The notes below the pieces were generated by a model. That model was not told where the DNA came from. It saw nothing but the letters and a program-made list of their open reading frames with translations, and made no database searches. 64,000 nt of DNA from an uncultured Flavobacteriaceae bacterium (GTDB lineage: Bacteria > Bacteroidota > Bacteroidia > Flavobacteriales > Flavobacteriaceae), in assembly GCA_947497245.1 (NCBI GenBank), contig CANMFO010000001.1, positions 1,178,001-1,242,000 of the forward strand, in the 5' to 3' direction. This document shows positions 1-64,000 of this stretch, in pieces. Positions within the stretch are counted from its first letter, which is position 1. Each line of letters opens with the position of its first letter. The position numbers and the translations under genes are program-made.

Positions 1-1725
1 CTTCGCCACCTTGGCCGTAAAATTGTATTCCCCGGCCGGTAGATCGCTAAGGTCGGCCTCATAGTACCCTCCTTTGAGCAACATGGGAAATTCCCTGGTT
101 TCCCCATCCTCCACATTTCTTAGTTGCAGATCAATGCTGGCATTGGCATCAAAAACAAAGGCCTTGTCAAAGTAGGTTGCCGTAAGTTTGGCCCCCTGAC
201 TTCCTTGGTAAACCGCATCGTAATCCACTGCGAACCTACTTTTTACCTTGGTCGTTGACAGGTAGAGGATCAGTTTGCCCATAAAGGCGTCAAAATTGTC
301 AAAATTGCGGTCGTTGCGATAGCTCTGCATGCGCCATTTCCAAATGTTTTCTCCAAAAAGGACCACTTCCCTTTCCAAATTCGTACCCAAAACCGTAAGC
401 AGGGGCTGCTTTAGGTCTGCGCCCCGAATCCTTTGGTTCATAAGCACTTCATGTGGCTTCTGAATGAGTATATCGCCCAGATCGTTTTCCAAGGGAGGGA
501 AATCGTCCACGGAAAAATCGGAGAGGTCAAAAACGGAGAATCCGGCATTCAGGATCGGACTTACTTCTTCTGACTGGTTATAACTGTCTTTGTTGAAACT
601 GCTTTGTACATTGTTTAAAAAATCCCAGTCCGTCCTAGGGCCGGTAATCGTAAAAAGATTTGCCTCTTTCTGATGGATGTATTGATAAATGTCTTTAAAG
701 GAGGGAGTTGGCTGGTATAGGATAAAAAGGTCGAAGGCTTCCAGGTCCTTTCTGGCGACATTCGGTTTTTTGATGGATACGGAACGCTGTTCGTTCCTTT
801 CCATACTTTTTTTAAGCGCCCCGATATCCGGGTGTGGCATCTCCGCTATTATGGCAATGTTCGTTTGTTCATCAACGACCTCCAGGGCGACTTCCCGTCG
901 GTTGTTGCCCACATTCCGTTCATTGTCCAAGGCTTTGACCGAAACCACGATGTTCTTAAGCCCTACCGTATTTGCGGAAATCAAGGTGTTGACCACCTTG
1001 GTACTGGAGGTACTGGACAGATCGAGGTCCTCTCGATAGATCGGTTTCCCGTTTACCAAAACCGTTGCGACTGTCGATATGTCGGCGTTTCCATTATAAG
1101 CTATATGGGCTTCTATCGGGTACTTGTTTTTCAGAAAAGCATATTTATTCACATTGACCTGGTCTACCCTGATGTCCTCGTATCGGGTGGTATCGCCAAT
1201 TACGATCGGAAAAATAGGGCTGTCCTGGTCCCGGCCGTAAAACTCGTAGTCCTCGCCCAATGTCTGATTGCCATCGGTCACCAAAACAACGGCCCCGTTG
1301 TTTTTGCTGTAAATGGTCCGAAGCGATTTAAGCGCTTTGGCTATATTGGTATTCCTTTCATCAAAGGTGAGGCTGTCCGCGGCATTGAGGTTGCTGCCAA
1401 AACTGTGGTAGCTCAGGTCAAATTTTTCGGATAGCCGATCCGCTTCCCGGAAAACCTGTACCACCGGTTCCAAATCCGTTGCTTCAATTGAGGAAGAGTT
1501 ATCCGTCAGTACCACCAAATGGGACTTCTCCAAACGATATTCGTTCTTGGTGAATTCGGGATTGATCAGCAGCAGAAAAGCCCCGAACCAAGCAACAAAA
1601 CGTAAAAAGGAGAGTAAAATGTCTAGATTCCCCCTCTTTTTAGGTTTGTAGGGGTATTGAAACAGCACCAGGCCCAGGGCAACCATTGCGGCCAAGACTA
1701 TTAAAAGGACGGTTGTCGTATTCAT
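1..1725 (-). CDS. VWA-domain membrane protein (BatA/BatB-like), 3' end cut by window edge
   Basis: Only the first 575 codons are visible; the frame stays open to base 1, so the C-terminus lies outside. The ATG at 1725 is fixed by an in-frame TAG a few codons upstream. Two hydrophobic segments (about residues 4-23 and 36-55) precede a von Willebrand factor A domain. Its metal-site motif D75-x-S77-x-S79 is intact, and a TDG turn lies near residue 148. The rest looks like extracytoplasmic beta-rich sequence. Bacteroidota carry such VWA membrane proteins of about 650-700 residues, so roughly 100 residues may be missing. It follows fabG by 105 bases on the same strand and may be the last gene of the M16 peptidase-fabG transcript. 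Its function is not established; a role in envelope or protein-assembly processes is only inference. Confidence 0.8.
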   Translation of the reverse strand, partial: MNTTTVLLIVLAAMVALGLVLFQYPYKPKKRGNLDILLSFLRFVAWFGAFLLLINPEFTKNEYRLEKSHLVVLTDNSSSIEATDLEPVVQVFREADRLSEKFDLSYHSFGSNLNAADSLTFDERNTNIAKALKSLRTIYSKNNGAVVLVTDGNQTLGEDYEFYGRDQDSPIFPIVIGDTTRYEDIRVDQVNVNKYAFLKNKYPIEAHIAYNGNADISTVATVLVNGKPIYREDLDLSSTSSTKVVNTLISANTVGLKNIVVSVKALDNERNVGNNRREVALEVVDEQTNIAIIAEMPHPDIGALKKSMERNEQRSVSIKKPNVARKDLEAFDLFILYQPTPSFKDIYQYIHQKEANLFTITGPRTDWDFLNNVQSSFNKDSYNQSEEVSPILNAGFSVFDLSDFSVDDFPPLENDLGDILIQKPHEVLMNQRIRGADLKQPLLTVLGTNLEREVVLFGENIWKWRMQSYRNDRNFDNFDAFMGKLILYLSTTKVKSRFAVDYDAVYQGSQGAKLTATYFDKAFVFDANASIDLQLRNVEDGETREFPMLLKGGYYEADLSDLPAGEYNFTAKVAK

Positions 1726-1830
1726 CGGTGTCGAGGGTTTCTAATTCTGGAAGTCGGCTTTGGCCACAAACCAATCTGGAGCTATCGCAGCGGTCATTTC
1801 TGTAAAGAGCCCCTTGCGCTGAACTCCATA

Positions 1831-2577
1831 CTAGGTCAGCATTCCGCCATCCACGTTCAATACCTGTCCAGTTACATAATCGGACAGGTCGGAAGCCAAA
1901 AATAGACAAGCATTGGCGACATCCTCTGGCTTCCCTCCCCTTTTTAGCGGAATTCCATCGCGCCAGCCCTGAACGACCTTTTCATCCAGCTTGTCGGTCA
2001 TTTCAGTTTCTATGAACCCTGGGGCAATTGCATTGCACCGGATATTTCGGGAGCCCAGTTCCAGGGCCACCGATTTGGTAAAACCGATCATTCCCGCTTT
2101 GGAAGCGGCGTAATTGGTCTGTCCCGCGTTTCCTTTTACCCCGACCACACTGCTCATATTGATGATGGAACCTTTGCGCTGTTTCAGCATGGTCCGCTGT
2201 ACTGCCTTTGTCATATTGAAAACGGACTTCAAATTGATCTCGATAACGCTGTCGAAATCTTCCTCGCCCATTCGCATCAGCAAGTTGTCCTTGGTGATCC
2301 CTGCATTGTTGATCAAGACATCAATACCACCAAAATCTTCCAAAACCTGGGTGACCAATGCTTCGGACTGTACAAAACTTGCCGCGTTGCTCTTGTAGGC
2401 CTTGGCCTTTACCCCTTTGGACGAAAGCTCCCGCTCCAGCTCCAATGCGGGTCCCTCACTGGAACTATAGGTAAATGCCACGTTGGCCCCATGATCCGCG
2501 AATACCTGGGCGATACCCATTCCTATGCCCCTACTGGCACCTGTAATGATTACATTTTTTCCTTCCAATAACTTCAT
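1831..2577 (-). CDS. fabG: 3-oxoacyl-[acyl-carrier-protein] reductase
   Basis: NADPH-dependent reduction of 3-oxoacyl-ACP in fatty-acid elongation, in the cytoplasm. The 248 residues are the usual FabG length. Visible motifs are the Rossmann turn TGASRGIG (residues 12-19), NNAG near residue 90, and the catalytic S143, Y156 and K160 (YAASK). The C-terminus carries the typical DYVTGQVLNVDGG ending. Start ATG follows an A/T-rich leader without a Shine-Dalgarno sequence. It lies 29 bases after the M16 peptidase gene on the same strand, so the two are probably co-transcribed. Other short-chain dehydrogenases look similar, but the length and C-terminal motif favour FabG. Confidence 0.93.
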   Translation of the reverse strand: MKLLEGKNVIITGASRGIGMGIAQVFADHGANVAFTYSSSEGPALELERELSSKGVKAKAYKSNAASFVQSEALVTQVLEDFGGIDVLINNAGITKDNLLMRMGEEDFDSVIEINLKSVFNMTKAVQRTMLKQRKGSIINMSSVVGVKGNAGQTNYAASKAGMIGFTKSVALELGSRNIRCNAIAPGFIETEMTDKLDEKVVQGWRDGIPLKRGGKPEDVANACLFLASDLSDYVTGQVLNVDGGMLT

Positions 2578-2606
2578 TTTACCTTTTTTTGGTTGGTTAC
2601 TACTTA

Positions 2607-5567
2607 TTAGGGTTTTATTGGTGCCGGTGCTTCAAAATTAAAAAGATAGTCGACATCCAACTCCTGTACATTTCCAAATTTTCTCAATGCCCCGACATCC
2701 ACATCCTTCTTGTTCCCAATGACCATCAGGTCATAAGTGGAACCCTTGATATTGTCGTTAAAAAAAGCTTTCAGGTCTTCAATGGTCATTGCCTGGATGG
2801 CCGTGTACATAGCTTCCCGGTTATCTTCGGAAAACCCCCTGTCCTTTAAGCGCTCGTACGACCAAAAAATATTGGTTTTGTTGATGCGTTCGGCCGCCAG
2901 TTGCTTTAGGGTGGATTCTTTGGCGGCCTTGAAGTTTTCTTCCGCCTCGGGCATGTTGTCCATTAGTTCCAACATGGCGTCCATGGCCTCGTCCATTTTG
3001 TTTGCCTGGGTTCCCACGTAGGCATAGAGGTAATTGGGATCTTCTTTTTTCGAGGCATTTTGATAGGCGGAAAATGCCGAATAGGCCAGTGATTTGGATT
3101 CCCTGATCTCCTGAAAGACGATGGAGGCCAACCCACTCCCAAAATAGGTGTTGAACAAAGAGGTGGCGGCCATTTTGTCGGGATCAAACGTATCTCCTTT
3201 GGCCAAGAACAACATTTCGGATTGTACCATATCGTAGTCCACAAAATACACATTGCCGGCCATATCTTTCCGCTCATAATGCCTTTTGGGCGGATAATCC
3301 TTTAGGTCTGTTGAGACCCTGTGCTTGGCATTGATCCATGCAATACCGTCCCCTTCGTTCTTTCCATAGTAAAAGAAACGATGTTTGTACCCCCTTAAGT
3401 TTTTTACCAAATCTACCAATTCCGTCGGGTCGATGGTCTTAAGTTCCTCAATCGTATAGATATCCCGGAGCCTGGAATTTTCCCCAAATTGGCCGTAGCT
3501 CATTAGACCGTTCCACATGATGCTGCCCTTGTCCGATTTGGTCTCCTCCCTTCCTTTGGCAATTTTCAGCACTAATTTGTCATAGGCCCCAGGGTTTGCC
3601 ACGGCGTTTGCCCACAGGTCTTCCAAAAGCTCCAGTCCCTTTTCCATATTCTCGCGCAATCCGGATAAATACACATAGGACCGACCGTTCCCCGAACTAA
3701 CGCCGTAATCGATGCCCAACTTATAAAACTCCTTTTTCACCTCTTCCGGTGCAAGCCGGTCCGTGCCCAAATACTGCAAATAGCTCACCGCAAGCCCCAA
3801 TTTCTTGTTGTGGTCCTTTCCCATATCAAAAATGATATACAGTTCGGACAGATCGTTCAACGGGTTCTCAACATAGTTGTATTCCAACCCATTGCCGAGG
3901 GTGGTCTTCTTTATTGCGCTGCGGTAGTCGACAAACTTGGGCTGGACTTCTGGGGTCGCCATCTTGTTGAAATTATCCAAAAAGGGTGATTTTTTATCCC
4001 TATTGAGCTCGATCGGCGTAATGCCGGGATTTTCTACCTTCACCAAGCCTTCGTTTTCTCCCTGCCTTTTATATACTAGGGCATAGTTGTCTTTGTAAAA
4101 GGTATTTGCAAAATCGACCAATTCCTCCTTGGTCACTTTTTTCATTTCCTCCAGACGTTTAACCCTGTCCTCCCAGTTCTGAAAATGCACAAAGGCATTG
4201 ACGTACGCATAGGCCACGGAGGAAGCATTCCCGAACTGTCGGATCTCACTTAATTTTAGGTCGTTTACGACAGCATCTATCATCCAATCGTCGAATTCTC
4301 CCCTTTTTATCTTTTCCAATTGCTCCAAAAGCAGTTGTTTCACTTCGTCCAGAGATTGGCCCGATTTGGGATAACCGTATAGGGTGTGGATACCGTAATC
4401 ATTCAGGAATTGGGCAAATGAACCTGCCCGTTGTACCTTTTGTTGTTGGTTCAGGTTCAAATCGATAAGCCCTGCCGTGCTATTTGCCAAGATCATATCG
4501 ATCAAGGTTACATATTTTTCCTGCTCCGAGCCTATCTTGTCCGTTCTGAAGGCCATGTACACCCGCTCCGTTTCCGGGCCCGTAACTTCTTTTACCACTG
4601 GTGCCGTCAGCGGGGCCTCCACCGGTCTTACCGGATAGGTCACTTCCTTCGAATTAAAATCTCCAAAAGCCTTGTTCACCTTTTTTATCGTCTCCTCATA
4701 GTCGATGTCCCCGACTAGGATTACGGCCATATTGTTGGGGACATAATAGGTCTCGAAATACTGGTGAATGGCCTCCATTGAGGGATTCTTGAGATGCTCC
4801 GATGTGCCGATGGTCGTTTGTTGGCCATAGGGGTGTTTCGGAAAGAGGGCGGCGTTCAATGCCTCGTCCAATTTCCAATCGTCCACATCCTGGCCCCGGT
4901 TGAACTCTTCATAGACCGCTTCAAGCTCGGTATGGAACAAGCGGAGTACCAACTGACTGAATCGTTCCGATTCCAAATGCAGCCATTTGTCCAATTCGTT
5001 CGAAGGTATTTTGTTGGTGTAGACCGTTTCCTCATGCCAGGTCCATGCATTGGTTCCTTCGGCGCCCAACGAATTCATCATTTTATCGTACTCATTGGCG
5101 ATGGAAATTTTAGAGGCCTCCAGGGAAAGGCTGTCAATTTTTTTATAGATGCTTTTCTTGGTCAGGGAATCGGTGGCGGCTTTATGCGCTTCGTAGAGAT
5201 CGGAAATCCGCTGTAACAGTTTGCTTTCCGCTTCCCAATCTTGGGTCCCTATCTCATCGGTGCCTTTGAAGACCATGTGTTCCAAATAATGCGCAAGACC
5301 GGTATTGCTGCTGGGGTCGTAAACCGAACCTGCCCGCACTGGAATGAAGGTTTGGATTTTGGGCTCGTCCGTGTTTTTGCTCAAGTACACCTTAAGGCCA
5401 TTTTCCAAAGTATACAGCCGTAGTCCCGTGGGGTCGTTCGATACGGTTTCATATATAAATCCATTGGTGTCCTTTTGGGTGGTCGTGTGTACCGTTTCCC
5501 CTAAACCTCCCTTACATCCCAATAAAAGAAACATGCAGAAAAAGCCAAGCATCAAGTTTTTTTTCAT
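2607..5567 (-). CDS. M16 family zinc metallopeptidase, lipoprotein (insulinase-like)
   Basis: A 986-residue, two-lobed M16 peptidase. The N-terminus is a lipoprotein signal (hydrophobic stretch ending LLLGC, lipidated C18). The inverted zinc motif is H93-x-x-E96-H97 (HYLEH), with a distal acidic helix ELEAVYEEF supplying the third ligand. A second, inactive M16 half follows from about residue 550, so the gene encodes a full fused pair as in pitrilysin rather than separate subunits. It probably sits in the periplasm or on the outer membrane and degrades peptides. It heads a minus-strand run with fabG and the VWA protein. No frameshift is seen. Substrate cannot be told from sequence. Confidence 0.9.
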   Translation of the reverse strand: MKKNLMLGFFCMFLLLGCKGGLGETVHTTTQKDTNGFIYETVSNDPTGLRLYTLENGLKVYLSKNTDEPKIQTFIPVRAGSVYDPSSNTGLAHYLEHMVFKGTDEIGTQDWEAESKLLQRISDLYEAHKAATDSLTKKSIYKKIDSLSLEASKISIANEYDKMMNSLGAEGTNAWTWHEETVYTNKIPSNELDKWLHLESERFSQLVLRLFHTELEAVYEEFNRGQDVDDWKLDEALNAALFPKHPYGQQTTIGTSEHLKNPSMEAIHQYFETYYVPNNMAVILVGDIDYEETIKKVNKAFGDFNSKEVTYPVRPVEAPLTAPVVKEVTGPETERVYMAFRTDKIGSEQEKYVTLIDMILANSTAGLIDLNLNQQQKVQRAGSFAQFLNDYGIHTLYGYPKSGQSLDEVKQLLLEQLEKIKRGEFDDWMIDAVVNDLKLSEIRQFGNASSVAYAYVNAFVHFQNWEDRVKRLEEMKKVTKEELVDFANTFYKDNYALVYKRQGENEGLVKVENPGITPIELNRDKKSPFLDNFNKMATPEVQPKFVDYRSAIKKTTLGNGLEYNYVENPLNDLSELYIIFDMGKDHNKKLGLAVSYLQYLGTDRLAPEEVKKEFYKLGIDYGVSSGNGRSYVYLSGLRENMEKGLELLEDLWANAVANPGAYDKLVLKIAKGREETKSDKGSIMWNGLMSYGQFGENSRLRDIYTIEELKTIDPTELVDLVKNLRGYKHRFFYYGKNEGDGIAWINAKHRVSTDLKDYPPKRHYERKDMAGNVYFVDYDMVQSEMLFLAKGDTFDPDKMAATSLFNTYFGSGLASIVFQEIRESKSLAYSAFSAYQNASKKEDPNYLYAYVGTQANKMDEAMDAMLELMDNMPEAEENFKAAKESTLKQLAAERINKTNIFWSYERLKDRGFSEDNREAMYTAIQAMTIEDLKAFFNDNIKGSTYDLMVIGNKKDVDVGALRKFGNVQELDVDYLFNFEAPAPIKP

Positions 5568-5628
5568 CTGAAGTGTTTAATGTTATTCCAGTTGGAACGT
5601 TCCCATGGGGCGGAAGGTTTCGCGAAAA

Positions 5629-5665
5629 GCAAAAAATCCATCGACCTAAAAATAGGACCGATGGA
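5629..5665 (-). terminator. Rho-independent terminator after sucD
   Basis: On the minus strand a hairpin (arms 5659-5665 and 5637-5643, TCCATCG with CGATGGA, plus an inner CCT/AGG pair) is followed directly by a run of six T. It lies about 46 bases past the sucD stop. This is the classic stem plus U-tract arrangement and should end the lpx-efp-sucD transcript before the M16 gene. Confidence 0.8.
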
Positions 5666-5710
5666 CGTAATAATATGGTTTATTTGATAAACTTTAACAC
5701 CGAATGTGGA

Positions 5711-6583
5711 TTATCCCATTACCTCCTTTACCTTTTTGCCAATTTCCGCTGGGGAGTCGACCACATGAATGCCGTGTTCGCGCATGATTTTCTTTTTGGC
5801 CTGGGCGGTATCGTCGCTTCCTCCCACAATGGCACCTGCATGGCCCATGGTCCTTCCCGCGGGTGCAGTTTCGCCGGCGATAAAGCCGACCACCGGTTTT
5901 TTACTCCCACTGGCCTTGTACCACTTCGCCGCATCGGCTTCCAATTGCCCTCCAATTTCGCCGATCATCACCACACATTCGGTTTCGGGATCGTTGATCA
6001 AGAGTTCCACGGCTTCCTTGGTGGTGGTACCGATAATGGGGTCTCCCCCGATGCCAATGGCTGTTGTTATACCCAAACCTTGCCGTACCACCTGGTCAGC
6101 TGCCTCATAGGTGAGCGTACCCGACTTGGATACGATCCCCACATTCCCTTTTTTAAAGACAAACCCTGGCATAATGCCCACTTTTGCTTCTTCCGGAGTA
6201 ATGACACCGGGACAATTGGGGCCCACTAGGCGGCAATCCATATTTTTGATATAGTTGGACGCCTTTACCATGTCTGCCACGGGAATGCCCTCTGTTATCG
6301 TGATGATCACCCCGATACCGGCGCTGGCGGCTTCCATAATGGCGTCCGCGGCGAAAGCGGGGGGGACAAAAATAATCGTGGTATCGGCGCCCACTTCGGC
6401 GACAGCTTCTTCCACGGTATTAAAAACAGGTTTCCCCAAGTGTTCCTGACCCCCTTTTCCCGGAGTTACCCCACCGACCACATTGGTGCCATATTCAATC
6501 ATCTGCTCAGCATGGAAGGTCCCTTCACTACCGGTAAAGCCTTGTACAATTATTTTGGAGTTTTTGTTGACTAGAACGCTCAT
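5711..6583 (-). CDS. sucD: Succinate-CoA ligase, alpha subunit
   Basis: The alpha subunit of the TCA-cycle enzyme that interconverts succinyl-CoA and succinate with nucleotide triphosphate formation. It is 290 residues, the normal length. CoA-binding [10 protein letters not shown] (about 15-24), GPNCPG (121-126) and the active-site phospho-histidine H248 in [10 protein letters not shown] are all present. The beta subunit (sucC) is not in the window, as is common in Bacteroidota where the two genes are split. It has its own good promoter (6637-6667) and a terminator downstream, so it may be expressed separately from the lpx genes upstream. Confidence 0.96.
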
Positions 6584-6636
6584 TTTTGAAGTTATTCGTT
6601 ATTTAGGTATGTTTTTGATTCTTCTTTGGTACTGCG

Positions 6637-6667
6637 CAAAAATATGGGTTTGAAAAGGATTTCTAAA
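6637..6667 (-). promoter_or_regulatory. sucD: Bacteroidota-type promoter for sucD
   Basis: Reading the minus strand: TTTA (6667-6664), a 19-base spacer, then TATTTTTG (6644-6637), an exact TAnnTTTG -7 box with a one-mismatch -33 box. Transcription should start near 6630, leaving a leader of about 45 bases. Confidence 0.65.
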
Positions 6668-6682
6668 GGAATCGTTCCTTAT

Positions 6683-7615
6683 TTATTCTTCCAACTTTTT
6701 TAAGATCGAGGGAATTTTCTTGATATAGGCCCATTGTTTCAATTTTTCGCGGGATTCCCCCATAGGAGTGCCAAAATAACTTTTCCCGCCCTCGACGGAT
6801 TTCGTAACCCCTGTCTGCCCCAAAACCACTGCTTTTTCACCTATTGTAATGCCACTGTTAATGCCCACTTGCCCCCATAAGGTAACCTCATCCTCTATCA
6901 CCACACAGCCGGCAATTCCGGTTTGGGATGCGATCAAGCACTTTTCCCCTATCACGGTATCATGGCCGACGTGCACCTGGTTGTCCAATTTTGTTCCTTT
7001 TTTAATGGTCGTGCTTCCCGTGACCCCTTTATCAATGGTGCACAGGGCCCCGATTTCCACATGGTCCTCGAGCACTACCCTTCCGCCCGATGCCAGCTTG
7101 TCGAATCCTTCCGGCCTGTTCTTATAATAGAAGGCATCCGAGCCCAAAACCGAACCCGCGTGGACAATGACATGATCCCCAATAACACAGTTGTCGTAAA
7201 TGGAAACATTGGCGTGGATCAGACAGTGGTCTCCAATGACCACATTGTTCCCGATGAACGTATTCGGTTGGATCACGGTATTTTGGCCGATCTTGGCGGA
7301 AGGTGAAATTCCATTGGAAGCGCTCTCAAAGGGCTTAAAAAATTGAATCAATTTTTTGAAGTCGCGAAAAGGATCATCGGAAATCAATAGGGCCTTTCCT
7401 TCGGGACATTCTACATTTTTGTTGATCAGCACTACAGAGGCCGCACAATTTAGGGCCTTGTCATAATACTTCGGATGATCTACAAAAACGATATCCCCTT
7501 CTTTGACGACATGGATCTCGTTCATCCCCAAAACCGTAAAATCGTCCGAACCCACATATTTGCAACCGATGATGGCCGCTATCTGCTTGAGGGTATGTGG
7601 GGTTGGGAATTTCAC
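6683..7615 (-). CDS. LpxD-like UDP-3-O-acylglucosamine N-acyltransferase paralogue
   Basis: A left-handed beta-helix acyltransferase made of hexapeptide repeats (about residues 95-275), with an N-terminal LpxD-like domain. It is a second, divergent relative of the LpxD encoded at 10563-11588. The active-site-type histidine in HVGHDTVIG is retained, so it could be catalytic. The GTG at 7615 is preferred: it gives the family-like beginning MKFPTPHTLKQ, whereas the frame could only be extended through a TTG at 7648. The protein is then 310 residues. It lies between efp and sucD. It may acylate a lipid A precursor or another nucleotide sugar; which is not visible in the sequence. Confidence 0.82.
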   Translation of the reverse strand: MKFPTPHTLKQIAAIIGCKYVGSDDFTVLGMNEIHVVKEGDIVFVDHPKYYDKALNCAASVVLINKNVECPEGKALLISDDPFRDFKKLIQFFKPFESASNGISPSAKIGQNTVIQPNTFIGNNVVIGDHCLIHANVSIYDNCVIGDHVIVHAGSVLGSDAFYYKNRPEGFDKLASGGRVVLEDHVEIGALCTIDKGVTGSTTIKKGTKLDNQVHVGHDTVIGEKCLIASQTGIAGCVVIEDEVTLWGQVGINSGITIGEKAVVLGQTGVTKSVEGGKSYFGTPMGESREKLKQWAYIKKIPSILKKLEE

Positions 7616-7711
7616 GCTGAAATGGTTATTGCATTTTCGGTCGTACAATGGATGAATGGGGAAGAGATCAAATCAATTTTTTTTTTGGTTCCAAGCTTTG
7701 CCAAGGCGTAC

Positions 7712-8278
7712 TCATTCTTTTACCCGCTCCATATAGGCCCCTTTCTCCGTATCGATTTTGATCCGGTCCCCCTCATTGATGAATAGGGGCACATTAACGG
7801 CCGCGCCAGTTTCCACCTTTGCCGGTTTCGTGGCATTGGTAGCCGTATTCCCCTTTACCCCGGGCTCTGTATAGGTGACCTCCAAAATAACACTGGCAGG
7901 CATATCCACCGCCAATGGCATGCTGTCCTCCGTATTGAAAAGTACGGTAACCACCTCTCCTTCCTTCAGCAGATCAGGGGCGTCCAAGGCACTTTCCTGA
8001 AGCGTGATCTGGTTGTAATCATCGGTGTTCATGAAGTGGTAGGTCTCCCCATCCGAATACAAAAACTGGTAGGAGCGTGTTTCTACTCGGACATCTTCTA
8101 TTTTATGACCTGCGGAAAAGGTATTGTCCAGTACCTTCCCATTGGTCACACTTTTCAACTTGGTCCTGACAAAAGCGGGGCCTTTACCAGGTTTTACATG
8201 CAAAAACTCTATTATTTTATAAATATCGTTGTTGTAGCGAATGCACAATCCTTTTCTAATGTCTGATGTAGATGCCAT
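7712..8278 (-). CDS. efp: Elongation factor P
   Basis: Translation factor that rescues ribosomes stalled at polyproline. The 188 residues form the usual KOW-like N-terminal domain and two OB domains. The tip loop KPGKGPAF carries K32, the position modified in other bacteria. The C-terminal GDRIKIDTEKGAYMERV signature is intact. It is placed after lpxA on the same strand with 104 bases between, and upstream of the LpxD paralogue, an arrangement I associate with flavobacteria. No dedicated promoter with both boxes was found in the gap. Confidence 0.96.
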   Translation of the reverse strand: MASTSDIRKGLCIRYNNDIYKIIEFLHVKPGKGPAFVRTKLKSVTNGKVLDNTFSAGHKIEDVRVETRSYQFLYSDGETYHFMNTDDYNQITLQESALDAPDLLKEGEVVTVLFNTEDSMPLAVDMPASVILEVTYTEPGVKGNTATNATKPAKVETGAAVNVPLFINEGDRIKIDTEKGAYMERVKE

Positions 8279-8382
8279 GGTAAATGGTTATAGTTATTTG
8301 CTTATAAAAACAGCTGGTGTCCAGCTAAATTCCCTGCGCCGGTGCAAGACCAGCGGATACTCGGTTCGATCGCTCCCACAAT

Positions 8383-9168
8383 TTAGGTGGTGCTAAAGTA
8401 CCCTTTCATAATACCGCGTTGCGAATCTCGTATAAATTGCAGGATTTCGTCCCTTTCCGGGGTAGCCTCCATTTCGGCCTCAATAATCTGTACCGCCTGC
8501 GTGTTGTTGTAATTTTTTTGATATAGGATCCTGTAAATATTCTGGACTTCCCGAATCTTTTCGGACACAAATCCCCTTCTTCGCAGTCCCACTGAATTGA
8601 TCCCCACATAAGACAGGGGCTCCCTTGCCGCCTTGACATAGGGAGGCACATCTTTGCGTACCAAGGACCCGCCGGTAACGAACGCATGCTGTCCGACCGA
8701 CACGAACTGGTGCACGGCCACCAGCCCGGCCAGGATAACATTGTCACCTATGGTAACGTGCCCGGCCAAAGTGGAGTTGTTCGAAAATATACAGTTGTCG
8801 CCCACCAAACAATCATGGGCCACATGGCAATAGGCCATAATTAAGCAATTCTTGCCAATTACCGTCTTGTTCCTGTCGGATGTCCCTTTGTGAATGGTGG
8901 CGCATTCCCTTATCGTGGTATTGTTCCCAATGGTCACTGTAGTGTCCTCCCCGTCGTATTTCAAATCTTGGGGAGGTGCCGAAATCACGGCACCTGGGAA
9001 AATATTGCAATTCTTCCCTATTCGCGCGCCCTCCATTATGGTAACGTTGGAACCGATCCAAGTACCATCCCCAATGGTTACATTATTGTGAATCGTGGTG
9101 AAAGGTTCCACCACTACGTTTTTTGCAATTTTGGCACCTGGGTGGATATAGGCAAGCGGTTGGTTCAT
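8383..9168 (-). CDS. lpxA: Acyl-ACP--UDP-N-acetylglucosamine O-acyltransferase
   Basis: First step of lipid A synthesis: transfers a 3-hydroxyacyl chain from ACP to UDP-GlcNAc. The 261-residue protein is a hexapeptide-repeat beta-helix with a C-terminal helical domain. The catalytic histidine is H118 in CHVAHDC. Its start is one base from the end of lpxC-fabZ, so translation is likely coupled. Length and motifs are typical of the family. Confidence 0.95.
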   Translation of the reverse strand: MNQPLAYIHPGAKIAKNVVVEPFTTIHNNVTIGDGTWIGSNVTIMEGARIGKNCNIFPGAVISAPPQDLKYDGEDTTVTIGNNTTIRECATIHKGTSDRNKTVIGKNCLIMAYCHVAHDCLVGDNCIFSNNSTLAGHVTIGDNVILAGLVAVHQFVSVGQHAFVTGGSLVRKDVPPYVKAAREPLSYVGINSVGLRRRGFVSEKIREVQNIYRILYQKNYNNTQAVQIIEAEMEATPERDEILQFIRDSQRGIMKGYFSTT

Positions 9169-9169
9169 G

Positions 9170-10570
9170 CTATGTTCTTTTAACGATTTGGGCCATCATT
9201 TCCGCCTCGCATACCAATTTGTCGTTGGCATAGGCATAGGCCTGCATATGACAGATACCCCTTCGGATGGGGGAAATGAGGCTACAGTGAAAAATCAGGG
9301 TATCGCCCGGCAATACCTTCTGCTTGAATTTCACATTGTCAATCTTCATGAACAGGGTGAGGTAATTTTCCGGATCTGGAACCGTGCTCAGTACCAGAAT
9401 CCCTCCGGTCTGTGCCATGGCCTCTACCTGAAGAACACCTGGCATTACCGGTGCGCCGGGAAAGTGGCCCACGAAAAAAGGCTCGTTCATGGTTACATTC
9501 TTCATCCCTACCACATGGCTTTCGGTGAGCTCTAAAATTCTATCGATAAGCAGAAATGGGGGCCTGTGCGGTAACATGGCCATAATCTGGTGGATGTCCA
9601 TCAAGGGGGGCTGGCTCAAATTGAACTTTGGCACACTGTTCCTCTTTTCATGTTTGATGATCTTGGACAGTTTCTTGGCAAACTGGGTGTTGACAAAATG
9701 GCCCGGTTTATTGGCAATTACCTTACCGCGGATACGGGTGCCCGCCAAGGCAAGGTCTCCAATAACATCGAGCAATTTATGACGTGCGGCCTCGTTGGGC
9801 TGGTGCAGGGTCAGGTTGTCCAGAATACCGTTGGGTTTGACCGACAGTTTTTCCTTGCCAAAAGCCTTTTCCAATTTTTTCATGGTGGTATCGGAAATCT
9901 CCTTATCGACATACACAATGGCGTTGTTCAGATCTCCTCCTTTGATCAGTCCATTTTCCAAGAGCATTTCCAGCTCGTGCAAGAAACTAAAAGTGCGGGC
10001 ATTGGCAATCTCCGTTTTGAAGTCTTCCAAATGCTCCAAGGTAGCGTTCTGGGTGCCCAATACCTTGGTGCCAAAATCGACCATGGTGGTCACTTGGTAT
10101 TCATTCGAGGGGATAACGGTGATCTCACTCCCGGTAGCTTCATCCTTATAATTGATGACCTCCTTTACGACGTACTCTTCGCAGTCGGCCTCCTGTTCCA
10201 CTGCTCCCACGATCTCCAGGGCCTCGACAAAATATTTCGAAGACCCGTCCATAATAGGAGGTTCCGGAGAGTCGAGCTCGATCATAACATTGTCGATACC
10301 CATTCCCACCAATGCGGCCAGCACATGTTCGGAAGTTTGGATCTTTACCCCCCTCTTTTCGAGGTTGGTCCCGCGCTGCGTGTTCACCACGTAGTTGGCA
10401 TCGGCCTCGATAATGGGTTCCCCCTCCAGGTCGACGCGCTTGAAGGCATAACCATGGTTTTCGGGTGCGGGAACGAATTTCATGGTCACATCCTCACCTG
10501 TATGAAGGCCTACCCCTTTAAGGATCACCTCCTTCGCAATGGTCCTTTGTTTCATCTTTTCACTACTCAC
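9170..10570 (-). CDS. lpxC/fabZ: Bifunctional UDP-3-O-acyl-GlcNAc deacetylase / 3-hydroxyacyl-ACP dehydratase
   Basis: A natural fusion of LpxC (about residues 1-310) and FabZ (about 320-466), typical of Bacteroidota. LpxC is the zinc deacetylase committing to lipid A; zinc ligands are visible as H82 (SEHVLAAL) and the H-x3-D of HKLLDVIGD, with the KPGH loop following. FabZ dehydrates 3-hydroxyacyl-ACP and shows HRPPFLLIDRI and the catalytic H and E of HFPGAPVMPGVLQVEAMAQ. The start overlaps the lpxD end by 8 bases; a second ATG five codons in is possible. The fusion places two enzymes competing for 3-hydroxyacyl-ACP in one chain. Confidence 0.96.
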   Translation of the reverse strand: MSSEKMKQRTIAKEVILKGVGLHTGEDVTMKFVPAPENHGYAFKRVDLEGEPIIEADANYVVNTQRGTNLEKRGVKIQTSEHVLAALVGMGIDNVMIELDSPEPPIMDGSSKYFVEALEIVGAVEQEADCEEYVVKEVINYKDEATGSEITVIPSNEYQVTTMVDFGTKVLGTQNATLEHLEDFKTEIANARTFSFLHELEMLLENGLIKGGDLNNAIVYVDKEISDTTMKKLEKAFGKEKLSVKPNGILDNLTLHQPNEAARHKLLDVIGDLALAGTRIRGKVIANKPGHFVNTQFAKKLSKIIKHEKRNSVPKFNLSQPPLMDIHQIMAMLPHRPPFLLIDRILELTESHVVGMKNVTMNEPFFVGHFPGAPVMPGVLQVEAMAQTGGILVLSTVPDPENYLTLFMKIDNVKFKQKVLPGDTLIFHCSLISPIRRGICHMQAYAYANDKLVCEAEMMAQIVKRT

Positions 10571-11588
10571 TGTCCATTTTTTTTTCCAGTTCGTTGATTC
10601 TGTTCTCTATCTTGGTCAGGTTTTTAAAATGCACGTACGATTTGTTATAATCCCCGTAATTGAGCGCAGGTGACCCCTGCAACACCTCATCATCCTTAAC
10701 GTTTCTTCCAATACCGGACTGTGCCTGTATCTTTACCCGATCCCCGATCGTGATATGCCCTACAATGCCCACCTGTCCACCAATCATGCAGTTCTTGCCG
10801 ATCTTGGTCGATCCGGCCACCCCGGTCTGGGCAGCTATAACGGTATGTTCGCCAATTTCAACATTGTGCGCGATCTGTATTTGGTTGTCCAATTTTACGC
10901 CCTGCCTCAGAACGGTCGACCCAAGGGTGGCCCGGTCTATGGTCGTGCCGGCGCCCACGTCGACATTGTCTTCCAAAATTACGTTCCCGGTCTGGGGAAT
11001 TTTACTGAAAACCCCCTCATCATTGGGGGCAAACCCAAAACCGTCGGCCCCTACCACCGCACCACTGTGCACCACACAATTGTTCCCAATGACCGTTTCC
11101 GAATAAATCTTCGCCCCGGCAAAGACAATAACATTGTTGCCCATCGTCACATTGTCCCCTATATATACATTCGGATAGATCTTCACATCATCACCCAGAC
11201 GGACATTGTTTCCCAGGTAGGAAAATGCCCCTAGGTACAACCCCTTTCCATATGCGGCGGAATCTGACATGAAGACCGGGTTCTCAATACCCATTTTGTT
11301 GTTCTTCACCTGATTGTAGTACTCCAAAAGTTTGGAGAACGATTTATAGGCATCATCGACCTTGATAAGGGTCGTGGCCAGATTCTGATCCGGCACGAAA
11401 TCCTTGTTGACTATGGTAATCGATGCCTTGGTCGTGTATATGTGGGAGGTGTATTTAGGATTGGCCAAAAAAGTCAGGGAACCTTGTTCCCCTTCCTCGA
11501 TTTTAGCAAGCTTATGAACGGGGATGTCCGGGTTTCCCTCCAACTCACCCTCTAAAATGCCCGCAATTTGACCTGCCGTAAAAATCAT
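10563..11588 (-). CDS. lpxD: UDP-3-O-(3-hydroxyacyl)glucosamine N-acyltransferase
   Basis: Adds the second acyl chain in lipid A synthesis. It has 341 residues: an N-terminal uridine-binding domain with FLANPKY near residue 40, a hexapeptide beta-helix, and a short C-terminal helix. The catalytic histidine lies in QIAHNVEIG. It is the first gene of the lpxD-lpxC/fabZ-lpxA run and overlaps the next gene by 8 bases. The ATG at 11588 matches the expected family N-terminus. A strong -7 box ends only five bases upstream of this ATG, so the mRNA leader must be very short. Confidence 0.96.
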   Translation of the reverse strand: MIFTAGQIAGILEGELEGNPDIPVHKLAKIEEGEQGSLTFLANPKYTSHIYTTKASITIVNKDFVPDQNLATTLIKVDDAYKSFSKLLEYYNQVKNNKMGIENPVFMSDSAAYGKGLYLGAFSYLGNNVRLGDDVKIYPNVYIGDNVTMGNNVIVFAGAKIYSETVIGNNCVVHSGAVVGADGFGFAPNDEGVFSKIPQTGNVILEDNVDVGAGTTIDRATLGSTVLRQGVKLDNQIQIAHNVEIGEHTVIAAQTGVAGSTKIGKNCMIGGQVGIVGHITIGDRVKIQAQSGIGRNVKDDEVLQGSPALNYGDYNKSYVHFKNLTKIENRINELEKKMDSE

Positions 11589-11593
11589 GGTGA

Positions 11594-11625
11594 CAAAAGT
11601 AAGAAAAATTGTTAAGCGGATTAAA
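11594..11625 (-). promoter_or_regulatory. lpxD: Promoter for the lpxD operon
   Basis: Minus strand: TTTA (11625-11622), 20-base spacer, TACTTTTG (11601-11594). The -7 box is a perfect TAnnTTTG. The predicted transcription start is within a few bases of the lpxD ATG at 11588, suggesting a nearly leaderless message. Confidence 0.6.
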
Positions 11626-11687
11626 ATTGAACCAATTTCTAAATGATGTAGAACGATCCTTCAGAAAGCCCACTTCCTTTCGGATAT

Positions 11688-12911
11688 TCAAGACTTGGGG
11701 TAGCACATATAATGTTTGGTCACTGTTTTCGAAAGGGCCCTCAGGTTCAAATGGTCCGAAGCCTTCGCCACATCGATCAGTTTTCCATTGTTCCTAAGGA
11801 TATTGATGTTCTGTTTATCGCGGTCATAAGCCCTATTTTCAATGGTATCGGAAAAAACGAAATAAGCGGTCTCCGCATCGGTGAGTCCGTGTTTTTCCTT
11901 GAATTCCCCAAAACGTCTTTCCAATTTCTCGGTATTTATGGGTTTGTTCTTTAGCTTAATGTCCAAAAGCTTGCGGTCCAGGAGCCTTTCGCATAACCTG
12001 GACAACACAAAATCAGGATGGTGCCGCCATTGCTTCAAAGCGGCCAAAATATCCACATCGTCCAGAAGGGAAAACCGCTTCAATACCTCCAAGTCGAAGT
12101 CCTCCTTGGATACCCTTTGCGCCAGAAAGTACATCAAGGTACCGCTACCCCCCAGCTTTTCACCTGAAGTAACCAGTTCTTTGGCCCTTTTCAAGGTCCT
12201 GATCAGCAATTGTTCCGCAACTAGGCCCGTTTTGTGCAAATAGACCTGCCAGTACATAAAGCGCCTTGCCATCAGGAATTTTTCCACGGAATAGATCCCC
12301 TTTTCCTCGACCACCAGTTCCCCGTCATACACGTTCAACATGCTTATGAGCCTTTCCGCGTTTATATTGCCCTCGGCAACCCCGGTATAGAAACTGTCAC
12401 GTTTTAGGTAGTCCATCCGATCCATGTCCAACTGACTTGAAACCAGTTGGTTCAAGAAAGGCTTGCTGTGGCTTCCATTGAAAATGGCAATGGCCGTAGT
12501 TAAACTTCCGTTAAACTTATCGTTCAGGGCCCTCATAAAAAGTAGCGATATCTGTTCATGGTTGATATTCTCCACGATACTGTGTTCCATCGCATGGGAA
12601 AACGGTCCGTGCCCTATATCGTGAAGCAAAATGGCGACCAGGAGCCCTTCCTCCTCTTCACTGCTGATGGCAACTCCTTTGAAACGAAGTACTTGTATGG
12701 CCTGTTGCATAAGGTGCATTCCCCCAAGGGCGTGGTGAAAACGGGTATGGTGCGCCCCCGGATAGACCAGATAGGAAAGTCCCATTTGTGAAATCCGCCT
12801 CAAGCGTTGAAAATAAGGGTGGGCTATCAGATCAAAAACAAGTGTATTGGGAATTCCAATAAATCCGTAAATTGGATCATTAAAAATTTTAAGTTTTCTG
12901 GATGGCGTCAA
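11688..12911 (-). CDS. HD-domain phosphohydrolase (dNTPase/SpoT-like family)
   Basis: The metal-binding HD fold is clear: HHTRFHHALG supplies the first histidine, LLHDIGHGPFSHAME the HD pair, and DMDRMDYLKRD the last aspartate. Relatives in this superfamily hydrolyse nucleotides, often dNTPs; the substrate here is unknown. The start is uncertain. The frame is open up to a GTG at 12992, but a TAnnTTTG box (TAACTTTG, minus, 12961-12954) would place transcription initiation near 12947, after that GTG. I therefore use the TTG at 12911, which gives 407 residues and begins just before KLKIFNDPIYGF. It is divergent from porX. Confidence 0.8.
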   Translation of the reverse strand: MTPSRKLKIFNDPIYGFIGIPNTLVFDLIAHPYFQRLRRISQMGLSYLVYPGAHHTRFHHALGGMHLMQQAIQVLRFKGVAISSEEEEGLLVAILLHDIGHGPFSHAMEHSIVENINHEQISLLFMRALNDKFNGSLTTAIAIFNGSHSKPFLNQLVSSQLDMDRMDYLKRDSFYTGVAEGNINAERLISMLNVYDGELVVEEKGIYSVEKFLMARRFMYWQVYLHKTGLVAEQLLIRTLKRAKELVTSGEKLGGSGTLMYFLAQRVSKEDFDLEVLKRFSLLDDVDILAALKQWRHHPDFVLSRLCERLLDRKLLDIKLKNKPINTEKLERRFGEFKEKHGLTDAETAYFVFSDTIENRAYDRDKQNINILRNNGKLIDVAKASDHLNLRALSKTVTKHYMCYPKS

Positions 12912-13061
12912 ATCTACGTACTTTTGAAAGGCTCCGACAGGGAAACCAAGCAACAAAGTTATGCAATTGGATCGAGATCCCAGGTGCAGCACCGTGAGGG
13001 GGAGATGGATTTGAAAATTTCTGAAAATGGCCCGAATCGAGTTTCGTAAAACAAATGGTAC

Positions 13062-14606
13062 ATGAACAAAATATCCATACTTTGGGTCGACGATGAAATC
13101 GACCTTTTAAAGCCCCATATTCTTTTTTTGGAAGGGAAGAACTACGAAGTGATTAGGTGCCGAAGCGGACAGGAAGCCTTGGAAGAGCTTACGAAAAGCC
13201 GCGTGGACATCGTCTTTTTGGACGAGAACATGCCCGGTATTTCCGGTCTGGAAACCTTGAACGAGATCAAAGTGATGAACGCTTCCCTTCCCGTGGTCAT
13301 GATCACGAAGAGCGAGGAAGAGTTTATTATGGAAGAGGCCATTGGCTCCAAGATCGCGGATTACCTGATCAAGCCGGTAAACCCGAACCAAATTCTGTTG
13401 TCCCTCAAGAAAAATTTGGACCACTCCCGCCTGGTCTCCGAAAAGACGACCAGCAACTACCAGCAGGAATTCCGAAAAATCGCCATGGACCTATCCATGG
13501 TAAACACCCATGAAGAGTGGACCAGCCTCTACCGGAAATTGATCTACTGGGAACTACAACTGGAGGAGATCGAAGATGCCAGTATGTTCGAGATTTTGGA
13601 ATCCCAAAAGACCGAGGCCAACCAGCAGTTCGGCAAGTTCGTGGAACGCCATTACGAAAACTGGTTCAAAGACAACGACGGCCCGGTAATGTCGCATACC
13701 CTCTTTAAGGAAAAGGTGTTCCCCGAGCTACAGGACGACCCAACACTTTTGGTGGTCATTGACAATTTGAGGTACGATCAATGGTATGCTTTTGAAGATA
13801 CGGTGGGCAGTTTTTATACAAAATCCAGGGAAGAATCGTATTTCAGTATCCTTCCAACTGCCACGCAGTATGCTCGGAACGCGATATTCTCGGGCCTCAC
13901 CCCATTGGATATGGAGAAAAAATACCCGGATTGGTGGAAAAACGATACCGATGAAGGGGGGAAAAACTTGTTCGAGGATAAATTTTTGGGGGAGCAGGTC
14001 AAACGACTGGGACTCGATATCAAATGGGAATACCATAAAATTAGCAGTTTAAAACAGGGCAAACACCTGTCCCAGAACTTTAGGTCACAAAAAAACAACG
14101 ATCTTACCGTGATCGTCTACAACTTTGTGGATATGCTCTCCCACTCCAAGACCGAGATGGAGGTGATCAAAGAACTGGCCAGTAACGACAAGGCCTATAG
14201 GTCGTTGACCCAGAGCTGGTTCAAAAACTCACCCCTACTGGAGATCATACAACAAGCGCAGTCCATGGGAATGAAACTGATCATTACCACCGATCATGGC
14301 ACCATTAACGTAAAACAGCCTTCCAAGGTGATCGGCGATAAGGAAACAAGCTTGAACCTTCGCTATAAAACCGGACGCAGTCTTACCTATGAGGAAAAAG
14401 ACGTGTTGGAGGCCAAGGACCCCAGGAGCATTTATCTGCCCAGTATCAACATGAGCAGTTCCTTTATCTTTGCCAAAAACGATCTGTTCTTTGCCTACCC
14501 CAATAATTACAACCACTACGTGAGCTATTACCGGAATACCTATCAGCATGGTGGGGTTTCGCTGGAGGAGATGATCATCCCTTTCGTTGTTCTCCGTCCA
14601 AGGTAG
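13062..14606 (+). CDS. porX: Response regulator with PglZ domain (PorX, type IX secretion regulator)
   Basis: A 514-residue two-domain protein: a CheY-like receiver (residues 1-120; acidic D10 and D11, phospho-acceptor D54 in VFLDENMPG, K103 in LIKPVN) joined to an alkaline-phosphatase-like PglZ domain. The PglZ part shows metal-site motifs VVIDNLRYDQW and ITTDHGT. This architecture is PorX, which with the PorY kinase controls type IX secretion and gliding genes in Bacteroidota; its PglZ domain acts as a phosphodiesterase in studied members. No porY gene is in the window. tsaE follows on the same strand but has its own promoter. Confidence 0.92.
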   Translation: MNKISILWVDDEIDLLKPHILFLEGKNYEVIRCRSGQEALEELTKSRVDIVFLDENMPGISGLETLNEIKVMNASLPVVMITKSEEEFIMEEAIGSKIADYLIKPVNPNQILLSLKKNLDHSRLVSEKTTSNYQQEFRKIAMDLSMVNTHEEWTSLYRKLIYWELQLEEIEDASMFEILESQKTEANQQFGKFVERHYENWFKDNDGPVMSHTLFKEKVFPELQDDPTLLVVIDNLRYDQWYAFEDTVGSFYTKSREESYFSILPTATQYARNAIFSGLTPLDMEKKYPDWWKNDTDEGGKNLFEDKFLGEQVKRLGLDIKWEYHKISSLKQGKHLSQNFRSQKNNDLTVIVYNFVDMLSHSKTEMEVIKELASNDKAYRSLTQSWFKNSPLLEIIQQAQSMGMKLIITTDHGTINVKQPSKVIGDKETSLNLRYKTGRSLTYEEKDVLEAKDPRSIYLPSINMSSSFIFAKNDLFFAYPNNYNHYVSYYRNTYQHGGVSLEEMIIPFVVLRPR

Positions 14607-14738
14607 CGGGCCACTTTCGGAAAGTGCGTGGAAAACCGGGCCCTGGTCCTACCCAACGTGCGATTCCGAATACGGGGACCGGAAAAAGCTTGCCGCACGT
14701 TTTCCAAATTCCCGTCGCTGTCCTATTTTAGCCAAAAA

Positions 14739-14770
14739 TTGCAGTTATACCGCACCAAGGCGTATTTTTG
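14739..14770 (+). promoter_or_regulatory. tsaE: Promoter for tsaE
   Basis: TTG (14739-14741), 21-base spacer, TATTTTTG (14763-14770), an exact -7 box. It places the transcript start near 14777. This supports the ATG at 14806 as the tsaE start, although the frame is open back to 14587. Confidence 0.55.
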
Positions 14771-14805
14771 ACATCCCATGCAAATGGCAAGAACAAGGAA
14801 GAAGA

Positions 14806-15216
14806 ATGGACCGTAATTACAGTGAAGACCAAATTCATGAGGTCGCCAGGGACCTTATTGCACAAGTGCGTTCAAAAGTATTTTGCCTTTATGGGGAAAT
14901 GGGTTCCGGCAAGACTACCTTGATCAAGGCCCTAGTAAAGGAATTGGGCGGTATCGACCGGGGCAGCAGCCCCACTTTTGGAATCGTCAACGAGTACCAG
15001 GACCGGGACGGACGGCTCCTGGGTTTCCATTTTGATTTTTATCGCCTGGAGGATGAAATGGAGGCCTTCGATCTTGGTTTCGAAGATTATCTGGCCCAAG
15101 ATGCCTGGGTTTTTATAGAATGGCCGGAAAAAATTGCTTCCTTGATTCCGGAGGGTGCCGCCAAGGTCTGCCTAGATGTGGTGGACGAGATCAACCGAAA
15201 GCTGACAATAGCATAG
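14806..15216 (+). CDS. tsaE: tRNA threonylcarbamoyladenosine biosynthesis ATPase TsaE
   Basis: ATPase partner of TsaB and TsaD in making t6A at position 37 of ANN-decoding tRNAs. The 136 residues contain the Walker A motif GEMGSGKTT (about 27-35), the SSPTF segment, HFDFYRL and the C-terminal FIEWPEK. The frame stays open upstream to 14587, but the ATG at 14806 gives the family length and follows a recognisable promoter. Located between porX and a small lipoprotein gene. No tsaB or tsaD is in the window. Confidence 0.93.
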   Translation: MDRNYSEDQIHEVARDLIAQVRSKVFCLYGEMGSGKTTLIKALVKELGGIDRGSSPTFGIVNEYQDRDGRLLGFHFDFYRLEDEMEAFDLGFEDYLAQDAWVFIEWPEKIASLIPEGAAKVCLDVVDEINRKLTIA

Positions 15217-15455
15217 ACTTCCCATCTCCTCCCTTTGGACAAGACCTACAAACCCAAGGGGCAATTTTATTTTTCGGCCACAAACGTTTTGCCAAAATTT
15301 TTATTGCTTATTTTTCGATGAATGACCAAAAATTCGATGAAATCATCAATTTTTCCGTTAAAGTGTAAATTTTTAACGTTTAAATGCACCTTCTTACGAG
15401 TATATTTCCTACTTTTAGGCAGAATAAATATCCAATTTCTAACTAAAAACCCCTA

Positions 15456-15602
15456 ATGAAAATGAAAAGACTTGTTTTTGGCCTTTTGGCATGTGTGACC
15501 CTTTTAGCCGTTTCGTGTGAATCAAATACCGCTGAGGACGATCAGTTGTATGAAGATGGAGTTGACAAAACCCTGATCACAAAAAGCAATAAAAGGAAGT
15601 AA
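15456..15602 (+). CDS. Small lipoprotein, 48 residues
   Basis: A short reading frame with a clear lipoprotein signal: MKMKR, a hydrophobic stretch, then AVSC with the lipidated cysteine at residue 21. The mature part is only about 28 residues, acidic then basic (ends SNKRK). An A/C-rich leader (AAAAACCCCTA) precedes the ATG, as for many genes in the window, and a strong terminator follows 27 bases after the stop, so this is probably a single-gene transcript. Function unknown. It lies between tsaE and a membrane protein gene near alanine dehydrogenase. Confidence 0.7.
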   Translation: MKMKRLVFGLLACVTLLAVSCESNTAEDDQLYEDGVDKTLITKSNKRK

Positions 15603-15628
15603 AAAATCCACAATTTTAGAAAAAAATC

Positions 15629-15659
15629 AAGGGGCAATCAATAAATTGCCCTTTTTTTC
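15629..15659 (+). terminator. Rho-independent terminator after the small lipoprotein gene
   Basis: Stem GGGCAAT (15632-15638) with ATTGCCC (15645-15651), extended by weaker A-T pairs, followed by seven or more T. A textbook terminator that isolates the 48-residue lipoprotein gene from the next gene. Confidence 0.85.
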
Positions 15660-15692
15660 GTTGAGATTAGTATTACGATTTTCTAAGTACGT

Positions 15693-16361
15693 ATGCTAAT
15701 GGCGAAAAAAGTTCCCGAAAGTAGAAAGAAAGCCAGAAAAAGAATCATTATCGAGTCTTTCCTGGTTGTTTTTGTCGTGTTGTCGCCCTTCTTCTTTAAG
15801 ATGCACGAGTACTTTTCCAGTGATCCGGAAGCGACAATAAATATCCTGGGATATATCATCGATAGAAACGGATTTGCCAACCTGAGCATTTATGCCTGGT
15901 TTATGCTGGGCAAAGTGGTTCCCCTATACCTTTTTGTAATATGGTTCTTCACCTGTAAGCACTGGTGGTACCACGCCATATTGATACCGATTACCATGTA
16001 CGCCTTTCAGATCTTTGAGGTGATCTTCTCGGATGACAGGTATGTGGACACCGATAATCTTCTGTGGTTGCTTCCCGTATGTATGGTGGTCATTCCCATC
16101 GTGTATTTTATTCGGATAAAACTTTATGACAAGTACGTACATGGCATTGATCTAGAGGCCATGGAGGAAGAGCTCAGGGTGCTCAAGGCCAAGCAGGGCA
16201 AACAGGGTGTTCCTCCCAGTGATGAAGAACAACAGCCCCAAAACACAGAATTTCAGACCCTGTCCGAGAAGTTGGATCAAAAACTCTCCACCCAAAACCT
16301 GGAGCTCGGTTTTAAACAATTTCAGCACAATCTTAAAAATTGGCTGCACCTCAAATTTTAG
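15693..16361 (+). CDS. Membrane protein with C-terminal coiled coil, function unknown
   Basis: A 222-residue protein with a basic N-terminus and about four hydrophobic segments (roughly residues 20-36, 64-88, 90-110 and 122-140). A polar, charged tail of about 70 residues follows, rich in E, K, Q and L and likely coiled coil or disordered. ATG at 15693 and at 15699 are both possible. It sits between the small lipoprotein and alanine dehydrogenase genes. I do not recognise a named family. Confidence 0.75.
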   Translation: MLMAKKVPESRKKARKRIIIESFLVVFVVLSPFFFKMHEYFSSDPEATINILGYIIDRNGFANLSIYAWFMLGKVVPLYLFVIWFFTCKHWWYHAILIPITMYAFQIFEVIFSDDRYVDTDNLLWLLPVCMVVIPIVYFIRIKLYDKYVHGIDLEAMEEELRVLKAKQGKQGVPPSDEEQQPQNTEFQTLSEKLDQKLSTQNLELGFKQFQHNLKNWLHLKF

Positions 16362-16524
16362 AAACCTGCCCACCCGTTCGAAAATCGGATATGCTGCAAG
16401 GCCATTTCGGTCATTTGTCAATGGCTGCCCTACCGTCCGTTTCCAATACCACGGCCCTACCAGTTTCATTTAATTATTTGTAATTTTACTCGAAATGTCG
16501 GCCGCTCGGCAAGAAGTATCCCTT

Positions 16525-17724
16525 ATGAATCAACCTAGCTCGCCCTTTAGCAAACAGCAGTTGCTCCCCCAGGAGGAAACCCTGGAGGTATTGAAACAGA
16601 AAAGAGAATTGTTCATTGGGCTTCCGAAGGAAAACCAGTACCAGGAACAGCGCATATGCCTGACCCCGGATGCGGTCAATGCCATTACCTCGCACGGTCA
16701 TCGTGTATTGATCGAGGCAGGGGCCGGGGAAGGGGCACATTTTTCAGACCTTGATTATACCAATGCCGGGGCCGAGATCTCGCGGGATACCAAAAAAGTT
16801 TTTGGCTGTCCTTTACTGCTGAAGGTAGAGCCGCCCACCTTGGCGGAAATAGAACTCTTAAACCCCCAGGCTACGGTTATTTCGGCCTTGCAGATCAAAA
16901 CACAGGACAAACTCTATTTTGAGCATTTGGCAAAAAAAAGGGTTACGGCGATCGCCTTTGAGTATATCAAGGATGACGATGGCAAGTATCCGGCCGTTCG
17001 GTCCCTAAGTGAAATAGCGGGAATTTCCTCGGTGCTGATCGCTTCGGAAATTATGGCGGCAACGAATAACGGCAACGGCCTCATGTTCGGGAATATCAGT
17101 GGAGTGCCGCCGGTTGAAGTGGTAATTATCGGTGCGGGTACCGTGGGGGAGTTTGCGGCAAGATCGGCCATCGGGCTTGGCGCCAACGTGAAAATTTTTG
17201 ACAATTCCATCACCAAACTCCGAAATATCCAATCCAACCTTCGACAAACGGTCTATACCTCTACCCTACAGCCCAAGAATTTGTTGAAATCGCTCAAAAG
17301 ATGCGATGTGGCCATAGGGGCCATACGGGGAAAAGATCGGTCGCCCATAGTGGTGTCCAGCAGCATGGTCGAACATATGAAGAAGGGGGCGGTGGTCATC
17401 GATGTCAGCATCGATATGGGGGGCTGTTTCGAAACCACTGAGGTCACCAACCACAACAAGCCGACCATTGAGAAATTTGGGGTCATTCATTATGGAGTAC
17501 CGAACATTCCGTCACGATATCCCAAAACAGCTTCCGTATCGATAAGCAATATCTTTACTCCTTACCTGTTGAAGCTCGGCGAGGAAGGCGGGTTGGAAAA
17601 TTCATTGCGCTTTGACAGGGGCCTTCGCAACGGACTGTATATGTACCACGGGATCCTCACCAACAAATCGGTGGGTGAATGGTTCGACCTCCAGTACAGT
17701 GATATCAACTTTCTTATCTTTTGA
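16525..17724 (+). CDS. ald: Alanine dehydrogenase
   Basis: NAD-dependent interconversion of alanine with pyruvate and ammonia. The protein is 399 residues from the ATG at 16525, somewhat longer than the 370 of other bacteria; an upstream start at 16495 is also open. The N-terminal domain shows GLPKENQYQEQRICLTP and the K of LLKVEPP; the Rossmann domain has VVIIGAGTVGEFAARSA near residue 200, and VIDVSIDMGGC and HYGVPNIPSRYPKTAS follow. The -33 box of the next gene overlaps its stop codon. The related NAD(P) transhydrogenase alpha subunit is less likely because no beta subunit or membrane part is present. Confidence 0.88.
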   Translation: MNQPSSPFSKQQLLPQEETLEVLKQKRELFIGLPKENQYQEQRICLTPDAVNAITSHGHRVLIEAGAGEGAHFSDLDYTNAGAEISRDTKKVFGCPLLLKVEPPTLAEIELLNPQATVISALQIKTQDKLYFEHLAKKRVTAIAFEYIKDDDGKYPAVRSLSEIAGISSVLIASEIMAATNNGNGLMFGNISGVPPVEVVIIGAGTVGEFAARSAIGLGANVKIFDNSITKLRNIQSNLRQTVYTSTLQPKNLLKSLKRCDVAIGAIRGKDRSPIVVSSSMVEHMKKGAVVIDVSIDMGGCFETTEVTNHNKPTIEKFGVIHYGVPNIPSRYPKTASVSISNIFTPYLLKLGEEGGLENSLRFDRGLRNGLYMYHGILTNKSVGEWFDLQYSDINFLIF

Positions 17725-17750
17725 TTTATGCTTGGATTAGATTACGTTTG
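17720..17750 (+). promoter_or_regulatory. Canonical Bacteroidota promoter for the DUF4258 gene
   Basis: TTTG (17720-17723), exactly 19 bases, TACGTTTG (17743-17750): both boxes perfect. The -33 box overlaps the stop codon of ald (TGA at 17722-17724). A GTTTGC/GCAAAC inverted repeat (17746-17751 with 17759-17764) spans the expected transcription start near 17757. Confidence 0.75.
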
Positions 17751-17812
17751 CACTTTACGCAAACATGGCCCCAGTGGAATGCAGTTGACAATTAACCCAA
17801 TACCTTGACAAG

Positions 17813-18193
17813 ATGGCCTTTCTAAAACGTCTGGGGTTTTATTTGGTGGGACTCTCTATCGGCATTGTTTTTTTAACACTCTTTTTCAAGAAGAAGTCGG
17901 AAGAATCAGGAGCAAGCTTTTGCTATTTTCCCAACTGCCGGACCCTAAAGGATATCCGCTCCAAAACCATTTCCTATTCCGATGAGGTGAATGGCCTGCT
18001 TCTGGACAAACAGATCGACTCGAGCAATATCAACGCTTTTTTAATCGATGGAGAGGTTGACTTCGGCAGGAGCGATACACGGTCCGAACCCTGTAAAACG
18101 TATTTTATCGAGGGACAGGTCAACAAAAGGGAAGCCGTGCTCAAGGTCAGAAACTGTGCATCCAAGGCCTTTGTCGAAAGCATTGTCTTTTAG
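17813..18193 (+). CDS. DUF4258 domain protein, membrane anchored
   Basis: 126 residues. One N-terminal hydrophobic segment (about residues 7-25) looks like a signal anchor, followed by a lysine-rich turn and a small globular domain with four cysteines, including CYFPNC and RNCASK. The C-terminal part matches the DUF4258 pattern as I remember it from flavobacteria, often beside ald. It has a strong promoter of its own. Function is unknown. Confidence 0.72.
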   Translation: MAFLKRLGFYLVGLSIGIVFLTLFFKKKSEESGASFCYFPNCRTLKDIRSKTISYSDEVNGLLLDKQIDSSNINAFLIDGEVDFGRSDTRSEPCKTYFIEGQVNKREAVLKVRNCASKAFVESIVF

Positions 18194-18259
18194 TTGGGTG
18201 GCGGGCACTGCCCAATTGGGCCAAAGAAAGTACTCCCGTAGATCCAGCACCGACCTGCG
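18194..18259. other. Convergent gap with a 12-bp palindrome
   Basis: Between the stop codons of the DUF4258 gene and proline dehydrogenase. GCCCAATTGGGC (18210-18221) is a perfect palindrome, and TTGGG at 18194-18198 can also pair with CCCAA at 18211-18215. No U-tract follows on either strand, so a terminator function is possible but not shown. Confidence 0.4.
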
Positions 18260-19426
18260 CTAGATTTTCCTCCTTTTCCGCTCTTTTTTCAATAGTGACA
18301 GTTCCCGTGTGGTCTGCCCCGCCACGGAAGTGTTCTCCTCGGCCCTGCGGATCAGATAGGGCATTACGTCACGGACCGGGCCAAAGGGCAGGTACTTGGC
18401 AACATTGTAATTCTTGTTCGCCAGGTTAAAGGAAATATGGTCGCTCATTCCGTACAATTGTCCAAACCAGATCCTGGGGTCGTCATTTGGTACATTATGT
18501 TGTCGCATTAATGCCATCAATGCATAGGTACTGGCCTCATTGTGCGTTCCTGCGAATATCGAAATTGCATCCAGATGCTCCACCATATACTGCACGGCCG
18601 CATCAAAATTGTCATCGCTCTCCTTTTTGGAGGCGCAGATGGGACTGGCATACCCTTTTCGCTCTGCCCTTTCATTTTCCTTTTCCATATAGGCTCCCCG
18701 TACAACCTTCATCCCGATCTTAAAACCCTCGGTCCTGGCCTTCTGGTGGAGCATCCTCAGATAGTCCATACGGTCCCAACGGTACATTTGCAATGTGTTG
18801 AACACGATTGCTTTTTCCTTATTGTATTTGCGCATCATTTGCTCTACCAACATGTCGGCGGCATCCTGCATCCAACTTTCTTCGGCATCGATCAAGAGGG
18901 AAACATCCAAGTCGAACGCTTTTTGGCAGGTCTGGTCAAAACGGGCCACGACCCTGTCCCATTCTTTTTTTTCGAAGGCCTTCAACGCTTTCCCCTCCCC
19001 TATTTTTTTGAACAGGGCAAAACGGCCAAAGCCGGTGGGCTTAAAGACCGCAAAGGGAATGGCCTCCTTTTCCTTCACAAAATCCAACACTTTTAAAACT
19101 TTTTGCAAGGTATTGTCCAAGGGGTCTTCATCATCCTTCCCCTCTACCGAATAATCCAGTACGGAGCACACGTGTTTGCCCCACATTTTATCGACCACGG
19201 GCATACAATCCTCTTCGCTCACCCCCCCGCAAAAGTGATCGAACACTGTGGCCCGAATAAGTCCGTCCACGGGTAAATGGGCCTTGATCGCAAAATTGGT
19301 CATCGCCGTGCCAATGCGGACCAACGGTTCATTGGCTATCATTTTGAACAAAAAATAGGCGCGCTCCAGCTCCGAATCGGATTTTAGCGAAAAGGCGGTG
19401 GCGGTATCTTCAAAAATTCGGGTCAT
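18260..19426 (-). CDS. Proline dehydrogenase
   Basis: FAD enzyme that oxidises proline to pyrroline-5-carboxylate, feeding electrons to quinone. The 388-residue protein is the single-domain type, not the long PutA fusion. Motifs of the beta/alpha barrel are visible: DAEESWMQD, FNTLQMYRWD, KVVRGAYMEKE, FAGTHNE and the C-terminal RRAEENTSVAGQ with the substrate arginines. The ATG at 19426 is used; the frame is open 18 codons further but that extension is not family-like. Divergent from aroB. The P5C dehydrogenase gene is not in the window. Confidence 0.92.
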   Translation of the reverse strand: MTRIFEDTATAFSLKSDSELERAYFLFKMIANEPLVRIGTAMTNFAIKAHLPVDGLIRATVFDHFCGGVSEEDCMPVVDKMWGKHVCSVLDYSVEGKDDEDPLDNTLQKVLKVLDFVKEKEAIPFAVFKPTGFGRFALFKKIGEGKALKAFEKKEWDRVVARFDQTCQKAFDLDVSLLIDAEESWMQDAADMLVEQMMRKYNKEKAIVFNTLQMYRWDRMDYLRMLHQKARTEGFKIGMKVVRGAYMEKENERAERKGYASPICASKKESDDNFDAAVQYMVEHLDAISIFAGTHNEASTYALMALMRQHNVPNDDPRIWFGQLYGMSDHISFNLANKNYNVAKYLPFGPVRDVMPYLIRRAEENTSVAGQTTRELSLLKKERKRRKI

Positions 19427-19557
19427 CTGTGTTTTTTTTTCCAAACCCAAATATAAACACCCCAAAAGTATTCCTATCAATAAAAATTACCTTTATTTTG
19501 TGTCCTTGACGACCCTGTTTCCCCCATTTGGGAAACGGCAATGAAAAGAAGCCTTCA

Positions 19558-20619
19558 ATGGAATCGATTACCACATCCACATATGCCGTTCATTTCAACG
19601 AGACTGCCCATACGACTTTAAATGGCCATCTCGCCGCGGCGAACTATTCAAAGATCTTTGTGCTCGTAGACGAAAACACGCATGAACACTGCCTTCCAAA
19701 ATTTTTGGCCCAAGTAACCGGGGATCACGACTTTGAGATCATCGAAATAGCATCGGGCGAGGTACACAAAAACATCGCCACCTGCACACAGGTCTGGGAG
19801 GTGCTTTCGGAACTGGATGCCGATCGGAAAAGTGCCATGATCAACCTCGGTGGCGGAGTGATAACCGACCTTGGGGGCTTTGTGGCCTCTTGCTTCAAGC
19901 GGGGCATAGATTTCATCAATGTTCCCACCACGCTGTTGTCCATGGTCGATGCTTCCTTGGGTGGGAAGACGGGCGTGGACCTGGGGCCCTTAAAAAATCA
20001 GGTAGGGGTCATCAACCAACCGGAAATGGTATTGGTCATCACAGATTTTCTTGAGACCTTGGACCAGCGGCAGTTGCAGAGCGGTTTTGCGGAAATGCTG
20101 AAGCACGGCCTGATCCGAGATCGAAAATACTGGAACGAACTCAAGGAAATGGTAGATTTCAATGAGATCGACCGGTTGATCTATGACTCTGTGGCAATAA
20201 AAAATGAGGTGGTATTGCAAGATCCCACCGAACAGAACCTGCGCAAAATTCTGAATTTCGGCCATACCCTGGGCCATGCCATCGAATCGTATTTTTTGGA
20301 AAGCACGGCACACGAGCTTTTGCTGCACGGGGAGGCCATTGCGGCGGGCATGGTATTGGAAGCTTGGCTCTCCCACCGATTGAAGGGCCTGTCCGCGGAT
20401 GATCTTCAGGATATCAAATCCGCTTTTCTGGGACGCTACGCCAAAGTACACTTCTCGAAACAAGATATTGAAGCCATCCTGTCCCTGCTTAAATTCGACA
20501 AGAAAAATTCCCATGGCAATATTAATTTTGTACTGCTAAAGACCATCGGGGAAACGGCCATCGATGTTAAAATAGACAACGATTTATTGCACCAGGCCTT
20601 TTCTTACTACTCCGAATAA
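19558..20619 (+). CDS. aroB: 3-dehydroquinate synthase
   Basis: Second step of the shikimate pathway, using NAD and a divalent metal. 353 residues from the ATG at 19558; an in-frame TTG at 19528 is rejected because it adds a poor non-homologous extension. Motifs: the NAD-binding INLGGGVITDLGGF, PTTLLSMVDASLGGKTGVD, EMLKHGLI, and the metal ligands in FGHTLGHAIE and HGEAIAAGM. Divergent from proline dehydrogenase with 131 bases between starts. Confidence 0.95.
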   Translation: MESITTSTYAVHFNETAHTTLNGHLAAANYSKIFVLVDENTHEHCLPKFLAQVTGDHDFEIIEIASGEVHKNIATCTQVWEVLSELDADRKSAMINLGGGVITDLGGFVASCFKRGIDFINVPTTLLSMVDASLGGKTGVDLGPLKNQVGVINQPEMVLVITDFLETLDQRQLQSGFAEMLKHGLIRDRKYWNELKEMVDFNEIDRLIYDSVAIKNEVVLQDPTEQNLRKILNFGHTLGHAIESYFLESTAHELLLHGEAIAAGMVLEAWLSHRLKGLSADDLQDIKSAFLGRYAKVHFSKQDIEAILSLLKFDKKNSHGNINFVLLKTIGETAIDVKIDNDLLHQAFSYYSE

Positions 20620-20767
20620 CCCCTACGTATACTAAAATCCACGTTTGACAACTCTTTGGGCAGACCAAAGAAAAAATTATATAGCTTAGGTTCAAGAATC
20701 AAAGGGCCATTGGCTCCCAAATCGAATAAACATAATCCCCTTCCCGAAGGGCCTAAGTAACCTACTT

Positions 20768-21103
20768 ATGATACGCAGACTTGTTGATTACAAAAAGCTC
20801 GACCATGAACTGGCGGCTTTATTGATTGAAACGTATCCGGACGGGTACGGAGACGACGACATCATTGCCTTTAAAAATGCCCATGGCGAATACGTTGAGG
20901 CAGTGGAAATTAAGACGGAGGATACCATGTACCTGGTAAAAATCAGTAAAAGTTTGGCCAATTTCATCTCGAATTTCGAGGACAATATGGAAAGGGAACT
21001 TGAAGACAAGCCCGAACCGGTCCTGGAAGAGGTGGATTCTTTGGACATGGATCCGGATCTGTCGGTCGACAACGATGTTGAGGAAGATATTGAAGGGGAG
21101 TGA
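20768..21103 (+). CDS. Acidic small protein, function unknown
   Basis: 111 residues. The first 75 look like a compact alpha/beta domain (MIRRLVDYKKLDHELAALL); the last 35 are almost purely acidic and probably disordered. No signal peptide or membrane segment, so likely cytoplasmic. It is convergent with the DinB-like gene, with only three bases between the stop codons. An inverted repeat CTTTGG/CCAAAG lies about 110 bases upstream but lacks promoter boxes. I recognise no named family. Confidence 0.7.
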   Translation: MIRRLVDYKKLDHELAALLIETYPDGYGDDDIIAFKNAHGEYVEAVEIKTEDTMYLVKISKSLANFISNFEDNMERELEDKPEPVLEEVDSLDMDPDLSVDNDVEEDIEGE

Positions 21104-21106
21104 TCG

Positions 21107-21631
21107 CTATAGGTACCGCTCCCGAACCATGTTACGGTGATACCTCTGGTGGCCACAGATGACAAAGCCCAATTTGGCAACACTCCATTCCGTATCGCTG
21201 GCCATCCCCGTTAGTTCCAACGCCTCCGGCTCCAGGTTCGAAAACAAGGTCAAGGTAGCCATGCGAACCGCCCCATATTCCTGTATCAGACTATCTTTTG
21301 ACCGTACTGCCGGACTGGATCCCTTTAGGTATACATCCTGATCGAATCCGGGCAAAGGCGTTCTGTCCCCACGTGAAAATCGAAGTGCGCGATGTTGAAA
21401 AACCCGCTCGGCATCAAAAATGTGCATCAATACTTGCGCCACGGTCCATTTTCCATCCGCGTAGGCAAAATGGAGCTTTGCTTCCGGTATGTTCGCTATG
21501 AATTTAGGGAAATTCGCGTACTGGCGCCGCAGCATATCCATAAGTTCGACCCCTTCTCCCAACACATCGATATACGTTTTGTAAAACGGCGCGGGGTCGG
21601 TAAACTTTAAATCTGAAGTTGTCATAGCCAT
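21107..21631 (-). CDS. DinB-family (four-helix, metal-binding) protein
   Basis: A 174-residue cytoplasmic protein of the DinB/YfiT-like fold. The pattern of metal-binding histidines is visible in KWTVAQVLMHIFDAE and near the C-terminus in GHQRYHRNM. Such proteins include thiol-dependent S-transferases, but substrate is not predictable here. Two ATGs (21631 and 21625) are equally possible; a TTG at 21640 also opens the frame. Confidence 0.82.
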   Translation of the reverse strand: MAMTTSDLKFTDPAPFYKTYIDVLGEGVELMDMLRRQYANFPKFIANIPEAKLHFAYADGKWTVAQVLMHIFDAERVFQHRALRFSRGDRTPLPGFDQDVYLKGSSPAVRSKDSLIQEYGAVRMATLTLFSNLEPEALELTGMASDTEWSVAKLGFVICGHQRYHRNMVRERYL

Positions 21632-21697
21632 TTGGGTCAAAAAATCCCAAAAGACCGGGGCCTTTCAGGATTTTAATATAGTGTTCAACAGTTCTTT

Positions 21698-22177
21698 TTA
21701 CAGTTCATTGAAAATCATGTGCATCAAACGTTTTTTGTCGTTGATGCTCTCTTCCAAAGAAATCATGGTCTCCGTTCTACTAATGCCCTCGATATCATCT
21801 ATTTGAAAGATAATATTCTTGGCGTGGTTCGTATCCCTTGCCCGAATCTTGCAAAAGATATTGAATTTTCCCGTAGTGATATGCGCTACCGTAACATTTG
21901 GAATCTGTTCCAATCGCTCCAAAACAAATTTGGTCTGATGCGTCTTCTCCAAAAAGATGCCCACATAGGCGATAAAGGCGTAACCGAGCTTCACGTAGTC
22001 CAAGGTCAGCGACGATCCCTTGACAATTCCGGCGTCTTCCATTTTCTTTACCCTGACATGAACCGTGCCCGCGGAAATCAACAATCGTTTTGCGATATCC
22101 GTAAACGGAGTTCTGGTGTTATCGATCAACATATCCAGAATTTGGTGGTCAATTTCGTCCAATTTAACTTTCGCCAT
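21698..22177 (-). CDS. Lrp/AsnC-family transcriptional regulator
   Basis: 159 residues: N-terminal winged helix-turn-helix (DEIDHQILDMLIDNTRTPF, then IAKRLLISAGTVHVRVKKM) and a C-terminal RAM/ligand-binding domain with the VTVAHITTGKFN strand and EESINDKK end. These regulators act as octamers that respond to amino acids. It has its own promoter (22195-22229). Neighbours are a DinB-like gene and an M14 carboxypeptidase, both on the same strand, so target genes cannot be inferred beyond probable autoregulation. Confidence 0.92.
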   Translation of the reverse strand: MAKVKLDEIDHQILDMLIDNTRTPFTDIAKRLLISAGTVHVRVKKMEDAGIVKGSSLTLDYVKLGYAFIAYVGIFLEKTHQTKFVLERLEQIPNVTVAHITTGKFNIFCKIRARDTNHAKNIIFQIDDIEGISRTETMISLEESINDKKRLMHMIFNEL

Positions 22178-22194
22178 TACAATAATATTTTGAC

Positions 22195-22229
22195 CAAAAG
22201 TAAAAAATTAAGAAAATATATTCAGCAAA
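22195..22229 (-). promoter_or_regulatory. Promoter for the Lrp/AsnC regulator
   Basis: Minus strand: TTTG (22229-22226), 23-base spacer, TACTTTTG (22202-22195). Both boxes match; the spacer is at the long end of the usual range. The start codon is 18 bases beyond the -7 box. Confidence 0.6.
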
Positions 22230-22291
22230 TCTTGGATATTTTTAACAAAAACGTAATATATCACTGAATTTATAAACAATCAGGTAACCGT

Positions 22292-23401
22292 TTATATGAC
22301 AGATTCGCTCCAGAAAGGCAGTCGGTTTAGGTCCTCTAGGTCGTCCTGATCGGCACAGTCGTAGTTTTGGTGTCCAAAATAACGATCCGGATCAATTACT
22401 TCCGGGTCGTTCGGTTTGAAATGCACGGTGCCCGAATTCAATGTTTCCCGAAATAAAATTCCCCAAGCAGTTTTGGAAGGGTATTGGGCCTTGGCCAGAT
22501 GCACATTTCGAATCACTATATCGAAGAACTGTTTTCGATTTTCCGGAATCTCGAAATAGGCCGCCCGGGCATATTGTCCAATTTGCCCTTCTGATATGGT
22601 GTGAAGTGCTTTCAACAGCGCAAGAAAGATCAGTTCCCGTGTTTTCTCCCTTTGATAATCATTTGGAAAGTGGCCCGCCTCAAACAATAGGGTCGGGGTT
22701 CCAAGCATTTGAAAGGTATCGCCCACACAATTTACATTGAAAGCGTCATCGTACCGGCCCACTTGGCCCGGAATGACCGTTTGCAAGCTCTGATTCATGG
22801 CCGCGATAAGTCGCATGCTCGTTTCCCTGCTGTTTGAAATGCTCCGTTCCTCATCATGGGCGGGCGCCAAAAACGAAACCGTGGCGGGCCGGTCGGTGTC
22901 GCCAACGTTGAAAATGGTACGCTGGTCATGGAGGTTGAAGCAAAAATCGGGCTTGAAGTCCTCATAAACGTGGTGCAGTACCCTACTCTCCGGCTGGCTT
23001 CTGTCCAGGGCGTCCCGGTTCAGATCCACACCTTTGGCATTTGCCCTGGTATACGCCTCCGCCCCATCCGGGTTCAGCATGGGAATGATCTGCAGGGTAC
23101 AGTGCCGTAGAATGGACTTTCCCAACCCCTCATCCGAACCCAAAAAATTTAGAAGGTCCAATACCGCCTTGGTGGTGGTGCTTTCATTGCCGTGCATTTG
23201 CGACCACATCAAAACCCTTAACGGACCAGAACCCATCTGGATGGCCTGAATTGACCTTCCCTCTACGGACGCCCCAACACCATGAACCGAAAACGGTTTA
23301 TCCGCTTGCTGGAAAAACTGTTGGATTTGCGAATGGGTCACATACCGCCCCCCTATGGAATTTTCCTTTATCGATGCATGGGCTGCTAGCGGAATGGGCA
23401 T
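22292..23401 (-). CDS. M14-family zinc carboxypeptidase
   Basis: 369 residues. Zinc ligands are visible as H and E in QMHGNEST (about residue 70) and a later histidine in FNLHDQRT; NPDGAEAYTRAN and VDLNRDA form the substrate-binding part, and LFEAGHF carries the probable catalytic glutamate. There is no clear signal peptide, so it may act in the cytoplasm, for example on peptides or peptidoglycan fragments; succinylglutamate-desuccinylase-like activity is another possibility. A promoter ends 21 bases upstream of the ATG. Confidence 0.85.
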   Translation of the reverse strand: MPIPLAAHASIKENSIGGRYVTHSQIQQFFQQADKPFSVHGVGASVEGRSIQAIQMGSGPLRVLMWSQMHGNESTTTKAVLDLLNFLGSDEGLGKSILRHCTLQIIPMLNPDGAEAYTRANAKGVDLNRDALDRSQPESRVLHHVYEDFKPDFCFNLHDQRTIFNVGDTDRPATVSFLAPAHDEERSISNSRETSMRLIAAMNQSLQTVIPGQVGRYDDAFNVNCVGDTFQMLGTPTLLFEAGHFPNDYQREKTRELIFLALLKALHTISEGQIGQYARAAYFEIPENRKQFFDIVIRNVHLAKAQYPSKTAWGILFRETLNSGTVHFKPNDPEVIDPDRYFGHQNYDCADQDDLEDLNRLPFWSESVI

Positions 23402-23421
23402 GGGCTTGTCTGTTTGAAGTG

Positions 23422-23455
23422 CAAAAATACCATCAATATAAATTACATGTGTAAA
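23422..23455 (-). promoter_or_regulatory. Promoter for the M14 carboxypeptidase gene
   Basis: Minus strand: TTTA (23455-23452), 22-base spacer, TATTTTTG (23429-23422). Perfect -7 box with a one-mismatch -33 box. A palindrome TACAATTGTA (23466-23475) lies just upstream. Confidence 0.5.
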
Positions 23456-23465
23456 CAGTGAATGT

Positions 23466-23475
23466 TACAATTGTA
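23466..23475. promoter_or_regulatory. Palindrome TACAATTGTA, possible operator
   Basis: A perfect 10-bp palindrome in the divergent region between the M14 gene and the Xre regulator. Its half-site TACAA is shared with the 14-bp palindrome at 23645-23658, so both may bind the adjacent HTH protein. Inference only. Confidence 0.35.
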
Positions 23476-23629
23476 TAAGCCATCGGTTCGGGGGAGCGGG
23501 CTTGGAGGTACATTTGTAAACTCTTTTATTTCTTGTTTTTCGTGTTCATTACAATATATTAAAAACCAGTTATTTGAATGTCATTTATTCAATGATAAGT
23601 AACGATATTTATGGGTGAATAGCATTGAT

Positions 23630-23664
23630 TTTGGATTAAGATCTTACAAAATTTTGTATGTTTG
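23630..23664 (+). promoter_or_regulatory. Promoter for the Xre regulator overlapping a 14-bp palindrome
   Basis: TTTG (23630-23633), 23-base spacer, TATGTTTG (23657-23664). The perfect palindrome TACAAAATTTTGTA (23645-23658) covers the spacer and the first two bases of the -7 box. This is an ideal place for an autorepressor. The regulator ATG follows 17 bases after the -7 box. Confidence 0.6.
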
Positions 23665-23680
23665 AAAAAATCTTGTTACA

Positions 23681-24052
23681 ATGGTAAACACCGAAGATTT
23701 TGTAAGGCGATTGGAAAGGATCCTGCAGTATTACGGCCTTTCCGCTTCGGTTTTTGCAGATAAGATAGCGGTGCAGCGTTCCAGCATTTCGCACCTGCTT
23801 TCGGGCAGGAACAAGCCCAGTCTTGATTTTGTGCTGAAGGTGGTCAAAACATTTCCAGAGGTCAACTTGTATTGGCTGCTCAACGGCAAGGGAAGTTTTC
23901 CCTCCGAAACCACAAATGCCGACCCCGCTCCTACCCAAACCCTAACAACTACTGAAAAGTTACCGCTGGGAGGTTCCGGTTCTGGTAAATCCATTGAAAA
24001 GATCATTATTTTTTATTCCGATGGAAGTTTTAAGTCCTATCATGGTAAATAA
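23681..24052 (+). CDS. Xre-family helix-turn-helix regulator
   Basis: 123 residues. The N-terminal 65 form an HTH_3 domain: RLERILQYYGLSASVFADK followed by the recognition region VQRSSISHLLSGRNKPSLD. The C-terminal half is low in structure (rich in T, P, S, G) and ends with IIIFYSDGSFKSYHGK, a short conserved-looking tail. A palindromic operator candidate overlaps its own promoter. It is followed by a small lipoprotein gene and terC. Targets are unknown. Confidence 0.85.
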   Translation: MVNTEDFVRRLERILQYYGLSASVFADKIAVQRSSISHLLSGRNKPSLDFVLKVVKTFPEVNLYWLLNGKGSFPSETTNADPAPTQTLTTTEKLPLGGSGSGKSIEKIIIFYSDGSFKSYHGK

Positions 24053-24077
24053 CCCTCAATTTTTTTAATTTGCAGCG

Positions 24078-24455
24078 ATGATTCGCAAAGCATTCCCTTA
24101 CCTACTTCTTCCCTTGCTATGGACCTCCTGTTATCAACCGGAAAGGAAGTGTGCGGACTACAGGACTGGAACTTTTCAATTTAAATACGTTGTGGACGGG
24201 GTCGGGAAAGAAGGAAGGTTTACACGGGACAGCCTGTACAGTGTGGAATACTACGACAACAAGGTCGACAGCGCCACAGTACGGTGGATCAACGACTGCG
24301 AGTTTGTCTTGAAGGACGTCAAAAACAAAGGGTCCGTGCACTTCAAAATTTTACATACCACGGACTCAAGTTATACTTTCGAATACCGAAACGCTATCAA
24401 TGACCCCAGCAAAAAATTGATCGTTCAGCGGGGAACCGCAGTAAAAACCAAATAG
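24078..24455 (+). CDS. Small lipoprotein of unknown function
   Basis: 125 residues with a lipoprotein signal ending LLWTSC (lipidated C18). The mature domain is small and beta-rich, with ERKCADYRTGTFQF, RWINDCEFVLKDV and YTFEYR. From memory, short flavobacterial proteins of this type are often labelled 'DNA topoisomerase IV' in databases; nothing in the sequence supports that, and the true topoisomerase IV genes are at 26893-31459. It is followed after three bases by terC, so the two are probably co-transcribed. Confidence 0.78.
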   Translation: MIRKAFPYLLLPLLWTSCYQPERKCADYRTGTFQFKYVVDGVGKEGRFTRDSLYSVEYYDNKVDSATVRWINDCEFVLKDVKNKGSVHFKILHTTDSSYTFEYRNAINDPSKKLIVQRGTAVKTK

Positions 24456-24458
24456 ACC

Positions 24459-25271
24459 ATGTTTGAAATCTTCTCTAGTCCAGATGCTTGGATTGCCCTG
24501 CTCACACTTACTTTCTTAGAAATTGTCCTGGGTATCGATAACATTATTTTTATCTCCATTGCTGCGGGAAAACTGGAAAAGAACCAGCGTCGCAAGGCGA
24601 CCAATGTCGGTTTGGTCCTCGCCATGGTCATGCGGATCGTATTGCTGTTCGGCATTTCGCTCCTCACCTCCATGAAAAAACCATTCTGGATGATCGATAC
24701 CGATTGGGTTTCAGGGGGTATCAGTGGACAGGCGTTGATCTTGTTCGCGGGTGGGCTGTTCTTGCTGTACAAGAGCACCAAGGAAATACATGAAAAAGTG
24801 GAGGACAAGGGCCATGACGAGCGGGAGGTCAAAAAAGCGCGTTCCACCTCACTGACCAACGCCATCGTTCAAATTACGGTGATCAATATTGTATTTTCCT
24901 TCGATTCCATCCTCACCGCCATCGGTATGACCAACGGCATCTCCCCCAACCCCAACGATGCTTTGGTACTCATGGTAGTGGCCGTGGTAATTTCGGTGAT
25001 CATCATGATGTTGTTCGCCAACCCGGTAGGGGAATTTGTGAACAAACACCCTTCCATCCAGATTTTGGGCCTTTCTTTTTTGATCCTCATTGGCTTTATG
25101 CTCATCGCGGAGGCCGCCCATTTGGGTCATTTGATCGTCTTTGGCAACGAAATAGGGGTGATTCCGAAAGGGTACCTTTACTTTGCGATCGCGTTCTCCC
25201 TAATGGTGGAGTTCTTCGACCTGCGAATGAAAAAAAACAAGCAGACGGTCATGGATGAGGTCGAGGAATAG
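24459..25271 (+). CDS. TerC-family integral membrane protein
   Basis: 270 residues with about seven membrane segments. The two family motifs with membrane-embedded acids are present: EIVLGIDNIIFISIAA near residue 22 and IVFSFDSILTAIG near residue 145. A charged loop (EKVEDKGHDEREVKKAR) separates the halves. TerC relatives take part in tellurite resistance and in manganese export at the membrane; which applies here is not visible. It starts three bases after the upstream lipoprotein gene. Confidence 0.9.
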   Translation: MFEIFSSPDAWIALLTLTFLEIVLGIDNIIFISIAAGKLEKNQRRKATNVGLVLAMVMRIVLLFGISLLTSMKKPFWMIDTDWVSGGISGQALILFAGGLFLLYKSTKEIHEKVEDKGHDEREVKKARSTSLTNAIVQITVINIVFSFDSILTAIGMTNGISPNPNDALVLMVVAVVISVIIMMLFANPVGEFVNKHPSIQILGLSFLILIGFMLIAEAAHLGHLIVFGNEIGVIPKGYLYFAIAFSLMVEFFDLRMKKNKQTVMDEVEE

Positions 25272-25791
25272 TTTTTTGTATTTCCCTTAAAACCAGATGA
25301 CAACATTCCCTCAAGTGTACTGTTTAATTAAAATTGTTCGCAAGACCGTTCCCCAACCGGGCATTTGCAATAAGGAAGTAAAATGTTGCTGGACCCATTT
25401 CCCGAACCGGAGAAAAGGACACCGGATTGCATAGGTTTAGCTTGGCAAACTGCCCATATGGAAAAAGAAGATAAAATCCCCGATATTATATTGACCTGGA
25501 TTTGAAAACAGGGCATGTACTCCAGTGGAACCACGACCAATGGGGTATGCTGGCGTTGCGAAGGTCAACGGAACGCACACAGCATCCAAGGAGCAGTAAA
25601 TTGAAAGGAAATACCCAAGGTCCAAAAAACAGATAAATCCCTGTAGCACTTCCCCTAAAAGAGGAGCTTTTTTGGAAAATGTCCGACCCCTGATCCGACA
25701 TCGCGGATATGGGCCGCACGGGCCTTGAAATTGGATGGAAGCAGCTAAACAGGGAAGGATTTGGATTTGATCGGCTTGGGGCTTCGCGCTT
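25272..25791. other. 520-bp gap without a recognised gene
   Basis: No reading frame here has family-like sequence; the longest are about 70-77 codons on the minus strand and read like random peptide. One weak hairpin (CTTCCCC with GAGGAG, about 25649-25666) is followed by a T run on the plus strand and could end the terC transcript. The stretch separates terC from a convergent sterol-desaturase gene. It could be a decayed gene, but no remnant was identified. Confidence 0.4.
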
Positions 25792-26748
25792 TCAATTCGG
25801 TCGGCTAAATGCCACCTCTGGATTTTTTAACTTCTGCTCACGAAACAAACGTTGTTGTTGTTTTACCGTCAAGGTACTGCCGTCATGGCTCCAGCCCGGA
25901 GGACCAAAGACGTACATTAGTTTATCAGAAATCTTCGGAGACTTTTTCATGTCGTTCCAGATGTCCTTGAACTCGTGTGTAAGGATAACCAAGGGGTTAT
26001 GGGAATTGGGAGAATGGATCACACCGTACTTCACGTCAACGGTATCGTCCAATTCCTTCCAGGTACCGAACAACTTGTCAAAAATGTTCAGGAACCCTCC
26101 ATGGTTTTTATCCAAATATTCCACATTCTGTGCGTGGTGTACTTGGTGCATGGTATGGGTATTGAAGATTTTCTCGATAATGCCCATTTTCGGGACATAC
26201 ACGGAGTGCAGTTGAAATTGCCATAAGGCTTCGATCCCCAAGGCCACCACTACCATTTCTGGTGGAAACCCTATCGCCGGCATCCACATGTAGAATAACG
26301 GTTTGTACAGGATAGTGAACCATCCGTTGCGGACCGCGGTCCCCAAATTATAATTATCGGAAGAATGGTGCACGATATGCGCCGCCCATAGAATCCTGAT
26401 TTCGTGGTTGGCCCTGTGAAACCAATAGTAGGTGAAATCATCGGCCAATTGGCAGAGCAACCATATGTACCAGGCATACCCAAAGGAAGTGTATCCCAAC
26501 AGATTGGTACGCACCCCATCTACCTCAGGATTGAAGAACTCGTAGGTGTAGTTAAATAGCACTACGGCAAAGACGACCTTGAACAAGGGGCCTATAATCG
26601 CTGAGCCCACACCCATGGCCCCACTTGCGAAAAGGTCCTTCCATTCGTACAAATGGTCATCTCCATGGGTTTTACTATAGGTGAGTTCGAGGAGAATAAA
26701 GGCGATGAAACAAGGTACGCCGTATACCAGGGGGTTGGTAAAATCCAT
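25792..26748 (-). CDS. Sterol desaturase / fatty acid hydroxylase family protein
   Basis: 318-residue integral membrane di-iron protein. The histidine boxes are intact: HRANH, HIVHHSS, and HTMHQVHHAQN near the C-terminal side, with several hydrophobic segments before them. Members hydroxylate or desaturate lipids or carotenoids using oxygen; the substrate here is unknown. A second, different member lies at 42094-42975. A weak promoter-like TATATTTA lies about 25 bases upstream of the start. Confidence 0.88.
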   Translation of the reverse strand: MDFTNPLVYGVPCFIAFILLELTYSKTHGDDHLYEWKDLFASGAMGVGSAIIGPLFKVVFAVVLFNYTYEFFNPEVDGVRTNLLGYTSFGYAWYIWLLCQLADDFTYYWFHRANHEIRILWAAHIVHHSSDNYNLGTAVRNGWFTILYKPLFYMWMPAIGFPPEMVVVALGIEALWQFQLHSVYVPKMGIIEKIFNTHTMHQVHHAQNVEYLDKNHGGFLNIFDKLFGTWKELDDTVDVKYGVIHSPNSHNPLVILTHEFKDIWNDMKKSPKISDKLMYVFGPPGWSHDGSTLTVKQQQRLFREQKLKNPEVAFSRPN

Positions 26749-26892
26749 TTAAAATCTATTTTCGCTAAATATAGTCATAATCATTTCCAAAACAACAACT
26801 TGTTCAATAGTTAACAGGAACGGGGAAGGTTTCCCTTACAAAATAGAAGTGTGCAACGGGGATTTTCCATTTCTCGCCAAAATCCTTCACCT

Positions 26893-29571
26893 TCAAAACA
26901 GGGTGGTCTGTCCATCGGGGTCGTCCTTGGTGTTCGGGTCCTCCGGATCTGTACCTTCCGGGGCGGGCTTCTCGGCTTCTTCCTGTTCTATATCGGTACC
27001 GGGTTTTACGTTTTCCTCGTCCACCACTTCGATCTCTGCAGGTTCTGGTGGCTTTGGTGGCTCGTAGGGAAAGGGCTCCAGGGCGTTGATCTCCAGTACC
27101 TTTTCCTTGGTCAATTGGTTCCCCATCGCCGTTATGCCCTTTATGGAAATAAAATTCTCCAGATCGAGCTCCTGATTGTCCCTGCGGTCCATGCCCCGTC
27201 TTTTGGCGAAGACCACTTCGGCACGAGGTCGGAAATCGGTAAATACCCTTTCCAGATAGGATTTGGGGTGATCGGTAATGACCAATTCTTCCTTATCGGG
27301 TTGATCGATGACAAACCGCTTCACATAAAAGAGTAGTTTGTCCCCTTCCCAATATATAATGGTCAAAGGTTTGTTGGGCTCCCATTTTTCCAAAACGATC
27401 ATGTCATCGTCAAAGCGGAGTGTCAGTTCCGGAATTACGGTCCTGACCATACCTTTCTGATTCACGATCAACAACCGGTCCTCTTTGGTAAATTCACCCA
27501 GAAACTCACCTCGTTCATCGCTGTTCAACCGCTGTACCGCATCATCGAACCACAGTTTCCGGGGCTTAAGGGTGGACAGTCCCTTTTCCTTGAGCTCGAT
27601 CCGTTTTACCGAATATTTGGTGACAATATTGCCTTTGGAGGCCCTGCCCTTGATCAGCACATCGGCAAAATCGATATCCCATTTCAATTTTTTAATGCTC
27701 CCTACCTGTCGTAACAACACGGTGATCACCTCGGCCTCGCCATTGGGGTTGCTCGTGAAATAGAGCACCTGGGTCCCCGCTTTTCCCGTTCCAAGCTCAT
27801 AGGGTTTGTCACGGGTAATGCTGGTCACTGCAAACCGTTTGATATAGGTGGCACCGCCCTTTCCGTCCTTGTAGATCATATTATAAATGGTGCGGCTGTC
27901 TTTTTTCTTGAAAACCGCTACATGCAGGATGTTCTTGCCCACGAAGGTCTTTGAATCGACTTTGGTCACCATCATTTTTCCGTCTTTGGTGAACACGATA
28001 ATATCGTCGATATCGCTGCAATCCGTAACATATTCATCCCGGCGCAGCGCGGTACCCACAAAACCTTCCTCCCGGTTCACGTACAGCTTGGTGTTCCGAA
28101 TGACCACCTTGGCCGCCTCGATATCGTCAAAAACCCGGATTTCCGATTTGCGCTCCCTCCCCTTTCCATACGTGCTCTTTAGCCTTTTGAAATAGGCAAT
28201 GGCATACTCCACCAGGTTGGCCAAGTGGTGCTTCACCTCGGCGATCTTCTCCTCCAAATTGTCCAGATGCTGTTGGGCCTTGTCCAAATCGAACTTCGAT
28301 ATCCGCTTGATCCGTATTTCGGTCAAACGGACGATATCCTCCTCGGTCACTTTGCGCTTCAGATGTTTGGTGTGGGGCTTCAACCCTTTGTCAATAGCGG
28401 CAATCACTCCTTCCCATGTCTCTTCTTCCTCAATATCGCGATAGATCCGGTTTTCGATAAAAATGCGCTCCAAGGAGGCAAAATGCCATTGTTCCTCCAA
28501 CTCTCCCAATTGGATTTCCAGCTCTTGCCTTAACAGGTCCACCGTGGCGTCCGTGGAGCGCCGAAGCATTTCACTGACACCGATAAAAAGGGGCTTGTTG
28601 TCCTCAATGATGCAACCCAGGGGCGAAATCGATGATTCACAGGACGTAAAGGCATAAAGTGCATCGATGGTCTTGTCCGGGGAGATCCCCGATGGAAGGT
28701 GCACCAAGATCTCTACCTCGGCGGCCGTGTTGTCCTCGATTTTCTTGATTTTGATTTTCCCCTTGTCATTGGCCTTTAGGATAGAGTCTATTAAAGAGGA
28801 AGTATTGGTCCCATGGGGAATCTCATTGATTACCAGGGTGTTCTTGTCCAACTGTGAAATTTTTGCACGGACGCGGATCTTGCCCCCGCGCATGCCGTCA
28901 TTATAGTTGTTGATGTCAATGATTCCCGCGGTAGGAAAGTCGGGGTACAGTTTAAAGCGTTGCCCTTTTAGGTGTTTTATGGAGGCATCGATCAGTTCGT
29001 TGAAGTTGTGCGGCAATACCTTGGTCGACAGGCCTACGGCAATTCCCTCTGCGCCCTGTGCCAACAGGAGCGGGAACTTCACGGGAAGGTTTACCGGTTC
29101 CTTCTTTCGGCCGTCATAGGACAGTTGCCACTCAGTGATCTTCGGACTGAATACCACTTCCAGGGCAAACTTGGAAAGTCGGGCCTCAATATATCGCGAG
29201 GCGGCCGCCCGATCACCGGTGAGGATGTTTCCCCAGTTTCCCTGGGTATCGATCAATAGATCCTTCTGGCCGATCTGTACCATGGCATCCGCAATACTGG
29301 CATCGCCATGCGGGTGGTATTGCATGGTATGCCCCACGACATTGGCCACTTTGTTGTACCGTCCATCATCCAGGTCCTTAAGCGAATGCATTATACGGCG
29401 CTGCACGGGTTTGAACCCATCTTCGATCGCAGGTACGGCACGTTCTAAAATAACATAGGAAGCATAATCCAAAAACCAATCCTTGTACATTCCCGAAACC
29501 CGCGTCAGGGCATCCTTGGAATCGTCTTGGTGGGCGTCATATGATTCGTTCAGTTCCTCATTTTCTTCCAT
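26893..29571 (-). CDS. parC: DNA topoisomerase IV subunit A (GyrA/ParC family)
   Basis: 892 residues. The catalytic tyrosine is Y127 in AAASRYIEARL; the preceding QYHPHGDASIADAMVQ block is typical. Residues 1-450 form the breakage-reunion domain, followed by a coiled-coil region and a C-terminal domain with poorly matching beta-pinwheel repeats, then a proline/glutamate-rich tail of about 50 residues. The next gene upstream is parE with 25 bases between, so the two subunits are co-transcribed. Pairing with parE, rather than gyrB, and the C-terminal form favour topoisomerase IV over gyrase. Confidence 0.9.
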   Translation of the reverse strand: MEENEELNESYDAHQDDSKDALTRVSGMYKDWFLDYASYVILERAVPAIEDGFKPVQRRIMHSLKDLDDGRYNKVANVVGHTMQYHPHGDASIADAMVQIGQKDLLIDTQGNWGNILTGDRAAASRYIEARLSKFALEVVFSPKITEWQLSYDGRKKEPVNLPVKFPLLLAQGAEGIAVGLSTKVLPHNFNELIDASIKHLKGQRFKLYPDFPTAGIIDINNYNDGMRGGKIRVRAKISQLDKNTLVINEIPHGTNTSSLIDSILKANDKGKIKIKKIEDNTAAEVEILVHLPSGISPDKTIDALYAFTSCESSISPLGCIIEDNKPLFIGVSEMLRRSTDATVDLLRQELEIQLGELEEQWHFASLERIFIENRIYRDIEEEETWEGVIAAIDKGLKPHTKHLKRKVTEEDIVRLTEIRIKRISKFDLDKAQQHLDNLEEKIAEVKHHLANLVEYAIAYFKRLKSTYGKGRERKSEIRVFDDIEAAKVVIRNTKLYVNREEGFVGTALRRDEYVTDCSDIDDIIVFTKDGKMMVTKVDSKTFVGKNILHVAVFKKKDSRTIYNMIYKDGKGGATYIKRFAVTSITRDKPYELGTGKAGTQVLYFTSNPNGEAEVITVLLRQVGSIKKLKWDIDFADVLIKGRASKGNIVTKYSVKRIELKEKGLSTLKPRKLWFDDAVQRLNSDERGEFLGEFTKEDRLLIVNQKGMVRTVIPELTLRFDDDMIVLEKWEPNKPLTIIYWEGDKLLFYVKRFVIDQPDKEELVITDHPKSYLERVFTDFRPRAEVVFAKRRGMDRRDNQELDLENFISIKGITAMGNQLTKEKVLEINALEPFPYEPPKPPEPAEIEVVDEENVKPGTDIEQEEAEKPAPEGTDPEDPNTKDDPDGQTTLF

Positions 29572-29596
29572 TCAGAAAGATTCGTATTAATCTGGT

Positions 29597-31459
29597 TTAT
29601 AATTGGTTTTCTTCCACAAGATCAATTTCCACTTTAAGATTTTTGATAATAAATTCCTGTCGATTGGGCGTATTCTTGCCCATATAAAAGTTGAGCAGTT
29701 CCTCAATGGACATGGCTTTGTCCAACATGACCGGCTCCAACCGGATATCGTCTCCGATAAAGTGCTTGAACTCATCCGGGGAAATCTCTCCCAGTCCCTT
29801 GAACCGTGTAATCTCCGGTTTTCCGGTCAGTTTTTCGATGGCGCTCCTTCGCTCTTCCTCACTATAGCAATAAATCGTTTCTTTTTTGTTCCTCACTCTG
29901 AACAAAGGGGTCTGGAGAATGAACAAATGGCCTTCTTTGATCAATTCCGGGAAAAATTGCAGAAAAAAGGTAATCAGCAACAAACGGATATGCATTCCGT
30001 CAACATCGGCATCCGTGGCGATCACAATATTGTTGTACCGAAGGTCTTCCATCGATTCCTCAATATTCAAGGCCGCCTGTAGTAGATTGAACTCCTCATT
30101 TTCGTAGACGATCTTTTTGGACATGCCATAGGAGTTCAGGGGCTTTCCCCGTAAACTGAACACTGCTTGCGTATTCACGTCCCGCGATTTGGTGATAGAG
30201 CCCGAAGCAGAATCCCCCTCTGTGATGAACAGGGTACTGTCCAACCGATTGTCCTTCTTCATATCGCCCAAATGCACCCTACAATCCCGTAACTTTTTGT
30301 TGTGGAGATTGGCTTTCTTCGCACGGTCCCTGGCCAGTTTCCGTATCCCGGAAAGTTCTTTCCGTTCTTTTTCGGCCATCATAATTTTCCGCTGAAGCTT
30401 TTCAGCGGTCTCAGGGTTTTTGTGCAAGTAGTTATCAAGATACTTCCCGACAAAGTCATTGATATAGGTCCGTACCGTTGGAAAGTTACCGCCCATATCG
30501 GTCGAACCCAATTTCGTCTTGGTCTGGCTCTCAAAAACAGGTTCCATCACTTTAATTGAAATCGCTGAGATAATCGATTTTCTGATGTCGGAGGCATCGT
30601 AGTTCTTTCCATAAAAATCACGGATGGTCTTCACCAGGGCCTCCCGAAAGGCCGATTGGTGCGTGCCGCCCTGGGTAGTATGCTGTCCGTTGACGAAAGA
30701 ATGGTACTCCTCGCTGTACTGCGTTTTGCTGTGGGTAATGGCCACTTCAATATCATCTCCCTTAAGATGGATGACAGGGTACAACATGTCCTCAATATTG
30801 TTGTTGTCTTCCAAGAGGTCTTTCAGACCATTTTCGGAATGGAATTTTTCCCCATTGAACATAATGGTCAGGCCTGGATTCAGGTATACGTAGTTCCTGA
30901 GCATGCGCTCCACGTATTCGTTCCGGTATTTGTATTTTTTGAAAATGGTCTCATCCGGCGTGAAGGATACCCGGGTTCCCTTTCGCTTTGAGCTTTCCAG
31001 GGGCCCTTCTTCCGATAGTAGGTTGCCCTGGCTGAACTGGGCGGTCTTCACTTGATTTTCCCTGGAGGACTGCACCTCGAAAAAACTCGACAATGCGTTC
31101 ACCGCCTTGGTACCCACCCCGTTGAGCCCCACGGATTTCTTAAAGGCCCGGCTATCGTATTTTCCCCCCGTGTTCATTTTGGATACCACATCGACCACCT
31201 TGCCCAGTGGAATGCCCCGACCGTAATCACGTACTTTGACCAGATTGTCCTTGATGCTTATCTCAATGGTCTTTCCCGCCCCCATGACAAATTCATCGAT
31301 GCAGTTGTCGATGGTTTCCTTCAAAAGGATATAGATCCCGTCATCCGCGGAAGAACCATCGCCCAGTTTACCAATGTACATTCCCGGGCGCAGACGGATG
31401 TGCTCCTTCCAGTCGAGCGAACGAATGTTGTCTTCGGTATATTGGGAGTTTTGAGCCAT
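29597..31459 (-). CDS. parE: DNA topoisomerase IV subunit B
   Basis: 620 residues, ATPase subunit of the chromosome-decatenating type II topoisomerase. The GHKL ATPase part shows [15 protein letters not shown] and [11 protein letters not shown] with [15 protein letters not shown]; the Toprim part has [11 protein letters not shown] and [13 protein letters not shown]. It lacks the long insert found in many GyrB proteins. It is the first gene of the parE-parC pair. An 11-bp inverted repeat flanks its presumed promoter. Confidence 0.92.
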
Positions 31460-31460
31460 G

Positions 31461-31524
31461 TTTAGGGGTTTGTTCGAAAGTGTCGCTAAGATAATACGAC
31501 AAATAAAAAGATAAAACCCCTAAA
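31461..31524. repeat. 11-bp inverted repeat around the parE promoter region
   Basis: TTTAGGGGTTT (31461-31471) and AAACCCCTAAA (31514-31524) are perfect reverse complements separated by 42 bases. Between them, on the minus strand, lies a near promoter (TTTT, 19 bases, TATCTTAG). One arm lies right before the parE ATG, in the leader. The 31525-31679 remainder of the gap shows nothing else. Confidence 0.5.
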
Positions 31525-31679
31525 TGTTAAAGTAATTAACAATAGAAGTGCGCAGATTGTTGATAGCAGGCCAACATGCCAACCTTGCACAGGAATCCGA
31601 CATCCATCCCGTGGTATCCCATTTCAAATGCCGTACAGCCAAAATGCGCTTTCGGGCCCCGCGATGTTGTTCCGAGGAT

Positions 31680-32774
31680 TTAAACGTTGAACCTAAAATG
31701 CATTACATCGCCATCCTTGACGATGTACTCCTTGCCTTCTACCCGCATTTTTCCGGCTTCCTTCACCTTGGCCTCGCTGCCATAGGCCACGTAATCGCCG
31801 TACGAGATGACCTCAGCCCGAATAAATCCTTTTTCAAAATCGGTATGGATCACTCCGGCAGCCTGGGGCGCCGTGGCCCCAACGGGAATGGTCCATGCAC
31901 GGACTTCTTTCTCCCCGGCGGTAAAATAGGTCTCCAAATTCAATAGCTTGTAGGCGCCCCGAATCAATTTGGCCGAACCGGGTTCGGTAAGGCCCAGATC
32001 CTCCAGGAACATTTGGCGTTCTTCGTAGGTTTCGAGTTCAGTGATATCGGCTTCCGTTCCCACGGCAAGCACGATCACTTCCGCATTTTCATGGGCCACG
32101 GCCGATTTCACCCGTTCCACGTAGTCATTGCCGTCCACGGCCGATCCCTCGTCCACATTGCAGACGTACATCACCGGTTTGTCCGTAATAAACTGTAGCG
32201 GCCGTACGTATTCGGACCTAGCATCTTTTTCCACGTCAATGGCCCGGATGGAGGTGCCGGCTTCCAGTCCCTCCTTCAATTTCACCAGGACCGATTCCTC
32301 TTTTTGGGCCTCTTTGTTTCCCGTTTTGGCGGCACGCTTTACCTTGTCCAGTTTCTTTTCCACAGTTTCCAGATCCTTCAATTGCAGTTCCATATCAATG
32401 GTCTCCTTGTCCCGCAAGGGATCGATGGAACCATCGACATGAACGATGTTCTCGTTGTCAAAACAGCGCAAAACGTGAAGGATGGCATCCGTCTCCCGAA
32501 TATTTCCCAGAAATTGATTGCCGAGTCCCTCGCCCTTGCTTGCCCCTTTAACAAGACCCGCAATATCCACGATTTCCACTGTGGCCGGGAGTACCCTTTC
32601 CGGGCTTACCAAAGCCTCCAATTTCTGTAGGCGCGCATCGGGCACATTCACAACACCTATGTTCGGCTCGATGGTGCAGAAAGGAAAATTGGCACTTTGT
32701 GCCTTGGCATTGGAGAGGCAATTGAAAAGGGTCGATTTTCCGACATTGGGCAATCCTACGATTCCTGCTTTCAT
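31680..32774 (-). CDS. ychF: Redox-regulated ribosome-associated ATPase YchF (Obg family)
   Basis: 364 residues from the ATG at 32774; the frame is open another 24 codons but MKAGIVGLPNVGKSTLF is the standard N-terminus. G1 (GLPNVGKS), the switch PFCTIEPNIG, DIAGLVKGAS, and a TGS-like C-terminal domain (HTDFEKGFIRAEV) are visible. The family prefers ATP to GTP. A strong -7 box and a hairpin lie in the 5' region. Divergent from the ureohydrolase gene. Confidence 0.95.
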   Translation of the reverse strand: MKAGIVGLPNVGKSTLFNCLSNAKAQSANFPFCTIEPNIGVVNVPDARLQKLEALVSPERVLPATVEIVDIAGLVKGASKGEGLGNQFLGNIRETDAILHVLRCFDNENIVHVDGSIDPLRDKETIDMELQLKDLETVEKKLDKVKRAAKTGNKEAQKEESVLVKLKEGLEAGTSIRAIDVEKDARSEYVRPLQFITDKPVMYVCNVDEGSAVDGNDYVERVKSAVAHENAEVIVLAVGTEADITELETYEERQMFLEDLGLTEPGSAKLIRGAYKLLNLETYFTAGEKEVRAWTIPVGATAPQAAGVIHTDFEKGFIRAEVISYGDYVAYGSEAKVKEAGKMRVEGKEYIVKDGDVMHFRFNV

Positions 32775-32797
32775 TCTATAAACGGTTTGATTTAATC

Positions 32798-32816
32798 CGC
32801 GATTATGCAAATCGCG
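32798..32816. promoter_or_regulatory. ychF: Hairpin at the 5' end of the ychF transcript
   Basis: CGCGATT (32798-32804), five-base loop, AATCGCG (32810-32816): a perfect 7-bp inverted repeat starting two to three bases downstream of the ychF -7 box. It would either form the very 5' end of the mRNA or serve as an operator over the start site. Confidence 0.5.
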
Positions 32817-32818
32817 TG

Positions 32819-32846
32819 CAAAGATAGCTTTTACTATCGTATTCAA
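32819..32846 (-). promoter_or_regulatory. ychF: Promoter for ychF
   Basis: Minus strand: TTG (32846-32844), 17-base spacer, TATCTTTG (32826-32819). The -7 box is perfect, the spacer is at the short end. Start codon about 45 bases downstream. Confidence 0.5.
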
Positions 32847-32954
32847 TGGAATATGTTGGATCGAATGTTGCGGCGGGGGATGTATGCCGTGAATTCCCAG
32901 GAAGGTATCGCCTGGAAACGGCCATACTGGCCCTTTTTTAGTATTTTAGGGACT

Positions 32955-33740
32955 ATGCAAAGGCAAATTGCCCTTCAGGGAATATGTTATGATTCGAAGG
33001 CCTCCTACCTAAAGGGGGCCGCACTTGCTCCTCCCCTGATCCGCAAAGCCTATCACAGCGCTTCCTCCAATTATTTTCCGGAATCGGGAACGGAATTGGG
33101 ACCCGGTGTATTCAATGACCTGGGCGATTTTACCATCGCGGACTATTTTGATATCGAACAGGTCAGCGCAGAAAATTTGGGAAAGGGAGAGGGCCTGGTG
33201 AGCCTGGGAGGGGACCATTCCATTACCTATCCCATAGTGAGGGCTTTCCACAAGCTATACGGACCGCTTCAAATACTCCATATCGATGCACATGCCGACC
33301 TTTATGACGAATTTAATGGTGACCGGTATTCCCATGCCTGTCCGTTTGCCCGAATCATGGAAAACCAATTGGCTTCGCGATTGGTGCAAGTAGGATTGCG
33401 GACCCTTTCTTCCCACCAAAGGGATCAGGCCAGGAAATATAAAGTGGAGTGCATTGAAATGAAAGATCTGAACATTGCCCAACTTCCCGAGTTCAACGGT
33501 CCTATCTATATTTCGCTGGACATGGATGCATTGGACCCGGCTTTTGCACCGGGGGTATCGCACCATGAACCGGGAGGGTTGGACACGAGACAACTGATCC
33601 ATATGGTCCAAAAACTGAACGTACCGGTTATAGGTGCGGATATTGTGGAATACAACCCGCTGCGGGACAATAACGACATGACCGCAATGGTCTGTGCCAA
33701 ATTACTAAAGGAAATCGTGGATAAAATGCTGGAAAAATAG
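32955..33740 (+). CDS. Ureohydrolase (agmatinase/arginase family)
   Basis: 261 residues from the ATG at 32955; the open frame extends 50 codons upstream but that part is not family-like and overlaps the ychF promoter. The binuclear manganese site is complete: GGDHS, DAHADLYDE and DMDALDPAFAPG. The sequence around the last motif (GVSHHEPGG) resembles agmatinases of Bacteroidota more than arginases, so conversion of agmatine to putrescine and urea is the favoured reading. No other polyamine gene is adjacent. Confidence 0.85.
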   Translation: MQRQIALQGICYDSKASYLKGAALAPPLIRKAYHSASSNYFPESGTELGPGVFNDLGDFTIADYFDIEQVSAENLGKGEGLVSLGGDHSITYPIVRAFHKLYGPLQILHIDAHADLYDEFNGDRYSHACPFARIMENQLASRLVQVGLRTLSSHQRDQARKYKVECIEMKDLNIAQLPEFNGPIYISLDMDALDPAFAPGVSHHEPGGLDTRQLIHMVQKLNVPVIGADIVEYNPLRDNNDMTAMVCAKLLKEIVDKMLEK

Positions 33741-33847
33741 CGTTTGGACCAACCTCGGAAACAAGCGGGTGGTCGATCGTCCCATCCGTACCCCTCTGTC
33801 CCGAGAGACGGTATATTGGGACACAATAGATAAATATTGGGCTTCCG

Positions 33848-34201
33848 CTACCCGTCCGGGTGCATGAATTTCTGTTTGCCCAAGAGCGTCTCTTCCGATT
33901 CTACGTGATCTTCATCGGGAATACAGCAATCCACTGGGCATACCGCCGCACATTGGGGTTCTTCATGAAAGCCCATACATTCGGTACATTTGTCGGGAGA
34001 TATATAGTAGATTTCATCACTGATGGGTTCCTGGACATCCTCGGCATTCACTGCCTTGCCATTCGGAAGTACCACGTCGCCTTTTAAAGACGTACCATCC
34101 CCATATCGCCACTCATCCGCTCCCTCATAGATCGCGGTATTAGGGCATTCCGGCTCGCAGGCCCCACAATTGATACATTCATCCGTAATAATAATTGCCA
34201 T
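33848..34201 (-). CDS. 4Fe-4S dicluster ferredoxin
   Basis: 117 residues. First cluster motif CINCGACEPECP at the N-terminus; the second is CTECMGFHEEPQCAAVCP, with a longer insert between its first cysteines, as in the FdxA/YfhL-type bacterial ferredoxins. An insert of about 45 residues lies between the motifs. Cytoplasmic electron carrier; the partner is unknown. It is divergent from an acyl-CoA reductase gene and has a strong promoter overlapping that gene's start region. Confidence 0.9.
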   Translation of the reverse strand: MAIIITDECINCGACEPECPNTAIYEGADEWRYGDGTSLKGDVVLPNGKAVNAEDVQEPISDEIYYISPDKCTECMGFHEEPQCAAVCPVDCCIPDEDHVESEETLLGKQKFMHPDG

Positions 34202-34307
34202 CGTTTCCTTTTTATGTGGTCCCTAACCTCCGGGAGTTTAGTATTTGTCGATTTTGGTATCCGTTCCATACAGTACACAAAATCCCAATACTATGCCTAT
34301 TTTTGCG

Positions 34308-34339
34308 CAAAGGTAACCCCAAAAGGAATTTTGAACAAA
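34308..34339 (-). promoter_or_regulatory. Promoter for the ferredoxin gene, interlocked with a plus-strand -7 box
   Basis: Minus strand: TTTG (34339-34336), 20-base spacer, TACCTTTG (34315-34308), both boxes perfect. On the plus strand TATTTTTG (34298-34305) is a perfect -7 box for acyl-CoA reductase. Between them lies the palindrome TTTGCGCAAA (34302-34311), so the two -7 boxes share it back to back. No plus-strand -33 box is evident. Confidence 0.65.
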
Positions 34340-34342
34340 TAT

Positions 34343-35404
34343 ATGAGCGACCATAACAAAACATTTAACGCCTTCGTAAAATTGGGCGGGTTTTTAAGGG
34401 ATTTCCGCAATTCCGACGCCGAACGGGACCGGTGGGCCGGAAAATTAGAGCTTGCAGTGACCGCCGCGGGGCATAAAAATGGATGGTTCAATACCGAGAA
34501 CATCCTATTCGCCTTGGCGAATTGGGGCGAGTTGCTAAGGGAAGAAAAATTAGCGGCTTGGCTTTCCCCATACCGCACCGATCAAAATGAAAAAAGCGGG
34601 CCAAGGGCAGCGCACAAAAATGTGGCCCTGATTATGGCGGGAAATATTCCCCTAGTGGGTTTCCACGACTTTCTATCGGTCTTGATCACCGGACACGGAG
34701 CGATGATCAAATTGTCTTCGAACGACGATGTATTGCTTCCCTGTATTGCAGATTTCTTAATTGCCCATGAACCCGATCTTGCTGGAAAGATTAAATTTGT
34801 TGAGGGCAGGATCGAAGGCTTTGATGCCGTGATTGCAACGGGAAGCAACAATACGGCCCGATATTTTGAGCACTATTTTGGAAAAGGTCCGAACATCATT
34901 AGAAAAAATCGGAATTCCGTTGCCGTGCTGACCGGAACGGAAAACACGGAACAGTTACGGAGCCTGGGCCATGATATTTTTCGGTATTACGGACTGGGCT
35001 GTCGAAGTGTTTCCAAGCTCTTTGTTCCGGAGGAGTACGATTTTGATACCTTTTTTGAGTCCATATATTCCTTCCGCTCCTTGATAGATCAGGTAAAATA
35101 TGCAAACAATTATGACTACAACAAGGCCGTATACTTGATGTCGGAGTTCAAATTGCTCGATAATGGTTTTCTGATATTGAAGGAAGACGAAAGCCATTCC
35201 TCCCCCATTGCCTCGGTTTTCTATGAAAGGTATTCCAGTATTTCAGCGCTTCGGGCCAAACTGGAAAAAGACAGGGATCGGCTGCAATGTGTGGTAGCCT
35301 CTGGTCTTTTTAAGGAGGAGGTTCCCTTTGGGGAAACCCAGACCCCTGCTCTTTCGGATTATGCCGATGGAATCGACACTGTTGATTTCCTGTTGAAAAT
35401 ATAA
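34343..35404 (+). CDS. Acyl-CoA reductase (LuxC-like)
   Basis: 353 residues from the ATG at 34343; the frame is open to 34214, but that would run through the promoter zone. LuxC/acyl-CoA reductase-like: a nucleotide-binding region with VALIMAGNIPLVGFHDFLSV, then AVIATGSNNTARYF and the cysteine region YYGLGCRSVSKLFVP containing the likely acyl-accepting cysteine. It would reduce an acyl-CoA to an aldehyde with NADPH in the cytoplasm. Followed by serC on the same strand after 98 bases. The real substrate is unknown. Confidence 0.85.
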   Translation: MSDHNKTFNAFVKLGGFLRDFRNSDAERDRWAGKLELAVTAAGHKNGWFNTENILFALANWGELLREEKLAAWLSPYRTDQNEKSGPRAAHKNVALIMAGNIPLVGFHDFLSVLITGHGAMIKLSSNDDVLLPCIADFLIAHEPDLAGKIKFVEGRIEGFDAVIATGSNNTARYFEHYFGKGPNIIRKNRNSVAVLTGTENTEQLRSLGHDIFRYYGLGCRSVSKLFVPEEYDFDTFFESIYSFRSLIDQVKYANNYDYNKAVYLMSEFKLLDNGFLILKEDESHSSPIASVFYERYSSISALRAKLEKDRDRLQCVVASGLFKEEVPFGETQTPALSDYADGIDTVDFLLKI

Positions 35405-35502
35405 CAGAATTATCGGCTTTCCATAGTTGCGTTTCCCTATAAATTTATGACCTTTAACGCCTTAATGAATGGACAACTTTCAGAACCAAATTCAGCATAC
35501 CA

Positions 35503-36567
35503 ATGAAGAAACACAATTTTAGCGCGGGTCCTTGTGTCTTGGCCCCGGAAGTACTTTTAAAAGCCTCGGAAGCCGTAATCGATTTCAACGGTTCCGGTCT
35601 TTCACTGATAGAGATTTCCCATAGAAGCAAAGATTTTGTGGACGTCATGGAAAAGGCACGATCGCTCTCCCTGGAGCTATTGGGGCTGAAGGACCAGGGC
35701 TATCAGGCACTCTTTTTACAAGGTGGTGCAAGCTTGGAGTTTTTAATGGTGGCCTACAACCTACTGGAGACCAAAGCAGGCTATCTCAACACGGGAACCT
35801 GGAGCGCCAAGGCCATCAAAGAAGCCAAAATGTTCGGTGAGATCATTGAGGTGGGCTCTTCCAAGGATGAAAATTTCAACTATATTCCCAAAGGGTATGC
35901 GGTCCCTTCCGGATTGGATTATCTGCACCTGACCTCGAACAATACCATTTTTGGCACGCAGATCAAAAAATTCCCGACCACCGGCGCTCCGTTGGTATGT
36001 GACATGAGCTCCGATATCTTTTCGCGTCAACTCGATTTTTCCCAGTTCGATCTGATCTATGCGGGTGCACAGAAGAACATGGGCCCGGCCGGGACCACTC
36101 TGGTGATCGTCAAGGAGGATATTCTGGGAAAGGTGTCGAGACAAATTCCTTCCATGCTCGATTATGAAGTACATATTTCGAAAGACAGTATGTTCAATAC
36201 CCCATCGGTCTTTGCTACCTATGTATCCATGTTGACCTTGGACTGGTTAAAAAATTTAGGGGGAATTGCGGCCATTGAGGAAATAAACGAAAAAAAAGCG
36301 CAATTACTGTACTCCGAAATCGATTTGAACCCGGTATTTGAAGGATTCGCCAAAAAGGAAGACCGTTCCCACATGAACGCCACCTTTAACCTTGCCGAAG
36401 CAGGTTTAAAGGAAACCTTCGACACTCTGCTGAAGGAAGCGGGCATCAACGGACTCAATGGGCACCGATCGGTCGGGGGGTATCGCGCTTCCATGTACAA
36501 CGCTCTTTCCCTGGAAAGCGTTGGTGTGCTCGTCGATGTAATGAGTGAAATGGAACGAAAGGGATAG
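35503..36567 (+). CDS. serC: Phosphoserine aminotransferase
   Basis: PLP enzyme for the second step of serine synthesis, also usable for pyridoxine synthesis. 354 residues beginning MKKHNFSAGPCVLAPEV. The PLP lysine lies in YAGAQKNMGPAG near residue 190; FLQGGASLEF, MSSDIFSR and the C-terminal GHRSVGGYRASMYNA are conserved. It directly precedes serA, so the two serine-pathway genes form one unit, with the third (serB) absent from the window. Confidence 0.96.
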   Translation: MKKHNFSAGPCVLAPEVLLKASEAVIDFNGSGLSLIEISHRSKDFVDVMEKARSLSLELLGLKDQGYQALFLQGGASLEFLMVAYNLLETKAGYLNTGTWSAKAIKEAKMFGEIIEVGSSKDENFNYIPKGYAVPSGLDYLHLTSNNTIFGTQIKKFPTTGAPLVCDMSSDIFSRQLDFSQFDLIYAGAQKNMGPAGTTLVIVKEDILGKVSRQIPSMLDYEVHISKDSMFNTPSVFATYVSMLTLDWLKNLGGIAAIEEINEKKAQLLYSEIDLNPVFEGFAKKEDRSHMNATFNLAEAGLKETFDTLLKEAGINGLNGHRSVGGYRASMYNALSLESVGVLVDVMSEMERKG

Positions 36568-36580
36568 TGCTACCGCCTAT

Positions 36581-36695
36581 GGGCAGTACTCCGTTTACAG
36601 TGTCCCATGCGCAGTTTATAGCGGCAATTCCGAGTTATCTATGGACAGTAAACGCTTCACCCAAAACAAACAACCCAAAAACGAATAACCCAAAA
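36581..36695 (+). repeat. serC-serA intergenic leader with CAGT elements and AACCC repeats
   Basis: Contains GTTTACAGTGTCCCATG (36593-36609) and GGACAGTAAAC (36643-36653), then imperfect AACCCAAAAA repeats ending directly at the serA ATG. Very similar elements in the same order precede the ammonium transporter gene (49860-49953). Confidence 0.55.
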
Positions 36696-37646
36696 ATGAA
36701 AATACTAGCAAACGACGGCATATCACAAACGGGAATCACGGCACTGGAAGCGGCAGGCTTCGAGGTGGTTACGGTGACCGTGGCACAGGAACAGTTGGAA
36801 AAATACATCAATGACAATAAGGTTGTGGGGCTTTTGGTACGCAGTGCCACCCAGGTGCGCAAAGACCTCATCGACAACTGCCCCTCCCTAAAGCTCATAG
36901 GTCGCGGGGGCGTGGGAATGGACAATATCGATGTGGCCTACGCCAAGGAAAAGGGACTGCACGTCATCAATACGCCGGCAGCTTCGTCCGAATCGGTGGC
37001 AGAACTGGTCTTCGGCCATTTGTTCGGCAGTGTTCGTTTTCTCCACGATGCCAACCGCAACATGCCACTCGATGGGGACAGCAAATTTAAACAGCTCAAA
37101 AAGTCCTATTCCAAAGGGAGCGAGCTCCGGGGAAAGACCCTAGGGGTCATCGGATTTGGAAGAATTGGCCAGGCGACCGCAAAGATCGCCCTGGGCGTGG
37201 GCATGAAGGTCATCTATTCCGATCCGTACATTGAAAAAGCCACCATTGAGGTCGCCTTTTACGATGGCCAGTCCGCCACTTTTAACTTTGAATCCGTCCC
37301 CAAGGAAGAAGTGCTTAAGACTGCCGACTTTATTACCGTACATGTTCCCGCGCAAAAGGAGTATGTTATTGGAAAAAGTGAATTTGATATGATGAAGGAA
37401 GGAGTGGGCATCGTCAATGCTGCCCGTGGCGGTGTTTTGGATGAAGTGGCCCTTGTGGAAGCTCTTGAAAGTGGTAGGGTGGCCTTCGCCGGTCTCGATG
37501 TCTTTGAGTCCGAGCCAAATCCGGAAATTCGAATTCTGATGCACCCGAAACTTTCGTTGACCCCGCATATAGGGGCTGCTACGCAGGAAGCACAAGACCG
37601 GATCGGCACCGAACTGGCGTCGCAGATCACCAATTTGTTGAAGTAG
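36696..37646 (+). CDS. serA: D-3-phosphoglycerate dehydrogenase
   Basis: First enzyme of serine synthesis, NAD dependent. 316 residues from the ATG at 36696 (an upstream extension to 36567 is rejected as intergenic repeat). This is the short type without the C-terminal ACT domain. NAD-binding GVIGFGRIGQATAKIA, the catalytic arginine in NAARGGVLDE, and E and H near the end (LTPHIGAAT) are visible. Follows serC. Confidence 0.93.
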   Translation: MKILANDGISQTGITALEAAGFEVVTVTVAQEQLEKYINDNKVVGLLVRSATQVRKDLIDNCPSLKLIGRGGVGMDNIDVAYAKEKGLHVINTPAASSESVAELVFGHLFGSVRFLHDANRNMPLDGDSKFKQLKKSYSKGSELRGKTLGVIGFGRIGQATAKIALGVGMKVIYSDPYIEKATIEVAFYDGQSATFNFESVPKEEVLKTADFITVHVPAQKEYVIGKSEFDMMKEGVGIVNAARGGVLDEVALVEALESGRVAFAGLDVFESEPNPEIRILMHPKLSLTPHIGAATQEAQDRIGTELASQITNLLK

Positions 37647-37733
37647 CTTTTATAGTCCAGAGCAACTGTTTTTGATTAAGGGAGTTTTTTGTACATTGAG
37701 CAACAATTATAAACACTAACCAAAACATTGACA

Positions 37734-38381
37734 ATGGCAGGATTATTGGATTTACTGGACAGCCCTATGGGCAAACAACTAATAGAAGGCGTGGCCGGAC
37801 AAACGGGCCAATCCTCGGATAAAACGGGCAGCGTGCTCACCATGGCCTTACCCGTCTTGATGGGCGCTATGAAAAGAAACGCCTCCACCCCGGACGGGGC
37901 GGAAGGGTTGATGAACGCACTTTCCAACAAACACGATGGTAGTATTATGGACAACCTAGGCGGCCTGTTCGGCGGCGGTGTGGACCGTTCCGTACTGGAT
38001 GATGGTGCGGGAATATTGGGCCATGTGTTGGGCGGAAAACAGTCCCAGGTACAAAATGCACTGAGCCAAAAATCAGGTATGGACGCCGGTACCATAGGTA
38101 CAATTCTTCAAGTGGCCGCTCCAATTTTAATGGGCTTCTTAGGCAAACAGGCACGTCAACAAAATGTGACCAGTTCCAATGGGCTGGGTGATTTGTTGGG
38201 CGGCATACTGGGAGGAGGAGGTTCCGGTGCCCAGCAACAATCGCTGATCGAGTCGTTTTTGGACTCGGACGGGGATGGCAGTATATTGGACGATGTGGCC
38301 GGAATGGTATTGGGCAACGGAAAAAACAGTGGTGGGGGCGGAGGCCTCGGTGGCCTTTTGGGCGGCCTTTTTGGAAAATGA
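37734..38381 (+). CDS. DUF937 domain protein, glycine rich
   Basis: 215 residues from the ATG at 37734. Helical DUF937-like region with repeated LLDLLDSPMGKQLIEGVAG type segments, then a glycine-rich part with short EF-hand-like acidic stretch DSDGDGSILDDVAG and a tail of G-G-L repeats. No signal peptide. Function unknown; members are annotated only by family. A terminator lies 26 bases after the stop. Confidence 0.8.
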   Translation: MAGLLDLLDSPMGKQLIEGVAGQTGQSSDKTGSVLTMALPVLMGAMKRNASTPDGAEGLMNALSNKHDGSIMDNLGGLFGGGVDRSVLDDGAGILGHVLGGKQSQVQNALSQKSGMDAGTIGTILQVAAPILMGFLGKQARQQNVTSSNGLGDLLGGILGGGGSGAQQQSLIESFLDSDGDGSILDDVAGMVLGNGKNSGGGGGLGGLLGGLFGK

Positions 38382-38407
38382 CCCTGCCCCGAACAATTTA
38401 TAAGATC

Positions 38408-38436
38408 GCCGTTACCGCTTGGGAACGGCTTTTTTT
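38408..38436 (+). terminator. Rho-independent terminator after the DUF937 gene
   Basis: GCCGTT (38408-38413) pairs with AACGGC (38424-38429), extended inward by CC/GG around a GCTT loop with one mismatch, then seven T. Strong stem plus U-tract. Confidence 0.85.
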
Positions 38437-38498
38437 GTATCTTAATTGTTAGTAAAGCGACTGCTTTACGTCTTATATATTGTTTTAATCACTTAATA

Positions 38499-38966
38499 AT
38501 GAGAACTATGAAAAAGAGTCTTGTGAAAATTACCGCATTCCTAGCTTTGACCGCCTTGTTTATCGGAGGGTGCAATAGCTCAAAACAAGTAGTTGATATT
38601 TCCGATGAAGAAAAAGTTGCCTTTGCCCAGTCGGAAGGCGACACCATCGATATTTCCAATGAGAAAACGGAATATGAAATCACCATTATAGAACCCGGTT
38701 TCAATATCTGGCTGTCAAGTATTGCAAGGCCCGAGGGATACTATTCACAGTCCTTTATGGAAAACCGCAATCAGATCTTTGTGACCAACTGGAACATAAG
38801 GGTACTGCAGCCGCAGACTTACAATTCGGGTCTTTACCAGTTACGGATCGATTATGAGGCAAATACGGATTATGGCTATGAGGTAAATTACAAACTGTAC
38901 AACTACTTCATTTACTTTCAGCGCAAATACGGACAACGCTTGGGGCCTTTTGTACCTAGGATTTAA
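38499..38966 (+). CDS. DUF6146-family lipoprotein
   Basis: 155 residues. A lipoprotein signal ends FIGGC (lipidated cysteine at about residue 25). The mature domain shows the DUF6146-like pattern FNIWLSSIARPEGYYSQSF and NYFIYFQRKYGQRLGPF. Probably a periplasmic or outer-membrane-attached protein of unknown function. The DUF6787 gene follows after 32 bases, a pairing I associate with flavobacteria. Confidence 0.78.
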   Translation: MRTMKKSLVKITAFLALTALFIGGCNSSKQVVDISDEEKVAFAQSEGDTIDISNEKTEYEITIIEPGFNIWLSSIARPEGYYSQSFMENRNQIFVTNWNIRVLQPQTYNSGLYQLRIDYEANTDYGYEVNYKLYNYFIYFQRKYGQRLGPFVPRI

Positions 38967-38998
38967 ACAGTATATTTGCAGGCATACCAGATTTAAGC

Positions 38999-39301
38999 AT
39001 GAAAAAATTAAAGGAACGTTGGGGTATCGACTCCAATTTTCAGGTTGCCATTATTTTTATTGTTTTTGCGGTTACCGGCTCCACGGCCGCCAAGATTGCG
39101 GCCCCGATTACCGAATTCATCGGTTTGGATAGGGAAACTACGGCCTCATGGCTGTATTGGACGGCAAGGATATTCCTGATTTTCCCGATTTACCAGGTAC
39201 TGTTGGTACTCTTTGGCTGGTTGTTCGGCCAGTTCAGATTTTTCTGGGATTTTGAAAAAAAGATGCTCAACCGCTTGGGCCTGGGGTTTCTTTTTAAATG
39301 A
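38999..39301 (+). CDS. DUF6787-family membrane protein
   Basis: 100 residues with two hydrophobic segments (about residues 15-35 and 55-78). Features are LKERWGIDSNFQ at the start, TGSTAAKIAAP in the first helix end, and a basic C-terminus FFWDFEKKMLNR. Inner-membrane protein of unknown function. It ends the pair with the DUF6146 lipoprotein. Confidence 0.75.
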   Translation: MKKLKERWGIDSNFQVAIIFIVFAVTGSTAAKIAAPITEFIGLDRETTASWLYWTARIFLIFPIYQVLLVLFGWLFGQFRFFWDFEKKMLNRLGLGFLFK

Positions 39302-39355
39302 CCGGGATCCAGGCCCATTCGGATAGAGGGAAATCCCAAGGATCTTCGATCGGAT

Positions 39356-39387
39356 AAAAAGGGGAGCCCCCTAATATTACCCTTTTT
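39356..39387 (+). terminator. Probable terminator after the DUF6787 gene
   Basis: AAAAAGGG (39356-39363) and CCCTTTTT (39380-39387) are perfect reverse complements around a 16-base loop. The T run is part of the stem and the loop is long, so confidence is moderate. Confidence 0.4.
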
Positions 39388-39425
39388 AACAGTGTTGGAG
39401 CGGAACAATTAAGTAGTTTTGTAAA

Positions 39426-39752
39426 GTGACGCTGTGCCAGAAAATAATCCGAGCCGGTATATCATTCATCTTAATGATATGCCTCTTGGTACCTTCCTTC
39501 CTGAAACTTGCGCATGCGCTGCACGAGCACCGACAGGAACAATGTACGCAACACACCAAACTTCACATCCACAAGGCGGGCTGGGATTGCGAGTTTCAGA
39601 AAATAAAGCTTTCCTCTCAGTTCTATTTCCTTCCCAAGGAGTTCGCCGCGCTGGACCGCACCTTCGTTCATGAAAAAACAGCGGGCACACATCACTACCT
39701 AAAACAATACACCCCGCTATATTTTTCTCTTAGGGCGCCTCCGATGGCATAA
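39426..39752 (+). CDS. Small exported His/Cys-rich protein preceding the TonB receptor
   Basis: 108 residues. An N-terminal hydrophobic segment (about 9-28) is followed by HALHEHRQEQC, HTKLHIHKAG and DCEF, a cluster of histidines and cysteines that could bind a metal. The start is a GTG at 39426, only five bases after a perfect -7 box TAGTTTTG (39414-39421), so the transcript may be leaderless or the start may be further in. It is followed after 44 bases by a TonB-dependent receptor, a linkage that suggests shared work in metal or substrate uptake. This is inference. Confidence 0.6.
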   Translation: MTLCQKIIRAGISFILMICLLVPSFLKLAHALHEHRQEQCTQHTKLHIHKAGWDCEFQKIKLSSQFYFLPKEFAALDRTFVHEKTAGTHHYLKQYTPLYFSLRAPPMA

Positions 39753-39796
39753 TAACTTTCCACTTCTTTTTTTTATCACTTCCTTAAAACAAAGTT

Positions 39797-42022
39797 ATGA
39801 TCAAATCTTTTTTTTCATTGCTATTTATAGCAACATATATGGGTACGTATGCCCAAAACTCTCTTTCCGGAAGAGTCACCAATGCCACCGACAACACTCC
39901 TTTGGAACAGGTGGAGGTCTACTTTCCCCAACTGGAAAAGGGGATTGTTACCGATAGTAATGGAACATTTCGAATTAACGATCTTCCCAGTGGGAGTTAC
40001 AAGTTGCTTGCCTCTTATATAGGGTTTGGAACCTTTTCAACGACTCTTTTGATCGCAGAGGGGCAAAACACGTACGACATTGTACTATCGCCCACTGCCA
40101 TTGAGATGGAAGAGGTCATTGTATCCACCCCTTTTCACAAACTACAGCGCGAAAACGTAATGAAGGTAGAACGCGCCAATGTTTCGGAGCTGAAATCGAA
40201 AGGGGCCGTTACGCTTTCCGATGGGATACGCAATATCCCCGGTGTGGAAAGTGTCTCTACCGGGTTGGGCATTGGCAAGCCGGTCATACGGGGCCTGAGC
40301 GCCAACCGGGTCCTGGTCTACACCCAAGGGATACGGCTGGAAAACCAGCAGTTCGGCGATGAACATGGGCTGGGTATCAGCGATGCCGGTATAGAAAGTG
40401 TGGAGGTCATCAAAGGGCCTTCTTCCCTACTCTACGGCTCAGACGCCATGGGCGGGGTACTGTACCTAAATCCAGAGAAGTTCGCTCCCGCCCATACCAC
40501 CGATGGGGACATTGATCTGAACTACTTTTCCAATACCGGGGGAATCAACGCCAATGCCGGGATCCAAACCTCTGGGGAACGATTCAAGTTTCTCGTTCGA
40601 GGAAGTGCGGCCACCCATATGGATTATAGGACCGGAAGCGACCAAAAGGTCACAAATTCACGCTTTTCGGAATACGATCTAAAAACGGGCATGGCCTATC
40701 AATCGGCGATTTTCAAAACGGAGCTTCGATACAACTACAACAAACTGGAGCTGGGCATTCCGGAGGAAATCGGGGAACAAAGTAAGAAACGGGGGCCGGA
40801 AGCACCCTATCAAAAGATCGACAACCACATTCTCAGCTCCCGTACTTCCGTTTTCTTCAAAAATTCCAGCTTGGACGCCATTTTGGGCTATACCTTTAAC
40901 AGTAGAAAAGAGTTGGAGGAAGAGGAGGGCGAAGTGATTACGGCCCTTGATATGGATTTGGAGACCTTCAACTACAACCTGCAGTACAACCTTCCCAAAT
41001 TGGGGCGTTTGGAAAGTATTGTGGGCGTTCAGGGGATGCACCAGAGCAATGCAAATTTCGGGGAAGAGATTTTGATCCCGGATGCCACCACCGATGATAT
41101 CGGGCTCATGGGCACTTCCCACCTCCATTTCCCCAACGGCAGCGACCTGCAACTGGGTATCCGGTTCGATCGGCGGGCCATTGAGGGGGAAACGAACGGA
41201 AATCCAGGGGAGGAGGGCTATATCCAAGCCCTCGATAGAAGCTTCAACAGTTTTAACGCAGCGATGGGTTACAAATGGGAATTTTTCAAAAACCTCACCG
41301 GACGGATCAACCTGGCCTCAGGTTTCAGGGCACCCAACCTGGCGGAATTGACTTCCAACGGGGTGCACGAGGGCACCAATCGCTATGAGATCGGGAATCC
41401 CGGTCTCACCGAAGAGCAGAACATCCAGACCGATCTGTCCCTGGAATATAAGGACCAGCACGTTGAAGCCTACATCAACGGATTTTATAATTCGGTACAG
41501 GACTACATTTTTATCGAGCCCAACGGAGAGGTCATAGGGGAAGATGCTGTTTTTGTGTACAACCAACAGGATGCCCGTCTCTATGGCGGGGAAATCGGCC
41601 TGCACCTGCATCCCCACCCCTTGGATTGGCTGCACTGGGAAAGCAATTTTGAAACGGTCACCGGAAAATCCAAGGATGGCGCGTCTCTCCCGCTGATTCC
41701 CGCCAATAGTTTGACGAACACCATGAGGTTCGAGTTTTCATGCAAACGGAAGCACCTGCAGAACTTTTATGTCTTTCTGACCCTGCGGTCCGTTTTTGAA
41801 CAGGACAGGGTAAGTACCTTTGAAACATCGACCGATAGCTATAATTTATTGAATATGGGCCTGGGGGGCATGCTCGTGCTCGCCAAGCAGCGGTTCAATG
41901 TTCGCATCAGCGCCAACAACCTTCTCGACGAAACCTATATCGCACATTTGTCGCGACTTAAGACCGACGGCATCCCCAATATCGGCCGGAACATCAATCT
42001 TGGGATCAGCATTCCCTTATAG
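39797..42022 (+). CDS. TonB-dependent outer-membrane receptor
   Basis: 741 residues. A signal peptide ends near GTYAQ (residue 20). Then come a carboxypeptidase-regulatory-like beta domain (about 23-100, LSGRVTNATDNTPLEQV), a plug domain (about 110-230, with KPVIRGLSANRVLVYTQGIR and IKGPSSLLYGSDAMGGV) and a beta-barrel to the C-terminus. It resembles metal- or siderophore-type receptors rather than SusC, being shorter and without a SusD neighbour. The preceding His/Cys-rich protein is consistent with metal traffic. Substrate is not determined. Confidence 0.9.
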   Translation: MIKSFFSLLFIATYMGTYAQNSLSGRVTNATDNTPLEQVEVYFPQLEKGIVTDSNGTFRINDLPSGSYKLLASYIGFGTFSTTLLIAEGQNTYDIVLSPTAIEMEEVIVSTPFHKLQRENVMKVERANVSELKSKGAVTLSDGIRNIPGVESVSTGLGIGKPVIRGLSANRVLVYTQGIRLENQQFGDEHGLGISDAGIESVEVIKGPSSLLYGSDAMGGVLYLNPEKFAPAHTTDGDIDLNYFSNTGGINANAGIQTSGERFKFLVRGSAATHMDYRTGSDQKVTNSRFSEYDLKTGMAYQSAIFKTELRYNYNKLELGIPEEIGEQSKKRGPEAPYQKIDNHILSSRTSVFFKNSSLDAILGYTFNSRKELEEEEGEVITALDMDLETFNYNLQYNLPKLGRLESIVGVQGMHQSNANFGEEILIPDATTDDIGLMGTSHLHFPNGSDLQLGIRFDRRAIEGETNGNPGEEGYIQALDRSFNSFNAAMGYKWEFFKNLTGRINLASGFRAPNLAELTSNGVHEGTNRYEIGNPGLTEEQNIQTDLSLEYKDQHVEAYINGFYNSVQDYIFIEPNGEVIGEDAVFVYNQQDARLYGGEIGLHLHPHPLDWLHWESNFETVTGKSKDGASLPLIPANSLTNTMRFEFSCKRKHLQNFYVFLTLRSVFEQDRVSTFETSTDSYNLLNMGLGGMLVLAKQRFNVRISANNLLDETYIAHLSRLKTDGIPNIGRNINLGISIPL

Positions 42023-42093
42023 CCCTTTCGCTAGAAAAGAACGAGCCAACGTCATTGCGAAGGGTCACGGACCCGATCGTATTGGAGTTGGTT
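42023..42093. other. Convergent gap with possible dispersed-repeat remnant
   Basis: Between the TonB receptor and the desaturase stop codons. It contains GTCATTGCGA (42051-42060), which recalls a dispersed repeat seen in many Bacteroidota genomes, and a 5-bp hairpin GGGTC/GACCC (42062-42074). Neither is enough for a firm call. Confidence 0.25.
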
Positions 42094-42975
42094 TTATTTT
42101 TTGGACCTCGATTTGCCAAAACCGTGGCCCAATTGTCCAAAAAAGCCTTTGGGAACGCTTTCATCACCTGTAAACCCGAGTTCTATGGCTCCACTGTCTT
42201 CGGGAACATAATCCGTTCTGAACAGATAGTCCCAAACACTTAGACTGATCCCAAAATTAACCCCCGGCTTCCCCTCGGGCAATTTGTGGGCGTGGTGATA
42301 GAGGTGCATGACCGGGTTGTTGATTATGTATTTAAGGGGGCCCCAGGTAATCTTGATATTGGCGTGGTTCAGATGTCCAATGGCAATGGCCACAAAATGC
42401 ACAACGTAAGCCTGTTCTGGCTCGAAGCCTCCCAAAATCATGATCCCAAATGTTTTCAGGGGTTTGTAGAGAATATTTTCCATCCAATGGTAGCGAAGAT
42501 GGGCGGCAAAGCCCATTTCCTTTACACTGTGGTGCACTTGATGGAACCGCCATAGCATGGGAACCCTATGGAGCAGTATATGGGTGAACCACTGCACCAC
42601 ATCAAGGACCACAAAAAATATCACCAACTGCATCCAGGGGGAAAGGGATTTTAGATCGAGCAGCGATACGTTGTCGATGGCAATATCCAATTCCAAAAAG
42701 AAGATCTCCAATACTTTATAAAAACCACTGATCGCAATGGAAAAAACAAAAAAGTTGAAGAACATATAAAAACCGTCCAGCCAAAAGTCCTTCCTAAATA
42801 TCGCTTGGTCCTTACGCCAGGGAAATGCAAGTTCAAGGCCCCAGACCACCAGGGAAATTAGAACCAATCCCCAAAAATAATTCGTATACCAGGGCACATC
42901 GAACAAAATGGACCTCCAGGTCCAATCCACGGCTCCCATAAATGAATTCCCAAAAGCTTCCCCGTACTTCCCCAT
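42094..42975 (-). CDS. Sterol desaturase family protein (second copy)
   Basis: 293-residue integral membrane protein with the di-iron histidine boxes HILLHRVPMLWRFHQVHHS and, later, HLNHANIKI and HLYHHAHKLP. About four hydrophobic segments lie in the first 150 residues. Its ATG overlaps the stop of the cytochrome gene (TGATG), so translation is coupled and it belongs to the sulfite-oxidase-like operon. Lipid or sterol-like substrate unknown. It is only distantly similar to the protein at 25792-26748. Confidence 0.87.
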   Translation of the reverse strand: MGKYGEAFGNSFMGAVDWTWRSILFDVPWYTNYFWGLVLISLVVWGLELAFPWRKDQAIFRKDFWLDGFYMFFNFFVFSIAISGFYKVLEIFFLELDIAIDNVSLLDLKSLSPWMQLVIFFVVLDVVQWFTHILLHRVPMLWRFHQVHHSVKEMGFAAHLRYHWMENILYKPLKTFGIMILGGFEPEQAYVVHFVAIAIGHLNHANIKITWGPLKYIINNPVMHLYHHAHKLPEGKPGVNFGISLSVWDYLFRTDYVPEDSGAIELGFTGDESVPKGFFGQLGHGFGKSRSKK

Positions 42976-43439
42976 CAGTCTTCAAGTTTGTACCATTCCG
43001 GCTCGGTCAGCGCCTCGCGCCTGCCTTTTCTACCCGGAGGGTAGTTCGTTACCAGATAATTCACGATAATCTCCTCGTTTTCGCCCAAGTCCCACAGATT
43101 CTGCGTTTTTTGCATCCAGCGTATGGTGGCGACCCAGCGTTCCCTGTCCATTCTATTCTGGGTGATCAATTTGGCCGAATGGCAGGTGGTACAATTGTTC
43201 ACGGTCTCCATCAACCCCTCCCCCTCCTTCAGGCCGGTCCGCAAGTGCGTTCCGTTTTCAATACGGTCCCCGTCCTCTGGAAGGGCCGTATACCCCTTTT
43301 CTCCCACCTTCTCCCATGTCAAAGTATCCCCCTTGACATAAAAAACTACAATGGAAAGTACGACGGCCAGGGAGCAGACCACAATAAGAAAGCGGTAAAT
43401 GCCCCGTGTTCTTTTCCAGAATGTTCGGTGTTCGTCCAT
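42975..43439 (-). CDS. Membrane-anchored monohaem cytochrome c
   Basis: 154 residues. One N-terminal transmembrane segment (about 17-36) and a single haem-binding motif CTTCH near residue 83, with a likely distal methionine in RWMQKTQ. Its position one base after the molybdopterin oxidoreductase gene suggests it is the electron-accepting subunit of a SorAB-like sulfite dehydrogenase. Periplasmic side location inferred from the signal anchor. Confidence 0.8.
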   Translation of the reverse strand: MDEHRTFWKRTRGIYRFLIVVCSLAVVLSIVVFYVKGDTLTWEKVGEKGYTALPEDGDRIENGTHLRTGLKEGEGLMETVNNCTTCHSAKLITQNRMDRERWVATIRWMQKTQNLWDLGENEEIIVNYLVTNYPPGRKGRREALTEPEWYKLED

Positions 43440-43440
43440 C

Positions 43441-44661
43441 TTAGGTGATTTTTACAGCGATCCTGTGACAGGCATTGTTCAGGTACCCCTTAGGGTTCCA
43501 TCCCGGAAGCAGCATGGGCTGGGCCACTCCGTTGGAATCGGTTGCCCGGGCCCATACCTCGTAATATCCCTTTTTGGGAAAATCCACCTTGGCCGAAAAA
43601 TGCTGCCAGGCCAAGCGGTTGGCAGGTTTTTCCACAGGGCAGGAGCTCCATGTCGACCCAAAATCGATGGAGTATTCCATTTTCTTCACTTCCAGTTCAC
43701 CGGCCCAGGCATGTCCCCTTATGCCCAATTTCTTTCCCAAGGGCAACATTGCCCCCGATTTTGGATAGGTGATCAACGATTTTACCGGCATCGACTCGAT
43801 AATGCACATGTTCTCTTCGGGCACTATGTCGCCCGGGGCCACGGTCTCGCAGGGCACCCGATAGGAGCTCCCCCCCATTTTGGCACCGTCGTGTACTTTG
43901 TTCCGTATACTGATCCGGTTCAACCATTTGCCCGAAACCGATGCGGGCCAGCCCCCGCCCACCAAACGCAAAGGAAAACCGTGCGCCAGGGGAATGGCCT
44001 TGCCGTTCATTTGAAAGGCCAGCAGGGTTTCGTCCTGCAGGGCCTTGGCCATGGGCATTCCCCTGGAAATGGGTTCTTTGGAGGGGTCCCGGCTAAGGTG
44101 CATATCGGCGGCATGGTATCCAATATAGACCGCATCGTCCCCGATACCGGCATCTTCCAGGACATCGCGGAGACGGACACCTGTCCATTGGGCACAGGAG
44201 ACCGCCCCGATACTCCATTGGTTGCCTTTCGCGGGAGGGTCGAATTCGCTGCGTCCGTTGCCCCCGCATTCCAAAGTGAGCTGATAGGTGTGGGTCGGGA
44301 ACCCGGTTCTTAGCTCCTCCAGGGAATATGTTTTCTGTTCCCTTACCGATTCCCCATCGATCGTCAACGTCCATTGGGAGGCCTCGATGTTCTCGGGGAC
44401 CAGCCCGTTGTTGCGGATGAACATATATTTATTGGGCGTTATCTTGTCGTCCAACAGGTGTGCCCTGGCCTCCATGTTCCAGGGTTTATCGTTCAGCAAC
44501 ACCATTTCGGGGTCCTTGTGGAACAATTGAAAGGGATCGGGGTCCTGGGCCCCTAAGGGAACATAGCCCTCTCGGAGGTAGTTGCCATAAACAATATCTG
44601 TGCCCATCAGGCCCGCGAACGAGGCCCAAACTGAATTTTTGACAAACTTTCTTCTGTCCAT
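43441..44661 (-). CDS. Sulfite oxidase-like molybdopterin oxidoreductase (SorA-like)
   Basis: 406 residues from the ATG at 44661. The start DRRKFVKN with a following hydrophobic stretch is a twin-arginine-type signal, implying export of the folded enzyme. The molybdenum-ligating cysteine is in LTLECGGNGR; the Moco domain includes AVSCAQWTGVRL and GFPLRLVGGGWP, and the C-terminal dimerisation domain has GHAWAGELEVKKMEYSID. An upstream start at 44760 is possible but would precede the signal. With the cytochrome gene it probably oxidises sulfite or a related sulfur compound; the exact substrate is unproven. Confidence 0.85.
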   Translation of the reverse strand: MDRRKFVKNSVWASFAGLMGTDIVYGNYLREGYVPLGAQDPDPFQLFHKDPEMVLLNDKPWNMEARAHLLDDKITPNKYMFIRNNGLVPENIEASQWTLTIDGESVREQKTYSLEELRTGFPTHTYQLTLECGGNGRSEFDPPAKGNQWSIGAVSCAQWTGVRLRDVLEDAGIGDDAVYIGYHAADMHLSRDPSKEPISRGMPMAKALQDETLLAFQMNGKAIPLAHGFPLRLVGGGWPASVSGKWLNRISIRNKVHDGAKMGGSSYRVPCETVAPGDIVPEENMCIIESMPVKSLITYPKSGAMLPLGKKLGIRGHAWAGELEVKKMEYSIDFGSTWSSCPVEKPANRLAWQHFSAKVDFPKKGYYEVWARATDSNGVAQPMLLPGWNPKGYLNNACHRIAVKIT

Positions 44662-44764
44662 AACGGAATAACTGGAAATCGTTTCCGTAAAGTTAGGACA
44701 TTTTAGGGGGAACGGGGTAACCGATGTTACTTTGAGATTCGATTTGTCTTTGCGGTCCATGGGA

Positions 44765-45067
44765 TCAATCGACCTCCACGATCTTCTTTTGCCCGGCCCC
44801 TTTGAAGACGTATGTGTACAACCACATTAGGGTAAAGGAGGGAACAATATCGAGCCCGGGGACAATTTCTTCGATAAAGGTGAGCAGACCAACCACCTGG
44901 CCGATCCTGCCCCGGTACATTTGGGTCATTAACCACCCCGCGATGGGCGCCCAAATGACATCGGAGAAATCGCCGATAAAGGGAAGGGCAAAGGAAAGCA
45001 TCCCGATGGCATCGAAAAGTAGCCCCAATAGCAAATTTTTGTATTTGTTGTCTTTCGTTTCCGACAT
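44765..45067 (-). CDS. Small membrane protein, function unknown
   Basis: 100 residues with two to three hydrophobic segments (about 11-30, 37-48 and 72-90). Features include GLLFDAIGMLSFALPFIGDF and VPGLDIVPSFTLMWLYTY. It lies 103 bases upstream of the sulfite-oxidase-like gene on the same strand and could share a transcript. I do not recognise a named family. Confidence 0.65.
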   Translation of the reverse strand: MSETKDNKYKNLLLGLLFDAIGMLSFALPFIGDFSDVIWAPIAGWLMTQMYRGRIGQVVGLLTFIEEIVPGLDIVPSFTLMWLYTYVFKGAGQKKIVEVD

Positions 45068-45171
45068 AGTGGAAAATTATGGATTATATCCATGGGGAGC
45101 AATAAAGGTGCCAAAAAAGAACATGCGGCCCAAAATAGGCGGGCCTGAAAAGGATACCGGGACCCTGTGAA

Positions 45172-45771
45172 TCAGGAAAGGTCCGACCCGATCAGTTTCA
45201 AGAACTCGTTCCTGGTCTCGATTTTTTCAAACTGTCCACGGAAACCCGAAGTGGTGGTCACCGAATTTTGCTTCTGGACGCCGCGCATCATCATGCACAT
45301 GTGCGAGGCCTCTATGACCACCGCCACCCCCTTGGGCCTCAGCGTGTTGTTGATACACTCCAGGATGTCGTGGGTCAAACGTTCCTGTACTTGGAGGCGC
45401 CTGGCAAAAACATCCACCACACGGGGTATTTTGCTCAAGCCCACGATATGCCCGTTGGGAATATAGGCGATATGGGCCTTTCCGAAAAAGGGCAACATAT
45501 GGTGCTCGCAAAGGGAGTACAGTTCAATGTCCTTAATGATGACCATATCATCATAATCTTCCTTGAACATGGCGCCTTTCAATATTTCAACGGCGTCCTG
45601 TTTGTATCCCTGGGTAAGAAAAAGCATGGCCTTGGCGGCCCGTTCGGGCGTTTTCAAAAGTCCTTCGCGGGAAACATCCTCCCCGATCTCGTCAATGATC
45701 TTGGAGAAACGGTCCTTGACATCGTTCGTGATCTCAAGGTTATATTCTTCTAAACTTCGGTATGGAGACAT
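45172..45771 (-). CDS. folE: GTP cyclohydrolase I
   Basis: Converts GTP to 7,8-dihydroneopterin triphosphate for folate or pterin synthesis. 199 residues from the ATG at 45771 ([11 protein letters not shown]); the frame is open 21 codons further but that is not family-like. Zinc and catalytic residues are seen in [21 protein letters not shown] and in MMMRGVQK, with the conserved QERLTHDI. Divergent from the ABC ATPase gene. Confidence 0.95.
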
Positions 45772-45968
45772 CTTCTTATAGCTTTTTTTTCTTAGCACCT
45801 CAATATTAATCAAAATAATAAGATGTAATATCACAAAGTTGAATTTAAGCTTTTTAATATGAATCCAAGGTCCCTTCCATCAATATGGTGCTTTAAATAC
45901 CAAAAGATGGTATTTTTGCCATGTCTGGTCGAATCCGTACTTTCGATCGGCAAGGCAAAATACCGGGC

Positions 45969-46676
45969 ATGATCAAAGCGACGAACATTCAAAAATTTTA
46001 CGGCGACCTGCAGGTGCTGAAAGGGGTCGACCTGCACATTAAAGAGGGCGAGGTTGTTTCCATTGTGGGGGCATCGGGGGCCGGAAAGACCACCTTGCTC
46101 CAGATCTTGGGCACCTTGGACGTGCTGTCGAACAAGCAGGACAGTACGCTTTTGGTCAACGGGGTCGAGGTCAACGGTCTGAGTGACCGCGAATTGGCGC
46201 GCTTCCGCAACGAGCACATTGGGTTCATTTTCCAGTTCCATCAGCTGCTGCCCGAATTTACCGCCCTGGAAAATGTATGCATACCCGCCTTCATCAAAAA
46301 AACGGCCCGTGGCCAAGCCGAGAAAAGGGCCAAGGAACTGTTGGATTTTCTGGGCCTTTCCGACCGGTACGACCATAAACCTAACGAACTTTCCGGTGGG
46401 GAGCAACAGCGGGTCGCCGTCGCGCGGGCATTGATCAACAACCCCTCGGTCATCTTTGCCGACGAGCCCAGTGGCAACCTGGATTCGGAAAGTGCCGATA
46501 AACTGCACCAATTGTTTTTTGAGCTCCGTGACCAGTTCGGGCAGACGTTCGTCATCGTGACCCACAACCGCGATCTGGCCGATCTGGCCGATCGTAAACT
46601 CGCCATGGCCGACGGGCGTATAACCAACCAGGACCTTGTCCCGGCCGAGGCCCCGGACAGCGGGACCGATCTCTAA
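45969..46676 (+). CDS. ABC transporter ATP-binding protein (LolD/MacB type)
   Basis: 235 residues. Walker [11 protein letters not shown]-loop [11 protein letters not shown], signature LSGGEQQR, Walker [15 protein letters not shown] and the H-loop VTHN are all present. Sequence type is LolD/MacB/FtsE, which pairs with a separate membrane permease; none is adjacent here. The ATG at 45969 is chosen because a perfect -7 box (TATTTTTG, 45911-45918) ends just two bases before the upstream ATG at 45921, which would then not be on the mRNA. Lipoprotein release is one plausible role. Confidence 0.88.
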
Positions 46677-46686
46677 CCCCACAGTC

Positions 46687-47244
46687 ATGCTCAAAGAAGT
46701 ACTGGCCTTTTTAAAACATCCCGTTTACCTTGAGGATGAAAACAGGGACTTCGACTACCGCATGTCCAAGTTCTGGAAACTTTTGATCTTTGCACTGGCG
46801 CTGAGCTTGCTACTGGGATCGTTGAACGGTGGTCTGGAACTGCTCTTTGACCTGGATTTTGGAAAACACGCCATAGACGGTTTCATGGACCAGTATTCTC
46901 CCTGGTTCCTTCTTCTTGCCGCTGTCGTGCTCGCTCCGGTCCTGGAAGAATTGTTCTTTCGCGGCCCCTTGGTTTTTTTTAAAAAGAGCTCCTTTTTCAA
47001 ATACATTTTTTACCTGTTCACCTTGGTCTTTGGGTTTTACCATATCACCAATTTTCAGTTGAGCACGACCACACTTCTGCTCTCGCCCCTATTGGTCGCC
47101 CCCCAATTGGGCGTGGGGGTGTTCCTGGGCTTTGTCCGGGTGCGCTTTGGACTGGTATGGGCCATTGCGCTGCACGCCCTGTACAACCTGGTGCTGATAG
47201 GCCCGTTCGTCGTATTACAGCTTTTCGATGTTTCGCTCGACTGA
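46687..47244 (+). CDS. CPBP-family intramembrane glutamic endopeptidase
   Basis: 185 residues from the ATG at 46687, ten bases after the ABC ATPase stop. About five hydrophobic segments. The CPBP (Abi, CAAX protease-like) motifs are EELFFRGPL, FYHITN and HALYNLV, supplying the glutamates and histidines of the active site. Role unknown; members cleave or bind prenylated or signal peptides. Likely co-transcribed with the ATPase. Confidence 0.85.
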   Translation: MLKEVLAFLKHPVYLEDENRDFDYRMSKFWKLLIFALALSLLLGSLNGGLELLFDLDFGKHAIDGFMDQYSPWFLLLAAVVLAPVLEELFFRGPLVFFKKSSFFKYIFYLFTLVFGFYHITNFQLSTTTLLLSPLLVAPQLGVGVFLGFVRVRFGLVWAIALHALYNLVLIGPFVVLQLFDVSLD

Positions 47245-47411
47245 ACCACCAAAGTTGTCCGCTCGGAAAATCGGGCCCCGCAATGGCGCGGATCGTTAAA
47301 TTGTTCGTTATTTTGTAAAACCGGGACAGCTTTTGAAAACGGACATTGAACGGCACCCTCGGAGCCGGTGCCCGACCATGGGTTCCGTGGACCAACGAAC
47401 GATCATCCCCA

Positions 47412-48176
47412 ATGAACCAAAAAGACCTAAAAGAATTTCTCGACGCGAAGGTGGTGCAGTACAACCATCCCCGGTTTTTGGAGAGCGACCCCATACAGGT
47501 GCCCCATTTGTTCTCCCTGAAGGAGGACATCGAGATCAGCGCCTTCCTTACCGCCACGATCGCATGGGGGAATCGGAAAAGTATCATCAACAATGCTTCC
47601 AAACTGATGGAATTGATGGACGGTGCCCCCTACGACTTCGTCCGGAACCATCGGGAAGCCGACCTGGAGAAATTGTCGCCCTTCGTCCACAGGACGTTCA
47701 ACGGGAACGACCTGATCTACTTTGTCCGCAGCCTGGGGAACATTTACGGGCAGCACGGGGGCTTGGAACCTATCTTTGCCAAAAACGCCCGAAAGGAAAC
47801 ACTGCAGCCCGCCATTTCGGACTTTAAGCGGACCTTTTTTGAACTGCCCCATGCCCAGCGGACCACCAAGCATATCAGCGACCCCATTAAAGGCTCCGCT
47901 GCCAAACGGATCAATATGTTCCTCAGATGGATGGTCCGGGACAACGGGACCGGGGTGGATTTTGGGCTTTGGAAGCACATTGCCCCCTCAAAGCTATCCT
48001 GTCCCTTGGACGTACATTCCGGCAATGTCGCCAGAAAGCTTGGGCTGCTCGGGCGCAGGCAGAACGATGCCAAGGCCGTGGCCGAGCTTGACGACGGACT
48101 GCGCAGATTGGACGCCAGTGACCCCGTAAAGTACGATTTTGCCCTGTTCGGCCTCGGGGTCTTCGAAAAGTTCTGA
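47412..48176 (+). CDS. TIGR02757-family protein
   Basis: 254 residues from the ATG at 47412. Typical opening MNQKDLKEFLDAKVVQYN, and internal motifs AFLTATIAWGNRKSIINN, DPIKGSAAKRINMFLRWMVR and CPLDVHSGNVARKLGLLGR. These are hallmarks of the TIGR02757 family, which looks like a helix-hairpin-helix DNA glycosylase-like fold. Function is not established. The frame is open to a TTG at 47346, rejected as an extension into the intergenic part. Confidence 0.82.
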   Translation: MNQKDLKEFLDAKVVQYNHPRFLESDPIQVPHLFSLKEDIEISAFLTATIAWGNRKSIINNASKLMELMDGAPYDFVRNHREADLEKLSPFVHRTFNGNDLIYFVRSLGNIYGQHGGLEPIFAKNARKETLQPAISDFKRTFFELPHAQRTTKHISDPIKGSAAKRINMFLRWMVRDNGTGVDFGLWKHIAPSKLSCPLDVHSGNVARKLGLLGRRQNDAKAVAELDDGLRRLDASDPVKYDFALFGLGVFEKF

Positions 48177-48354
48177 TCCATGGTCCTTTTCAGCGCCATG
48201 ATGCCCTGGACCATGGACGGTACGGATCTTAAGGACGAAATTTGGGGACCGGGATACGGGCCGCCCGAAAGAAACCCCAAACCTGGAAAACTCTCGGACA
48301 AATTCGCTATTTTTAAAACCTGACAAAAATAACCCGACCAAATTGGAAAGTAGG

Positions 48355-49845
48355 ATGAGACCACCTTTACGCTATTTGATACTATTGATCGTTCCTTTTT
48401 CGCTATCGTTTTCCCAGGAGCGAAAACTTCCCATCGATACGGTGGTGACCACACGGCACACTGCCACCATCAATGGAACCCCCATCAGTTATACCGCTAA
48501 AATAGGCACCCAGCCCGTTTGGGACGAACAGGGCAAACCCATCGCCTCCCTGCATTATACCTATTATACAAGGAACAATGTAAAGGACCGTGCTGCCCGC
48601 CCCTTGCTGATCTCGTTCAACGGCGGACCGGGTTCCGGTTCGGTGTGGATGCACCTGGCCTACACCGGTCCCCGGGTACTGAAGATCGATGACGAGGGGT
48701 ACCCGGTGCAGCCCTATGGGGTGAAGGAGAATCCCTTTTCCGTTTTGGACGTGACCGATATCGTATATGTCAACCCGGCCAATACAGGGTATTCCCGGAC
48801 CATTCCGGAGACCGGCGACAAGGTGGACCGGAAAAAGTTCTTCGGCATCAATGCCGATATCAAGTACCTCGCCGAATGGCTCAATACCTTCGTGACCCGG
48901 AACGATCGGTGGCGCTCGCCCAAGTACATTATCGGGGAAAGTTATGGGGGCACCCGCGTCATGGGCCTTTCCCTGGCATTGCAGAACCAGCAGTGGATGT
49001 ACCTGAACGGCGTAATAATGGTGAGCCCGGCCGATTACAAGGTCATCCGTACGGGTGGACCGGTGTCCAGCGCACTGAACCTCCCCTACTATACCGCTGC
49101 GGCATGGCACCACGGGGCACTCCCTGCCGAGCTGCAGGGCAAAGACCTGCTTGAAATCCTTCCGGAATCCGAGTCCTATGCCGTGAACACGCTCATTCCG
49201 GCCTTGGCCAAAGGCGGGTTTATCGGGGAGACCGAGAAAAACGCCGTAGCGAAGAAAATGGCCTTTTATTCCGGATTGCCGCAAAAGGAGATCGTGGAGC
49301 AGAACCTGGACGTGCCCACGCAGTTCTTCTGGAAAAACCTCCTGAAGGAAAAAGGGGGCTATACCATTGGCCGACTGGACTCCCGCTATTTGGGAATGGA
49401 CCGGCAACTTTTGGGCACGGAGACCGACTACAATCCCGAAATCACCTCATGGCTGCACAGCTTTACCCCGGCGATCAACTATTACCTGCAGGAGGAGCTC
49501 AACTTCAAGACCGATGTCAAATACAACATGTTCGGCCCCGTGCACCCGTGGGACAACGAAAATGACGAGACCCGCGACAACCTCCGTCAGGCCATGGCAC
49601 AGAACCCCTATCTCAATGTGCTGGTACAATCGGGCTATTACGACGGGGCCACTACCTATTTCAACGCGAAGTACACCATGTGGCAGATCGATCCCAGTGG
49701 CCGCATGAAGGACCGCTTTTCGTTCAAAGGGTACCGAAGTGGCCACATGATGTACCTTAGAAGGGAAGATCTGCAAAATGCCAATAACGACATCAGGGAC
49801 TTCATACAACGGACCTTGGCAAACGGGAAAAGCGCGAAGTACTGA
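48355..49845 (+). CDS. S10-family serine carboxypeptidase-like exported protein
   Basis: 496 residues from the ATG at 48355; an N-terminal signal peptide ends near SLSFSQ. Serine carboxypeptidase features: the oxyanion hole SFNGGPGSGSVWMH, PANTGYS, the nucleophile in IIGESYGGTR, and the aspartate and histidine in SGYYDGATTY and GYRSGHMMYL. An exported or periplasmic peptidase, acting on peptide C-termini. It is followed by the ammonium transporter gene, with an unrelated function. Confidence 0.9.
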   Translation: MRPPLRYLILLIVPFSLSFSQERKLPIDTVVTTRHTATINGTPISYTAKIGTQPVWDEQGKPIASLHYTYYTRNNVKDRAARPLLISFNGGPGSGSVWMHLAYTGPRVLKIDDEGYPVQPYGVKENPFSVLDVTDIVYVNPANTGYSRTIPETGDKVDRKKFFGINADIKYLAEWLNTFVTRNDRWRSPKYIIGESYGGTRVMGLSLALQNQQWMYLNGVIMVSPADYKVIRTGGPVSSALNLPYYTAAAWHHGALPAELQGKDLLEILPESESYAVNTLIPALAKGGFIGETEKNAVAKKMAFYSGLPQKEIVEQNLDVPTQFFWKNLLKEKGGYTIGRLDSRYLGMDRQLLGTETDYNPEITSWLHSFTPAINYYLQEELNFKTDVKYNMFGPVHPWDNENDETRDNLRQAMAQNPYLNVLVQSGYYDGATTYFNAKYTMWQIDPSGRMKDRFSFKGYRSGHMMYLRREDLQNANNDIRDFIQRTLANGKSAKY

Positions 49846-49847
49846 GA

Positions 49848-49953
49848 GGGGCAGGTACGGTAAACAGTGTTCAATGGGCCGTGGGCAGTAAACCATCAAC
49901 CAATGAACCGGTAACGCAATAACCTAAATAATCAATTAACCAATAGACCAAAA
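49848..49953 (+). repeat. Leader of the ammonium transporter gene with CAGT elements and AACC repeats
   Basis: GTAAACAGTGTTCAATG (49860-49876) and GGGCAGTAAAC (49883-49893) match the elements before serA, in the same order. They are followed by short AACC-type repeats (AACCAATG, AACCGGTA, AACCTAAA, AACCAATA) leading to the ATG at 49954. Confidence 0.55.
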
Positions 49954-51207
49954 ATGCAAGAAGTAGTTACCTCAGTTCAGGAGCAAGCAGAATTAATAAG
50001 CAGTATCGATACGGTATGGGTGGCCATCTGCGCCGCCCTGATCTTTCAGATGGAAGGCGGGTTTGCCTTGCTGGAGGCCGGATTCGTGCGCGCAAAAAAT
50101 GCCATGAGTATCATTGCCAAAGTGATCATGGACATCACCTTTGGGGGCATTGCCTTTTATGTTGCCGGCTTTGGCATTGCGTATGGCGCTTCGAACGGAT
50201 GGTTTGCCTTTGATGTCGGCATTACGGATGCGGATCTGGGCCTCGGCCTCACCGTCTCCAACAAACTGTTCTGGTTTATCCAGCTCGGTTTTGCCCTGGC
50301 GGCCATTTCTATTGTCTCCGGAGCGGTCGCGGAGCGCATGAAAGTTTGGCCCTACGCCCTTTTTGTATTTGTATTTTGTGCGGTCATGTACCCATTGGCG
50401 GCCAATTGGGTGTGGAATCCAGACGGTTGGTTGGCCCAGCGTGGCTTTAACGATTTTGCCGGTTCGGCCGCCGTGCACGCCATGGGGGGGTTCGCGGCCC
50501 TGGCCGCTGCCATTGTGCTCGGCCCCCGTTTGGGAAAGTACCAAAAAAACGGGGAGGTGAACCCCATTCCCGGCCACAATCTTCCGTTGGCGGCCGTAGG
50601 AGGGTTTGTCCTGTGGTTTGGCTGGTTCGGCTTCAATCCCGGGTCTACCTTGGCAGCAGTTGGGAATTGGGAATTGATCGGGACCGTGGTGACCAACACC
50701 TTTCTGGCATCAGCAGCGGGCGGCATCTCGACCATGGTCTATACCTATTTTAGATATGGGCAGATCGATATTACCATGGCCATAAACGGGGTATTGGCCG
50801 GCCTAGTGGCCATTACCGCCGGGTGCAATGTGGTGGGCCCAAATTCCGCCATCATCATAGGGGCCATTGCAGGGGTGTTGGTCGATGTTGCCGTGATCTA
50901 CATCGATAAGATCAAAATAGACGATCCCGTCGGTGCCATAGCCGTACATGGGGTAAATGGCCTTTTCGGTACCATGGCCGTCGGTTTTTTTGCCACCGAG
51001 AACGGGCTTTTCTTCGGTGGAGGGGCCGCACAACTATGGACCCAGGTCCTTGGGGTATCGGTCATCGGGGCCTTTTCGTTTACGGTCACCTTTGTATTGA
51101 TGAAACTGATGAAGCGCACCATTGGCGTCCGGATCTCGCGCTCGGAGGAGACCGCCGGGATCGATGCGGCGACATTTGGCGTGGAATCCTATTCCACTTT
51201 TGAATAA
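49954..51207 (+). CDS. amt: Ammonium transporter
   Basis: 417 residues with about eleven membrane segments; ammonium transporter family. The N-terminal QMEGGFALLEAGFVRAKN, and the twin pore histidines in AAVHAMGG and in IAVHGVNGLFG are present. No cleavable signal peptide is obvious. A P-II gene follows after 75 bases, the usual partner that blocks the transporter when nitrogen is plentiful. The leader shares repeats with that of serA. Confidence 0.94.
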   Translation: MQEVVTSVQEQAELISSIDTVWVAICAALIFQMEGGFALLEAGFVRAKNAMSIIAKVIMDITFGGIAFYVAGFGIAYGASNGWFAFDVGITDADLGLGLTVSNKLFWFIQLGFALAAISIVSGAVAERMKVWPYALFVFVFCAVMYPLAANWVWNPDGWLAQRGFNDFAGSAAVHAMGGFAALAAAIVLGPRLGKYQKNGEVNPIPGHNLPLAAVGGFVLWFGWFGFNPGSTLAAVGNWELIGTVVTNTFLASAAGGISTMVYTYFRYGQIDITMAINGVLAGLVAITAGCNVVGPNSAIIIGAIAGVLVDVAVIYIDKIKIDDPVGAIAVHGVNGLFGTMAVGFFATENGLFFGGGAAQLWTQVLGVSVIGAFSFTVTFVLMKLMKRTIGVRISRSEETAGIDAATFGVESYSTFE

Positions 51208-51282
51208 ACGGTACTAGAGAACAACATAACGGCGCCGTGGGAACGACCATGTTCCGCGAATCTTGAAACAAAAGCAACAGAC

Positions 51283-51624
51283 ATGAAAAAAGTAGAAGCA
51301 ATAATAAGACCTTCAAAGTTAAAAGCGGTCCAACGCGGCCTAAAGGAAGCGGACATGCCCTGCGTCACCGTCATTCCCGTAAAGGGCACGGGCCTGCAAA
51401 AAAGCTATTCCGAACGGTACCGGGGCACCGAACAGTCCATGATCCTGCAGACCAGGGTGATGATCATCTGTGTGGTAAGCGACGAGAACCTGGAAAAGTG
51501 CATCGATGTCATTCTCGACAATGCTTCCGAGGGCCAGGTCGGGGACGGAAAGATATTTGTCTACGAAGTCCAGGACGCCATACGCCTGAGCACCAGGGTG
51601 CGCGGCAACCCCGCCATCCATTGA
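51283..51624 (+). CDS. glnK: P-II family nitrogen regulatory protein lacking Tyr51
   Basis: 113 residues of the P-II trimer family. The T-loop, normally RGxEYxVxF with uridylylated Y51, reads RYRGTEQSM with Q51. The B-loop GDGKIFVYEV is normal, so ATP/2-oxoglutarate sensing is likely kept but uridylylation is not. It is paired with the ammonium transporter. The 3' gap carries the 22-bp repeat array. Confidence 0.9.
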   Translation: MKKVEAIIRPSKLKAVQRGLKEADMPCVTVIPVKGTGLQKSYSERYRGTEQSMILQTRVMIICVVSDENLEKCIDVILDNASEGQVGDGKIFVYEVQDAIRLSTRVRGNPAIH

Positions 51625-51779
51625 GGACGCCCCTTTTCCCCTGTCAAGGGTAGCGGTCGCGGGAACGCCCGCGTGCTGTGGCCCATCCCAGAACCTTAAA
51701 GCTTTCAAATATCGGAGCGAAGTGGAGCTGCTTCCCTCCCGGGGATTCGTATGCCCCATCTTACGGGACATTGGTCGTT
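51625..51779. other. Gap before the 22-bp array
   Basis: No gene seen. It contains a strong 6-bp hairpin CGCGGG/CCCGCG around AACG (near 51658-51674) and two array-like elements out of phase (TCCCGGGGA at 51737 and ATGCCCC at 51751), possibly decayed units. Confidence 0.4.
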
Positions 51780-51988
51780 TCCCCAGGGGAAAGTTCCAAA
51801 ATGCCCCAGGGATAATTTCAGTATGCCCTGGGGATGATCACAGGATGCCCTAGGGATTGTGATAGGATGCCCTAGGCATTGTGATAGAATGCCCTAGGGA
51901 TTGTGGCAGGATGCCCGGGGCATTTTATAAAAACGCCCGGGGCAAAATAAAAAAATGCCCTAGGGATTTTAATAAAGTCCCTGGCCAC
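51780..51988. repeat. Ten-unit 22-bp tandem array with palindromic cores
   Basis: Each unit has an 11-bp GC-rich core (consensus TGCCCTAGGGA) and an 11-bp A/T-rich spacer (consensus like TTGTGATAGGA, drifting to A and T runs at the right end). The invariant CCC starts at 51782, 51804, 51826, 51848, 51870, 51892, 51914, 51936 and 51958, exactly 22 apart; a tenth follows after 21. Cores are near-perfect palindromes in changing forms (CCCCAGGGG, CCCTAGGG, GCCCGGGGC). It cannot be a coding repeat since 22 is not a multiple of three. Confidence 0.9.
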
Positions 51989-52115
51989 GGTGAAAATAAG
52001 GTCATGAAAAAACAATGATCGAGGGTTTTATGTCCGATTTCGTTAACTTTAGTGATCAAATGGTCGTCCGGGCCCGATCCGTGCCCGACGACCTCGAACC
52101 TAAAAACAACAAATC
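51989..52115. other. Gap between the array and the next gene
   Basis: No gene seen. A weak -7-like box TAACTTTA occurs about 60-70 bases before the ATG at 52116 with no matching -33 box. Confidence 0.3.
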
Positions 52116-52694
52116 ATGAAAAATTTACTGATCCTCGCAATGGTAGCCACTTTGAACAGCTGTGCCCAGACCCCGGCCGTACCACCTGCCGACTGGCAGA
52201 TCAAAACCGCCGTGATGGCCGCTCCCGAGGAATACCAAGAAGGTGCAAAAGTATACGGTTACGACGAGAAGGGATCCTTTACGACCTTACGGGAAGGCAC
52301 CAATTCCTACATCTGTATTGCGGACGACCCACAAAAAGAAGGGTTTTCAACCGCCGCCTACCATATGGAACTGGACGAGTTCATGGCCCGCGGCCGTGCG
52401 CTCAGGGCTGAGGGCAAGGAAGGAGAGGAAATATTCGATATCCGAGAGGAAGAAGTAAAGGCCGGAAGCCTGAAGATGCCCGACAAATCTACCCTATGTG
52501 TCTTCTCAGGGACAGTGAACCCGGAGACCCTGGAAATTGAAAACCCCTATGTGCGCTACGTGTTCTATGTGCCCTTTGCGACGGGCGAGTCCACAGGCCT
52601 TCCGACAAAGGCAACGCCCCCGGGCCATGCCTGGCTCATGGATGCCGGAACGCACAGGGCGCACATCATGATCACCCCGCCCAAACCCGAATGA
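52116..52694 (+). CDS. Lipoprotein of unknown function downstream of the array
   Basis: 192 residues. The lipoprotein signal ends LNSC (lipidated C16), followed by AQTPAVPPADW. The mature part is acidic, contains no recognised domain, and includes YGYDEKGSFTTLREGTNSYIC and a C-terminal segment GHAWLMDAGTHRAHIM. Its ATG is about 130 bases after the 22-bp array, so the array may belong to its control region. Function unknown. Confidence 0.75.
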   Translation: MKNLLILAMVATLNSCAQTPAVPPADWQIKTAVMAAPEEYQEGAKVYGYDEKGSFTTLREGTNSYICIADDPQKEGFSTAAYHMELDEFMARGRALRAEGKEGEEIFDIREEEVKAGSLKMPDKSTLCVFSGTVNPETLEIENPYVRYVFYVPFATGESTGLPTKATPPGHAWLMDAGTHRAHIMITPPKPE

Positions 52695-52844
52695 TCCGAA
52701 GGTAGCGTTCGGCACAAGGTTCCATGCCCTTGCCTACCGTGGTAGGAAAGGCACTTTGGGGACATTGGCCGTGCGGCACCCTGGCCTTCTGTAACAAATC
52801 GGCCCCTGTTCCTACCTATAAGTATAACCAATACGAAGAAACAA

Positions 52845-53111
52845 ATGGCAGGAGGGGGAATAGCGGGCGCGATACAAAGTTTAAAACAGAACCGGGCGTT
52901 GTTGAAAAAACGAAAACTACGTTCCCCAGGGGACGTTTATGGCCAAGAGGGAAAGACCAAGTTAGATCTGAAGGAATCCACGGAGCAGGACATGAAACGT
53001 ATCCGAAAAAAAATCAAGGGATACAAAAGGGAAGAACTGCGCCTGACACTTATCTCGGTGGCCGCCACCCTGACCATACTTTACTTTTTGTACGTATGGG
53101 CCTTTCCTTAA
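52845..53111 (+). CDS. Small protein with C-terminal membrane segment
   Basis: 88 residues: a basic, lysine/arginine-rich helical part and a single hydrophobic segment at the end (about 66-86). The pattern QSLKQNRALLKKRK is of a type I remember in other flavobacteria. An overlapping frame extends the next gene N-terminally over this stretch but reads like noise, so this frame is preferred. Tail-anchored inner-membrane protein, function unknown. Confidence 0.6.
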   Translation: MAGGGIAGAIQSLKQNRALLKKRKLRSPGDVYGQEGKTKLDLKESTEQDMKRIRKKIKGYKREELRLTLISVAATLTILYFLYVWAFP

Positions 53112-53182
53112 GATTTATCGGGCCTTTCAGGGGCATGGCTGTTTATTTGTGTATTTTTAGCGAAGAACCAAAAAAAACGAAA

Positions 53183-54496
53183 ATGAAAAACCATGTCCCG
53201 GGTACCCGGCCTTCCATCCCAATGCTACTGATCACCCTCCTATGCTTTCAAGCCCTGTCGTTTGCACAAACCCCCGAGTTCCTATATGGCGATGCCCTGC
53301 CCGATGCCCCCGAACTGTCCACTAGGGGAGACCTCCCTATTGGGGTCCGCACTATAGAGCTGGTACATAAAGACCAGATCGATATACTGAATTCCAAAGG
53401 GGGCGTAGATCCCGTTTATGATCGGCCCCTGACCGTTGAGGTGTGGTATCCCGCGGCCCTTAATGAAGGTACCGTGGCCATGGTCTCCTATGAAGAGGTG
53501 ATGGGCACTGCCGGAGATACACTCAGACCTTTGGTCCCCTTTACCTTTAAGGGAAGGGCCGCGCGGGATGCCGCCCCCCTGAAGACCGAAGGGGCTTTTC
53601 CCTTGGTGGTGGTGTCGCACGGGTATGTGGGTTCGCGCTACCTCATGACCTATCTGACCGAAAACCTGGCCTCAAAGGGCTATGTGGTCGTGGCGATCGA
53701 CCATACCGACTCTACTTTTAAAGATGCCAATGCCTTCCATAGCACCCTGCTCAACCGGAGCAAGGACATCCGCTTCGTCGTCGACGAGCTGGCCCGCCTG
53801 GGCAAAACGGGCGGTACCGATGCCCTTGTGGGGGTGGTCGATGCCCAGAACACGGGGATCATCGGATATTCCATGGGAGGGTACGGCGTACTGAACGTGG
53901 CCGGGGCCGGGTACAGTGATGGCCTCACCCAGTTCTTTGGAGGGATGACCGGGGGAAGCAAGGCAATCGCCGAACATGCCGCCAGCAATCCTGGGTACCA
54001 GGCCAGGACCGATTCCAGGATAAAGGCCGTGGTGGCCTTCGCCCCCTGGGGAATGGCACGTGGCGTTTGGGACGCAGAGGGGTTGAAAGGACTAAGGACC
54101 CCAACCTTTTTTGTCGCCGGGAGCCTAGACGATATTTCCGGCTATGAAAATGGGATCAAGGCCATTTACTTGGGCGCCGTGAATGCGGACCGCTATCTGC
54201 TAACCTATAAGAATGCAAGGCACAACGTAGCCCCCAACCCTCCGCCGGCCGCGGCACTGGAGCCAGGGCTGCATATCGATGAATACTATCGGTATGCCGA
54301 ACCTTCCTGGGACCAACGAAAAATAAACAACATCAACCAACATTTTGTCAGTGCCTTTTTGGGGATCCATTTGAAGCAGGCCGACCTTTCGAAATATTTG
54401 GACGTCCCCGCCGATTCCAACGAAAAGGACTGGCCCGGGTTCAAGCCCCGGTCCTCCACGGGAATGGAACTTTTACACGCCGGACCCGCGAACTAA
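53183..54496 (+). CDS. Exported alpha/beta hydrolase
   Basis: 437 residues from the ATG at 53183 (an upstream in-frame start at 52724 is rejected). N-terminal signal MKNHVPG then LLITLLCFQALSFAQ. The nucleophile elbow is GYSMGGYG, and a dienelactone-hydrolase/PAF-acetylhydrolase-like core surrounds it (VVVSHGYVGSRYLMTYL, ARHNVAPN carries the likely histidine). Esterase or lipase-like; substrate unknown. Short spacing (16 bases) to the next gene suggests co-transcription. Confidence 0.85.
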   Translation: MKNHVPGTRPSIPMLLITLLCFQALSFAQTPEFLYGDALPDAPELSTRGDLPIGVRTIELVHKDQIDILNSKGGVDPVYDRPLTVEVWYPAALNEGTVAMVSYEEVMGTAGDTLRPLVPFTFKGRAARDAAPLKTEGAFPLVVVSHGYVGSRYLMTYLTENLASKGYVVVAIDHTDSTFKDANAFHSTLLNRSKDIRFVVDELARLGKTGGTDALVGVVDAQNTGIIGYSMGGYGVLNVAGAGYSDGLTQFFGGMTGGSKAIAEHAASNPGYQARTDSRIKAVVAFAPWGMARGVWDAEGLKGLRTPTFFVAGSLDDISGYENGIKAIYLGAVNADRYLLTYKNARHNVAPNPPPAAALEPGLHIDEYYRYAEPSWDQRKINNINQHFVSAFLGIHLKQADLSKYLDVPADSNEKDWPGFKPRSSTGMELLHAGPAN

Positions 54497-54512
54497 GAAA
54501 CCGTCCAGAAAC

Positions 54513-54977
54513 ATGTCGCCAAAAACCGCCCTGAGAACACTGTCCACCATACATGGCGCCCTGCTCCTTGCGCTGATGGCATTCACCGCACTGGCCTATT
54601 GGCACCGGGGCAGCTTTGATGCCATAATGGGTCCCAACGATATTTTTGTGTATGCCGTGCCCCTTGCGGCGGGCCTAGGGTACTTTATGGGCAAGTATAT
54701 GTTCCAAAGAGCGGTACGGAACATAAAACGGGAAGAGGGGCTTGCCCAAAAGCTCCAAAAATACCTGGGGGCCTCCCTTGTCAAATATGCCCTTGCCGAG
54801 GCCCCTGCCCTCTTTGCACTGGCCGCTTATTATCTCAATGGCAATGCCCTGCACCTGGTCATCGCGGTTTCCCTTGTGGCCTATTTGTTGGCACAGCGCC
54901 CAACGGCGCAAAGGCTGATCAAAGATGTACCGTTAAACTTGGAAGAACAAAAACAATTTGATACTTTAAGACCATAA
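54513..54977 (+). CDS. Membrane protein, function unknown
   Basis: 154 residues with four hydrophobic segments (about 13-30, 45-60, 90-108 and 112-128). Between helices 2 and 3 lies a basic loop RAVRNIKREEGLAQKLQKYLG. No named family is recognised. It sits 16 bases after the hydrolase and 16 bases before the SGNH gene, so it is part of one transcript. Confidence 0.75.
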   Translation: MSPKTALRTLSTIHGALLLALMAFTALAYWHRGSFDAIMGPNDIFVYAVPLAAGLGYFMGKYMFQRAVRNIKREEGLAQKLQKYLGASLVKYALAEAPALFALAAYYLNGNALHLVIAVSLVAYLLAQRPTAQRLIKDVPLNLEEQKQFDTLRP

Positions 54978-54993
54978 TCAATACCTATCAAAA

Positions 54994-55680
54994 ATGAAAA
55001 GATACCAATGCGTGCTCTTGGCACTGATCACAGGTTTGGGAACGATAACCGATATGGCCGCCCAGGACTGGCCCAATCTAAAGGCCTTTCAGGAGTCCAA
55101 TGCGCAATTGTCCCCTCCCGCCGATGGCGAGGACCGCGTGGTCTTCATGGGCAATTCCATTACCATTGGCTGGTTGAACTCCCGTCCAGAATTTTTTAAG
55201 GACAAACCCTATGTGAACCGGGGCATCAGCGGGCAGACGACACCACAGATGGTACTTCGCTTCCGTCAAGATGTGATCGCCCTGCGGCCCAAGGTCGTGG
55301 TCATCCTGGCCGGAACGAACGATATTGCAGGAAACACCGGCCCTTCCACCTTGGAGATGATAGCGGACAATATCAAGTCCATGGCCGAACTGGCTCGGGC
55401 CAACGGCATCAAGGTCGTACTTTCTTCGACACTCCCTGCCTACGACTATCCATGGAAACCTGGGCTCGAGCCCGCCGGAAAGATCATAGCATTGAACAAG
55501 ATGATCAAGGCCTATGCCAAGGAAGAAGGACATATTTATCTGGATTACTTCTCGGCCATGGCCGACGAACGGAACGGCCTGCCCAAAAAGTTTGCCAATG
55601 ACGAGGTGCACCCGACCAAGGAAGGGTACCAAGTAATGGAACCCCTGGTCGAAAAGGCCATAGCCAAGGCACTGGAATAA
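54994..55680 (+). CDS. SGNH/GDSL-family esterase, exported
   Basis: 228 residues with an N-terminal signal sequence ending near AAQDW. The SGNH blocks are visible: FMGNSITIGW (catalytic serine), GRGISGQTT-like NRGISGQTTPQ, ILAGTNDIAG (asparagine), and DEVHPTKEGY (aspartate and histidine). Typically removes acetyl or other ester groups from carbohydrates, fitting the sugar-catabolism block downstream, but that is inference. Confidence 0.9.
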   Translation: MKRYQCVLLALITGLGTITDMAAQDWPNLKAFQESNAQLSPPADGEDRVVFMGNSITIGWLNSRPEFFKDKPYVNRGISGQTTPQMVLRFRQDVIALRPKVVVILAGTNDIAGNTGPSTLEMIADNIKSMAELARANGIKVVLSSTLPAYDYPWKPGLEPAGKIIALNKMIKAYAKEEGHIYLDYFSAMADERNGLPKKFANDEVHPTKEGYQVMEPLVEKAIAKALE

Positions 55681-55697
55681 AAACGAACACTCCCGAT

Positions 55698-57401
55698 TTG
55701 CAGAACGAAGATCCCCATGGGCCAGAAACGGAAAGATATGACACGATCATCATCGGTGCCGGTGCGGGGGGTCTTGCCGCTGCGATCTGTTTGGCGCGGG
55801 AAGGCCAGAAGGTGGTCGTATTGGAACAGCACGACGTGCCGGGTGGCTGGTGCCACAGCTTTTATCTCGATGGGCACCGGTTCACCCCTGGGGTGCACTA
55901 CGTGGGACTGTTGGGAGAGGGAGAGGCCACCAATGACCTCTATAGGGGCCTGGGCATAGCCAACGACCTGGTCTTTTTTCGTATGAACCCGGACGGGTAC
56001 GAGCATGTCCGAATCGGGGACGAGCGTTTTGATTTTCCGTCCAATTTCGATGAACTGGTCGCCCGCCTTTCCGATCGGTTTCCCAAGGAGCGCAAGCGCA
56101 TCCACAAATACCTCAACCTCATCAAAAAAGCCAGTGAGGAACTCTATTCCCTTCCTTATATCAAGGGGTTTTGGCAAAAACTGACCCTCCCGTACCGTAC
56201 CCGGCATTTTGGGAAATACGGACTCTTTACGCTCCGGAGGGTCATCAATTGGCACATCAAAGATCCCTTGTTGAAGAATATCCTGAACATCCAGTGCGGG
56301 GACCACGGGGTGCAGCCAAGAAGGGCAGCCTTTATCCTGCACAGCGCCCTGATGTACCATTATTTCCAAGGGGCCTACTATCCCATGGGCGGCGGGGGCG
56401 CCCTGATAAAGGCCATGACCAATGCCGTTAAGAAGTACGGGGGGGCGATCCGGACCAGTACTGCCGTCAAGAACATCCTGTTGGAGGGAGACATACAAAA
56501 GCGTGCCATAGGAGTAGCCCTGGAAAATGGCGGACGCCTGTTCGCCGACCGGATCGTTTCGAACGCGGACGTGGGCATTACCTATGACCAATTGATCGGC
56601 AGGGAAAACCTCAGTGGCAAGCTCCAAAAAAAACTCGCCAGGACCAAGTACTCCTGTACCTCCCTTATGCTGTTCTTGACGGTGGACATGGATGTCCGCA
56701 AGGCGGGACTGGATTCTGGCAATATTTGGATGATGCCCAACCGGGATGCCGACGAGGTCTATGATGCACTGATGCGGGAAGACATCACCCAAGGGGATGC
56801 CTTTGAAGGAATGTTCATCAGCTGTACCTCCTTGAAAGACCCGGCCAGTTTTGATGGTAAACACCACACCATTGAGGCCATCACCTATATCAACTACAAG
56901 GCGTTCGAGCGGTTCAAGGACGAAAACGACCAACGGTCTCGGGCCTACCTCGATTTCAAGGAACTGTTGACCCAAAAAATGATCAATGGCCTGGAACTTG
57001 CCGTCCCGGGTATTCGAAACCACATCGTGCACCAAGAACTGGGCACCCCGATTACCAATGAACACTACATCAATACCACCGAGGGCAATGTATACGGCAC
57101 GGAAAAAAGCTTGAAACACATTGGCCCGTTTGCGTTCAAGGCAAAAAGTGAGATTGAAAACCTCTACCTGTGCGGATCAAGTATCCTGTCGCACGGGGTG
57201 GCCGGGGCCTCGCATTCTGGCGTGGATACGGCGGCGTTGATCTTGGGCCGTCATGCCGATGCGCTCAAGGAACCACAAGAAGACCAATTTCTAAGGATCT
57301 ATGATGCGGAAAACCCGTCGGAATATCCCGATTGGATCTTGAAAAAGATGGAGGTCAAAAGGGCGCGTGCTGCTTCCAGGCCTACCAATACCGCGGTTTG
57401 A
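55698..57401 (+). CDS. CrtI-type FAD-dependent oxidoreductase (carotenoid desaturase/retinol saturase-like)
   Basis: 567 residues with an N-terminal dinucleotide fold IIIGAGAGGLAAAICLARE and the second-motif GGWCHSFYLDGHRFTPG. The C-terminus has the FAD-contacting GVAGASHSGVDTAAL. It resembles all-trans-retinol saturases and phytoene desaturases; the substrate is not known. No ATG fits the start; the TTG at 55698 is used because upstream in-frame codons give only ATA or an earlier stop, so the start is uncertain by a few residues. It converges on the SMP-30 gene with two bases between the stops. Confidence 0.8.
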   Translation: MQNEDPHGPETERYDTIIIGAGAGGLAAAICLAREGQKVVVLEQHDVPGGWCHSFYLDGHRFTPGVHYVGLLGEGEATNDLYRGLGIANDLVFFRMNPDGYEHVRIGDERFDFPSNFDELVARLSDRFPKERKRIHKYLNLIKKASEELYSLPYIKGFWQKLTLPYRTRHFGKYGLFTLRRVINWHIKDPLLKNILNIQCGDHGVQPRRAAFILHSALMYHYFQGAYYPMGGGGALIKAMTNAVKKYGGAIRTSTAVKNILLEGDIQKRAIGVALENGGRLFADRIVSNADVGITYDQLIGRENLSGKLQKKLARTKYSCTSLMLFLTVDMDVRKAGLDSGNIWMMPNRDADEVYDALMREDITQGDAFEGMFISCTSLKDPASFDGKHHTIEAITYINYKAFERFKDENDQRSRAYLDFKELLTQKMINGLELAVPGIRNHIVHQELGTPITNEHYINTTEGNVYGTEKSLKHIGPFAFKAKSEIENLYLCGSSILSHGVAGASHSGVDTAALILGRHADALKEPQEDQFLRIYDAENPSEYPDWILKKMEVKRARAASRPTNTAV

Positions 57402-57403
57402 TC

Positions 57404-58453
57404 TCACTTGAGCGCTACTGAAAGCACATAGTCGTCGGCGGTCATATAAAGTCGCTTTTGATCCGGGGTAAATGCGCAATTGGCGGTCTTTTGCCCGGTA
57501 TGGATCCTGGCCAATGCCCTTCCTTCGGGACTGAATATCCAGACCCCTCCAGGTCCGGTGGCGAACACGTACCCTTTTTCGTTCACTTTTAGTCCATCGG
57601 GCAGGCCCTGTTGCCCTTCCTTACCGATCAGATGGGTGGTATCGAAAAAAAGTTTCTTGCTTTTGGTCTTTCCAGCCCCGTCCAGTCCATAAGCGTACCA
57701 AACGGCATGTTCCGGATCGGATACCGCAACATATAGGGTTAGGTTGTCCGGGGAGAGCCCTATTCCGTTCGGGCGGGTCAAAGTGTCCACCAGCCGAAGT
57801 TCCCCAGTGGCCAAAAGGCAATATACCCCTTGAAAATCCAGTTCCTTTCCAGGGTCGTCCATTCCCTCCGGCAGTCCGTAAGGGGGATCCGTGAAATACA
57901 GGTTTCCCGCTTTGTCGAACGCCCCATCGTTTGGGCTGTTGAACCGTTTTCCTTCATAGTTTCCCACAAGTACGGTATAATCGGCCCTGGGTGCATCCAA
58001 AGTGGCGTTCATTTTCGCCACGCCCCTATTGCCGTGCTGCATCAGCACCAATTCCCCTTTTTGGTTCAAAAGCAATCCGTTGGATCCCGGCTCCTTTCCT
58101 GTAAAATTTTCCCCGGAAAACCCGGACGGGTGTAAATAGGTCAACGTGTCATTCTTCGCGTCCAGTTTGTAGACCTTGTTATTAGGGATATCCGAAAAGA
58201 GCAGATAATTGCCTTCGGCAATCCACAAAGGGCCCTCGGTCCACTCAAAACCACTGGCCAAAACTTCGATTTCGGATTTGGGGTCGATGATTTGGAGCGC
58301 CTCGTCATCGAGGACCTCAATGGAAAACCGGGAGGAAATGTCCTCCGTATTCCCCTGCTGTTCCACTTCTACGGTCTTGTCCTTTGGAGCATCCTTGCAC
58401 CCCACCATGGTCAGTAGTATTGAAAGTGCCGTGAGGTATTTCATTTTCTTCAT
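57404..58453 (-). CDS. SMP-30/gluconolactonase-like lipoprotein
   Basis: 349 residues with a lipoprotein signal ending TMVGC (lipidated C19). The six-bladed propeller pattern is visible: EWTEGPLWIAEGNYLLFSDIPNN, NSPNDGAFDKAGNLYFTDPPYG and RPNGIGLSPDN, the metal ligands lying in these. It would hydrolyse a sugar lactone in the periplasm, for example a uronate-derived lactone. It is the last gene of the minus-strand part of the uronate block. Confidence 0.88.
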   Translation of the reverse strand: MKKMKYLTALSILLTMVGCKDAPKDKTVEVEQQGNTEDISSRFSIEVLDDEALQIIDPKSEIEVLASGFEWTEGPLWIAEGNYLLFSDIPNNKVYKLDAKNDTLTYLHPSGFSGENFTGKEPGSNGLLLNQKGELVLMQHGNRGVAKMNATLDAPRADYTVLVGNYEGKRFNSPNDGAFDKAGNLYFTDPPYGLPEGMDDPGKELDFQGVYCLLATGELRLVDTLTRPNGIGLSPDNLTLYVAVSDPEHAVWYAYGLDGAGKTKSKKLFFDTTHLIGKEGQQGLPDGLKVNEKGYVFATGPGGVWIFSPEGRALARIHTGQKTANCAFTPDQKRLYMTADDYVLSVALK

Positions 58454-58519
58454 TTGTTTCTTTTCTTTTGATCGTTCAAAGTAAATGTGTTCGCACCGGT
58501 ACCCGCAAAAGCCCGTCCA

Positions 58520-59350
58520 TTAACCGACAAAATTCAGGAGTGTTCCGATACGGTCTATACTGATCCGGACCTCATCGCCAAGTTTCAGGCTAAAATCATC
58601 GGGTGGTATGATTCCGGTCCCGGTCATCAGAAAGCAGCCGTTGGGAAATTTGCATTCCCTAAAAAGAAAGGCGACCAATTCGGCATGTTTGCGCTTCATT
58701 TGATCGATGGCGATCTCCCCTGAAAAAATTTCACTGCCCTCCCGGGCAATCGCCAATTTTATTTTGGTCCCGGGATCTATGGGTTCCTTGGGAACATAGA
58801 TACAGGGGCCCAAAGCGGCGCAACCTTCATAGGTTTTGGCCTGCGGAAGGTACAGGGGGTTTTCCCCTTCAATACTTCTGGAGCTCATATCGTTGCCCAC
58901 GGTATAGCCCTCTATGGTGCCCTCCGAGCTGATAAAAAGAACCAATTCGGGTTCCGGAACATCCCAATGCGAATCTTTTCTTATGCGTACGGTGCCCCCA
59001 TGCCCCACTGTTCGCTGGGGAGTGGCCTTAAAAAAAAGCTCTGGCCGTTCGGCATCGTATACCCGATCGTAAAAACTCCCTCCACCGGCCTTTTTCGATT
59101 CTTCCATACGGGCGTGCTTGCTGCGCATATAGGTGACCCCCGAGGCCCATACTTCCTGAGTGCCCATGGGAGGATCGGTGATATCGGCCAAACTGGCGTC
59201 ACCGGCCGCGGACAAACCTTCAATGTCCTTCAATAGGGCCTGGTGCAGGTTCATACGATTGATAAAAGTGTCCCAATTGTCCACTTTTATTTTATAGAGC
59301 TTGTTTTCCTTACGGATTACGGCCCCATCGGCCGTCTTATAGATCTGCAT
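58520..59350 (-). CDS. Fumarylacetoacetate hydrolase (FAH) family protein
   Basis: 276 residues. The C-terminal FAH fold has the metal acids in [18 protein letters not shown] and an aspartate in [10 protein letters not shown]. Residues 1-60 form the shorter N-terminal domain. Family members hydrate or cleave 2-keto-3-deoxy sugar acids and related keto acids. Context with uxuA and kdgK suggests such a role here; the exact reaction cannot be told. The promoter (59379-59411) is flanked by a 12-bp inverted repeat. Confidence 0.87.
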
Positions 59351-59357
59351 TCTGATA

Positions 59358-59413
59358 GGTTTGTTTTATCAATTTCCATAAATGTAAGGGTTTTTTCAGC
59401 TATAAAACAAACC
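59358..59413. promoter_or_regulatory. 12-bp inverted repeat GGTTTGTTTTAT/ATAAAACAAACC, divergent operator candidate
   Basis: GGTTTGTTTTAT (59358-59369) and its exact reverse complement (59402-59413), centres 44 bp apart, lie in the divergent region between the FAH and SDR genes. One arm covers the -33 box of the FAH promoter. A CCATTA/TAATGG hairpin (59424-59440) lies further right. A sugar-acid-responsive regulator may bind here; none is encoded in the window. Confidence 0.5.
59379..59411 (-). promoter_or_regulatory. Promoter for the FAH-SMP-30 genes
   Basis: Minus strand: TTTG (59411-59408), 21-base spacer, TACATTTA (59386-59379), one mismatch in the -7 box. The FAH ATG is about 29 bases beyond the -7 box. 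Confidence 0.55.
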
Positions 59414-59483
59414 AATGGGCCGACCATTATTTTTTAATGGGATATTGTTTTATCTTGGCGTTTAATTTTATGTGGTAACCCAT

Positions 59484-60290
59484 ATGTTCGAGATTGAAAA
59501 TAAAGTGGCCATAATTACAGGGGCCAGTGGGGCCCTGGCCGGTAGCATCGCAAAAAGCCTCGCAGCTTCGGGCGTGAAATTGGCCCTCCTATCCAGACAG
59601 GAATCCACGGTAGATCCCTTGATCGATGAGATCACCAAGGATGGGGGATACGCAAAGGCCTATGCGGTAGATATTCTTTCCGAAGCTTCGCTGCAAAGGG
59701 CAAGGGAGCTGATCCTCAACGATTTTGGAAGAATCGATATCCTGTTGAACAGTGCCGGTGGAAACCTGCCGGGTGCCACTATTGCCCCCGACCAGACCAT
59801 ATTCGATCTTTCCATGGAAGATTTCAAAAAGGTCACGGACCTCAACCTGAACGGAACCGTACTTCCCTCCCTTGTTTTCGGGAAGACCATGGCCGAACAG
59901 CAAGAAGGGGTCATTATCAATTACTCGTCCATGGCGGTCGATAGGGCCATAACCAGGGTGGCCGGATACTCCGCATCCAAAGCGGCCATGGAGAACTTTA
60001 CGAGATGGATGGCCGTTGAAATGGCGACCAAATTTGGAGACCAGATCCGAGTGAACGCTATTGCCCCGGGTTTTTTTATCGGGAAGCAGAACAAGGCGCT
60101 TTTGACCAATCCCGACGGCTCTTTTACCCATCGGGGCGAAACGATAATCAAAAACACGCCCATGGGCAGGTTCGGAAAGGCCGAGGAATTGAACGGTGCC
60201 ATCCACTTTCTGTGCAGTACCGCGGCCAAGTTCATTACGGGCGTGGTGCTCCCGGTAGATGGCGGGTTCAGCGCTTTCAGTGGGGTCTAA
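59484..60290 (+). CDS. Short-chain dehydrogenase, probable D-mannonate oxidoreductase
   Basis: 268 residues from the ATG at 59484 (an in-frame GTG at 59472 is less likely). TGASGALAGSIAKSLAA is the cofactor site, SSM and YSASKAA supply the catalytic serine, tyrosine and lysine. The gene directly precedes uxuA, and SDR-type fructuronate reductases with this gene order are known in Bacteroidota, so reduction of D-fructuronate to D-mannonate is the favoured role. Not proven by sequence alone. Confidence 0.82.
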   Translation: MFEIENKVAIITGASGALAGSIAKSLAASGVKLALLSRQESTVDPLIDEITKDGGYAKAYAVDILSEASLQRARELILNDFGRIDILLNSAGGNLPGATIAPDQTIFDLSMEDFKKVTDLNLNGTVLPSLVFGKTMAEQQEGVIINYSSMAVDRAITRVAGYSASKAAMENFTRWMAVEMATKFGDQIRVNAIAPGFFIGKQNKALLTNPDGSFTHRGETIIKNTPMGRFGKAEELNGAIHFLCSTAAKFITGVVLPVDGGFSAFSGV

Positions 60291-60405
60291 TCCCATCCTC
60301 CTTCCAAAGAACATCCGGAACAGATGGGCCAAGGGTCAGGACCTGGTTCACAACAGAGCAAATACAAATTTTAATTGACAATAATTCAATAACCCGTTAA
60401 GTACA

Positions 60406-61605
60406 ATGGAACAAACATGGCGATGGTACGGACCGAGCGATCCGGTGAGCTTACAAGACATCAAACAAGCGGGGGCGACAGGAATTGTAACCGCCCTGCA
60501 CCATATCCCGAACGGAGCGGTCTGGTCCGTATCGGAAATTGAGAAAAGGAAATCATATCTCGAAGAAAATGGACTGGTATGGAGCGTGGTGGAGTCGCTC
60601 CCCCTTCACGAAAGTATTAAAACCCAGCAGAGTGCCTTCGAACAGTACATTGAAAACTACAAGATAAGTCTCGCGAACCTGGCCCAATGCGGTATAGGTA
60701 TTGTATGCTATAACTGTATGCCCGTGTTGGACTGGACCCGTACCAGCCTTGACTATACTGTAGCGGATGGGTCCAAGGCCCTGTCCTTTGAATTCAGCGC
60801 GCTTGCGGCGTTCGACCTGTTCATCCTAAGACGGCCCCATGCCGAGGAAACGTATACCGAGGGGCAGATCGCAAGTGCCAAGACCTATTTCGAGGGTATG
60901 TCGGAAGGTGATATCTGGAAATTGGTCAAGACCATTATTGCCGGACTCCCAGGCTCCTCCGAGGGATATCCCGTTCCCGAAAAAGGGTACGACCTAAGCA
61001 AATTCCAAGCCATTCTGGATACCTACGCAGGAATCGGTGAAACCGAAATGCGCGACCATCTGGTCCATTTTTTACGGGAAGTGGTCCCCGTTGCGGAAGC
61101 AAACGGCATCTTGATGTGCATCCATCCCGATGACCCACCGTTCTCCATTTTGGGGCTTCCCAGGATCATGGGCACTGAAGCGGACTATGCCTATATTTTC
61201 GACCAAGTAAAATCGGTCCACAACGGAATTACCTTTTGCGCCGGATCTCTTGGGGCCAGGGCGGACAACGATCTGCCCCAAATGATGGACCGGTTTGCGG
61301 ACCGTGTGCATTTCTTGCATCTACGAAGCACACAGAGGGACGGAAAGGGCAATTTCTACGAGGCCAACCATTTGGAAGGCGATGTCGATATGTACGAAAT
61401 CATCAAAAAAGTGCTCTCGGAGGAAAAGCGAAGAAAGGAAGTCGGCCGGAAAGACCACCAAATCCCGATGCGGCCCGATCACGGCCACCAAATGTTGGAC
61501 GACCTGCACAAAAAGACCAATCCCGGGTATTCCGCCATCGGGCGGTTACGCGGCTTGGGAGAGTTGCGCGGACTGGAACTGGGAATCAAAAAATCCCTTT
61601 TTTAA
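60406..61605 (+). CDS. uxuA: Mannonate dehydratase
   Basis: 399 residues of the UxuA family, converting D-mannonate to 2-keto-3-deoxygluconate. Family features: [15 protein letters not shown] near the start, [41 protein letters not shown], the metal-binding [13 protein letters not shown], and the final [11 protein letters not shown]. Follows the SDR gene after 115 bases and likely forms one operon with it. A strong hairpin lies 10 bases beyond the stop. Confidence 0.96.
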
Positions 61606-61615
61606 CCACGACCTG

Positions 61616-61651
61616 TTCCGGAACCTCGGGGGCCCCATCCCCGATCCGGAA
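61616..61651. terminator. Stable hairpin between convergent uxuA and kdgA
   Basis: Outer arms TTCCGGA (61616-61622) and TCCGGAA (61645-61651) plus inner arms TCGGGG (61626-61631) and CCCCGA (61639-61644) give a 13-bp stem with a three-base bulge. It lies 10 bases past the uxuA stop and 11 before the kdgA stop. No U-tract follows on either strand, so the mechanism is uncertain; it could block read-through in both directions. Confidence 0.55.
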
Positions 61652-61662
61652 AGAATGGGGGT

Positions 61663-62331
61663 TCAGGAGCGCAAGCTCTTGATCAGCGCCAAGGTTTCCC
61701 GTACGGTCGCTTCCAATCCGGCAAAATCCATTTTGGCCAACAGCTCCTTACTTATAAGCTTGGAGCCCATTCCCACGCAGGTCACTCCGGCATCGAACCA
61801 CCCTTTGAGGTTGTCGGCCGCGGTGCTCACCCCTCCGGTGGGCATAACGCTCGTCCAGGGCTGGGGGCCCTTTATGGCCTTTACAAAGCCAGGGCCGTAA
61901 GTAGCCCCGGGGAACAGCTTCACGATCTCGCAGCCCAGTTCCTCGGCCCTATTGATCTCGGTCAGAGAGCCACAGCCCGGGGACCACAATACTTTTCGCC
62001 TATTGCACACTGTGGCGATGTCCTCCCGCAGGGAGGGGGTCACGATGAAATTGGCGCCCATCTGCATGAACATGCTGGCCGCGCCGGCGTCGGTGATCGA
62101 GCCTACCCCCATGATCATTCCCGGAAGCTCCTTGATCGCATATTTGTTCAGTTGGGAAAACACCTCAAAGGCAAAATCGCCCCGGGCCGTAAACTCCATC
62201 AGCCTTGCCCCGCCATCATAACAGGCCTTGAGCACCTTTTTTCCCAATTCTACATCGGGGTGGTAGAAAAGGGGGACCATTCCGGTCTCCCGCATTACCA
62301 TCGCTACTTCTATTCTACTGTACTGGGCCAT
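61663..62331 (-). CDS. kdgA: 2-keto-3-deoxy-6-phosphogluconate aldolase
   Basis: Splits KDPG to pyruvate and glyceraldehyde 3-phosphate, the last step of this uronate route. 222 residues from the ATG at 62331; the frame reaches an ATG at 62379 that overlaps the kdgK stop (ATGA), so a longer form with coupled translation is possible. The Schiff-base lysine lies in EIVKLFPG; EFTARGD, GVGSITD, and TGGVS are conserved barrel motifs. Just before the ATG, the repeats ATCCAAT/ATCCAAC/ATCCAAA form an A/C-rich leader. Confidence 0.93.
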   Translation of the reverse strand: MAQYSRIEVAMVMRETGMVPLFYHPDVELGKKVLKACYDGGARLMEFTARGDFAFEVFSQLNKYAIKELPGMIMGVGSITDAGAASMFMQMGANFIVTPSLREDIATVCNRRKVLWSPGCGSLTEINRAEELGCEIVKLFPGATYGPGFVKAIKGPQPWTSVMPTGGVSTAADNLKGWFDAGVTCVGMGSKLISKELLAKMDFAGLEATVRETLALIKSLRS

Positions 62332-62375
62332 TGTTTCTTTGGATTGTTGGATTATTGGATCGTTCTTTTCACGGG

Positions 62376-63416
62376 TCATCTCGCCACCCGTCCGGAAGCA
62401 TCCCCGCCCATCAGTTTTTTTACCTCATCGACGGTCACCAGGTTGGCGTCCCCTTTTATGGTATGTTTCAGACAGGAGGCCGCCACGGCAAAATCAAGGG
62501 CGTTCTGGTCGTCGTCAGGGTATTGGAGCAGGCCGTAGATCAGACCGCCCATAAAGGAATCGCCCCCTCCTACCCGGTCCACGATATCGGTAATCTGGTA
62601 TTCCGCGGATTTGTACATGGTGCTCCCATCGTACAGTACACCGGCCCAGGTATTATGCGATGCCGATATGGAACCCCTCAATGTGGTGATCACCTTTTTG
62701 GCGTTTGGGAATTTTTTCATCATCTGTTGACAGACCGAGAGGAAGGCCTCTGCCTTTACATGCGCGCCCTGAGTGGTAATATCGAGTCCCTCGGGCTTGA
62801 TATGGAAGTGTTTTTCGGCATCTTCCTCATTGCCCAATATGATGTCGCAGTAAGATGTGAGCTGGGTCATTATCCCCTCGGGCTCCACACCATATTTCCA
62901 GAGCTTTGCCCGATAATTCAGGTCGGTGGATACGGTAAGGCCCAGGTCTTTGGCAGCCTTCACCGCTTCAAGACAAGCGTCCGCGGCCCCTTGTGAAATG
63001 GCCGGGGTGATGCCGGTCCAATGGAACCATCCCGCTCCTTCGAAGACTTTTTCCCAGTCAATCATTCCGGCCTTTATCTCCGCTATGGCCGAATGGGCTC
63101 GGTCGTAGACCACTTTGCTCCCGCGACTGACCGCCCCTGTTTCCAGAAAGTAAATGCCCAGGCGATCGCCACCAAAGACGATCTGGTCGGTACCTACGCC
63201 TCTTTTGCGCATTTCCATCAGGGCACAGTCCCCTATGTCGTTATTGGGCAAACGGGTCACAAAATCCACCGGAACCCCGTAGTTGGCAAGGGAAACGGCA
63301 ACATTCGATTCCCCGCCCCCGTATACCACATCAAAACTGCTTGCCTGTGAAAATCTTAAAAAACCTGGAGGGGACAAACGCAACATGATTTCCCCAAATG
63401 TCACTACTTTCTTCAT
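62376..63416 (-). CDS. kdgK: 2-keto-3-deoxygluconate kinase (PfkB family)
   Basis: 346 residues. PfkB signatures: KVVTFGEIMLRLSPPGFLRF at the start, GGGESNVAVSLAN, and the C-terminal RVGGGDSFMGGLIYG with the catalytic aspartate. It phosphorylates KDG made by UxuA, and the aldolase follows with a four-base overlap possible. A -7 box TAATTTTG (minus, 63471-63464) lies 48 bases before the start without a clear -33 box. Confidence 0.93.
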   Translation of the reverse strand: MKKVVTFGEIMLRLSPPGFLRFSQASSFDVVYGGGESNVAVSLANYGVPVDFVTRLPNNDIGDCALMEMRKRGVGTDQIVFGGDRLGIYFLETGAVSRGSKVVYDRAHSAIAEIKAGMIDWEKVFEGAGWFHWTGITPAISQGAADACLEAVKAAKDLGLTVSTDLNYRAKLWKYGVEPEGIMTQLTSYCDIILGNEEDAEKHFHIKPEGLDITTQGAHVKAEAFLSVCQQMMKKFPNAKKVITTLRGSISASHNTWAGVLYDGSTMYKSAEYQITDIVDRVGGGDSFMGGLIYGLLQYPDDDQNALDFAVAASCLKHTIKGDANLVTVDEVKKLMGGDASGRVAR

Positions 63417-63594
63417 TTAATATTGGTTTTGAAGCTGTCTTTGGCCGCTATTCATCAATAAAACAAAATTACAACTTGTTCCGCAACGGGCCGTATTATA
63501 TGATCGGGAAAAATATAACAAATAGCCCGCACTGTGTAGTATTGTGAAATGGAGGACAATCCCGCTTTTCGAAATTGGGTATTTGGCAATTTTT

Positions 63595-63612
63595 CGTTCC
63601 ACACTTGGAACG
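63595..63612. other. 7-bp hairpin after the NTF2-like gene
   Basis: CGTTCCA (63595-63601), loop CACT, TGGAACG (63606-63612): a perfect stem 13 bases past the stop of the NTF2-like gene. On the minus strand it is followed by A's rather than T's, so it is not a typical terminator. The rest of the 63417-63625 gap shows only the kdgK promoter region. Confidence 0.4.
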
Positions 63613-63625
63613 GCCCTCTTCCAAA

Positions 63626-64000
63626 TCACAATTTATAGGCCTGTCTGGCCAAAAGTTTCCATTCCCCGCCGCGCTTTCGAAAAATCATGAGGTTCCCTAT
63701 CCGGACCTCCATCAAATTCCCGGCAGTTTTGCCCTTGGTCATGAAAATGTGCCGTACCATGGCAATGTCTCCCGTGATGGTGATGGTCTGGTCGGAAGCA
63801 TCTATGGAAATATAATCGAAGGTGCCGTTGACGACCGCATCGATAAACTGCGACTTGTTTTCCAAGGATCCGCTGGAGTGTCCGTACGACAGTTCCTCCA
63901 AAGTCAAATTGCCCAGGGTATTTTCATCCGGGTCAACCATGGCGGCGAACAGGGTCTTGACCGTGGTGGCCACTTTACTGGTGTCCCTATCGTCGTCCGG
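63626..64000 (-). CDS. NTF2-like (SnoaL/DUF4440) protein, 5' end cut by window edge
   Basis: The frame is open to base 64000, so the N-terminus is missing; a GTG at 63973 in the same frame need not be the start, as the residues before it (PDDDRDTSK) read on smoothly. Visible part: TVKTLFAAMVDPDENTLGN, ELSYGHSSG, FDYISIDASDQTI and the final WKLLARQAYKL, typical of NTF2-like proteins found with sugar-acid genes in flavobacteria. It may carry a signal peptide in the missing part. Function unknown, possibly lyase-like or binding. Confidence 0.75.
   Translation of the reverse strand, partial: PDDDRDTSKVATTVKTLFAAMVDPDENTLGNLTLEELSYGHSSGSLENKSQFIDAVVNGTFDYISIDASDQTITITGDIAMVRHIFMTKGKTAGNLMEVRIGNLMIFRKRGGEWKLLARQAYKL

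Follow-up and report, generated by a model that had tools for sequence, protein, structure and literature searches.

The window, the whole stretch of 64,000 nucleotides that was analysed, contains an ammonium transporter gene, amt (49954..51207, + strand), recognised by a match to PF00909 (E 1.2e-111), and a P-II regulator gene (51283..51624, + strand; PF00543, E 4.5e-24). Downstream of this pair is a tandem array of ten units at 51779..51998 on the + strand, and the next ORF encodes 192 aa with a lipoprotein-like start (52116..52694, + strand) and matched no Pfam family at E 0.001. The Pfam searches thus agree with an earlier examination of the bare DNA, the sequence-only reading, which had placed the array between an ammonium transporter/P-II pair and an unknown lipoprotein. 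A P-II match was found in 23 of the 40 genomes searched, with identities of 26-43% outside the window copy. The P-II gene in the window is a second copy, and the other copy in this genome, at C2:1018089 (C1, C2 and so on are contigs of the window's genome), has 43% identity. We refer to the type of the window array as T1. A local role for it with amt/P-II or the lipoprotein-like ORF was considered and dropped because the other T1 copies adjoin unrelated genes, in convergent as well as divergent gaps.

The units of the window array begin at 51779, 51801, 51823, 51845, 51867, 51889, 51911, 51933 and 51955, and these nine are in exact 22-bp register. The tenth unit is degenerate and its CCC is one base early, so that the unit starts bear out the earlier description of nine CCC cores 22 bp apart with a tenth at 21. 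TRF reported the array, with period 22/44, and a single further tandem repeat elsewhere in the window. The best lag-autocorrelation of the array over 110 bp was 0.78, compared to a maximum of 0.52 in 60 block-shuffles of the window, and chance is excluded as an explanation of the array by these block-shuffles and by TRF. The size of core and spacer, which had been put at 11 bp each, was slightly off; the conserved core is 13 bp, with the form ATGCCC-N-GGGCAT or the shifted form ATGCCCTAGGGAT, and the AT-rich linker is 9 bp. The only well-kept columns in the linker are T16 and A20, and the rest are near random. T16 and A20 are symmetric about a second axis, so in our reading of the columns two-fold axes recur approximately every 11 bp.

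Individual units differ in how closely they follow this design. Three typical units of the ATGCCCTAGGGATTGTGATAGG type (51845..51910, + strand) gave the best match in the window array to R1, a three-unit T1 sequence model made from 27 overlapping windows (E 2.8e-16). The first unit, TTCCCCAGGGGAA (51779..51800, + strand), has diverged, with both sides of the dyad changed from G3/C11 to C3/G11. The last three units in register (51911..51976, + strand) have the cores CCCGGGGC / CCCTAGGG and AT-rich linkers. Dyad matches in the core were calculated for 36 units from four T1 arrays, a set that leaves out the shifted tenth unit of the C8 array and keeps the tenth unit of the window array. They reached 0.71, compared to a column-permuted mean of 0.28, and 1/2000 permutations was as high, an excess that fits the earlier proposal that symmetry of the core is selected.

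A DNA search together with R1 found four T1 arrays of 8-10 units in the 5.25-Mb genome, at C1:84k, in the window, at C2:253k and at C8:85k. No fifth T1 place below E 0.01 was found by R1 among the 150 of 1940 first-look candidates that were scored in this genome. The neighbours of the four arrays are amt/P-II/lipoprotein-like ORF, PIG-L/cytochrome, DUF922/BshC and HU-Ig/RRF. On C2 the T1 array follows the HU-Ig stop codon at a distance of 8 nt, and the other three are unlinked orphans. The window array scored 72.4 bits against a profile of the HU-linked C2 array, and -5.9 and -17.3 bits against the profiles of two other array types, T2 and T3, whereas 300 random 230-bp stretches of C2 gave at most -4.3 for any type. 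The window array and the array behind the C2 HU-Ig gene are of one type.

The HU-Ig gene at C2:252453-253151 encodes an HU-DNA_bdg domain (PF14848) and an Ig-like tail, DUF4469 (PF14734), with scores of 79.9 and 53.7 bits against gathering cut-offs of 30 and 22.6. It lies after an MMPL transporter gene and before the RRF gene, which is followed by an ORF resembling pyrH by eye. The HU-Ig profile matched a solved structure, PDB 4fmr, with E 1e-23 and an alignment across both domains; the molecule is named 'uncharacterized hypothetical protein', and the listing of the entry gives no DNA site. The match of the profile to the HU structure 5eka was weak (0.003), and matches to HU 1b8z and IHF 2iie were not significant. 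Two AlphaFold predictions bearing on dimer binding had pLDDT values of 41.5 and 46.8 and were unusable at this low confidence.

Four genes in this genome exceed the cut-off for PF14848. The second of these HU-Ig paralogues has T2 behind its stop codon, with 22-bp units and cores such as ACACGTGC, and the third is followed in the same way by T3, also of 22 bp, with the lettering ACTTTC..CGATT and units such as CACTTTAAGTG. No array was seen at the fourth paralogue (C2:920898). T2 has three orphans (C6:63k, C2:493k and C2:322k), and T3 has one, C2:47k, in the part of the genome scanned. Three further 22-bp arrays, at C2:65k, 939k and 1091k (65661, 939486 and 1091185), have other lettering, for example GAACATCCCGGATGTTC, and are poor fits to all three linked types; therefore, not every array has a known gene. 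A type-blind scan covered 1.2 of the 5.25 Mb (C2), where seven 22-bp arrays are known, six of them through the scan and 493k separately, and all seven lie outside ORFs of at least 150 aa. Ten arrays of this genome were classed by the direction of their flanking genes, a set that leaves out C6:63k and the arrays at the HU-Ig loci C1:999k and C5:171k. Four were convergent, two divergent and four tandem, a spread that does not favour promoters. No significant trace of a decayed HU gene was found beside the nine unlinked arrays examined. The weak HU matches at such arrays were to ORFs that resemble a topoisomerase subunit, a cytochrome and a dehydrogenase by eye, and these were rejected.

A search of related genomes, which the sequence-only reading had recommended, was made with BLAST and with R1. 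BLAST detected no T1 array in nine congeners, and no PF14848 gene above the cut-off was found in any of the nine, in keeping with co-occurrence of gene and array (three of the nine are 81-87% complete, and kinship of the genomes is as given by their labels). In congeners, DUF922 is near bshC in 8/9 and MMPL is near frr in 8/9, and these bshC and frr loci have no HU match and no array. Among 397 family genomes, which include at least three congeners and of which 13 candidates each were scored, R1 found this genome and three weak matches (E 0.003-0.009). When the weak matches in G143, G333 and G356 and at C4:21k and C1:99k of this genome were read, no array was seen at any of them. Among 395 genomes of the phylum, again with 13 candidates scored in each, there was one more match with E<0.001, in G652 (E 1.3e-4). 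This is a real array, with 22-23-bp units and cores such as CCCTATAGGG, and it lies approximately 290 bp 3' of a gene encoding HU-DNA_bdg and DUF4469. A strict 26-base degenerate T1 pattern, which has three matches within the window array, did not match the contigs of named genomes or viral contigs, and protein scans of viral contigs found no relatives of HU-Ig.

The four HU-Ig genes of this genome and the one in G652 gave rise to the idea that such arrays belong to the gene family, and 41 HU-Ig genes from Bacteroidota, one spirochaete plasmid and two phage scaffolds were therefore surveyed. Three genes came from named genomes, 30 from 12 of the 395 phylum genomes (the four of this genome included, with at most seven candidates scored per genome), six from plasmid records (one Treponema and five P. 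distasonis) and two from faecal phage scaffolds. A repeat within 500 bp 3' of the gene, at any lag of 15-40, was called significant when it was equalled by at most two of 200 dinucleotide shuffles. Such a repeat was found at 37/41 genes, and its period was 22-24 in 37/37, although all lags from 15 to 40 were allowed. The strict count without the five genes that gave the idea is 33/36, and 39/41 genes have an array when the sequence is read by eye. At any lag, the upstream control was positive for 2/40 genes (lags 21 and 27) and the far-downstream control for 2/41, one of which was the displaced array of gene L131 itself. With an equal threshold of 27/46 matches at lag 22-24, repeats were found at 37/41 HU-Ig genes, compared to 9/809 ORFs of at least 150 aa on C2 of this genome only, a control in which the C2 HU-Ig gene itself and ORFs adjacent to orphans are counted. 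The counts were 33 HU-Ig genes against seven ORFs at 28/46 and 30 against seven at 30/46.

The arrays begin a median of 36 nt past the stop codon and have a median of five units (39 arrays). Dyad symmetry was present in 29/39 arrays at no more than 10/200 column permutations in a crude test, which the other ten failed. Both genes of Leptobacterium flavescens have an array, as do the Treponema plasmid gene and the P. distasonis gene in each of the five records. At L157 the array is borderline (3/200 shuffles) and reads as an array. No 3' array was seen at the remaining two genes, L143 and L156; the genes without one are the fourth paralogue of this genome and a gene of one phage scaffold. The array of L131, in G633, is displaced to +550, and by eye approximately four tandem repeats of roughly 105 bp lie between it and the gene. 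Control of the next annotated gene would be possible on the Treponema plasmid and in four of the five P. distasonis records, where this gene has the same orientation. L154, L152, L153 and L155, HU-Ig genes from P. distasonis plasmid records, have the following neighbours: a site-specific integrase; fimbrillin-family genes; an MraY-family glycosyltransferase with a gene of the acyltransferase family; and a hypothetical protein that precedes an InlB B-repeat protein. The HU-Ig proteins of L152 and L153 have the same tail, GGGDSESPDEI, yet are only approximately 29% identical overall.

The lettering of the arrays mostly differs from gene to gene. Cores include ACACCGACGGTGT and AACCAGGTT in L. 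flavescens, CATGATAGCTATCATG, TCCCTAACGCTAGGGA and GGTAAATCACTATTACC in P. distasonis, GCGTCATTACGCTAACGC in Treponema and GACATACTAATGTC and CCTTATAAGG in G652. HU identity correlates with array similarity (Mantel rho 0.29, 0/1000 permutations). Mean array similarity was 0.67 (range 0.47-0.91) for the 11 cross-genome pairs with at least 70% HU identity, 0.44 for the 486 cross-genome pairs below 30% and 0.48 for the 51 pairs within one genome. Distant paralogues have arrays that are unlike, and those of close relatives are alike. The privacy of the array codes is not absolute, since close pairs within one genome have like arrays (L133/L123 and L114/L112, with HU identity above 80% and similarities of 0.80 and 0.78), as do some distant pairs, such as L121/L138 (28% HU identity, 0.77). 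L146/L142, with 72% HU identity, have an array similarity of 0.51. Shared ancestry or co-inheritance of neighbouring DNA could explain part of the joint divergence of gene and array. The survey suggests a family of DNA-packing proteins that has gone undescribed until now, in which every member would have its own private address.

The window array is an unlinked member of T1 and probably a row of dimer sites for the C2 HU-Ig protein. That protein is the most likely partner of T1 because a T1 array stands directly behind its stop codon. Of the functions proposed in the sequence-only reading, dimeric protein sites lined up along one face of the DNA have the best support, with C2 HU-Ig as the likely binder. 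We infer that an HU-domain dimer sits on each palindromic core. As 22 bp corresponds to two helical turns, adjacent dimers would share one face of the DNA, and contact between them could be provided for by the second axis in the linker. Protein would then coat the array and give a regular nucleoprotein filament that is probably bent. A linked array would keep the HU-Ig gene and its address together in inheritance, and orphan arrays would be remote addresses where the same structure is built, perhaps for local architecture or for the pairing of distant loci, with possible effects on genes. With less confidence, we lean towards a wider proposal: HU-Ig may be a phylum-wide histone-like family in which each gene inherits a private 22-24-bp palindromic array, diverged paralogues in one cell use different codes, every code has a few orphans scattered along the chromosome, and the nucleoprotein sites of a paralogue are built or linked by that paralogue itself.

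Another possible explanation is that an HU-Ig gene and its 3' array transpose or recombine as a mobile module and that the orphans are derivatives that have lost the gene, as MITEs are to insertion sequences. The patchy occurrence of genes and arrays between species, the congener bshC and frr loci that have neither and a site-specific integrase gene upstream in one P. distasonis record would agree with this. However, the gene has no transposase domain, no remnant of it was found at the nine unlinked arrays examined, arrays of one type share the design of their units with no common flanks noticed, and the cores differ between modules, unlike the ends of an element. We consider a mobile module unlikely. 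Even less probable is an operator array of another regulator, such as a local one for nitrogen or the lipoprotein, with a coincidental link to HU. The window array does end approximately 118 bp before the start of a gene, on the 3' side of amt/P-II, and palindromic cores suit many regulators, but T1 copies are also found between convergent genes, and 22-24-bp repeats are far more frequent behind HU-Ig genes than behind the ORFs of C2.

The array could also act as RNA, its transcript forming hairpins for termination, stability or processing. Many small hairpins had been among the earlier suggestions, and as RNA each strand gives a better fold than its shuffles do (z -5.65 and -4.04), as would be expected from any array of palindromes. 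The cores CCCTAGGG and CACGTG have no room for a hairpin loop, and the single Rfam match is attributed to chance. A crude script placed a terminator-like hairpin before the array in 9/39 cases, so that these linked arrays are beyond the terminator-like hairpin of the gene, after it in seven and at neither side in 23. The loopless cores and the placement of hairpins favour action at the level of DNA, and we regard an RNA element as very unlikely. The least probable alternative is a neutral slipped-strand tandem repeat, which had been named beforehand as the case that would refute a function. Its tandem geometry, the variable number of T1 units and the slightly greater likeness of linkers within T1 arrays than between them (0.47 and 0.42, 36 units) are what slippage could leave behind. 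Slippage would also make the units of one array clearly more alike, and this was not observed. Identity of the T1 core is 0.77 both within and between arrays (36 units), and identity over all positions of T2 is 0.65 within and 0.64 between (25 units). The conservation is in the core, with linkers near random apart from two columns, and the period is confined to 22-24 in the significant gene-linked arrays. Neutral slippage is, therefore, largely contradicted.

The site row proposed for C2 HU-Ig resembles several known systems in part. In Rep-iteron replicons, the gene of a DNA-binding protein also stands beside repeats of approximately 22 bp, two turns apart, and the sequence-only reading had noted iteron-like spacing in the absence of a replication gene. 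The geometry is right, and no initiator gene was seen beside any of the four T1 arrays, which differ from iterons also in having chromosomal orphans and palindromic instead of directional cores. ParR-parC and ParB-parS are alike in that an array is linked to the gene of its binder and remote sites are possible, but no ParA/ParM-type motor gene is among the C2 neighbours read, and several array types occur in one genome here. In contrast to the near-identical repeats and unique spacers of 20 bp or more in CRISPR, T1 has a period of 22, a 9-bp linker and variable cores. HU and IHF share the HU-type domain, as seen by profile (PF14848 and the weak 5eka match), and HU-Ig differs from them by the Ig-like tail PF14734 and by the tandem palindromic array of each gene. 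IHF binds and bends specific sites, and the usual description of HU-type proteins is that they pack DNA with almost no specificity. We know of no HU or IHF gene with its own tandem array of palindromic sites.

Burroughs et al. in 2017 reportedly described an HU-HIG expansion in Bacteroidetes, which belongs to the same broad superfamily and has lineage-specific expansions; 3' arrays and private addresses are not known to be described there. Our literature search, which covered few subscription papers, found no account of HU/IHF genes carrying such arrays, and DUF4469 was mentioned in no paper within that scope. Arrays of the HU-Ig kind are not described in passages of PMC5771137. If the proposal is true, a little-studied branch of HU recognises specific codes, and for every member the cognate site can be looked up in the genome, just behind the gene. 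The private addresses of the paralogues would mean that HU folds evolve sequence codes quickly, and, with dozens of natural pairs of protein and site available, simple in-vitro binding could test a recognition code of the HU fold. The proposal would also offer orthogonal DNA-organising parts and assign a role to two domains whose annotation is no more than 'DNA-binding domain' and 'DUF4469'.

A motif found in front of HU-Ig genes, around ...ATTACATGGGTTTTTCTTTCC, was considered as the other end of a mobile module and rejected; it also precedes unrelated genes and is, therefore, taken for a promoter-like element. A recurrent promoter-like element, ...CGCCCGAATATTACATGGGTTTTTCTTTCC...TTTTATCTGCAGTTTT, is absent from the window at up to four mismatches and precedes two HU-Ig genes and several other genes on C2 (252365, 610006, 611981, 624314, 635001, 920339, 944295 and 946061). 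The T1 core is built on CCTAGG despite a strong depletion of CTAG across the whole window, where 34 were found and approximately 250 are expected from base composition.
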